Origin: a virus
Virus record (IMG/VR): IMGVR_UViG_3300047368_000172
Location: 1 to 32,567 of that record
Strand: one strand, 5' to 3'
Length of the DNA: 32,567 bases
The position numbers and the translations under genes are program-made. Below, piece after piece: positions 1-32,567 of this stretch (within the stretch, counting starts at the first letter, position 1; each line of letters starts with the position of its first letter). The notes beneath the pieces were generated by a model, which was not told where the DNA came from, did no database searches, and saw only the letters and a program-made list of their open reading frames with translations.

Positions 1-99
1 GAAGAACTTAAAAAGGCCGCACACGAAGCATATGAGGCAAAACTCGAAGCCAAACATGCTAAACGTGAATTGAATCAACTGAAAAAACAAACAAAGTGA
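1..99 (+). CDS. 3' end of a coiled-coil-like protein (partial)
   Basis: An open frame enters from the left edge and ends at TGA (97-99). The 32 visible residues are almost all Lys, Glu, Ala, Leu and His in helix-forming order, as in the tail of a coiled coil. The stop overlaps the GTG start of the next gene (GTGA), the coupling used throughout this window. The function cannot be told from this tail. Confidence 0.6.
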   Translation, partial: EELKKAAHEAYEAKLEAKHAKRELNQLKKQTK

Positions 100-761
100 T
101 TTATGTTTTTGGTGACAGCTGGGCATATGGTTATGGTTTGTCTGACCGAAACAATAACTTTGGCTCTCTCATAGGCCAACATTACAGTCAGCCTGTAGAA
201 AATTACAGTGTTCCTGCAAGTTCAATGGGACATATTACATATGAGGTTATGAAACATGCTGAAAAATTTGAACCAGGTGATAGGGTTATTGTAATATTAC
301 CTCCCGATGTCAGATGGTATCAAATTAACAATGGACACGCTTCTAGTCTTTTTAATGGTATGGAACTATATGAGGATTGGTTAGAGAAACACGGCACAGA
401 AGAGTGGTTTACATACAATCATAGTATGTTTATCTATACTTTAATAAACATCTGTAAACAAAAATCGGATATATTAGAAGATGTTGGACTTGTATTAGCG
501 CACAATTATGGCAAGTTAAATTTACATTCTTATTTTCCTATAGACGATTATTTTCTTGACAAAGAACATAGTTTATGTTACCTTTTAACTGGTAAGGAAT
601 GGTGGGAAACAAATTACGACATTAATATTGATAATCATATGTCTGTAATTGAACACCCTAATTTTTTACCTAATGATAATCACCCTAATGAAACAGGGCA
701 CAAATTGATAGCAGATATGATAGTGAGGAGATTAGAGAATGGATTATCACAGACTAATTAA
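96..761 (+). CDS. SGNH/GDSL-type hydrolase-like protein
   Basis: The 221-residue protein opens with a beta strand leading into GDSW (G6-D7-S8), the block I nucleophile motif of SGNH/GDSL esterases. Near the C-terminus it has DNHPNETGH, which fits the DxxH block V catalytic pair. Family members are esterases or deacetylases acting on acyl, acetyl or carbohydrate esters. In a virion gene cluster it could trim acetyl groups from host surface glycan, but the substrate is inferred. The start is GTG, coupled to the upstream stop. There is no signal peptide, so it acts in the cytoplasm or as a virion part. The family call is fairly secure; the role is not. Confidence 0.7.
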   Translation: MIYVFGDSWAYGYGLSDRNNNFGSLIGQHYSQPVENYSVPASSMGHITYEVMKHAEKFEPGDRVIVILPPDVRWYQINNGHASSLFNGMELYEDWLEKHGTEEWFTYNHSMFIYTLINICKQKSDILEDVGLVLAHNYGKLNLHSYFPIDDYFLDKEHSLCYLLTGKEWWETNYDINIDNHMSVIEHPNFLPNDNHPNETGHKLIADMIVRRLENGLSQTN

Positions 762-861
762 TAATGCTACACGAGCATATGAAAATGCCAAGTCCGAATG
801 GGCTAGAGAATATTGGTTGGAAGTTCTTGCAAAACTTTCACAAAACAATCAACTTCATTAA
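739..861 (+). CDS. small hypothetical protein, 40 aa
   Basis: This short frame starts with ATG inside the 3' end of the SGNH gene (23-base overlap, different frame) and stops with TAA just before the late promoter. The product is amphipathic and helical, rich in Ala, Asn, Glu and Trp (NAKSEWAREYW). It fills the gap exactly, which supports a real coupled gene, but the upstream sequence has no strong ribosome binding site. No family is recognised. Confidence 0.45.
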   Translation: MDYHRLINNATRAYENAKSEWAREYWLEVLAKLSQNNQLH

Positions 862-863
862 CT

Positions 864-871
864 TATAAATA
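864..871 (+). promoter_or_regulatory. T4-type late promoter box TATAAATA
   Basis: An exact match to the T4 late -10 consensus TATAAATA, read by the gp55 sigma factor in T4. Only five bases (gtgtt) separate it from the ATG of the ligase-like gene. With T4 geometry transcription would start at or next to the ATG, giving a leaderless mRNA. Confidence 0.7.
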
Positions 872-876
872 GTGTT

Positions 877-2127
877 ATGAAAACACTATCCTCATATATT
901 GCAGAAGATGCACAGGGTAAAAACCTACACTTAGAACACATTGAAGATGATATTCTAAACTTTGGTGTTGTAGGTGCCCGCGCTTCTATAAATTTTTTGA
1001 GATCCTTGAGGGATATGCTTTCGGGGAGTTCTCGCTCATCCATAAACATGACTGTGAAATGGGATGGTGCGCCCGCAATATTCGCTGGAGTAGATCCTAG
1101 TGATAACAAATTTTTTGTAGCAAAGAAATCAGTATTCAATAAAACACCCTTACTGTATAAAACAGCAAGTGAGATTGATACTGATACAAAGTTACCACAA
1201 TCATTGAAAAGTAAATTTAAAACCGCCCTTACTGAGTTCAGTAAGTTAGGTATCAATGGTGTTTTGCAAGGCGATCTTATGTTTACTAAGAGCGATTTGC
1301 AGTCGGAAACGATTGATGGTCAACGTTATACAACTTTCCAACCTAATACTATTGTCTATGCAGTGCCCTCGGGCTCGCCTCTTGATATAAAAATTAAACA
1401 AGCAAAGATAGGTATAGTTTGGCATACATCGTATTCTGGCAAGTCTCTCCAAGACATGAGAGCATCTTTCGGTGTAAACATAAAACCGCTAACAAAGCCA
1501 TCCTCTGTATGGATGGATGATGCGTCTTATCAGGATATATCAGGACAGGCAACCTTTACTAAAACTGAAACGGATAGTATTACTCGGATCCTTTCAAGTG
1601 TAGGTCTGCAATTTAGAAGAATATCCTCTGCACAACTAAACACATTTCTTGCAATGCAAAATTCATTTACAGGAAAGATGATAGGTGCAAGTTTTAAGAC
1701 ATATAATAACAGTAAAGTTCGTGAAGGACAAAAAGTAACCAACCCCAAGTCACATGCTCAGGGCTATGTCAAATGGGTTGAGAATAAATTTCAAACCGAA
1801 ATTGATAAACTAAAAACAGAAAAGTCTAAAAGTGCATTAGAACTAAAAATGAAAGAAACTGTGAAGGTTATTTCATCGCAGGTTAGTTTGATTGAAAATG
1901 TTACAGCATTTCAGTCAATGATTATTGACGCAAAAATGATAATTATAAACAAACTAAATACTGTTAAGAGTATTGGAACGTTTGTTAAAACTGACAATGG
2001 CTTTAAAGTGACAACACCTGAAGGCTATGTTGCTATTGACAGAATCGAAGGCAATGCAGTTAAGTTGGTTGATAGAATGGAATTTAGTTACAATAATTTC
2101 ACAGCAATTAAGGCGTGGGACAAATGA
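877..2127 (+). CDS. ligase-like covalent nucleotidyltransferase, predicted virion-packaged
   Basis: This 416-residue protein has motifs in the order of ATP-dependent nucleic acid ligases and capping enzymes. KWDGAP (K61) matches the KxDG nucleotidyl-lysine motif I, LQGDLMF (130-136) motif III, PEGYVAIDR (381-389) motif IV and AVKLVDR (394-400) motif V. Motifs III and IV are unusually far apart (about 250 residues), which suggests an insertion. The N-terminus MKTLSSYIAED resembles the T4 internal-protein capsid-targeting peptide MKTYQEFIAE-A, so the enzyme may be packaged in the head. A late box lies 5 nt before the ATG, with no room for a Shine-Dalgarno. The stop overlaps the next start as ATGA. 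Related marine phage proteins may be classed as a family of unknown function. The ligase activity is inference from motifs. Confidence 0.55.
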   Translation: MKTLSSYIAEDAQGKNLHLEHIEDDILNFGVVGARASINFLRSLRDMLSGSSRSSINMTVKWDGAPAIFAGVDPSDNKFFVAKKSVFNKTPLLYKTASEIDTDTKLPQSLKSKFKTALTEFSKLGINGVLQGDLMFTKSDLQSETIDGQRYTTFQPNTIVYAVPSGSPLDIKIKQAKIGIVWHTSYSGKSLQDMRASFGVNIKPLTKPSSVWMDDASYQDISGQATFTKTETDSITRILSSVGLQFRRISSAQLNTFLAMQNSFTGKMIGASFKTYNNSKVREGQKVTNPKSHAQGYVKWVENKFQTEIDKLKTEKSKSALELKMKETVKVISSQVSLIENVTAFQSMIIDAKMIIINKLNTVKSIGTFVKTDNGFKVTTPEGYVAIDRIEGNAVKLVDRMEFSYNNFTAIKAWDK

Positions 2128-2711
2128 GTAAGACTGTAATATTTGCATTTGGTAGAATGAACCCACCTACAAATGGTCATGGCAAACTTATTGCCAAGGT
2201 AAAACGCATGGCGCAACAACAAAGAGCTGACCATTTAATTGTTGCCAGTCATTCTTTTGATAAACTAAAAAATCCACTTGAACCAAGTAAGAAACTGAAA
2301 CATTTACAAGCAATGTTTCCAGGCACAAACTTTGCAACATCTGATAAAACCAATCCTAATTTTATTAAACAACTTGGATTATTGACAGGCAAATATGATA
2401 ACGTAATTATGATTGCTGGTTCGGATAGAGTTCAAGATTTTCAACGTTTGTTAGATACATACAATGGCAAAGACTTTACTTTCAAATCTGCTAAAGTAGT
2501 TTCTGCAGGTGAACGTGACCCAGATGCTGAAGGTGTTGCGGGAATCAGCGCAAGTAAAATGCGCTTGTATGCTAAAAATAACGAATTCAGTAATTTTAAA
2601 CGAGGATTGCCTACAGGTTATCGAGGTGCAAAACAACTTTTCAAAGATGTCAGAGCTGGCATGGAATTGAAAGAAACATATAAATCATTCTCGCAGTTCT
2701 TGAGAGACTAA
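2124..2711 (+). CDS. HxGH-type nucleotidyltransferase (cytidylyltransferase-like)
   Basis: The 195-residue protein has the two signatures of the cytidylyltransferase/NMNAT superfamily. GRMNPPTNGHGKL (10-22) is the T/HxGH nucleotide-binding loop and ISASKMR (141-147) is the ISxSxxR motif. Such enzymes join a nucleotide to a phosphorylated small molecule; the substrate cannot be read here. The ATG chosen overlaps the upstream stop (ATGA); an upstream GTG at 2115 would add three residues. The last ten residues, YKSFSQFLRD, look like the targeting peptides found at the N-termini of its neighbours, but at the C-terminus. It lies in the late virion module with the ligase-like gene, so the two probably share a job. 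Confidence 0.7.
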   Translation: MSKTVIFAFGRMNPPTNGHGKLIAKVKRMAQQQRADHLIVASHSFDKLKNPLEPSKKLKHLQAMFPGTNFATSDKTNPNFIKQLGLLTGKYDNVIMIAGSDRVQDFQRLLDTYNGKDFTFKSAKVVSAGERDPDAEGVAGISASKMRLYAKNNEFSNFKRGLPTGYRGAKQLFKDVRAGMELKETYKSFSQFLRD

Positions 2712-2712
2712 C

Positions 2713-4110
2713 ATGTCTAAAAAGCCTGACTTATCAGAACTTTTTCAAATGCTTTCTGAGGAGAAAGTTAAGCGTTCTGTTGAGCAGGATAAGAAAAGTA
2801 AAAAGTCTAAAAAAATACAAAAAGACTTTATGGAAGAATTCTCTGCTGAGATTAAAAAATTAAAAGAGCAAGAGGAACAACACAAACGAGATGTAGCCGC
2901 AATGGAGGCTTGGTTAACATCTCCGGTTGAGGAAAAAAATGAAGAAGTTGAAGAAATCATTGAAGAACATATTGTGGATATACCTGAAGTCCCTATCGAA
3001 ATTGCAGATGAGCCGGTTCCCATAGAAGAAGAAATTGTAGCAGAAACACCGCTACAAGAGCAAGCCCTTAAATATTTAAATACCAAACGTCAGGAACTTA
3101 CTGAAGAACAACAGTCTGTTAAGATACTTGAGAAGCAGATAGAAGATGTTAAGAAATCTATCACAAGTATTAGACTAGGACTTCAAGGACAAGGCGGCGG
3201 TGGTATTTCCAAACTTAGTCAGGCTGACGACATTGACCGAGCAACCGCATTAGTCAATGATAAGTTTTTAAAATACAATGCAACCACTGGTAAGTTTGTA
3301 GGTGCAGATGCATCAGGAGGCGCTGTTGATTTATCTGCGGTTGACCAAAATATAGTTCCTGCTACAACTGAAACATATGACCTCGGTACAACATCCAAAC
3401 GTTGGAATGATTTGTTCCTAGCAGGTGAAACTATTGACTTGGGCGGCACAAAAATATCTAAGGATAGCAGTGGAGATGTTTCTTTTAAGGATAGTTCTAA
3501 CAATTTGAAAAAAGTTATTGTTGAAGAATTGCACATTGGCACAGGTTCAAACAAACTAAAGTTAACACGGGATTCCAATGGTAAGTTAAAAGCACTTGAT
3601 AATTCTAACGCAAAAGCTAGTCACAATGTAACATTCTCAGAACTTACTGGAACACCGACAACCATTTCAGGTTATGGAATCACAGATGCTTTCGATGGCG
3701 CATATGGTTCGTTGACTGGAACACCTACTATACCAACAGTTTCTAATGATTTTACTAATGATGACCATTCTAAACTAGATGGCATTGAAGCATCGGCTGA
3801 TGTTACCGACACAGCTAATGTCACGGCAGCAGGTGCATTGATGGACTCAGAAGTCACCAACCTTGCACAAGTAAAGGCATTTGATTCCTCGGATTATGCA
3901 ACAGCGGCGCAAGGTGCTAAGGCAGATTCGGCTATACAAAGTGGCGATCTTAGTCCTTATGCTACACTTTCCAATCCGACACTAACAGGAACGCCTGCCG
4001 CACCGACAGCATCGACAGGCACAAACACAACACAAATTGCAACAACAGCTTTTGTTCAACAGGAAATTACTGCTCTGAAAGCTCTGTTGTATGCGTATGA
4101 CCAATCATAG
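2713..4110 (+). CDS. fibre-like virion structural protein
   Basis: 465 residues. Residues 1 to about 160 are charged coiled coil, very rich in Lys and Glu. The rest is Gly/Ser/Thr/Asp-rich and beta-like, with TSKRWNDLFLAG and TIDLGGTKIS, motifs common in marine phage fibre and head-fibre proteins. There are three LTGTP or ELTGTP repeats, and a C-terminal TTQIATTAFVQQE segment typical of tail-fibre repeats. This layout (helical shaft, beta-rich body, trimer-forming end) suggests a fibre or baseplate appendage. The ATG follows the upstream stop by one base. Whether it is a tail, neck or head fibre is open. Confidence 0.65.
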   Translation: MSKKPDLSELFQMLSEEKVKRSVEQDKKSKKSKKIQKDFMEEFSAEIKKLKEQEEQHKRDVAAMEAWLTSPVEEKNEEVEEIIEEHIVDIPEVPIEIADEPVPIEEEIVAETPLQEQALKYLNTKRQELTEEQQSVKILEKQIEDVKKSITSIRLGLQGQGGGGISKLSQADDIDRATALVNDKFLKYNATTGKFVGADASGGAVDLSAVDQNIVPATTETYDLGTTSKRWNDLFLAGETIDLGGTKISKDSSGDVSFKDSSNNLKKVIVEELHIGTGSNKLKLTRDSNGKLKALDNSNAKASHNVTFSELTGTPTTISGYGITDAFDGAYGSLTGTPTIPTVSNDFTNDDHSKLDGIEASADVTDTANVTAAGALMDSEVTNLAQVKAFDSSDYATAAQGAKADSAIQSGDLSPYATLSNPTLTGTPAAPTASTGTNTTQIATTAFVQQEITALKALLYAYDQS

Positions 4111-4118
4111 GAGTTAGA

Positions 4119-4580
4119 ATGAGACTTTCCAAAAATTTTACACTTGCGGAGTTTACAAAGAGTCAAACCGCAACACGCCGGGGTATTGATAATACTCCCA
4201 ATGATGACCATCTTGAAGCGGCAAAGGAATTATTTGAAAACGTAGTTCAACCTGTTCGAGATAATTTTGGTTTAACTGTTATTAACTCCGGTTATCGAGG
4301 ACCCGACTTAAATGAAGCTGTCGGGGGTTCATCCAAATCACAACACTGTAAGGGTGAGGCAGTTGATATTGAGTGCCCAGGTAAATCCAACTATGAAATT
4401 GCAAAATGGATTGAAGATACTTTGGACTTTGACCAACTTATCCTTGAATTTTACACACCGGGTATTCCTGATTCAGGTTGGGTTCATGTTTCCTACAAAC
4501 CAGAAGGTAATCGTAAATCTATACTAACTGCCATGAAAGAGAATGGTAAAACAGTTTATAAGAATGGACTTATTGAATGA
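4119..4580 (+). CDS. M15-type D,D-peptidase (endolysin or virion muralytic enzyme)
   Basis: At 153 residues this fits the compact Peptidase_M15_3 type. The zinc ligands are visible as H76 and D83 in QHCKGEAVDIE and H123 in GWVHVSY, preceded by the usual INSGYR segment. Members cut peptide cross-links in peptidoglycan. A clear AGGAG, partly inside the upstream stop, precedes the ATG. The gene sits between a fibre-like gene and a small membrane-anchored protein, so it may be the lysis endolysin or a wall-opening virion enzyme. No signal peptide is seen, so an endolysin would need a holin. Confidence 0.85.
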   Translation: MRLSKNFTLAEFTKSQTATRRGIDNTPNDDHLEAAKELFENVVQPVRDNFGLTVINSGYRGPDLNEAVGGSSKSQHCKGEAVDIECPGKSNYEIAKWIEDTLDFDQLILEFYTPGIPDSGWVHVSYKPEGNRKSILTAMKENGKTVYKNGLIE

Positions 4581-4852
4581 AGTGGGTTGTAGTTTTTTGG
4601 ATCATCGGTATTTTTCCCGATGGAGATCTCGGCAGTCGTGAGTATCAAATGGTAATGTTTGAACCTATGTTCACGATGGAATCAGATTGTGTTCTATATT
4701 CTTTACAAGCAGAGGAAATTTATTTTCGAGAATTAACTGATAAAATACAAAATAATACAAACTATGTAGATTTTGATCTAGTCACAGAGCCTGAATGTAA
4801 ACAATTAGACACTGAAAACATGGAGTTGATTGATAATGGACCGGATATCTAA
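4577..4852 (+). CDS. hypothetical protein with hydrophobic N-terminus, 91 aa
   Basis: The ATG overlaps the M15 peptidase stop (ATGA), so the two are translationally coupled. Residues 2-13 (KWVVVFWIIGIF) are hydrophobic enough for a short membrane anchor or uncleaved signal, followed by an acidic, polar region with two cysteines. Coupling to a wall hydrolase suggests a lysis-related partner such as a regulator or spanin-like piece. No family is recognised and this role is a guess from context. Confidence 0.55.
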   Translation: MKWVVVFWIIGIFPDGDLGSREYQMVMFEPMFTMESDCVLYSLQAEEIYFRELTDKIQNNTNYVDFDLVTEPECKQLDTENMELIDNGPDI

Positions 4853-5009
4853 AAGATTATATCGCAGACTATATAGACTAAAACAACGCAATACCCCGAT
4901 AACAAGAGATGAACGTAATAATCTTATAAATAGTATAGGATTATACAAACTTGTGTCTAATCGTTCTAAATCGGTTGACCGCATTATACAAGAGCTGTTA
5001 AATGGATAA
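4836..5009 (+). CDS. small basic hypothetical protein, 57 aa
   Basis: An ATG-started frame overlapping both neighbours: 17 bases of the preceding gene and 8 bases of the following one. The product is strongly basic (many Arg and Lys; SKRLYRRLYRLKQR near the start) and helical, so it may bind nucleic acid or be an assembly peptide. The late promoter for the next gene lies inside its coding sequence. No homologous family is recognised. Confidence 0.5.
   Translation: MDRISKRLYRRLYRLKQRNTPITRDERNNLINSIGLYKLVSNRSKSVDRIIQELLNG
4925..4932 (+). promoter_or_regulatory. T4-type late promoter box TATAAATA
   Basis: An exact TATAAATA within the cttataaatag context also seen at 863-872. It lies 69 bases upstream of the 957-aa virion polyprotein gene, inside the small basic ORF. 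A late transcript from here would have a leader of about 64 bases. Confidence 0.65.
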
Positions 5010-7875
5010 AAGTTTATCAGATTTTATTCCTTTAGAAGAAGGTGTAAATGACCCAGGTATCTTCAAGGCAGTATTCCTTGCGGGCGGACCTGGATCTGGT
5101 AAATCTTTTATGGTAGGACGCACCGCATTGCCTGCACTAGGCCTGAAAGTAATTAACTCAGATACAAATTTTGAAAATGCTTTGCGTAGAGCAAATATGG
5201 AACCTACTCCGGAAAATATTATGTCGGATGCAGGTCAGTCTATTCGCGCAAAAGCAAAGTATCTCACACAAAAGCAATTGAGCTTGGCAGTAATAGGCCG
5301 TCTTGGTTTGGTCATTGATGGCACAGGCAAAGATTACGATAAGATTGCAAGGCAAAAAGCAACTCTTGAAAACATCGGTTATGAATGTATGCTTCTGTTT
5401 GTAAACACTGATTTGGAAACAGCACAAGCAAGGAACCAAAAAAGACCGAGAACATTACCAGATAATATTGTCACCAGAATGTGGCAGGATGTTCAAAATA
5501 ATCTCGGTAAGTTTCAAAATGCTTTTGGTAATAATCTGCTTATTGTGGACAATAGCGAAGGTGTAAATGCAGAGGCGGCATCATTGTCTGCTTATAGAAA
5601 AATTACTGCTTGGGTATCAACACCTCCTCGTAGTTACATTGCACAACGTTGGATGAAAAAACAAAGGAATATGGCAATGCACGAATCCTTAAAAGACTGG
5701 TTTGGTAAAGGCAAAAAAGGTGATTGGGTTCGTGTAGGAACCGATGGTGAAATTAAAGGTGACTGTGCGAGAGACCCAGGTGAGGGTAAACCTAAGTGTA
5801 TGCCTCGCAGTAGAGCTCATAGTATGGACAAAGAGGATAGAGCAAAGTCTGCAAGACGTAAGCGGCGTAAGGATCCTGATGTAGATAGACCAGGAACAGG
5901 TAATAAGCCTATCAATGTAAAAACTGAGGCTATTGACAGACACGGTGTTTCCAAAGACGCAACAAAAGCAGAACTGAAAAAAATTAGATCCAATCCTAAA
6001 TCTAGTAAGGGTGCCAAGGATCTCGCACATTTTAAACTGAATATGCACCATAATGAAGAAAATATTGACGAAAAATGCTGGGACTCACATAAGCAGGTAG
6101 GCATGAAGAAAAAGGGCGGCAAGATGGTTCCTAATTGTGTGCCTAAAAACGAGGACCTCGAACCAATGCCTAAACTTTCTAAACTAAAACCTGCTAAATC
6201 TCCCGAGCAGAAAAAACTTATTAAGGGTAGAGAGAAAGATAAAGTTTTCTCTAGTATTGCTGTTGAACAAACAGAACTAGAAGAAATTTCGATGTCAGAT
6301 AGAGTCAAGGCTAAAACTCTTTACAAAGATAAGTATGCAAAACTAACTAGAGCAGTTATCTCTGATTACAGAAAAGATAAGCAAAGAACAGGCACAGCAA
6401 GGCATGGTGTTTATTACTATGCCGGTGAAGTTCTCCGCAAACTAGGGGGTCGCAGTCAACTGAATTCTAGAATACTTGGTGATATGGCCGCACAAAAGTT
6501 GGGTGAAGAATATAAGTATGAATGGGGAACACCTGAAGGCACACAATATATGAAAGCTGTTACACCAGGTGAGCCAGGCAAAACTACTAAGAAAAATAAA
6601 ACGAAATCCAAGAATCATTACAAAGCAGTAGATCAAATGACGGAAGATGTTGTAACAGAAGCAGTTGAATTGTTGGAGAAAAGTAAACCAACAAATCCAG
6701 GACTATGGAGCAGAGCAAAGTCTGCCGCAAGAGCAAAGTTTGATGTGTATCCTTCTGCTTATGCCAATGGTTGGGCTGTTCAATGGTATAAAAAACGAGG
6801 CGGCGGTTGGAGATCTGTAAAAGAAGGTGAAGAGCCAGAAGGCGATATCTTTGCAGAAATGTATAAGTCACCTGCACACAAAAAACTACAAGGGTTTATG
6901 AACAAAAATCGCAAATCTTTCGCATATCAAAATAAAGTAAGAAGCATGGGCGGAACTCCTTTGAAACCAGGCGAACAAAATAAAATGGTTTCCACAAAAG
7001 AAGCGACAGATGACGAGGAAAATTTTAAACCTCACATGATGTATGACCCTAAAACAGGCAAGGCTGTTAAGGCAAAGAAATATGCCGACCATATTGCATT
7101 GGGTAAAAAAGGTTATACACATGATAAGCCTGAAATGAAAGAAGAAAATGGTATTGAATGTCAGGACGGGCATTATTATTGTCGCCAACGTAAGGCATGT
7201 GTTCCAATACCAAAAGGTTATAGGGATCGCGGAGACGGATTTATTGTAAAAGAAGAAGTTGATGACGCAGAATATCTACAAAATCTTCATCAGATTGAAG
7301 TTCATGGGTTTTCAGATAATGAACTTAAAGCAATGGAACTTGAAGTTGATCAAATGACATTTGATGATTTTGTTGATCTCGGAATGTATGACGAAGAAGA
7401 ACTTGAAACTGTAGAAGCAGATGTTAGCGACTATGAGGGTGACATTAACGTAACAGAAGTATTGTCAATCCAAGGTAGAATGAAACGCCGCTTTACTGCA
7501 AGACGCAACAGACAAAAACTTAAGGTTGCTCGTATGCGTAGAGCTCGTATGGCATCAAGTCCTGATAGAATCAAACGCCGTGCCGCTCGAGGTGCTCGTA
7601 ACATGTTTAAGAAACGTCTTGCTCGAGGCAGAGATGTTGGTGCAATGCCGCCTGCAGAGAAGGCTCGTATTGAAACAATGTTGAAGCGTTTCCAACCAAT
7701 AGTTAGTAAACTTGCACAACGTATGATTCCCACAGTAAGACGTGCAGAAATTGGCAGACTAAAAAAACGTGGGGCAATGCAGTCTCAAAAAGCCAAGAAG
7801 TTTAAGATTTCTAAGGGCGGTTCTGCTTCCAAGTATAAGGCTAAGAAGTTTAAAATTAAAAAGGCTAAGAAGTGA
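5002..7875 (+). CDS. modular virion polyprotein: P-loop kinase plus basic DNA-binding tail
   Basis: 957 residues in modules. The N-terminus (KSLSDFIPLEE-G) resembles a T4 capsid-targeting peptide with a prohead-protease site (LEE-G). Residues about 20-205 form a P-loop kinase like polynucleotide kinase or zeta-type kinases: Walker A GGPGSGKS (28-35), VIDGTGKDY, and an arginine-rich lid. A DUF5872-like module follows (SLKDWFGKGKKGDWVR, about 229-300), then short modules common in marine phage head proteins: a CWDSHKQVGM Cys module (359-380), a KPTNPGLWSRAKSAARAKF module and a CQDGHYYCRQRKAC module. From about residue 816 it is extremely rich in Arg and Lys, ending in repeated AKKFKI. Acidic linkers with TE-A or VE-A steps separate modules, so processing into internal head proteins is likely but inferred. 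Confidence 0.7.
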   Translation: MDKSLSDFIPLEEGVNDPGIFKAVFLAGGPGSGKSFMVGRTALPALGLKVINSDTNFENALRRANMEPTPENIMSDAGQSIRAKAKYLTQKQLSLAVIGRLGLVIDGTGKDYDKIARQKATLENIGYECMLLFVNTDLETAQARNQKRPRTLPDNIVTRMWQDVQNNLGKFQNAFGNNLLIVDNSEGVNAEAASLSAYRKITAWVSTPPRSYIAQRWMKKQRNMAMHESLKDWFGKGKKGDWVRVGTDGEIKGDCARDPGEGKPKCMPRSRAHSMDKEDRAKSARRKRRKDPDVDRPGTGNKPINVKTEAIDRHGVSKDATKAELKKIRSNPKSSKGAKDLAHFKLNMHHNEENIDEKCWDSHKQVGMKKKGGKMVPNCVPKNEDLEPMPKLSKLKPAKSPEQKKLIKGREKDKVFSSIAVEQTELEEISMSDRVKAKTLYKDKYAKLTRAVISDYRKDKQRTGTARHGVYYYAGEVLRKLGGRSQLNSRILGDMAAQKLGEEYKYEWGTPEGTQYMKAVTPGEPGKTTKKNKTKSKNHYKAVDQMTEDVVTEAVELLEKSKPTNPGLWSRAKSAARAKFDVYPSAYANGWAVQWYKKRGGGWRSVKEGEEPEGDIFAEMYKSPAHKKLQGFMNKNRKSFAYQNKVRSMGGTPLKPGEQNKMVSTKEATDDEENFKPHMMYDPKTGKAVKAKKYADHIALGKKGYTHDKPEMKEENGIECQDGHYYCRQRKACVPIPKGYRDRGDGFIVKEEVDDAEYLQNLHQIEVHGFSDNELKAMELEVDQMTFDDFVDLGMYDEEELETVEADVSDYEGDINVTEVLSIQGRMKRRFTARRNRQKLKVARMRRARMASSPDRIKRRAARGARNMFKKRLARGRDVGAMPPAEKARIETMLKRFQPIVSKLAQRMIPTVRRAEIGRLKKRGAMQSQKAKKFKISKGGSASKYKAKKFKIKKAKK

Positions 7876-7982
7876 AGCCTAATAAATATTTAAAGAAGCC
7901 TAAACTAAAGGATATTCCGAAAGAGGAAGCAATGAAAAGGCTTTGGAAAGACAATAACAAAGTAGGGTCGGGTAAGAAATGA
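7872..7982 (+). CDS. small basic hypothetical protein, 36 aa
   Basis: A GTG-started frame overlapping the polyprotein stop (GTGA) and ending in an ATGA overlap with the next gene, so it bridges the two genes exactly. The product is very Lys-rich (KYLKKPKLKDIPKEE), like the tail of the polyprotein before it. It could be a separate basic internal peptide or a remnant of a longer fusion. No family is recognised; the reading rests on the tight overlaps. Confidence 0.45.
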   Translation: MKPNKYLKKPKLKDIPKEEAMKRLWKDNNKVGSGKK

Positions 7983-8260
7983 AAACGTTTGTAGATTTTA
8001 TTAATGAAGATATGTCAGGCATGACAGTAAAAGGTGGTCACAAACTTCCCGTATCAAAGGGTGCCGGCCTTACCAAAAAGGGCGTTGAAAAATATCGCCG
8101 TCAAAATCCAGGCAGTAAATTGAAAACTGCCGTCACTACACCTCCTAGCAAATTAAAGCCAGGCAGTAAGGCAGCCAAAAGACGTAAATCATTTTGTGCA
8201 AGATCCAGAGGCTGGACAGGTGAACGAGGTAAAGCTGCCAGACGTAGATGGAATTGCTAA
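7979..8260 (+). CDS. small basic virion protein with capsid-targeting-like N-terminus
   Basis: 93 residues. The first ten (MKTFVDFINED) closely follow the T4 internal-protein targeting pattern MKTYQEFIAE. The rest is basic and of a type common in marine phages (DUF6321-like, tentative): GAGLTKKGVEKYRRQNPG, then SFCARSRGW, and a C-terminal RRRWNC. Its size, charge and targeting peptide suggest an internal head protein packaged with DNA, like T4 IPI-III. It is coupled by ATGA to the preceding mini-gene. Confidence 0.65.
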   Translation: MKTFVDFINEDMSGMTVKGGHKLPVSKGAGLTKKGVEKYRRQNPGSKLKTAVTTPPSKLKPGSKAAKRRKSFCARSRGWTGERGKAARRRWNC

Positions 8261-8266
8261 TCCCAC

Positions 8267-8274
8267 AATAAATA
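8267..8274 (+). promoter_or_regulatory. variant late promoter box AATAAATA
   Basis: One mismatch from TATAAATA, in an intergenic gap, four bases before the ATG of the dioxygenase N-terminal fragment. That start has no Shine-Dalgarno. The spacing matches two other box-to-ATG arrangements here (864 and 25245), which supports it despite the mismatch. Confidence 0.4.
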
Positions 8275-8278
8275 TATT

Positions 8279-8527
8279 ATGCTTAAAAATATTGACCTCC
8301 ATGTAGATTGGGAACAAATGCACTCTGACTATGAAGAGGTGCTATCAAAGGCACTTCCTAATGGTTGGGACGAATCCGCTTTGATTGAAGGGCGGCAGAT
8401 TAATTTAAGGGGAAAGGATTTTTTAGAGAAACAATACGAATCTAAAAAACCTACACCTGAATTGTATAAGTTGTTTAGTTTCTGGCACCCAGAAACACCT
8501 AAATACACAAGAAATATTATTGATTAA
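8279..8527 (+). CDS. N-terminal fragment of a 2-oxoglutarate dioxygenase-like protein
   Basis: 82 residues ending at TAA (8525-8527). The same reading frame stays open directly after that stop for another 93 codons and carries the catalytic domain, so this is the front part of one broken gene. The fragment (LHVDWEQMHSDYEEVL, then KALPNGWDE) has no catalytic residues and alone would probably be inactive. It may be a nonsense mutation, readthrough or sequence error. TAA is used normally by many genes here, so codon reassignment is unlikely. Confidence 0.6.
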   Translation: MLKNIDLHVDWEQMHSDYEEVLSKALPNGWDESALIEGRQINLRGKDFLEKQYESKKPTPELYKLFSFWHPETPKYTRNIID

Positions 8528-8569
8528 GTTTGTTATATAACAGGACATAAATTAGTTAGGGCAAGATAT

Positions 8570-8809
8570 TTGTGTTTACCTCCTGGTAAAGGGTTGTCAT
8601 ATCATGAAGATTTGGGTGAAAGAATACACTTTGTTATAGATACAAACCCACAATCACTGTTCTTTTTTGTCGGTGAAGGTGTTTTCCATGAAAATTTACA
8701 ACCCCATCACTTACCCTGTAGCAATAATTTTGTTAAAGTTAACACCACAAAAACACACTTTGTTTATAATGCAGGTCATACTAATAGAATTCATTTGGTA
8801 ATTTCCTAA
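8570..8809 (+). CDS. C-terminal catalytic fragment of an Asp/Asn hydroxylase-like dioxygenase
   Basis: In frame with the fragment before it. From the TTG start, the HxD iron ligands are H12 and D14 (YHEDLGERIHF), the distal His is H63 (THFVYNAG), and R73 in NRIHLV fits the 2-oxoglutarate-binding Arg. This is the double-stranded beta-helix pattern of aspartyl/asparaginyl beta-hydroxylase-like enzymes. The open frame actually begins at 8528, right after the TAA, with homologous-looking sequence (YITGHKLVRARYL) before the TTG, so the TTG is a fallback start with only a weak AGGG upstream. Treat it as part of an interrupted gene unless resequencing removes the stop. Confidence 0.55.
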   Translation: MCLPPGKGLSYHEDLGERIHFVIDTNPQSLFFFVGEGVFHENLQPHHLPCSNNFVKVNTTKTHFVYNAGHTNRIHLVIS

Positions 8810-8815
8810 TCCTTA

Positions 8816-8823
8816 TAAATAAT
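8816..8823 (+). promoter_or_regulatory. T4-type late promoter box TATAAATA
   Basis: An exact TATAAATA with a cttataaata context in the gap before the 573-aa virion protein. It is followed at normal distance by a TAAGGGG ribosome binding site and the ATG at 8851, giving a leader of about 22 bases. Confidence 0.75.
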
Positions 8824-8850
8824 ATTAAACAATATCCTAAGGGGTTTACC

Positions 8851-10572
8851 ATGGCAGTAAAAAACGAAATGCAAACAATCCGAGAAACACTTCTCGGTGA
8901 AGCGGCAGACCGCCGCAAACTAGATATGTTGGTGCGTCAAGGTATGATGTCACCGGCGGCACTTCCAATGTTACATAGAGGATTGGATAAACTACAACAG
9001 GGCAAAACACTTAATCCTATGGAGAGAGATGCTGTTGCAAAAGTTGTAGATTCTCTGATGTATATTGTAACTGGTGATGATACAGTGTTTCAGAAAGCCC
9101 GTCAACATACACAAAAAAACAAATATCAGACTGAGGATATTGAAGAAGTCGAAGAAAAAATGGACATGAAAAAAGCAGACATGGGAGACGTAATTAAGGA
9201 CTTCCAAAGCTCTGATGCTCCACAGTTTAAAGGTAAAACAAAAGATAAAAAACGTGAAATGGCAATCGCCGCTAAACTTTCTGCTGAGGAAACAGAACAG
9301 CTCGATGAGTATGGTAATTACTCAGTGGGAATCAAGGGTCAAGGCGGAACTACCGTGAAGGCTCGCTCTGATAAAGAAGCAAGCCAAAAAGCATTTAAAA
9401 ATATGGGCATTGCTGACCGCCATCGTAAAACAATGTCTCACACTGTTAAGAAAGTTGGAGAGGAAACTGTTGATGAAAATAGAGCAGCTTTCTCAGGCGC
9501 GGCTGATAGAAATAAAATGCTAGGAAAATTACAAAAGGCTGGTAAGACTGCTTCTGAGATAGGTGACCCGAAAAAACGAGCCGCCGCTAAAGCCGCACTA
9601 CCTAAAATAAAGAAAAGATTGGATTACGGAATGAAAGAGGAATCTCCCGCACCAGATAATCTAGACAGTTCTTATAAAGCCAAGTTTGCCGCAATGTTGA
9701 AAAAAACAGGCAAGTCTCTGGCTCAAATGTCTGATGAAGAAAAGAAAAAGTTTTTCAATTCTGTTGATGACGCACATAAAGCCAAAAACGAGGAAATGCA
9801 GACAACAGGTCCGGGTGTAAAAATGATGAAGCCAGTGAAAGGTGTTGGTGGTAAGACACAAAAAGTGGGCGGTAAACTTTCACAGCCACCTCGCAAACCT
9901 AATCGTTTGAAGCCAGATCCTATGATGACAAAAAGTGAAGAAGCCGTTGATGAAGGTGCTATGAAACGTATGGCAACTCAACAACAAACTGGTGAAAAAG
10001 GCTCTGGTCTTGAAACATACAAGAAGAAGCCAGCCGCTAAGGACACAATGGTTGCCAGTCCAAAGACACAGCGTGTAAAAATGACGACAGCTAAAGCTGC
10101 CAAGAGAATGGTTGCAAAAGGTGCTGTATATGCTGAAGGTGAAGGTGCTTACGATTCCGAAGAAATGCGTTCTAAAACACAGCGTAAACTAAGACGCATG
10201 TCCTCAATGAAAGCAAATCAGGAAAAGCAAACTGACCCAGGAATCAAAGAAGACGCTCGTTCTGACGCTCGCCGTGCGATGCGCTCCGACAGTAAGGGTA
10301 TGGCTCCTCTGAAAAGGCCAGGTGCAACCAAAGCTCACACAGGGACTAAAGCCGGTGATGAAAAACACGGCGGTCATATTGTCATGCAATTGCGTAAGGC
10401 AGTTTCTATTAGTAAGCCAGTAAGATTTAAAGACGGCTCAACTAAACCTGTCAGTAAGGCACATGCACACAAGTTTCTTTCCAAATATAATGCAGGTAAA
10501 CCTGCTGAGAAAGAAGCGATGCACGGAGCCCACGATTCACATGACGCCTTTATGAAACACATAAATAAATAA
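8851..10572 (+). CDS. modular internal virion protein, 573 aa
   Basis: The N-terminus ends in LLGE-A (residues 14-18), a good match to the T4 gp21 prohead protease site ([LI]xE-[AGS]), after a short amphipathic helix. The body is Lys/Ala/Met/Glu-rich and built of short modules: an AAFSGAADRNKMLGKLQ segment, SLAQMSDEEKKKFFNSVD (a module frequent in marine phage head proteins), an Arg/Lys-rich stretch (about 425-500), and a C-terminal segment around VMQLRKAVSISKPVRFKDG. Acidic linkers (KSEEAVDEGA, EEMQTT) separate them. It resembles scaffold-core or internal head proteins that are processed during maturation. It has its own late promoter and a strong ribosome binding site. Confidence 0.6.
   Translation: MAVKNEMQTIRETLLGEAADRRKLDMLVRQGMMSPAALPMLHRGLDKLQQGKTLNPMERDAVAKVVDSLMYIVTGDDTVFQKARQHTQKNKYQTEDIEEVEEKMDMKKADMGDVIKDFQSSDAPQFKGKTKDKKREMAIAAKLSAEETEQLDEYGNYSVGIKGQGGTTVKARSDKEASQKAFKNMGIADRHRKTMSHTVKKVGEETVDENRAAFSGAADRNKMLGKLQKAGKTASEIGDPKKRAAAKAALPKIKKRLDYGMKEESPAPDNLDSSYKAKFAAMLKKTGKSLAQMSDEEKKKFFNSVDDAHKAKNEEMQTTGPGVKMMKPVKGVGGKTQKVGGKLSQPPRKPNRLKPDPMMTKSEEAVDEGAMKRMATQQQTGEKGSGLETYKKKPAAKDTMVASPKTQRVKMTTAKAAKRMVAKGAVYAEGEGAYDSEEMRSKTQRKLRRMSSMKANQEKQTDPGIKEDARSDARRAMRSDSKGMAPLKRPGATKAHTGTKAGDEKHGGHIVMQLRKAVSISKPVRFKDGSTKPVSKAHAHKFLSKYNAGKPAEKEAMHGAHDSHDAFMKHINK
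10560..10567 (+). promoter_or_regulatory. possible late promoter box CATAAATA
   Basis: One mismatch from TATAAATA, overlapping the last codons of the 573-aa gene and 37 bases before the next ATG, which has its own AAGGAG. The same CATAAATA variant occurs at 25245. Position supports it, but AT-rich coding ends can yield such matches by chance. Confidence 0.35.
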
Positions 10573-10604
10573 GAATTAACAAAAACCCTTACAAGGAGAG
10601 AAAA

Positions 10605-12131
10605 ATGTCAGGTTGGGGAAAAGCGGACGATAAAACGTCCACAGGCACGATTACTATAACCGCGCCTACCATTACTTTCAACGGCGCATCTGCCGTAGGT
10701 AGTAATGTTATTACTTCATCTGCACATGGTTTCCGCAACGGAGACTATGTAAAGTATGTTGATGGAGGTGGGACCCAAATTGTTGGTCTTACAGATACGT
10801 CTAGTTATTATGTGACTAATGTAACTACAAACACTCTACAGTTAGCGGATTCTTATCACAAAGCTATGATGAACGTACCTCAACCATTAACAATTACTGA
10901 TGGTGCTGGTGCTTCTCATGCGTTGACTCTTGAGCTCGACAAGGCACATCGTGTTACTGTTACTGGTTCAGGAACTGGATTTACTACAGAAGCCGCCACT
11001 GGTGATGTATTGGTAGTAGGTTCACAAGAACTGTTGATTACTGAAATTGCCAGTGATACTGTTTGCACAGCTATCGCATATGATAGACAGACTGCACCTG
11101 CCGCCGTTTCTGGGCAAAACTTTACATTGAACGAGAAACCAGTCGCACTTGGTTCAGATGCTAACACTGATAACACATTGGTGTTTGGTGTTGATAATAC
11201 TGAACTTGTTCGTGGTTCGGACAATATTACAAGTATCGCAGTTAACGTTGAAGGTACACAATACTTAGAAGTTCCTACTGTTACAGTAACAGGTCCTACT
11301 GCAAGAACTATTGCTACGACCGCCGTAACAACTGCTTCTAACAGTATTACCATCACAGATCACAATCTTACTACTGGTGCTAAGTTGACTTACGCTGATG
11401 CGTCTGGAACTGCAATCACTGGTTTGTCTGATGGGACCACTTATTTTGTAATCAAAGTTGACAACGACACTATTAAGTTAACAGGAAACTTGGCCAATGC
11501 AAATAGTGGAAACCCTATTGCTATTTCTGGAACTGGTAATAATTCACAAACACTTACAGGTGTAACTGCTACTGCAACTGCTACTGTTGCCGGTGGTGTT
11601 GTGACAGGATTTGCTGTGTCTGAGGTTGGTAGTGATTATGTTACTGCACCAACTGCCACAGTCGATGTTCCAAGAAGAACTATTCCTACTTCTGGTGTTA
11701 CAACTGGAACTGATACTATCGCTTATACAGCACACGGTCTTTCAGTAAGTGACCAAGTTCGCTATCAAGATGGTGGTGGCACTGCTCTTGCTGGTCTGGT
11801 AGACAACACAACCTACTTTGTGAAGGCAGTGGCTGATGCGAATAGTTTCACACTTGCTGCCACAGATGGTGGCACTGTTATTAACTTAACAGGAACAGGT
11901 AACAATGCACAATTCTTTGAACTTCTTAGTGCCACACAAGCAACTGCTGGAGTAGCATTGGGAACAGGTGCCCCTGGTGACCAAGGTTCAAGTGCACCTC
12001 ACTCTGGTTGGATCCGCCGTAAGGAACTTACAGGCGCCCACGCTGGTCGTGTGCAATATGAAGTTCTTGTTGCTATGTCTAAAAATGGCATTACAAGTGA
12101 CGCGGCTGACGATACACAGTTCTCAGAATAG
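10605..12131 (+). CDS. repeat-containing virion structural protein (decoration or fibre)
   Basis: 508 residues, mostly Thr/Ser/Gly/Val in short beta strands, with almost no Lys. Three copies of a module with the pattern HG(L/F)xxGDxVxY, GGGTxIxGLxDxTxYYV, NTxxL occur at residues 41-82, 253-295 and 377-422. The start (SGWGKADDKTST) and the end (HSGWIRRKELTGAHAGRVQYE) are characteristic of a structural protein of T4-like marine phages. It probably assembles on the outside of the virion. AAGGAG lies 7 bases before the ATG, and base use is less AT-rich than in neighbours. Confidence 0.7.
   Translation: MSGWGKADDKTSTGTITITAPTITFNGASAVGSNVITSSAHGFRNGDYVKYVDGGGTQIVGLTDTSSYYVTNVTTNTLQLADSYHKAMMNVPQPLTITDGAGASHALTLELDKAHRVTVTGSGTGFTTEAATGDVLVVGSQELLITEIASDTVCTAIAYDRQTAPAAVSGQNFTLNEKPVALGSDANTDNTLVFGVDNTELVRGSDNITSIAVNVEGTQYLEVPTVTVTGPTARTIATTAVTTASNSITITDHNLTTGAKLTYADASGTAITGLSDGTTYFVIKVDNDTIKLTGNLANANSGNPIAISGTGNNSQTLTGVTATATATVAGGVVTGFAVSEVGSDYVTAPTATVDVPRRTIPTSGVTTGTDTIAYTAHGLSVSDQVRYQDGGGTALAGLVDNTTYFVKAVADANSFTLAATDGGTVINLTGTGNNAQFFELLSATQATAGVALGTGAPGDQGSSAPHSGWIRRKELTGAHAGRVQYEVLVAMSKNGITSDAADDTQFSE
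10725..10850 (+). repeat. beta-module repeat, copy 1
   Basis: Encodes residues 41-82 of the 508-aa structural protein. It is the first of three copies of the HGxxxGDxVxY-GGGTxI-GLxDxTxYYV module. Confidence 0.6.
11361..11489 (+). repeat. beta-module repeat, copy 2
   Basis: Encodes residues 253-295. This copy is more diverged (HNLTTGAKLTY, ASGTAITGLSDGTTYFV) but keeps the same order of motifs. Confidence 0.55.
11733..11870 (+). repeat. beta-module repeat, copy 3
   Basis: Encodes residues 377-422. HGLSVSDQVRYQDGGGTAL is close to copy 1, and the spacing from copy 2 to copy 3 is shorter than from copy 1 to copy 2. Confidence 0.6.
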
Positions 12132-12140
12132 GACTGACCA

Positions 12141-12587
12141 ATGGCTGATCAAAAACTGAGTGAACTGACTGCCGCAACTAGTGCCGCATCTGCAGATACA
12201 ATTTATCTTGTGCAGGGCGGTTCTAGTAAAAATATTACGTTAGCAAATTTATTTGCCGATGTTGATACAGATGTCAAATTCGGCGATACGATTTCAATCG
12301 ACGACTCGGAAACATTGACCAGTGCCGGTGCAGTGTCCGTTGCAAAAACTGTTACTATTCTTAGTAACCCAGGTGCATCGGGAACACTTACTATTGGCAC
12401 TGGTTCAACCGGTCAGATTAAAATTATTGTTATGACTGCCAATACAGGTTCACGCACTTTGACTCTAGACGATTCAGATCTAGGACATGATACTGTTGCA
12501 TTCAACAATGCCGGCGATACCTCAACTCTCATATATATTGGGAGTAAGTGGTGGCAAATCGGTGGCACGGCTACTGTAACAAATTAA
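12141..12587 (+). CDS. small virion structural protein, fibre/decoration-like
   Basis: 148 residues. The opening KLSELTAATSAASADTIYLV, followed by GGSSKNITLANLF, is a common N-terminal domain in marine phage head- and tail-fibre proteins, where it attaches the protein to the virion. The rest is beta-rich and ends with GSKWWQIGGT, a usual fibre-type close. AGGA precedes the ATG, and the gene follows the repeat protein after 9 bases, so the two are probably co-expressed virion parts. Confidence 0.6.
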   Translation: MADQKLSELTAATSAASADTIYLVQGGSSKNITLANLFADVDTDVKFGDTISIDDSETLTSAGAVSVAKTVTILSNPGASGTLTIGTGSTGQIKIIVMTANTGSRTLTLDDSDLGHDTVAFNNAGDTSTLIYIGSKWWQIGGTATVTN

Positions 12588-12595
12588 GTGGGATT

Positions 12596-12964
12596 ATGAT
12601 TGATCTAAATGATGAAAACTTTTTAATCTTTGCAATAAAAAATTATAATAACCCAGGATGCGAAGGGTTGAGTGATTTAGAAGAAGATCTTAAAAGATTT
12701 AAATATATTAAGCGATTATTTCGCAGGTATGAAAAGAATAGTGTATTAAGTGAAAGGTTGATTATCAATCATTTAGTAGTATTATACAATGTCTTTGGTG
12801 AGTCTGCTACAAAAATGCTTTTCTTCAAAATAGAAGAAGAATATTGGGCAGTTATGAAATCATTTTTGGTATATCTTAATAGACTACCAATAGAACAAAT
12901 CGGAGGAAGTGAACCACATATTCCTCTCGATGCAAATGTTTTAGAAACTTTGAGGAAACTTTAA
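12596..12964 (+). CDS. conserved T4-like marine phage protein, 122 aa
   Basis: Starts at ATG 12596 with GTGGG upstream; an earlier in-frame start at 12548 would lie inside the previous gene and is less likely. The protein is helical and charged (DLEEDLKRFKYIKRLFRRYE, then a hydrophobic EEYWAVMKSFLVYLNRLP). It resembles a small conserved protein found next to structural and replication genes in T4-like marine phages (possibly DUF7207, from memory). TAATG overlap with the next gene indicates coupling. Function unknown. Confidence 0.6.
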   Translation: MIDLNDENFLIFAIKNYNNPGCEGLSDLEEDLKRFKYIKRLFRRYEKNSVLSERLIINHLVVLYNVFGESATKMLFFKIEEEYWAVMKSFLVYLNRLPIEQIGGSEPHIPLDANVLETLRKL

Positions 12965-13515
12965 TGTCCCGTTTTGTAGATGCAGTTGTAGGTTATAGGA
13001 TCTTGCGTATGTTGGCAACGCCAATTAATCGTAGTGATGCGTTTCGCCTTGGCATTATAGACAAGGACGGAGACAAAGTTAAGGAACCAGTTTCATCGGA
13101 AGAATTAGACGCTTACTCTCTCCTACAGCGTTTTATCTTCAAGGTGCAAAAGGCCTTAACAAGATCCTCAGATAGAAATGCTAAAAGGTTGCTTACTTTT
13201 GCGGCCGCCATGGCTTTGTTGCGTGAGAACGAGGAACACTTAGAAGACTTAGAAGAAAACGAAGACTTTGATGTGTTGCTGGAACTCTATATGAGTGATG
13301 AAAAAGTCCAACAACAAGCTAAACTGTTAGAAACTAATACACTATCTTTTAAGAACTTTCTTACAGAGAATGACGTAGAAGAAGAAAACAGTGTAGGTGG
13401 CGGCGCCATTGCAGGATTGGGTGTCGGTGACCAGGGTGAACCTGGAAGACCAACAAACAAAATGCCAATGTTCCGCAGAAAGAAGAAACGTCGTGGCGGA
13501 AACACTAAAAACTAA
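12964..13515 (+). CDS. conserved phage protein with C-terminal targeting-like motif
   Basis: 183 residues. The first two thirds are helical, with an acidic run (EEHLEDLEENEDFD). At 127-136 is LSFKNFLTEN, the same FxxFLxE pattern as the capsid-targeting peptides of other genes in this module, followed by a Gly-rich segment (GGGAIAGLGVGDQGEPGRP) and a basic tail (RRKKKRR). It may be a prohead core or neck component in which the C-terminal part is cut or exposed. No enzyme motif is seen. Coupled to its neighbour by TAATG. Confidence 0.55.
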   Translation: MSRFVDAVVGYRILRMLATPINRSDAFRLGIIDKDGDKVKEPVSSEELDAYSLLQRFIFKVQKALTRSSDRNAKRLLTFAAAMALLRENEEHLEDLEENEDFDVLLELYMSDEKVQQQAKLLETNTLSFKNFLTENDVEEENSVGGGAIAGLGVGDQGEPGRPTNKMPMFRRKKKRRGGNTKN

Positions 13516-13981
13516 AGTCGCAGTCTTAGAGACTGAAGTTTCTAAGATGGGAGAGCTTTTTACCAAGCTCGATACCACTATCGACCGCATCACGGATATC
13601 TCCAATTCCATTAACCAAATGCTCGTTGTCCATGAGCAAAAAATACAGCAAAATTCGGAAGATACTGAGGACTTATTTCACCTGACTGAAAAAAGGCGTA
13701 TCGAAAATGATGAGCAGTTGCGAGAACTACACTCTCGCATAACAACCAATGGCAAGGAAACCCGTCAAGAAATGAACGCAAATGTAATTAAAATAATGCA
13801 CGCCATTTCTGAGATTAAGGATGCCATGCTAGAAAGAGAGAAGATTATTCGTAACGAACAGTCTGGTCTCGAAAAAAGAATAACCGACCTTGAGAAGAAA
13901 AATTGGTTCTATATGGGTGCCGCGGCTGTAATTGGTTTCCTTGCTGGTGCCTTTGATTGGATTTCATCAATCTTTTCTTGA
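13493..13981 (+). CDS. coiled-coil protein with C-terminal membrane anchor
   Basis: From GTG 13493 the product is 162 residues (MAETLKTKVAVLETEVSK...). An ATG at 13547 is the alternative start; an upstream TTG/GTG-type extension inside the previous gene was rejected because its residues look like out-of-frame sequence. Heptad-like Leu/Ile/Glu positions cover most of the length. The last 24 residues (YMGAAAVIGFLAGAFDWISS) form one membrane segment. T4-like marine phages have similar proteins here; a holin or lysis role is possible but not shown. It ends just before the primase promoter. Confidence 0.65.
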   Translation: MAETLKTKVAVLETEVSKMGELFTKLDTTIDRITDISNSINQMLVVHEQKIQQNSEDTEDLFHLTEKRRIENDEQLRELHSRITTNGKETRQEMNANVIKIMHAISEIKDAMLEREKIIRNEQSGLEKRITDLEKKNWFYMGAAAVIGFLAGAFDWISSIFS

Positions 13982-14006
13982 CATATAGTAAATTTTACTA
14001 TATAAC
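13978..14006 (+). promoter_or_regulatory. sigma70-like promoter for the primase gene
   Basis: TTGACA (13978-13983) and TATAAC (14001-14006) are separated by exactly 17 bases. The expected start site, 6-7 bases downstream, falls on the primase ATG at 14013, so the transcript may be leaderless. The spacer is a perfect palindrome (see 13984-14002). Confidence 0.65.
13984..14002. promoter_or_regulatory. perfect palindrome in promoter spacer, operator-like
   Basis: TATAGTAAA-T-TTTACTATA: two 9-base arms with a single central base, filling the whole space between -35 and -10. A dimeric DNA-binding protein here would block or help RNA polymerase. As RNA it would make a hairpin, but its promoter position favours an operator. 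Confidence 0.5.
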
Positions 14007-14012
14007 TAGATT

Positions 14013-15026
14013 ATGAGTTTATACATTGATACAAAATATCTGACACAAATCTCCCATAAATTCGAGATCTTCAAAAAGAAGAATGACTATCTTTGGAATG
14101 TCCGTTGTCCTATCTGCGGTGACTCTCAAAAAAACAAACGCAAGATGCGTGGATACTTTTTCCGTAAAGATAATGACTTGATGTATAAGTGTCATAACTG
14201 TGGTCATGGCGCACATTTTGGCACCATGTTGAAACAAATGGACACGTTACTTTATAAGGAATATGTCCTAGAACGTTATGCTGATGGTGGTAATCGCAAA
14301 AAGTTTGGCACAGAACGAACAGTAAAGGAAGTTGTAAAAATAGAGAAACCTGAGGTTAGTCTATGGACACAACTAATGGACTGCCTATATGACTTGCCTG
14401 CTGACCATGAAGTAATAGAATATGTCAATGGCAGAGGATTGCCAAAAGATTCACACAAAAGGCTTTATTTTGTAGATAATATCAAGAATGTAGTTCAATT
14501 GAATTATAAGTATAAAGAGAGTATTAGAACAGAAGAGCCGCGTCTTGCTATTCCGTTTGTAAACGAAAATGGTAAATTGACAGCATTGTCTATGCGTGGT
14601 ATGAGAGGGGAAGCTCTTAGATATATCCTTATTAAAATTGACGAGGATGCTCCTACAGTATATGGTATGGATAACGTTGATAAGACACTACCTGTAACCG
14701 TTGTAGAGGGCCCTCTGGACAGCCTGTTTATTAAAAACAGTATTGCATGTGCCGGTACCTCCTTCAATAAGATTGAGGAGTTGGGTCTTGATAAGGATAA
14801 TACAAGGATTGTTTTTGACAATCAACCTAAAAATGCAGAAGTCTGCAAACTTGTAGAAAAGTATGTGGGCATGGGCTATAAAGTTGTTATATGGCCTGAA
14901 ACTATTGGCGAGAAGGATATAAATGATATGGTAATTGCTGGTATTAATGTTCAGGACATTATTGATAGTAATACATATCAAGGCCTTTCCGCTAGAATGA
15001 AATTTACATCATGGAGAAAAATATGA
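14013..15026 (+). CDS. 61: DNA primase, T4 gp61-like
   Basis: 337 residues. A CPIC / CHNC zinc finger (C32, C35, C60, C63) recognises template DNA. A TOPRIM core has EGPLDSLF (Glu about 230) and an Asp region VFDNQP, followed by KDINDMV. The length matches T4 gp61 (342). It makes RNA primers for lagging-strand synthesis with the gp41-type helicase. No Shine-Dalgarno is seen before the ATG, which agrees with leaderless expression. The stop overlaps the thyX start (ATGA), tying primer synthesis to nucleotide supply genes. Confidence 0.9.
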   Translation: MSLYIDTKYLTQISHKFEIFKKKNDYLWNVRCPICGDSQKNKRKMRGYFFRKDNDLMYKCHNCGHGAHFGTMLKQMDTLLYKEYVLERYADGGNRKKFGTERTVKEVVKIEKPEVSLWTQLMDCLYDLPADHEVIEYVNGRGLPKDSHKRLYFVDNIKNVVQLNYKYKESIRTEEPRLAIPFVNENGKLTALSMRGMRGEALRYILIKIDEDAPTVYGMDNVDKTLPVTVVEGPLDSLFIKNSIACAGTSFNKIEELGLDKDNTRIVFDNQPKNAEVCKLVEKYVGMGYKVVIWPETIGEKDINDMVIAGINVQDIIDSNTYQGLSARMKFTSWRKI

Positions 15027-15676
15027 GCGATGTGAATCTAATTGCCCTAAGTAAACCATCGGCTGTTACAGATTGTAAAACTGCCGCTGAACTTATTGCA
15101 TACACAGCCCGTGTAAGTAACCCAGGCAATCAAAGTAATAAAACTACAGCACCTAAGTTGTTAAGGTATCTTATCAAAGAAAAACATTGGTCGCCATTTG
15201 AGATGGTTCATATGACTATGGAAATTAAAACAACTAGGGACATTGCCCGTCAAATTTTACGACACCGTTCCTTTTCTTTTCAGGAGTTTAGCCAACGTTA
15301 TGCTGAGCCTACTGAATGGAAATTAAAAGAAGCAAGACTGCAGGATCTAAAAAATCGTCAAAATTCTGTTGCTACAGATGACGAGGAGTTAAACGAACTA
15401 TGGGATCAAGTGCAGGAAAAACTTATCAAAAATGCTGAGGATGCCTACAGGTGGGCATTAGATCGAGGCATTGCTAAGGAGCAAGCTCGTGCGGTTTTGC
15501 CTGAAGGCAACACAGTTTCTGTATTATATATGTCAGGCACTTTACGTTCGTGGATTCATTATTGTGAATTGCGAGGTGGGCATGGCACACAACTTGAACA
15601 CATTGAAATCGCACAGAAGTGCTGGGAAATTATTGGTGTTCACTTCCCCGATATTGTAAAAGCATTGGAAGAATAA
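15023..15676 (+). CDS. thyX: FAD-dependent thymidylate synthase ThyX
   Basis: 217 residues. RHRSFSFQEFSQRY (80-93) is the full ThyX signature RHRxxSxxxxSxRY. ThyX makes dTMP from dUMP using methylene-THF and NADPH with flavin, and replaces the T4 td-type enzyme. ATG 15023 is chosen because GGAG lies 6 bases upstream and it overlaps the primase stop (ATGA). An earlier in-frame ATG at 15011 contains that GGAG and is probably not used. It is followed by TAATG coupling. Confidence 0.95.
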   Translation: MSDVNLIALSKPSAVTDCKTAAELIAYTARVSNPGNQSNKTTAPKLLRYLIKEKHWSPFEMVHMTMEIKTTRDIARQILRHRSFSFQEFSQRYAEPTEWKLKEARLQDLKNRQNSVATDDEELNELWDQVQEKLIKNAEDAYRWALDRGIAKEQARAVLPEGNTVSVLYMSGTLRSWIHYCELRGGHGTQLEHIEIAQKCWEIIGVHFPDIVKALEE

Positions 15677-16323
15677 TGGGTTTAGGATTCAACGATGGGT
15701 TTGCCCCCGAGGATTATTCCTTTCAAGAGCCGTTAACTAGGCTTACAGAACAGTTCTGGGATGTTGATGCTTTGCGGCGGGAAGCTCTTGAACAAAAACA
15801 AAGTGCCTATCTGTTTCCAACAAAGGCTGTTACAATTAGAGCAGTCCCACTATCAGATAGAACTCCTGAATTGACAAGGATGTTTAAAGAGTTTACTAAA
15901 AAGTATGGAGACAATTTTGGTTTGACTTCCTGTTCATATATGTATATTGATGCGGGTGAGGAATATCCTTATCATGTAGATAATGTTGTTGGACAAAAAG
16001 TAAGTGACCTTCCACCTGTTTTATGCACAATCAATATACTTGTTGAGGGTTCAGAAACAGCCGTAGAATTTAAAAATCTCGGCGAATATACATATAAGGC
16101 AGCTGTGTTTAACACGTCTGTTATGCACCGCATCACACCTAAAACTGATAGAATTATCGCACGGATTTCATTTAGAGAACTGTCCTTTGAAGACGTTGTC
16201 CAGAGAATAAAAGGTTACATAGAAATAGACCCAGATAAACGTGAATGGGAATATGCCGGTGACGGCACAAAAATATATAAATTAGAAGCTGGCAAACCAA
16301 CTCCAACAGAATACGAGAAGTAA
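15676..16323 (+). CDS. 2-oxoglutarate/Fe(II) dioxygenase-like protein (Asp/Asn hydroxylase type)
   Basis: 215 residues. The beta-helix iron site appears as H100 and D102 (YPYHVDN) and H151 (VMHRITP), with an Arg in DRIIARISF as the likely 2-oxoglutarate ligand. The fold matches aspartyl/asparaginyl beta-hydroxylase-like enzymes. The ATG overlaps the thyX stop (TAATG). The location between thyX and nrdA suggests a role in nucleotide or DNA-base chemistry, but protein hydroxylation is equally possible. It is a different protein from the broken dioxygenase at 8279-8809. Confidence 0.65.
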   Translation: MGLGFNDGFAPEDYSFQEPLTRLTEQFWDVDALRREALEQKQSAYLFPTKAVTIRAVPLSDRTPELTRMFKEFTKKYGDNFGLTSCSYMYIDAGEEYPYHVDNVVGQKVSDLPPVLCTINILVEGSETAVEFKNLGEYTYKAAVFNTSVMHRITPKTDRIIARISFRELSFEDVVQRIKGYIEIDPDKREWEYAGDGTKIYKLEAGKPTPTEYEK

Positions 16324-18123
16324 ATGGCAAAAAGAGAATATTTGGGTCTACAGATTGATGAATCGCGTGACGAGTTGTTTGATAAACTTGGCGTTCAAAG
16401 ATTACAAGAAAGCTACATGCGTGACGAGGAAACAACTCCTCAAGAAAGGTTTGCGTATGTAAGTAAAGCATTTGCTACTGATGATGAACATGCACAACGC
16501 CTTTATGAATATTCTTCTAAACATTGGTTGTCCTATTCTACACCCATTCTTTCATATGGCAGATCCAAACGCGGCATGCCTATCTCATGTTTCTTAAACT
16601 ACATTGAAGATACAGCCGACGGACTTGTGCAAAATTTTAGTGAGACTGCATGGTTGTCCATGCTTGGTGGCGGTGTAGGTATTGGCTTTGGTATTCGTTC
16701 TGCTGATGATAAATCTACAGGCGTTATGCCTCACTTAAAAACTTATGATGCATCTTCACTTGCATATCGTCAAGGTAAAACAAGGCGGGGAAGTTATGCC
16801 GCCTATCTTGATATCTCACATCCTGATATTCTGTTGTTCTTGGAAATGCGTAAGCCGACTGGTGACCAGAATATGAGAACCTTAAATTTACATCATGGTA
16901 TCAATATTAGTGACCGCTTCATGGAAATTGTTGAGCGTTGTATGCAAGACCCTGATGCTGATGATGGTTGGAATCTATGTGACCCACATAGTGGTGCAGT
17001 CCGTGAAACTGTATCTGCAAAGGCGTTGTGGCAAAAAATTCTTGAGTTGCGTATGGAAACAGGTGAACCTTATATCCATTACATTGACACAAGTAACCGC
17101 AACCTGCCAGAGTTTCAGAAAGAACTAGGACTAAAAATTCACCAGTCTAATCTTTGTTCTGAAATTATCCTCCCCACAAATGAAGAACGCACCGCAGTTT
17201 GTTGCCTGTCGTCTGTAAACTTGGAAAACTATGACGCTTGGTCAAGAGACCCATTGTTTCTGAAAGATGTAGCAGAAATGTTAGATAATGTTCTTCAATA
17301 TTTTATTGATAATGCACCCGATACTGTTGCCAGGGCTAAGTTTAGTGCCATCCGTGAACGGAGCATAGGTATCGGCGCCTTGGGTTTCCATGCCTATCTG
17401 CAAAAGAAAAATATTGCATGGGAAGGCGCTGTTGCAAAAGGAACAAACATGAGGATGTTCCGCTTAATTAGGAGTAAATTAGATGAAGCGAATATTCAGT
17501 TGGGCGAGAAACGAGGTGAAGCACCAGACGCTAAAGGAACAGGTAAAAGATTTAGCCATGTTATGGCTATTGCTCCTAACGCTTCCAGTAGCATTATTAT
17601 GGGAAACACTTCGCCTTCTATTGAACCTTTTAGAGCAAATGCCTATAGGCAAGATACTTTATCAGGAGCACACCTTAACAAAAATAAATACCTCGATCAA
17701 CTCATTATGGCAAAGTGTGAAGAAAACAATAAGTTGGATTATGACGAAATTTGGTCCTCAATCATAGCCAATGATGGTTCTGCACAACACTTGTCTTTTC
17801 TATCAGATGAGGAAAAAGATGTATTTAAAACGTCTATGGAAATTGACCAGCGTTGGTTAATTGAACATGCGGCAGATAGACAGAACTTTATTGACCAAGC
17901 ACAGTCACTAAACTTATTTTTCCGCCCTAATGTAAACATCAAATATCTTCATGCAATTCATTATCTTGCATGGAAACAAGGATTGAAAACACTTTATTAT
18001 TGCCGCTCTGAAAAACTTGGTAAGGCTGATAAAGTTTCTAAACGTATTGAAAGAGAAGTAATTAAAGAAATAGATATGCAGGCGTTGATTGATGATGAAA
18101 CTTGTATCGCATGTGAGGGATAG
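16324..18123 (+). CDS. nrdA: ribonucleoside-diphosphate reductase alpha subunit (class I)
   Basis: 599 residues, shorter than E. coli or T4 NrdA (about 750-760) and without an N-terminal ATP cone, so allosteric activity control by dATP is probably missing. Catalytic parts are present: C89 and C294 as the redox pair, NLCSE with N276, C278 (thiyl) and E280, the YY pair in LYYCRSEK, and a C-terminal CIAC (C594, C597) that takes electrons from glutaredoxin. It reduces NDPs to dNDPs with NrdB. It is separated from nrdB by about 5 kb of cassette genes. GAGAAG precedes the ATG. Confidence 0.93.
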   Translation: MAKREYLGLQIDESRDELFDKLGVQRLQESYMRDEETTPQERFAYVSKAFATDDEHAQRLYEYSSKHWLSYSTPILSYGRSKRGMPISCFLNYIEDTADGLVQNFSETAWLSMLGGGVGIGFGIRSADDKSTGVMPHLKTYDASSLAYRQGKTRRGSYAAYLDISHPDILLFLEMRKPTGDQNMRTLNLHHGINISDRFMEIVERCMQDPDADDGWNLCDPHSGAVRETVSAKALWQKILELRMETGEPYIHYIDTSNRNLPEFQKELGLKIHQSNLCSEIILPTNEERTAVCCLSSVNLENYDAWSRDPLFLKDVAEMLDNVLQYFIDNAPDTVARAKFSAIRERSIGIGALGFHAYLQKKNIAWEGAVAKGTNMRMFRLIRSKLDEANIQLGEKRGEAPDAKGTGKRFSHVMAIAPNASSSIIMGNTSPSIEPFRANAYRQDTLSGAHLNKNKYLDQLIMAKCEENNKLDYDEIWSSIIANDGSAQHLSFLSDEEKDVFKTSMEIDQRWLIEHAADRQNFIDQAQSLNLFFRPNVNIKYLHAIHYLAWKQGLKTLYYCRSEKLGKADKVSKRIEREVIKEIDMQALIDDETCIACEG

Positions 18124-18688
18124 CATACCACAAGGCAAACGTATAGGTGTTTGCGTATCAGGTGGTTGGGATAGTGCTGTTCTTTGGCATATTGTTTATG
18201 AAGAATGTAAGCGGCGGGGACAAAGTTGTCGCCCTTATACCGTCCCAAAGATAGATGGTGCAGTTAATTATGCTAACAAAGTTTTAGAGTGGTCGGGGTA
18301 TCCTGGGGTAACAAACGTTGTTGGTAATGTAACCGCACAGGATCCTTCAACGTATGTAACAAGTGGGATCTATGAAATTTTTAAAAAACAATATGCAGAT
18401 ATTGTTTATGTGGCTGTTACAAAATACTATGATGGTATGGAGCCGGAACATGAAAGGCAACATGCCAGTCAATACAATGCAGAAGACATTTGCCTTCAAC
18501 CGTTTAGTAATTTGACAAAAGATAAAACGGTGCAGATGGCTTTTGATTTAGGCATTGCAGAAGACATTATGCCTATCACACATAGTTGCACAGAACGTGA
18601 TGAAGGCAGATGTGGTTATTGTCCGTGGTGTAAGGAACGTAAGTGGGCATTTGAACAAGTAAATAAAATAGACATAGGAGCTCAATAA
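18092..18688 (+). CDS. QueC-like PP-loop protein (7-cyano-7-deazaguanine synthase family)
   Basis: 198 residues. SGGWDS (23-28) is the PP-loop that binds ATP. The C-terminus has C166, C174, C177, C180 (C-x7-CGYC-x2-C then KxR), the zinc site specific to QueC. QueC turns CDG into preQ0, used for queuosine tRNA and for deazaguanine DNA modification in some phages. No other preQ0 or dpd gene is seen in this window, so it may use host intermediates or have a different substrate. ATG 18092 overlaps nrdA by 32 bases; AGGCG lies upstream. A TAATG overlap couples it to the glutaredoxin. Confidence 0.6.
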   Translation: MMKLVSHVRDSIPQGKRIGVCVSGGWDSAVLWHIVYEECKRRGQSCRPYTVPKIDGAVNYANKVLEWSGYPGVTNVVGNVTAQDPSTYVTSGIYEIFKKQYADIVYVAVTKYYDGMEPEHERQHASQYNAEDICLQPFSNLTKDKTVQMAFDLGIAEDIMPITHSCTERDEGRCGYCPWCKERKWAFEQVNKIDIGAQ

Positions 18689-18891
18689 TGCAAGTCAAAA
18701 TTTATTCCAGAGACGATTGTAGATTTTGCAAAGATGCAAAAGACTTTTTAACAGGCATGGACATTGGTTTTGAGGAAGAAACACAGCCTACAGGTATGGT
18801 CCCTCAAATTTATGTTGATGACAAACACATTGGTGGTTATCAAGAATTGTTAGTCTGGGCAGTAGATTATGAGCATGACATTGCTTCTTAG
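18688..18891 (+). CDS. glutaredoxin
   Basis: 67 residues with the redox motif CRFC (residues 11-14), a cis-Pro region TGMVPQIYVDD, and GGYQEL near the C-terminus. These are the typical features of a small glutaredoxin or NrdH-like protein. It probably reduces the C-terminal cysteines of the NrdA encoded upstream. Overlaps both neighbours. Confidence 0.88.
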   Translation: MQVKIYSRDDCRFCKDAKDFLTGMDIGFEEETQPTGMVPQIYVDDKHIGGYQELLVWAVDYEHDIAS

Positions 18892-19627
18892 TGATAAAGA
18901 ACTAGAAACAAGATTACTACAAAAAGTTCCTAATTGGCGGACATACAAATTAAGTATTAAGACACATCGAGGAACTTTTAGTTTATCTTGGGATAGTGTT
19001 GAGGAACTAGCTTTCTACAGCATGTTTCAGATAGGACTAGGTAATGAGAGTGTTCCTTCTTTACAGCATTTTTATGATAATCATAGCCGTAAAAGGCAGG
19101 AGGAATGGTCTCGTAATGAAAACTTAGGTGCATATAATATACCTGAAAATGCAAACGTATTGGACATTGGTTCAGGTGTCGGTATCAATAGTTTGATATT
19201 AAGTTCTTATGCTCCCTCAGCAAAAATAACATTGTTAGATAAAAACAATGGCTGGAAAGATGTTGCCGGTTTGCCCCAAGATTATTTAAATGGTTATGAT
19301 GAAGATGGTTATGTTTTCTACAATGACACCAATCTAACAAAGGAGGCGATGGAAAACAGCAAAATAGAAAATGTAAAGTTTATTGTTCCCGAGGATGAAT
19401 GGGAACAATATGATTTAATTACTTCTACTTGGTCATATGCGTGGCATTATCCACTTGACATATACTGGGAAAAAGTGCTAAACTATTTGAAACCTGGGGG
19501 TATGTTGATGTTGGATATTTGGCATGACAAGGACATACAAAAAATTAGTGAAGCAATGAAATCAGAACCTGAGATGTCTATACATCCTGAGAGTGGATCT
19601 GAGAGGTGCTTATGGGTAAGGCAGTAA
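18869..19627 (+). CDS. SAM-dependent methyltransferase-like protein
   Basis: 252 residues. Motif I NVLDIGSGVGINSLIL (near residue 90-105) binds S-adenosylmethionine, TLLDKNNG gives the acidic loop at the end of strand 2, and LKPGGMLMLD is the post-motif strand. The target is not readable: it could be a sugar, protein or small molecule, and there is no DNA methylase NPPY or DPPY motif. It overlaps the glutaredoxin gene by 23 bases and the SDR gene by 16, so it is part of the nrdA-nrdB cassette. Confidence 0.7.
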   Translation: MSMTLLLSDKELETRLLQKVPNWRTYKLSIKTHRGTFSLSWDSVEELAFYSMFQIGLGNESVPSLQHFYDNHSRKRQEEWSRNENLGAYNIPENANVLDIGSGVGINSLILSSYAPSAKITLLDKNNGWKDVAGLPQDYLNGYDEDGYVFYNDTNLTKEAMENSKIENVKFIVPEDEWEQYDLITSTWSYAWHYPLDIYWEKVLNYLKPGGMLMLDIWHDKDIQKISEAMKSEPEMSIHPESGSERCLWVRQ

Positions 19628-20160
19628 TTGCAATTACAGGGCATTCTACAGGTATAGGTAAAGCCTGTTGGGACTTGTTACAGCATGACAATATTGTGCA
19701 AGGATTCAGCCGCAGTAATGGTTATGATATAGATGATACGGATAGGATTACTAAAGAAGCGAGGGATGCTACTGTATTCATTAATAATGCTTGGAGTGAA
19801 TTTGGTCAGATGCGGATGTTTGAAACAATGTTAAATTTATGGAGTAATGAGCCATCTAAAACTATTATAAATTTAGGTAGCAGATCTGCGTTTCTTAATC
19901 CATATGAAACACGCCGTCCAGAATATACAAGGAGCAAAAGACTTCTACTGAAAGACACCAGGCATTCTTCTTTACGCACAGATAAAAAATGTAGAGTCAG
20001 TATTGTGAATCCGGGTTTTGTAAAAACAAATATGTCAGCACATAATAAGGATGTTAATATGATGACACCCGAATATATTGCAGGAGTCATTAAATGGATT
20101 ATAGAACAACCTATAGACATTGAAATTGGTGAAATTGGAATCTGGACAAATACTCTATGA
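19612..20160 (+). CDS. short-chain dehydrogenase/reductase
   Basis: 182 residues. TGHSTGIG (9-16) is the NAD(P)-binding loop, INNAW (57-61) the NNA element, and YTRSK (Y105, K109) the catalytic YxxxK; a Ser in NLGSRS precedes it. It is shorter than usual (about 250) but keeps the active site. ATG 19612 has GAGG five bases upstream; an earlier GTG at 19606 is less likely. With the epimerase next door it suggests sugar or nucleotide-sugar chemistry. Confidence 0.8.
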   Translation: MGKAVIAITGHSTGIGKACWDLLQHDNIVQGFSRSNGYDIDDTDRITKEARDATVFINNAWSEFGQMRMFETMLNLWSNEPSKTIINLGSRSAFLNPYETRRPEYTRSKRLLLKDTRHSSLRTDKKCRVSIVNPGFVKTNMSAHNKDVNMMTPEYIAGVIKWIIEQPIDIEIGEIGIWTNTL

Positions 20161-21065
20161 ATATATTAATGACAGGATCTTCAGGATTTATTGGCACACA
20201 TTTAACGCCCTATCTTGAAAGTAGAAATCACGTATATCATCTTGAGAGCGACTTGCGAGACCATGATGATGTGAAACTTGAAGTGATAGAGTTCAACCCG
20301 GATATCATTGTGCATTTAGGTGCGCGAACAGAGGTTGAGCAAAGTTTCTATGAGCAAGTAGAATTTAGTGATATTAATTATACGGGGACAGTGAACTTAA
20401 TTGAGGCTGCCTCAACAATTAAGGATTTGAAAAATTTTGTTTTTGCCAGCACCATGGAAGTATATGGACATCAGCCTATCAGTGATGACGTTTTGCAAAA
20501 TATTCGTCCTAATAAATACATTGCATTTGACGAAAACACTATTCCTTACCCCAATGCACCCTATTCCGTTGCAAAGTTTGGGTGCGAAAAATACTTAGAA
20601 TATGCCGGTAGATGTTATGATTTACCTTACACTATCATAAGACAAACTAATTGTTATGGTAGAAAGGATAATAATTTTTTTGTCACTGAACAAATTATTA
20701 CTCAGATGTTGAAAGGCGATGAAGTTAATCTGGGTTACGCAGAACCTTACAGGAACTTTATATACATAGATGATATGCTTGAAGCGTGGACAACGATTGT
20801 AAACGCACCTAAAAAATGTAGGGGCAAACTGTTTACGCTAGGTCCCGATGAACCTATTAAGATTCGAGACTATGCGGATATGATAGCAGAAAAAATGAAT
20901 TGGTCCGGGACAATCAATTGGGATACGAAGCCAAAACGTCCAGGTGAAATTTATTGGTTAAACAGTAATGGAAAGTTGCTGAAAGAAACTACAGGATGGG
21001 AACCAAAGGTCAGTCTTTCTGATGGCCTAGATAGAACTATAGAGTTTTGGCGGAGTAATGTCTAA
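20157..21065 (+). CDS. NAD-dependent nucleotide-sugar epimerase/dehydratase
   Basis: 302 residues, an extended SDR. MTGSSGFIGTHL (5-16) binds NAD, S98 and T99 plus Y136/K140 (YSVAK) form the active site, and TNCYGRKDN, RNFIYIDDM and TTGWEPKVSL are typical of UDP-glucose 4-epimerase or GDP-mannose 4,6-dehydratase relatives. The exact sugar is not clear. It starts in an ATGA overlap with the SDR gene. Confidence 0.85.
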   Translation: MNILMTGSSGFIGTHLTPYLESRNHVYHLESDLRDHDDVKLEVIEFNPDIIVHLGARTEVEQSFYEQVEFSDINYTGTVNLIEAASTIKDLKNFVFASTMEVYGHQPISDDVLQNIRPNKYIAFDENTIPYPNAPYSVAKFGCEKYLEYAGRCYDLPYTIIRQTNCYGRKDNNFFVTEQIITQMLKGDEVNLGYAEPYRNFIYIDDMLEAWTTIVNAPKKCRGKLFTLGPDEPIKIRDYADMIAEKMNWSGTINWDTKPKRPGEIYWLNSNGKLLKETTGWEPKVSLSDGLDRTIEFWRSNV

Positions 21066-23184
21066 AAAGAATTTATATCTTTTTCAACCTCAATACACGA
21101 TGAATTTCCAGGGAACAACACAGAACTGGTTACCATATAGTGTTGGTTGTCTGTGGGCATACGCTATGCAACATGACTTTGTAACCGATAATTACAATCT
21201 TGATGGACTCTTTTTTGCTAGAGACAAACTTTCAGAAGTCATGGAAAAAATTAAAGACCCTGCTGTTGTGGGGTTTAGCACATATGTTTGGAACGAGCAA
21301 TACAATTTACATATGGCGCATGAGATTAAGAAAAAATATCCTGACTGTATAATTTTCTTCGGCGGCCCACAAGTAAACAGGCAGGACTTATTTGATTATC
21401 CTTGGATTGATATTGTAATGTTAAGTGAGGGTGAAAAACAATTTACACAACTACTTAAAGATATACATGAGGGTAAAGATCTACAAAATGTTTATGTCGG
21501 ACAACGTATCACAGATCTAAGTGAATTACCTAGCCCATTTACGACAGGTGTGTTTGATAAAATTATTGCAGACAATCCTCATATTCTATGGCAAACGCCC
21601 TTTGAAACTTCGAGAGGATGTCCTTTTTCCTGCACATTTTGCGATTGGGGTAGTTTAACATATTCCAAGGTCAAGCAGTTTGAGTTTGAAAGACTTGAAG
21701 CAGAAATACTATGGATTAAAAATAATCCTATTGCCTATATTTTTATGGCGGATGCTAACTTTGGTATATTTAAAAACAGAGATGTTGAACTAGCAAAAAT
21801 GTTTCATAAACATTTGGATGATAGTCGCTTAGATAAGATTAATATTCAATTTGCAAAAAATAGTAATGACCATGTAATACAAATTGGACAGGCATTAGGA
21901 AGACTAGGTAAGGGTATTACACTTAGCCAGCAGAGTATGAGTGAAACAACTCTTGAGGAAATTAAAAGAAAAAATATGGATATCAATAAACTTGGTGAGA
22001 TGTTAGAAAAAACTGAGGCAGCTAACCTTGATGCGTATAGTGAAATGATTATTGGATTGCCTGGAGAAACACTTGAATCCTGGAAGACCGGCATGGGTGA
22101 AATACTTGAAGCAGGGCAACATAACTGTGTAGAAGTTTGGTATGCACAAACACTAAAAAACAGTGAAATGTCGTCAGAGGAATCAAGAGAAAAATATGAC
22201 ATTAAGACTGTTCTAGTTAAGGACTATATCTTTTTGTATAATGATCCTGATGATATTCCTGAGTATGTAGAAGTTGTATGTGCTACAAAAGATATGTCTA
22301 CACCTGAAATGGTTGAGGCATACATGTATTCCTGGATGATAGTTAGATTTCATGTGTATGGTTATACATATGTATTGTCAAGATATGCAAGAAAAAAAGG
22401 TATTAGTTATCGAGAGTTCTATGATAAAGTCTTTGAAAAAATTAAAGAGACAAAACATATTGACGAACACTTCCAATCTATCAGAAGAAGTGTTTCTAAA
22501 TATCTTACTGAGGATCAAGCAGGTAAGGATGCAGGTAAAGGCTGGTTTAAATTGCGTAAGAATTTACCTGAACATAGACAGGAATCTGTTGCGGAGAAGG
22601 AAGAAGAAAGAGCCTTTATGTCACCTACATTAGAAGATCGTGCTAAGGGCAATTCCAACATAGCTCGTGCAAGAGCAGAGGGTAGATATGAAGAAGAAAA
22701 AAAGGAAAAAGACCCTCAAATTCTCACTGCCATGAATGAAGTTATTAAGCAAGATAAGTTAAAAAACAATAAAAAAGATAAGAAGGAAGAGGAATCTGAT
22801 GAAACAGTCATGGAAACAGAATCTGCACATTCTTGGCTTTATCAGAAAGAGACGGATTTTGTTGACCACAAACTAGAAATTTATGACATTGCTTGGAGAG
22901 CATTGTTGGAATTGCTTCCTGACACACATACGAGTATCATGGAAATGCAAAGGGCCTATATGTTTGATCCTAGCCACAACTATCCATTTACTGTCAGAGG
23001 CAAAATGGATTTTATTACATTTGAAGAAACACATGATATGAATGAATACAAAGTCGAATCTAATATGACTGCCGTTGGCGGGACATATGACAATAGACGA
23101 AACAGACACCCAGCAAAAAATACACTAATTAATTTAAAACAAACGGAGGACGCCCATGGCGAAGAAATTGAACTTACAGGATGA
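21058..23184 (+). CDS. radical SAM protein with B12-binding-like N-terminus
   Basis: 708 residues. Residues about 1-150 resemble a B12-binding fold (FFGGPQV, LSEGEKQF) but lack the usual DxHxxG base ligand, so cobalamin binding is doubtful. The radical SAM cluster is RGCPFSCTFCDWG (C188, C192, C195), with GxIxGLPGE-type sequence (IIGLPGETLESW). After about residue 480 it has a long Lys/Glu-rich, probably flexible linker, then a C-terminal domain (about 600-708) of unknown type. Similar proteins occur in marine T4-like phages without known function. It overlaps nrdB by 29 bases. Confidence 0.75.
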   Translation: MSKKNLYLFQPQYTMNFQGTTQNWLPYSVGCLWAYAMQHDFVTDNYNLDGLFFARDKLSEVMEKIKDPAVVGFSTYVWNEQYNLHMAHEIKKKYPDCIIFFGGPQVNRQDLFDYPWIDIVMLSEGEKQFTQLLKDIHEGKDLQNVYVGQRITDLSELPSPFTTGVFDKIIADNPHILWQTPFETSRGCPFSCTFCDWGSLTYSKVKQFEFERLEAEILWIKNNPIAYIFMADANFGIFKNRDVELAKMFHKHLDDSRLDKINIQFAKNSNDHVIQIGQALGRLGKGITLSQQSMSETTLEEIKRKNMDINKLGEMLEKTEAANLDAYSEMIIGLPGETLESWKTGMGEILEAGQHNCVEVWYAQTLKNSEMSSEESREKYDIKTVLVKDYIFLYNDPDDIPEYVEVVCATKDMSTPEMVEAYMYSWMIVRFHVYGYTYVLSRYARKKGISYREFYDKVFEKIKETKHIDEHFQSIRRSVSKYLTEDQAGKDAGKGWFKLRKNLPEHRQESVAEKEEERAFMSPTLEDRAKGNSNIARARAEGRYEEEKKEKDPQILTAMNEVIKQDKLKNNKKDKKEEESDETVMETESAHSWLYQKETDFVDHKLEIYDIAWRALLELLPDTHTSIMEMQRAYMFDPSHNYPFTVRGKMDFITFEETHDMNEYKVESNMTAVGGTYDNRRNRHPAKNTLINLKQTEDAHGEEIELTG

Positions 23185-24142
23185 ACGAGATTATTTCAAA
23201 CCTTTTAATTATCCTTGGGCGTATGAAGCATGGTTAAAACATGAACAGTCACATTGGCTACATACAGAAGTTCCTATGGCAGAAGATGTTAAGGACTGGA
23301 AAAATAAGTTGTCAAAGGCAGAACAAGCATTTTTAACAAACATCTTTCGTTTCTTTACGCAGGGTGATATTGATGTAGCAGGTGGTTATGTTACAAATTA
23401 TCTGCCTTACTTCCCACAACCGGAAGTTCGTATGATGCTGTCTGGATTTGCCGCTAGAGAGGCATTACATGTTGCCGCATATTCACATCTCATTGAAACA
23501 CTAGGCATGCCTGAAAGCACTTACAATGAGTTTTTAGAGTATCAAGCAATGGCAGATAAACACGAATACTTTATGGATTTGTCCAGTAAGAATGGGACTA
23601 AGGAATCAGTAGCCACAAACATCGCCGCCTTTTCTGCATTTACAGAAGGTATGCAATTGTTTTCATCCTTCATTATGTTGTTGAACTTCCCACGCCACGG
23701 TAAAATGAAAGGTATGGGTCAGATTGTAACCTGGTCTATTGTTGATGAAACAATGCACGCCGAAAGCATGATTAAACTATTCCGAACCTATGTAGAAGAA
23801 AACTTAGAGATTTGGAATGACGAACTTAAAAGTAATATCTATAACATTGCAGAAAAAATGGTAGAGCTTGAGGATAAGTTTATTGACCTTGCGTTTGCTA
23901 TGGGTGATATGGAAAACCTTACGCCCGAGGATGTAAAGAAATATATTCGTTACATTGCAGACAGACGCCTTATCAGTCTGGGTATGAAGGGTATCTTTAA
24001 GGTCAAAAAGAATCCATTGCTTTGGGTAGAAGAAATGATTAATGCACCTACACATACAAACTTCTTTGAAAACAGAGCAACGGACTATGCCCGTGGTGCA
24101 TTATCGGGTGACTGGCAAGATGTGTGGGGTTCAGCCGCCTAA
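23156..24142 (+). CDS. nrdB: ribonucleoside-diphosphate reductase beta subunit (class I)
   Basis: 328 residues. All metal ligands are found at expected spacing: D71, E102, H105, E164, E198 and H201 (VDETMH). Y109 in ALHVAAY aligns with the radical Tyr122 of E. coli, so it is a tyrosyl-radical enzyme. It supplies the radical to NrdA. A strong GGAGG precedes the ATG, inside the end of the radical SAM gene. The stop overlaps the next ATG (TAATG). Confidence 0.94.
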   Translation: MAKKLNLQDERDYFKPFNYPWAYEAWLKHEQSHWLHTEVPMAEDVKDWKNKLSKAEQAFLTNIFRFFTQGDIDVAGGYVTNYLPYFPQPEVRMMLSGFAAREALHVAAYSHLIETLGMPESTYNEFLEYQAMADKHEYFMDLSSKNGTKESVATNIAAFSAFTEGMQLFSSFIMLLNFPRHGKMKGMGQIVTWSIVDETMHAESMIKLFRTYVEENLEIWNDELKSNIYNIAEKMVELEDKFIDLAFAMGDMENLTPEDVKKYIRYIADRRLISLGMKGIFKVKKNPLLWVEEMINAPTHTNFFENRATDYARGALSGDWQDVWGSAA

Positions 24143-24300
24143 TGAAACCTAGGCTGGAGTGTATTTCCTGTGACGCAATGTTCAGTGTGCAACACGATAT
24201 GGACAACCATTATTATCGTGTTGCATACTGTCCTTTTTGTGGTAGTGAGATTGAACAGGAAGAAGAATTAGAGTTTGACGATATAGATGATGAACAATGA
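24142..24300 (+). CDS. small zinc-ribbon protein, 52 aa
   Basis: Residues C7-x2-C10 and C30-x2-C33 (CPFCGS) form a classic zinc ribbon, followed by an acidic tail (EEELEFDDIDDE). Such proteins bind nucleic acid or act as adaptors for polymerase or other proteins. It is coupled to nrdB by TAATG and overlaps the next gene. The specific role is unknown. Confidence 0.7.
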   Translation: MKPRLECISCDAMFSVQHDMDNHYYRVAYCPFCGSEIEQEEELEFDDIDDEQ

Positions 24301-25243
24301 GAAATATTGTGTAGCACCCTTTGCTTCTTTAGAAATGCACACTAATGGAGAAGACAGTCTTTGTTGCCCCTCACACAATAACCACCCTAAACTTTCAGGA
24401 AACACTATATCAGAAAGATTTAGTAGCCCCGAAGCACATCTTGTGCGGCAAACAATATTGGATGGCACCTACAAATACTGTAAGGATGCCTGTCCCTTTC
24501 TAGTATCATATAGAAAATCAGGAGAGCCCAATGAACTGTTTAGGGATAGAAAAATATTGGATACTATTGTAAACAATACAGATCCTATACACATTGTATC
24601 TGCAGAAGATAGAACATGTAATTTAGCATGTCCTTCTTGTCGAAAAGACTTTGTTCTCACCTCCGAAAATGACAGGGATATTGAAAAAGAAATTAAAGAA
24701 GTTTCACAAGGATTGAGAAGATTCACAACGTCTGGTTCCGGTGACCCGCTTTACAATAAAAGAACACTTAACTTTCTAAAAAACATAAAACAGGAGGATT
24801 ATCCTAATTTAGAAGTAGTTGAAATATGGACAAATGGTATTCTCCTAAACGAAGAAACCTATGACTCTATCAAGCACTTGCCTTTAGAAATACAAATTTC
24901 CATTGATGCCGCATATGAGGAAACATATAACATAGTTAGACGAGGCGGTGCTTGGAATGTTCTTATGCGTAATCTACAATTTCTTAACACATCAGACCTC
25001 AAATCTATTCTCTTGTCCTGTCTTGTGCAGAAGCAAAATGAAAATGAAATTGTAGACTTCTATAGACTAATGGAACGTATTTTTACAAATACTGAAACAA
25101 AATACTATTTCTTTACAATAGAAAATTGGCATATGTCAGATGACACATACAAAGAACATTTGCCGAACCCTATTGCATTAGAAAGAATTAAACAAGAGTT
25201 GTCTGAACACATTGTAAGTGGGAAAATAACGTGTAATTTATAG
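24287..25243 (+). CDS. radical SAM protein, SPASM/twitch-like
   Basis: 318 residues. C111, C115, C118 (CNLACPSC) are the radical SAM cluster ligands. SGSGDPL resembles the second SAM motif region and VEIWTNGILL the later strand. An N-terminal Cys set (YCVAPF, LCCPSH, CKDAC) may bind an extra Fe-S cluster, unusual because SPASM domains are normally C-terminal. Substrates of this family are mostly peptides, sugars or nucleosides; none can be named here. Start is ATG 24287 or 24290 without a clear ribosome binding site, overlapping the zinc-ribbon gene. Confidence 0.7.
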   Translation: MMNNEKYCVAPFASLEMHTNGEDSLCCPSHNNHPKLSGNTISERFSSPEAHLVRQTILDGTYKYCKDACPFLVSYRKSGEPNELFRDRKILDTIVNNTDPIHIVSAEDRTCNLACPSCRKDFVLTSENDRDIEKEIKEVSQGLRRFTTSGSGDPLYNKRTLNFLKNIKQEDYPNLEVVEIWTNGILLNEETYDSIKHLPLEIQISIDAAYEETYNIVRRGGAWNVLMRNLQFLNTSDLKSILLSCLVQKQNENEIVDFYRLMERIFTNTETKYYFFTIENWHMSDDTYKEHLPNPIALERIKQELSEHIVSGKITCNL

Positions 25244-25244
25244 C

Positions 25245-25252
25245 CATAAATA
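25245..25252 (+). promoter_or_regulatory. variant late promoter box CATAAATA
   Basis: One mismatch from TATAAATA, in the 13-base gap before a gene whose ATG lies four bases downstream with no ribosome binding site. The following bases (GTGT-ATG) match the 864 site (GTGTT-ATG) closely. Confidence 0.45.
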
Positions 25253-25256
25253 GTGT

Positions 25257-25598
25257 ATGGCAAAACGGAAACCTAAAGAGAAACAGGTTCACCGAGTTTA
25301 TTGCACATACTTCCCGAATGGTAACTATTACATAGGTTATTCGGGTAAGAAGCAGAAACTGTATGAAAAGTATTTTGGCTCATCTAAGTATGTGCTGGAA
25401 TATGAAGGTGAATTGACAAAAGAAACTATTGCAGAGTATGAGAAAAAATCTCATGCCAAGATGCAGGAGTTTTTGTTGCAGTGGCAACAACGTCACGATA
25501 AACGTTGTCTAAATTCAATGCTCAATATTAGGTTAAACAAGGAACCACTGGCAGACTTTGAGCCAGTAGAATGGGAGCCAAAATCATGGGATATGTAG
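25257..25598 (+). CDS. GIY-YIG-like nuclease domain protein
   Basis: 113 residues. VYCTYFPNGNYYIGYSGK resembles the GIY-YIG core (first strand Y, then NGxYYIGxS), followed by KYFGSSKYV and Glu residues in KETIAEYEKKSHAKMQEFLL where the catalytic Glu would be. It fits a small phage GIY-YIG-type endonuclease, which could be a homing enzyme or DNA-degrading nuclease. The family match is from a short motif only. The late-box arrangement suggests leaderless expression. Confidence 0.5.
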   Translation: MAKRKPKEKQVHRVYCTYFPNGNYYIGYSGKKQKLYEKYFGSSKYVLEYEGELTKETIAEYEKKSHAKMQEFLLQWQQRHDKRCLNSMLNIRLNKEPLADFEPVEWEPKSWDM

Positions 25599-26554
25599 CA
25601 TTACTATTTGCATCTGCTTTGGGTGTATCTGCGGTTGCAGGTTATTTCTCTATTGTAGGTTTGATGGCAATTTTTCCTGCCGCCGCAATATCTATTCTTG
25701 CAATGGGTATAGTTCTTGAGATTGCCAAACTGGTCACTGCCTCATGGTTATATCAAAACTGGGAACGTGCTAATCTATTGATGAAGATATATTTTGTTCC
25801 TGCAGTGGTTATTCTATCTATTATTACGTCTATGGGTATTTTCGGATTCCTATCTAAGGCACATATTGACCAGGGAGTGGACAGTGGTGACGCAACAGCA
25901 AAAATTGAGAGGATTGACAATCGCATTAGGGCCAACGATCGTGAAATTGCAAGGTCGCAAAAGACGTTGGACGGGTTTGATGCAACGCTTGATAGATACA
26001 CAGAGTTGGGATATGTTACTCGCGGCCTTGATGAAAGGCGAGAGCAAGCCCCGGAACGTGAAGCAATGCGTGATATCATCACGAAAGCAGAAAAAGAAAA
26101 TGATACGTTATATGACGAAAGGTCGGAACTATCAGCCGAGGTCAGGGCGTTTGAAGTCGAGGTTGGTCCAATCAAGTATATCGCAGACCTCATTTACGAA
26201 GACGGCAGGGAGAACCTTGAGGAAGCGGTAAGGGCAGTAATTATTATGCTTGTGTTGGTGTTTGACCCACTTGCTATTCTGCTTGTTGTTGCGGCTAACA
26301 TGCAACTCAACTATGCCACAGGTAGACGTATAGAGTTTATGTCACTTGATGATGTTGCAACAGAAACAGCCGAGGAACTTATTGAGCCTGAACCAGAAGA
26401 AGCACCTGCAGAACAAATAGAAGCAGTTGAAAAGGTTATGGAAGAAGATAAGGAATTGCTTGCAAAGATTGGTGATGGTGACACACTTAATCCTGCCGAA
26501 AGAAAACGTTTTACAGATTTAGAATGGTTGATTGATAAAAAGCGTAAAAAGTAA
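25586..26554 (+). CDS. membrane protein with central coiled coil
   Basis: 322 residues. Three membrane segments lie in the first 90 residues (about 2-22, 26-48, 67-88), then a charged coiled coil (KIERIDNRIRANDREIARSQ and on, about 105-200), a fourth segment (VIIMLVLVFDPLAILLVVAA) and an acidic cytoplasmic tail. T4-like marine phages carry similar proteins of unknown function. ATG 25586 is chosen because GGGAG lies 8 bases upstream; an earlier ATG at 25571 is less likely. It overlaps the preceding gene by 13 bases. Confidence 0.75.
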   Translation: MGYVALLFASALGVSAVAGYFSIVGLMAIFPAAAISILAMGIVLEIAKLVTASWLYQNWERANLLMKIYFVPAVVILSIITSMGIFGFLSKAHIDQGVDSGDATAKIERIDNRIRANDREIARSQKTLDGFDATLDRYTELGYVTRGLDERREQAPEREAMRDIITKAEKENDTLYDERSELSAEVRAFEVEVGPIKYIADLIYEDGRENLEEAVRAVIIMLVLVFDPLAILLVVAANMQLNYATGRRIEFMSLDDVATETAEELIEPEPEEAPAEQIEAVEKVMEEDKELLAKIGDGDTLNPAERKRFTDLEWLIDKKRKK

Positions 26555-27715
26555 ATGTTCGTAGAAAAATATCCTTTTACAGAGATAGGTGACTATCTTA
26601 ATAATACAGTTGCACCTAAAATATTTCACCAACTTGATTATAATCTTGACACGAATAAAACTATATTGCACATGGCGATGTGGCCGTGTCATTTTGATAC
26701 ACAGGACTTCTTTACACAATTTACTGACGAACACATAAAATTACTACAGGATGGGCGGGCTATTCTGTATATAGAATTTATGAACGACCCTCACCAAAAA
26801 CAAGAGCAGGTTGATACAATTAGAAAGTTATGTGAAAGAAGGAATATAGATTGTAATTTGATAATTATGCTTGTCAGTAATCCAAATTTGACAGACCCCG
26901 ATATAAAATTTATCTGTGAGTATGACGCAGGCACACAACTAGGCGTTATGTTTGGTATGATGGGCTTTAGTTTTAGGTCAGAAATGTTTATAGGACATGA
27001 GGGTGAGAATAGTTTAAATAATTTACATAGACGTTTGGGTGCAGTGCGTCACCATGATATACTTCTTACTTCATATGAGGAACAACTACAACATAAGAAA
27101 CAGTATGGGGCAAAGGATTTTATGCTCTTACAACGCTCTATACGCCCTCATAGGAACATCATATACAATAAACTTGTAGGGGCAGGGTTATGGGAAAACA
27201 ATAATTGCTCTTACATACACAAAGGTATATTTTTACCAGATGAGGAAACAAAGCTAAGACAAATACAAGTGACCAGGGATTTTGAAAAAATATGGTATCA
27301 TAGACCCTATGTATTAGATTCCTGGGTAGTTTGTGTTAGTGAATCTCATGATTATAGTCATTTCCCTTGGATATCTGAAAAATGGTATCAGGCGATGATT
27401 AACAGTATGCCTATGATATTTTTAGGACCTCAAAACTCTCTTGATTTATTTCGTGATTTTGGCTTCAAGACGTTTGACAAATACTTCAATGAATGTTACG
27501 ATAAACAATCTTCTTTTGAGGATAGAATGAATGAGGTTGTTACGTTGTTGAGGAATATAGGAAGCATAGATGACAAATTGTCCTGGTATGAATCTATGAG
27601 AGATGTCATAGAGCACAATTACAATCATGCAATAGATTTTTATACACCCTCACCCAACAAATACTTAGATAACTTTGTAAAACTTTTTAATAACGCTCTT
27701 AGGAGTATTGGATAA
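26555..27715 (+). CDS. putative glycosyltransferase-like protein, 386 aa
   Basis: No clear active-site motif can be named. The C-terminal stretch SMPMIFLGPQNSLDLFRDFG, then KTFDKYFNECYD and an Arg-containing helix, has the look of phage glycosyltransferase or fucosyltransferase-like proteins, in which a similar segment follows a nucleotide-sugar domain. The N-terminal half is an alpha/beta fold (KTILHMAMWP, AILYIEFM). It starts directly after the upstream TAA. Modification of sugars made by the epimerase cassette is a possible role. Treat as hypothetical with a glycan flavour. Confidence 0.4.
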   Translation: MFVEKYPFTEIGDYLNNTVAPKIFHQLDYNLDTNKTILHMAMWPCHFDTQDFFTQFTDEHIKLLQDGRAILYIEFMNDPHQKQEQVDTIRKLCERRNIDCNLIIMLVSNPNLTDPDIKFICEYDAGTQLGVMFGMMGFSFRSEMFIGHEGENSLNNLHRRLGAVRHHDILLTSYEEQLQHKKQYGAKDFMLLQRSIRPHRNIIYNKLVGAGLWENNNCSYIHKGIFLPDEETKLRQIQVTRDFEKIWYHRPYVLDSWVVCVSESHDYSHFPWISEKWYQAMINSMPMIFLGPQNSLDLFRDFGFKTFDKYFNECYDKQSSFEDRMNEVVTLLRNIGSIDDKLSWYESMRDVIEHNYNHAIDFYTPSPNKYLDNFVKLFNNALRSIG

Positions 27716-27726
27716 TGGAGTATAAT

Positions 27727-27948
27727 ATGCAAGATATTGTTGAAACTTTAAAAACTCAGGTTGTTGAAATTACATTTAACAAACTTGATGGCACCGAACG
27801 TGTGATGAATTGCACGTTGCAGGAGAATGTTGTTCCGGTAACAACAGGTAAATCTCGTGCTACAGATAAGAACCTAGTTGTGTTTGATGTTGACAAACAG
27901 GGCTGGCGGACCATTGTGGCGGACCGAATCACAAAAGTAACGGCTTGA
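27727..27948 (+). CDS. DUF2693-like small phage protein
   Basis: 73 residues. VVEITFNKLDGTERVMNCTL, followed by VFDVDKQGWRTI, is the pattern of the small DUF2693 beta-barrel-like family of T4-type phages. Function unknown; the basic WR residues could contact nucleic acid. ATG 27727 has GGAG 6 bases upstream; the earlier ATG at 27715 overlaps the previous stop (TAATG) and would add four residues, so the choice is not certain. Confidence 0.65.
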   Translation: MQDIVETLKTQVVEITFNKLDGTERVMNCTLQENVVPVTTGKSRATDKNLVVFDVDKQGWRTIVADRITKVTA

Positions 27949-27973
27949 CTTTACGGACAAACTCCTATAATAT
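27945..27973 (+). promoter_or_regulatory. sigma70-like promoter
   Basis: TTGACT (27945-27950) and TAATAT (27968-27973) with a 17-base spacer; the overlapping TATAAT (27966-27971) would give 15. The start site would be near 27980, inside the hairpin described at 27961-27994, upstream of the AAGGAG of the next gene. Confidence 0.55.
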
Positions 27974-27994
27974 ATACAGTATTATAGAAGGAGT
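27961..27994 (+). promoter_or_regulatory. hairpin that can hide the ribosome binding site
   Basis: ACTCC (27961-27965) pairs with GGAGT (27990-27994), and TATAATA (27966-27972) with TATTATA (27980-27986), around a 7-base loop with a 3-base bulge. GGAG is the Shine-Dalgarno of the next gene. Only read-through RNA from upstream contains the left arm; RNA from the local promoter starts within or after the loop and leaves GGAG free. T4 uses this device for genes such as e and soc. Confidence 0.5.
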
Positions 27995-27999
27995 CCTTT

Positions 28000-28506
28000 A
28001 TGGCACGACAACCAGAAAAATTTGAGCGGAAGAAAATCCGCAAACGGCGCAAACCTATGTCGCCGGAACAAAAAGCGGCGGCAGTAGAACGTCTGGCTAA
28101 GGCTAGAGCAAAACGTGCCGCCGCAAATCCCCCTACATATAAGAATGTCCATCCAGATGTAGTTGCTATACCTGATGATGGTCATTTGTCACTTGCAAAG
28201 GTTCGTAAGTGGATTAAACACAACCGAGAGCTTCTCAAGGAAGAACGTTCTAGTTTACGAGCAGGAGTAAAAGGCTCTGAGGCTAAAGTTAAAAGCCTCG
28301 AAGGCTATATCCGTAATATGGAAAAGTATTTACGAGACGGTGATTGGTGTGACGACTTTTGGGGTGAAGAACAACAGACTAAAACAAAATGGCGTTGCAT
28401 GGCAATGGCGTATGATAAAGACGGCAATCCTAAAAGAACACAGGGTGTTTACTATGAGGATCTCGGATATCGTTGGGGCTTTGAACCCGAGGAGGAAGAG
28501 GCATGA
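28000..28506 (+). CDS. conserved phage hypothetical protein, basic N-terminus
   Basis: 168 residues. The first 45 are strikingly basic (KFERKKIRKRRKPMSPEQKA) and then Ala/Arg-rich; a coiled region (about 65-105) follows, and an acidic tail (FEPEEEEA). Similar proteins appear near replication genes in T4-like marine phages. It may bind nucleic acid through its N-terminus. AAGGAG precedes the ATG by 6 bases and may be masked by a hairpin. An ATGA overlap couples it to the RNase H gene. Confidence 0.6.
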   Translation: MARQPEKFERKKIRKRRKPMSPEQKAAAVERLAKARAKRAAANPPTYKNVHPDVVAIPDDGHLSLAKVRKWIKHNRELLKEERSSLRAGVKGSEAKVKSLEGYIRNMEKYLRDGDWCDDFWGEEQQTKTKWRCMAMAYDKDGNPKRTQGVYYEDLGYRWGFEPEEEEA

Positions 28507-29384
28507 TTGTAGTTGATTTTAATCAGACAGCCATTAGTAATCTGATGGCAGAGCTTCGTGGTCGCACAGATATAGAAGTGAATGTGCCTTTATTGCGGCA
28601 TATGATTATCAATGCTATACGAGGTTATCGTAACAGGTTCCATGAAGAATATGGTGAGATTGTTATTGCATGTGACAACCGACATTATTGGCGGCGTGAT
28701 GTGTTTCCTCACTACAAAGCCTCACGCAAGAAAACACGAGAGTCCAGTGGTTATGATTGGTCTTCTATTTTCGATGCTCTACATATGATACGCAATGAGT
28801 TGGATGAGTATTTTCCTTATCCTTTTATTGATGTTGACGGTGCGGAGGCTGACGATATTATTGGCACACTTGCAGAATACAGTCAGACACAGACAACGCC
28901 AGGTAAACTATTTGACGAGGCAGAACCTTTTCTAATTATCTCTGGTGACCATGACTTCCAACAGTTACAAAAGTGGGAGAACGTAAAACAGTGGTCGCCT
29001 ATTAAGAAGGCGTTTGTTAAGATTACTGAACCTGCACATGCAGTCCTCATGGAGCATATTATCTCAGGTGATAAGGGTGATGGTGTTCCTAATATTCTTA
29101 GTCCAGGTGACACATTTGTAGAAGGCAAGCGTCAACGTCCTATTCGTAAGACTGTATTGGCTGAATGGAAGTTACAGAAGCCTGAGGAATGGGTGTCAAG
29201 TGATATGGCAGCACGTTACAATCGTAACAAACAATTGGTTGACCTGTCAATGACTCCAACCGAAATTAAAGAAGGTGTCATAGAGTCATATGAGAAACAA
29301 CTAAATAAAGATAGAAGCCAACTTCTAAATTACTTTATAAAGTATCGTTTGAAAAACATGATGGACGTATTGGAGGATTTTTAA
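28503..29384 (+). CDS. rnh: RNase H / 5'-3' exonuclease (T4 rnh type)
   Basis: 293 residues, of FEN-1/T4 RNase H type. Acidic metal sites are seen in VVDFNQ, ACDNRHYWRRDVFPHYKASR, EADDIIG, SGDHDFQQL and SGDKGDGVPN (the H3TH-type region). It removes RNA primers from lagging-strand fragments, working after the primase. Close to the T4 length (305). The start overlaps the upstream stop as ATGA. Confidence 0.9.
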   Translation: MIVVDFNQTAISNLMAELRGRTDIEVNVPLLRHMIINAIRGYRNRFHEEYGEIVIACDNRHYWRRDVFPHYKASRKKTRESSGYDWSSIFDALHMIRNELDEYFPYPFIDVDGAEADDIIGTLAEYSQTQTTPGKLFDEAEPFLIISGDHDFQQLQKWENVKQWSPIKKAFVKITEPAHAVLMEHIISGDKGDGVPNILSPGDTFVEGKRQRPIRKTVLAEWKLQKPEEWVSSDMAARYNRNKQLVDLSMTPTEIKEGVIESYEKQLNKDRSQLLNYFIKYRLKNMMDVLEDF

Positions 29385-29566
29385 TGTCAGATACTAATGG
29401 TGTGTTCGGTGAATTTACACAAGAAAAAGCCGATAAATATTCCCGTGAAGAATATTCTGTTTATGAATGGGTAGGTAAACATCTTCACAAAAAAACATAT
29501 ACCCGCAAATATTTTCCTGGTTCCGTTAATGGATACTCGGATTCTTTTGTCAGTGAGAAACTATAA
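29384..29566 (+). CDS. small hypothetical protein, 60 aa
   Basis: Overlaps the RNase H stop (TAATG) and the next start in the same way, so it is a coupled gene. Aromatic- and Lys-rich (YSVYEWVGKHLHKKTYTRKY), with no Cys. No family is recognised; its position between rnh and a conserved phage gene is the only hint of a DNA-metabolism role. Confidence 0.55.
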   Translation: MSDTNGVFGEFTQEKADKYSREEYSVYEWVGKHLHKKTYTRKYFPGSVNGYSDSFVSEKL

Positions 29567-30066
29567 TGGCTAGAAAATTTAGACAATTTAATGATGCTCT
29601 TGACTGGGTATTTGAGGAAACCAAAAAAGACGAGCAAATTGCACGGCTGAAAGAAGTCGCATCAGCCAACCAAACAGTTGTTCCTTTGGTGCGTATTGGT
29701 GTCGGTGCTGAAAAAGTTGAGTGGGGTCTGCCTGAGGGTATGCCTGAAACAGCTAAATTGCAAGAGGATTTACCTGAAGGTATGGGTGAAACAACAATAC
29801 AAATAGAATGGCGCCGTATCAAAACTTTCCTGGATCCTAATAGTAATCTACGCAATTTGCCGCCGTGGAAACAGGAAATGAATTGGATGCAGATCCTAGA
29901 AGGACTACATCCTACAGAGGCTAAAATTCTTACCGCAGTTAAAGATGGTGTGTTGCTTAAAATGTATCCTAAACTTGAGAAACTTTTAACGGATCTTGGT
30001 ATTACAGAATACAATAAGCCGCCTGAAAAGAAAACACGCAAGCCACGTAAGAAGAAAACAGCCTAG
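29566..30066 (+). CDS. conserved T4-like marine phage protein (DUF6433-like)
   Basis: 166 residues. LDWVFEETKKDEQIARLKEV near the start, VRIGVGAEKVEWGLPEGMP in the middle, and a well-conserved PPWKQEMNWMQILEGLHPTE segment before a Lys/Arg-rich tail (KKTRKPRKKK). I recall this as a family of unknown function in T4-like phages (DUF6433, tentative). The basic tail suggests nucleic acid or protein contact. It is the last plus-strand gene before the minus-strand island and overlaps it by 4 bases at the 3' ends. Confidence 0.6.
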   Translation: MARKFRQFNDALDWVFEETKKDEQIARLKEVASANQTVVPLVRIGVGAEKVEWGLPEGMPETAKLQEDLPEGMGETTIQIEWRRIKTFLDPNSNLRNLPPWKQEMNWMQILEGLHPTEAKILTAVKDGVLLKMYPKLEKLLTDLGITEYNKPPEKKTRKPRKKKTA

Positions 30067-30584
30067 TCAGGACGATACGGATCGTAGTTACGACCCCATT
30101 GCCAGCCCTCAGGTAGTGCGTCAGTTGCAGGGACTAGATGTTTTGTGCCGTTGGGCTCTACACACCAGCGCCTTGTGGGTCGATTAAGAGCAGACTCCTT
30201 AATCTTTTGTATTGACTCTGTTCTGTGTTTACGCCCATACATTGGGTTGAACTCACCTCGTCTAGTGCCTGTCATTGTTTTGGACACTTTATCACGAAAC
30301 TCTTGAGAGCGTCCATTTATTACAGCAGGGTGATTATCACCTAGTTTTGCTTGTCGGATACGTTCTCGACCTTCAGGTGTATGCCAAGCGGTTCGATCAC
30401 GGCAACGGTCAACAATAGGAAGATTTTGTTTGTTTAATGGTATGACATATTCCCGGACTAATTCAACATTAGACTTTTGGATAAGCATCTCCCGTGGCTT
30501 AGGCACATCCTGCAATGTATTCTCATCTACAATCCAGAATTCTTTGGGTGTTTTAAAAAGAAAAAATTTATTCGCTCGTGCCAT
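30063..30584 (-). CDS. NUMOD3-type homing-endonuclease-like protein
   Basis: 173 residues on the minus strand. TPEGRERIRQAKLGDNHP and, further on, FRDKVSKTMTGTRRGEFNPM then YGRKHRTESIQKIKES are NUMOD3 DNA-binding helices as in phage homing endonucleases. A C-terminal segment RRWCVEPNGTKHLVPATD resembles a repeat after NUMOD3. No GIY-YIG or HNH catalytic motif is seen, so it may be a degenerate nuclease or a DNA-binding remnant. Start at MARANK; an earlier ATG at 30614 lies within the upstream gene. Convergent with the preceding plus-strand gene. Confidence 0.65.
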   Translation of the reverse strand: MARANKFFLFKTPKEFWIVDENTLQDVPKPREMLIQKSNVELVREYVIPLNKQNLPIVDRCRDRTAWHTPEGRERIRQAKLGDNHPAVINGRSQEFRDKVSKTMTGTRRGEFNPMYGRKHRTESIQKIKESALNRPTRRWCVEPNGTKHLVPATDALPEGWQWGRNYDPYRPD

Positions 30585-30816
30585 TAATAAACTTGTTGCG
30601 ATATTCTGCAACACCTACATGCCAAGGAACCCAGCGGTCATAATGTTTGCCGCCTTCTTTTACATACTTGCCTTTGCGTTTCGCGACCTGTTTATCCAGT
30701 GCTGTTTGAAGAATCGATCTTTCTCTACGCATCGCTTTACAGATATCTTTACGAACATTTCTACGCTCGCCTTTAGAAGTATAGTTATTACCCTTAGATC
30801 TTTTACCCTTTGCCAT
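30568..30816 (-). CDS. small basic conserved hypothetical protein
   Basis: 82 residues on the minus strand. The start is basic (AKGKRSKGNNYTSKGERRNV), as in small proteins seen in marine T4-like phages, and the end is aromatic (HYDRWVPWHVGVAEYRNKF). ATG 30816 is chosen because GGAG lies six bases upstream; an earlier in-frame ATG (30828) carries that GGAG inside it. A late box lies just upstream on the same strand, and the gene overlaps the NUMOD3 gene by 17 bases, so they form a two-gene unit. Confidence 0.6.
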   Translation of the reverse strand: MAKGKRSKGNNYTSKGERRNVRKDICKAMRRERSILQTALDKQVAKRKGKYVKEGGKHYDRWVPWHVGVAEYRNKFINGTSE

Positions 30817-30852
30817 CATAATCTCCATATAAATAAAATAACATATTCAAGG

Positions 30853-30860
30853 TATTTATA
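30853..30860 (-). promoter_or_regulatory. T4-type late promoter box, minus strand
   Basis: TATAAATA read on the minus strand, placed 36 bases before the chosen start of the small basic gene, with a GGAG between. It would drive the two-gene minus-strand island late in infection, opposite to the early plus-strand genes around it. Confidence 0.6.
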
Positions 30861-30885
30861 AAGTTGAAATAAGACAAAAAAACAC

Positions 30886-30914
30886 TTGACATTAGGACCA
30901 AAATATGCCATTAT
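30886..30914 (+). promoter_or_regulatory. sigma70-like early promoter with shared start-site motif
   Basis: TTGACA (30886-30891) and CATTAT (30909-30914), 17-base spacer. Two bases later comes GGTATAGTTAGAT (30917-30929), which recurs after the promoter at 31597. An AAGGAG then leads into the ATG at 30946. Confidence 0.7.
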
Positions 30915-30945
30915 ATGGTATAGTTAGATAGTTAAGGAGTTACTT

Positions 30946-31143
30946 ATGACAATGTTTCAAGCAGATATTACAGTAGATTATGCAGATGGTTCCCGCGGAG
31001 GAAAAGTAATTTATGCCTCTTCCCGCGAGCAAGTTATGGACGATGCGTTCTATTTTGTTACTCAGCAAGTTACTGAATGTCGTGAGACTGACAATAAAGT
31101 TGTCGAATATAAAGTTAAATCGAAAGTATCTAAAAATGTCTAG
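30946..31143 (+). CDS. small hypothetical early protein, 65 aa
   Basis: Starts 6 bases after AAGGAG, about 25 bases from the predicted start site. FQADITVDYADGSRGGKVIYAS and a Lys/Val-rich end (EYKVKSKVSKNV) suggest a small mixed alpha/beta protein. No family is recognised. The strong promoter suggests an early host-takeover or regulatory gene. Confidence 0.65.
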   Translation: MTMFQADITVDYADGSRGGKVIYASSREQVMDDAFYFVTQQVTECRETDNKVVEYKVKSKVSKNV

Positions 31144-31345
31144 TAAAAGCCATGCCAAACTAGTGGATGAGATCCAAGAAATAGTTTGCGATAACTACAA
31201 TATTGAATGGGAAGAAGTTGCCAAGGTTCTTCGGGTGAAATTCAGTGGTCCATTGGCAGATTATGCGTCTGCTCTCGGACATAGATTATGGGTAGAAATA
31301 CAAAATGACCTAATGCTTGAGGAATCCTATGACGGGACTTATTAA
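31136..31345 (+). CDS. small hypothetical protein, 69 aa
   Basis: ATG 31136 overlaps the end of the previous gene by 8 bases; a longer in-frame extension (31013) runs through that gene in another frame and looks non-coding. Acidic, helical, with two tryptophans (EWEEVAKVL, LGHRLWVEIQ). No family is recognised. Confidence 0.6.
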   Translation: MSSKSHAKLVDEIQEIVCDNYNIEWEEVAKVLRVKFSGPLADYASALGHRLWVEIQNDLMLEESYDGTY

Positions 31346-31613
31346 GTTCCTCCTAATTACCGCAGTAATACTTACTATTCTATCATTGCCAATGATAGCC
31401 GCAGTATATGACAAGCCATATACTTACAAAACGGTAGGTAAAACAGAGAATCCGCAGTCAGTTGGAATCCATACCATACACAAAGAAAAAGATAGAAAGT
31501 GCATAGGCGCATGTCAGGTGATTATGACAGGTGTTGCTCTGGAAGTATTGGGTGTGAATGTGTCAGGCACGGTTCGCAGTATAGGTAAAAAAGTGCTTGA
31601 CATTATCCTATAA
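31329..31613 (+). CDS. small protein with N-terminal membrane segment, 94 aa
   Basis: ATG 31329 has GAGGAA five bases upstream. Residues 4-26 (LIKFLLITAVILTILSLPMI) form one membrane helix or signal anchor; the rest is polar, with a pair of cysteines (KCIGAC) near the middle. It may sit in the inner membrane facing the periplasm. Overlaps the previous gene by 17 bases. Function unknown. Its 3' end carries the -35 box of the next promoter. Confidence 0.65.
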   Translation: MTGLIKFLLITAVILTILSLPMIAAVYDKPYTYKTVGKTENPQSVGIHTIHKEKDRKCIGACQVIMTGVALEVLGVNVSGTVRSIGKKVLDIIL

Positions 31614-31625
31614 AGAGTGCATAAT
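31597..31625 (+). promoter_or_regulatory. sigma70-like early promoter with shared start-site motif
   Basis: TTGACA (31597-31602) and CATAAT (31620-31625), 17-base spacer, then GGTATAGTTAGAT (31628-31640) at the same distance as in the promoter at 30886. The -35 box lies in the end of the previous coding region. AAAGGAA precedes the next ATG. Confidence 0.75.
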
Positions 31626-31655
31626 AAGGTATAGTTAGATGAAAGGAACTATTTT

Positions 31656-32045
31656 ATGGCATATATTGGAGCACAAGAAGTTAAGGTAATTCGTCAGAAT
31701 CTTAAGCAGACGTTTCCTGATTGCAAGTTCTCAGTTCGCAAGTCTTCAGGGGGTCACTCTGTAGATATTGCATTGTTGAAAGGTCCTGAGTTTGAGGTAG
31801 TTACTACTCGTATTCATGGTGAGGAACGTGAAGTGAACCTGAATGAAGGTCATACACCTATTAATCATCACCATACAAAACGTTTCTATGGTGAGAAAAA
31901 TGCAGAGTTCTTTGATAAAGTTACTAGCATTGCAAAAGGTGATACATGGTATGACCGGTCAGATATTATGACTGATTATTTCGATACCGCCTACTACATT
32001 TCAATCAGTGTTGGTATGTGGGACAAGGATTATGAAGTTGCTTAA
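31656..32045 (+). CDS. conserved phage protein (LPD29-like)
   Basis: 129 residues. AYIGAQEVKVIRQNLKQTFP, then KFSVRKSSGGHSVDIALLKG, is a pattern I associate with the LPD29 domain of large phage and mobile-element proteins. A His-rich HTPINHHHTKRF lies in the middle. It has a strong promoter of its own, as expected of an early gene. The function of LPD29 is not established. Overlaps the HAD gene by 14 bases. Confidence 0.55.
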   Translation: MAYIGAQEVKVIRQNLKQTFPDCKFSVRKSSGGHSVDIALLKGPEFEVVTTRIHGEEREVNLNEGHTPINHHHTKRFYGEKNAEFFDKVTSIAKGDTWYDRSDIMTDYFDTAYYISISVGMWDKDYEVA

Positions 32046-32567
32046 AAATAAAATAATATTAACAGACATTGATGGTGTTGTTCTAGACTGGGAAGAAGGA
32101 TTCCTGGTCTGGATGCAACACATGGGACATGATTTGGTTGACGGCTACGAATACCTGTATGGTGTGGACAAACGGTTTGGATTGGCTAAGGAAGTTACAG
32201 ACCAATTGGTTCGGCAGTTTAACGCATCAGCGGCTATAGGCTTTTTGCCGCCCTTGCGTGATGCACAATATTATATCAAGATGCTACATGAGAAGCACAA
32301 ATACAAGTTTTTAGCTGTCACTAGCCTGTCATTGGATCCGTATGCACAAAAATTACGGACACGGAATCTGGGTAAGTTGTTTGGTAAGAACACGTTTGAG
32401 GACGTTATTTGCTTGGACACAGGCGCAGATAAGGATGAGGTTCTTATAGAACTATCAGAGAAATACCAAGGTTGTTACTGGATTGAGGATAAAGTTACGA
32501 ATGCTCAGTTAGGTGGTCACATTGGTTACGATGCTTTATTAATGGAGCATGGTCACAATATGAAAGC
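32032..32567 (+). CDS. HAD-superfamily phosphatase-like protein (partial)
   Basis: At least 178 residues, cut by the window end. Motif I is TDIDGVVLDW (residues 12-21; D13, D15). A TS (AVTSLS) fits motif II and WIEDKVTNAQL fits the acidic motif III. Such enzymes remove phosphate from nucleotides or sugars; a nucleotidase role would fit a phage nucleotide pathway, but this is not shown. ATG 32032 lies in the end of the previous gene. Confidence 0.75.
   Translation, partial: MKLLKNKIILTDIDGVVLDWEEGFLVWMQHMGHDLVDGYEYLYGVDKRFGLAKEVTDQLVRQFNASAAIGFLPPLRDAQYYIKMLHEKHKYKFLAVTSLSLDPYAQKLRTRNLGKLFGKNTFEDVICLDTGADKDEVLIELSEKYQGCYWIEDKVTNAQLGGHIGYDALLMEHGHNMK

Follow-up and report, generated by a model that had tools for sequence, protein, structure and literature searches.

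The window analysed here is the whole of a 32,567-nucleotide stretch of DNA from an uncultivated marine T4-like phage (IMG/VR record IMGVR_UViG_3300047368_000172), in which the genes for the two subunits of ribonucleotide reductase (RNR) are separated by six overlapping genes. The large class I subunit (599 aa) is encoded by nrdA (16324..18123; Pfam PF02867, 1.2e-104) and the small subunit by nrdB (23156..24142; PF00268, 8.9e-77). Between them lie genes for a QueC-like PP-loop ATPase with an SGGxDS loop and a Cys4 zinc site (18092..18688 from ATG, with an alternative TTG at 18089; PF06508, 3.6e-9), a glutaredoxin (Grx) with the active site CRFC (18688..18891; PF00462, 2e-8), a class I SAM-dependent methyltransferase (MTase) of family a (18869..19627; Methyltransf_23, 8e-7), a short SDR of 182-184 aa with GxxxGIG and YxxxK (19612..20160 from ATG, with an alternative GTG at 19606; adh_short, 5e-7), an extended-SDR nucleotide-sugar epimerase/4,6-dehydratase (20157..21065; PF01370 (Epimerase), 2.4e-36), and a B12-binding radical SAM enzyme (B12rSAM) of the KedN5-like C-methyltransferase superfamily and having a variable extension at its C terminus (21058..23184; NCBIfam NF033712, 1.3e-51, below cut-off). 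All six are real open reading frames and, like the two RNR genes, lie on the plus strand; the order proposed by an earlier sequence-only reading was confirmed, and every label is backed by Pfam or NCBIfam. Two further variable slots on the same strand flank the RNR genes. The one 3' of nrdB holds a twitch-type radical SAM protein (24287..25243; NF033640, 1.7e-21, below cut-off), and the one between thyX and nrdA, whose content differs among relatives, holds a possible 2OG-oxygenase-like protein (15673..16320), suggested by an HxD...H pattern seen by eye and without a match in the Pfam search.

The same gene order was found in contigs L001 (100% identical to the window) and L004 (84-99%), and, without the SDR, in L005 (55-91%), and all six inserted genes are under purifying selection relative to L004 (dN/dS 0.05-0.26). 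Given this recurrence in independent contigs and this selection, the cassette is neither a chance arrangement nor an assembly artefact. At 5,035 bp, the nrdA-nrdB interval is the longest among 85 distinct lineages (median 0.66 kb). The accessory genes have a GC content of 0.355-0.376, slightly below that of nrdA, nrdB, and the QueC-like gene (0.396-0.404), and synonymous divergence inside the cassette is mosaic. Promoter and terminator scans gave chance-level signals, including a terminator-like hairpin within the MTase gene (19381-19410), a kind of match that occurs near chance level. The position of the cassette genes makes co-transcription with RNR probable, which alone does not imply a single pathway. 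No near match to the window DNA was found among phage isolates.

Fold and motifs of the QueC-like protein

The Pfam match of the QueC-like protein covers only the last quarter of the QueC model, and its score against TIGR00364 is 29.6 bits (cut-off 150.3). Its predicted structure (AF2 pLDDT 90.9) matches Cap9 best (9nto; VIA Z 15.5, 2.6 A, 159 residues aligned), with QueC slightly lower (Z 14.3) and the values for Cap9, QueC, and LarE close together. Besides the overall fold, several features of QueC (7-cyano-7-deazaguanine synthase, PF06508, TIGR00364) are kept, including the phosphate loop (S24-G-G-W-D-S29, with the S, G, and D positions invariant in alignment A6), the PFxxxTK region, and the Cys4 zinc site (C167(x)7C175xxC178xxC181), in which all four cysteines are invariant and the spacing is one residue shorter than the canonical C(x)8CxxCxxC. 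Unlike QueC, the phage protein is encoded in an RNR operon without pathway partners, and the canonical 7-deazaguanine substrate motifs YxQxHxxE, VPxRN, and YPDC (PMC13329287) are absent from alignment A6; Tyr113 is mostly kept, and the Asp and Cys are not. With these recognition motifs lost, the substrate is probably something other than 7-deazaguanine.

FolE and QueD were detected in none of 18 records bearing the QueC-like gene (mostly fragments, the largest 138.7 kb), both being found in the positive-control record L007, and the TGT model PF01702 had no match in 19 records, although it may miss divergent DpdA. DNA modification by a deazaguanine route, a possibility raised by the suggestion that the cassette makes a modified nucleotide, is not supported, given the lack of FolE, QueD, and TGT matches in these records together with the missing motifs.

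The QueC-fold enzymes Cap9 and QatC have recently been shown to be active in anti-phage defence. The phage protein resembles Cap9 of type IV CBASS in its small size (~185-200 aa) as well as in fold, and it might conjugate something to a protein in a similar manner, for example for counter-defence or for modification of an RNR subunit. Such a role would suit the slightly higher fold score of Cap9 than of QueC and the strict linkage to nrdA and nrdB; however, the YxDC/D117 motif by which Cap9 recognises deazaguanine (PMC13279940) is not conserved in this phage gene product, Pfam scans covering 30 proteins of the window gave no CD-NTase partner, and the Z values lie close to those of QueC and LarE, so that Cap9-style conjugation appears quite improbable.

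Inheritance and bacterial kin of the QueC-like gene

Of 83 marine lineages, 40 have a QueC-like gene in the nrdA-nrdB interval, often followed by Grx. Across all 57 QueC-like loci it directly follows nrdA in 53 and comes one gene later in four, and nrdB is found 3' of it wherever the contig reaches that far. Its presence on a tree of 85 lineages built from nrdA and nrdB requires four changes, compared with 28 in shuffles, and its identity to the window gene tracks that of nrdA (Spearman 0.83). On balance, these observations favour the view that the QueC-like gene is a fixed, old companion of RNR inherited with it in this clade, a judgement made jointly with the layered reading of the interval given below. 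No relatives were found among the phage isolate records searched, the open-licence full texts searched contained no account of a phage nrdA-nrdB interval with a QueC-like gene, and the family survey in PMC13329287 does not mention such a companion.

In bacteria, a short-pattern scan of genomes yielded two relatives, and a profile search in the phylum of the Bdellovibrionia genome added five further genomes. In L157, L247 (three copies), and L250, distant bacterial relatives (22-26% identity) are surrounded by twitch/SPASM radical SAM genes, and L158 has a similar neighbourhood; B12rSAM relatives lie near the bacterial kin in L157 and L248, and radical SAM enzymes related to the 24287..25243 product adjoin QueC-like genes in bacteria. 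These neighbourhoods raise the possibility that the QueC-like protein and a radical SAM enzyme share a small-molecule or peptide substrate, following the logic of QueE and QueC, in which the radical SAM enzyme makes a carboxylate that is amidated by the PP-loop enzyme, the place in the RNR operon being historical. The gene order nrdA-rSAM-QueC-QueC2-nrdB in L058 points in the same direction, as does the occurrence of a twitch/SPASM radical SAM gene within 9 kb in 17 of 37 phage lineages with the QueC-like gene versus 2 of 23 without it (Fisher p 0.004 before tree correction). However, only two independent pairs remain on the tree, whereby a phage-wide link was dropped, and several contigs of 33-50 kb that carry the QueC-like gene, themselves fragments, have no twitch radical SAM match; a partnership of this kind with a historical RNR location is considered somewhat unlikely. 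A tentative proposal, which we hold at rather less than even confidence, is that the QueC-like protein represents a new branch of the QueC superfamily, namely an enzyme encoded in the RNR operon of uncultivated marine T4-like phages and distantly related to proteins of predatory bacteria, which may activate and amidate or conjugate a non-deazaguanine substrate with radical SAM enzymes.

Contents of the nrdA-nrdB interval

The sequence-only reading took nrdA and nrdB to be usually adjacent or nearly so; in this clade they are adjacent in only about 10 of 83 lineages. In relatives the interval carries 2OG oxygenases, IscU/IscA, a desaturase, a nitroreductase, a nuclease, or a glycosyltransferase. 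A label scan, in which other inserts were not counted, recorded 35 lineages in which the QueC-like gene stood by itself or with Grx only, three in which a methyltransferase was added, and two with methyltransferase, epimerase, and B12rSAM. Such diverse cargo, the mosaic synonymous divergence, and an HNH gene inside the interval of L012 recall phage T4, in which the homing endonuclease gene mobE sits in the nrdA/nrdB intergenic region (PMC2988022). The place and the overlapping gene borders are alike, and the interval might be a mere hotspot for mobile elements with random cargo. In contrast to mobE, the cargo in the window is metabolic and no homing endonuclease gene is present in the cassette, and the QueC-like gene, which is under purifying selection, has been passed down through 40 lineages with few changes; we consider the hotspot reading unlikely.

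Grx was found to combine the two features of RNR-linked glutaredoxins, a CxxC motif and a location between nrdA and nrdB, and many relatives have a glutaredoxin or thioredoxin at the same place. The C-terminal tail of NrdA carries a CxxC redox motif (CIACEG), whose cysteines Grx would re-reduce, judging from motif and position; it is probably the RNR reductant. In relatives, the position after Grx is either empty or taken by a methyltransferase, for which three unrelated families are represented. That of the window has a class I fold (VIA Z 14.5, from a moderate model with pLDDT 75), and the search returned only generic class I enzymes. MTase is found without epimerase or radical SAM gene in L012, L026, and L032, and the SDR was found only in the clade of the window, L001, and L004.

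No NCBIfam family cut-off is reached by the epimerase, MTase, or B12rSAM. The epimerase matches a LegB-type model (1.4e-34, 119.5 bits vs a cut-off of 475), and it falls below the cut-offs of all LegB, RmlB, and GalE equivalog models. It shares with the NAD-dependent 4,6-dehydratases of LegB/RmlB type GxxGxxG and YxxxK (both conserved in alignment A4) and a Glu in the segment STMEVYG, and differs from them in having Met for the Asp of the TDE motif. B12rSAM matches Radical_SAM in Pfam (2e-10), with B12-binding under its cut-off, and its closest NCBIfam model is the KedN5 B12-rSAM C-methyltransferase (175.6 bits vs a cut-off of 700). The layout of B12-binding and radical SAM parts and CxxxCxxC (C188-C192-C195, invariant) are those of KedN5- and GenK-type C-methyltransferases, whereas the scores well under cut-off, the pairing with a sugar dehydratase/epimerase, and the long variable C-terminal part are not. 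C-methylation of a sugar by a radical SAM enzyme has a precedent in GenK (PMC4039129).

Epimerase and B12rSAM form a portable pair, which is also present away from nrd in other phages, in clusters with a DegT aminotransferase. The B12rSAM copies in the nrd slot are monophyletic (support 100), with L072 as their sister, and are nested in a group in which most rows have an epimerase relative no more than 5 kb away, frequently together with a DegT aminotransferase. A sugar-directed role of the pair, in line with the sugar option of the sequence-only reading, is supported by the families and by these neighbourhoods; a glycan as end-use rests on other phages, since the window itself yielded no identifiable glycosyltransferase.

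Proposed layers of insertion

The sequence-only reading had also suggested that the six enzymes may form one pathway, in which case they might together make a modified nucleotide for phage DNA alongside dNTPs. All genes overlap inside the RNR operon, QueC, radical SAM, and methyltransferase classes feature in base-modification routes already known, a methyltransferase is found after Grx repeatedly, and lineages without the QueC-like gene have 2OG oxygenases in the interval with a weak match to Oxygenase-NA. However, the gene-neighbourhood comparison revealed that the genes separate freely in relatives, an outcome specified beforehand as refuting a single pathway: the QueC-like gene stands with or without Grx alone in most of the 40 lineages, MTase occurs without epimerase and radical SAM gene in three, and the pair occurs off nrd. 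In addition, FolE, QueD, and TGT were not found in the 18 records, the deazaguanine motifs are missing, and the epimerase points towards sugars, making a joint nucleotide pathway very improbable.

We favour, with moderate confidence, an explanation in which the space between nrdA and nrdB in this marine T4-like clade tolerates insertions and has been filled layer by layer, old RNR companions being joined by a later sugar-modifying insert. The old layer, inherited with RNR, would comprise Grx and the QueC-superfamily PP-loop ATPase, which, as predicted from its family, would use ATP to adenylate a carboxylate before amidating or conjugating it. The later, lineage-specific layer would comprise an exchangeable MTase, the SDR, and the portable pair, predicted to be a nucleotide-sugar 4,6-dehydratase/epimerase and a B12-dependent radical SAM C-methyltransferase. 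Based on families and on neighbourhoods elsewhere, the product of these enzymes is most likely a methylated deoxysugar that goes into a surface glycan. Contrary to this layered view, a methyltransferase, drawn from three unrelated families, directly follows Grx in all 10 QueC-positive lineages of that clade with an insert there, a recurrence that could mean that MTase and the QueC-like protein cooperate.

The nrdA-nrdB gap of this clade is now mapped as an insertion slot, which makes inherited genes separable from cargo, and a phage relative of QueC inherited with RNR across 40 lineages points to a reaction not yet described in ocean viruses.

The nrdA-nrdB interval as a slot

The 32.6 kb virus record carries T4-like genes (T4 RNase H, ThyX and ribonucleotide reductase, RNR), with six + strand genes, each overlapping its neighbours, between nrdA and nrdB: QueC-like (18092-18688), glutaredoxin (Grx, 18688-18891), methyltransferase (18869-19627), a short SDR (182-184 aa; 19612-20160), epimerase (20157-21065) and a B12-binding radical SAM enzyme (B12rSAM, 21058-23184). 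Pfam and NCBIfam bore out the labels that the sequence-only reading had given them, placing the epimerase closest to LegB/RmlB-type 4,6-dehydratases, and the nearest NCBIfam family of B12rSAM is the KedN5 C-methyltransferases. Elsewhere, 5002-7875 encodes a 957-aa protein in which an AAA_33/zeta-toxin-like kinase domain is accompanied by a weak match to DUF5872.

The interval was compared among 85 nrdB lineages (95% DNA identity clusters; 83 marine and two isolates), with loci drawn from QueC-like and nrdB searches. Its length ranged from near zero to 5,035 bp (median 658), the window being the maximum, and nrdA and nrdB almost abutted in just 10 of the 83 marine lineages. Cargo in relatives included 2OG oxygenases, IscU/IscA, thioredoxin, fatty-acid desaturase, nitroreductase, 2-hydroxyacid dehydrogenase, nuclease and a GlcNAc-type glycosyltransferase; the isolates Melnitz and HTVC019P had one small gene, and locus L012 an HNH gene. 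In T4, the homing endonuclease mobE occupies this gap (PMC2988022). The interval behaves as a slot. The IscU/IscA iron-sulfur assembly genes lie in the interval of L207, L225, L231 and L233, which may be compared with reported IscU-bearing marine phages, one of them assigned to SAR86 (PMC5332604).

A QueC-like gene inherited with RNR

The QueC-like search returned 57 loci, in all of which the gene lay downstream of nrdA (53 directly, four after one gene), with nrdB 3' of it wherever the contig extended that far. It was present in 40 of the 83 marine lineages, followed by Grx in 23 of these 40. On the nrdA+nrdB tree its presence required four changes, versus 28 with shuffled labels, although this is a quick tree on which close relatives cause any label to cluster; its identity to the window copy also tracked that of nrdA (Spearman 0.83). 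The QueC-like gene is therefore old and inherited with RNR.

The confidently predicted structure (pLDDT 90.9) matched Cap9, the QueC-fold protein of type IV CBASS (Z 15.5), QueC (14.3) and LarE (12.9). Like canonical QueC, the protein keeps SGGxDS, PFxxxTK and four zinc cysteines, but the alignment shows that YxQxHxxE, VPxRN and YPDC, conserved and partly required in canonical QueC (PMC13329287), have been lost; nor is the Asp with which Cap9 and QueC recognize the deazaguanine edge (PMC13279940) conserved. Neither FolE nor QueD was found in 18 QueC-like-bearing records, mostly fragments, so that their absence is evidence rather than proof; both were present in the positive control, L007. The TGT model (PF01702), which may overlook a divergent DpdA, matched nothing in these 19 records, again mostly fragments. 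In L007 (5967-6662 and 11465-12349), FolE and a QueE-like gene recognized by eye lie close to a B12rSAM/epimerase cluster, with QueD elsewhere in the record, making it a candidate for a true deazaguanine pathway in another phage. The QueC-like group was not among the published PF06508 clusters that could be consulted, and no description of the RNR-linked branch was found in the open-licence full texts searched.

Methyltransferase, epimerase and B12rSAM as a probable added layer

The cassette order recurred in L001 (100% identical), L004 (84-99%) and, without SDR, L005 (55-91%). Between the window and L004, all six genes were under purifying selection (dN/dS 0.05-0.26). Because synonymous divergence varied along the cassette (QueC 0.34, MTase 0.36, SDR 0.03, epimerase 0.10, B12rSAM 0.34; nrdB 0.11), recombination inside it is suggested. 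A radical SAM gene 3' of nrdB (window 24287-25243; L004:6248-7108) shared just 42% identity against about 93-100% in the flanks, and hence reads as an allelic replacement.

Within the window's clade, ten lineages with QueC-like and Grx genes bear an insert after Grx, and in every case it proved to be a class I methyltransferase, a striking pattern, though small in number. These belonged to three sequence-unrelated families (window/L005/L012/L026/L032; L019/L021/L025; L018/L038), the latter two holding the place of the window's family immediately 3' of Grx, before nrdB, in QueC-bearing loci.

Epimerase and B12rSAM occurred inside the slot only in the window and L005, and the pair is portable. 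The slot B12rSAM copies formed a single clade (support 100), with L072 as a sister joined less certainly through long branches. In the wider group to which this clade and L072 belong, most rows had a relative of the window's epimerase no more than 5 kb away; a DegT/DnrJ aminotransferase was often present too, along with further genes of sugar type. In a second large branch of the B12rSAM family, the genes come as twins flanked by those for the T4-like portal (gp20) and the prohead protease (gp21); on many contigs (L080-L144) they lie on the opposite strand within the head module, and their usual companion, with no Pfam match, resembles a glycosyltransferase by eye.

Radical SAM neighbours and a proposed product

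Because marine T4-like phages were earlier reported to be rich in radical SAM genes (PMC5332604; PMC7029224), the wider enrichment is already known. In L157, L247 (three copies) and L250, distant bacterial QueC-like relatives (22-26% identity) are surrounded by radical SAM genes of the twitch/SPASM type. The QueC-like region of L157 and L248 also has B12rSAM relatives, 29-32% identical to the window's, which in L157 adjoin genes that by eye are sulfate-activation and sulfotransferase-like. Among phages, 17 of 37 lineages with the QueC-like gene, versus two of 23 without it, had a twitch/SPASM gene no more than 9 kb away; since the tree offers just two independent comparisons, the association remains a lead. 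Three other loci were observed: L058 (7045-9671), with nrdA, a SPASM/twitch radical SAM gene, two tandem QueC-like genes and then nrdB; the 91 kb T4-like contig of L051 (G002), with seven near-tandem twitch-type radical SAM genes (71518-82658); and L158 (PAAV01000055.1, titled Chloroflexi MAG), whose dense one-strand contig start holds a QueC-like and an amidinotransferase-like gene besides three for radical SAM enzymes; it has a phage-like look and may be misbinned.

In the proposed scheme, the QueC-like protein would activate a carboxylate with ATP and then transfer nitrogen or another nucleophile onto it, while Grx would re-reduce NrdA. The methyltransferase and SDR would tailor a product, and the epimerase and B12rSAM would together produce a sugar methylated on carbon; GenK offers a precedent for this among radical SAM enzymes (PMC4039129).
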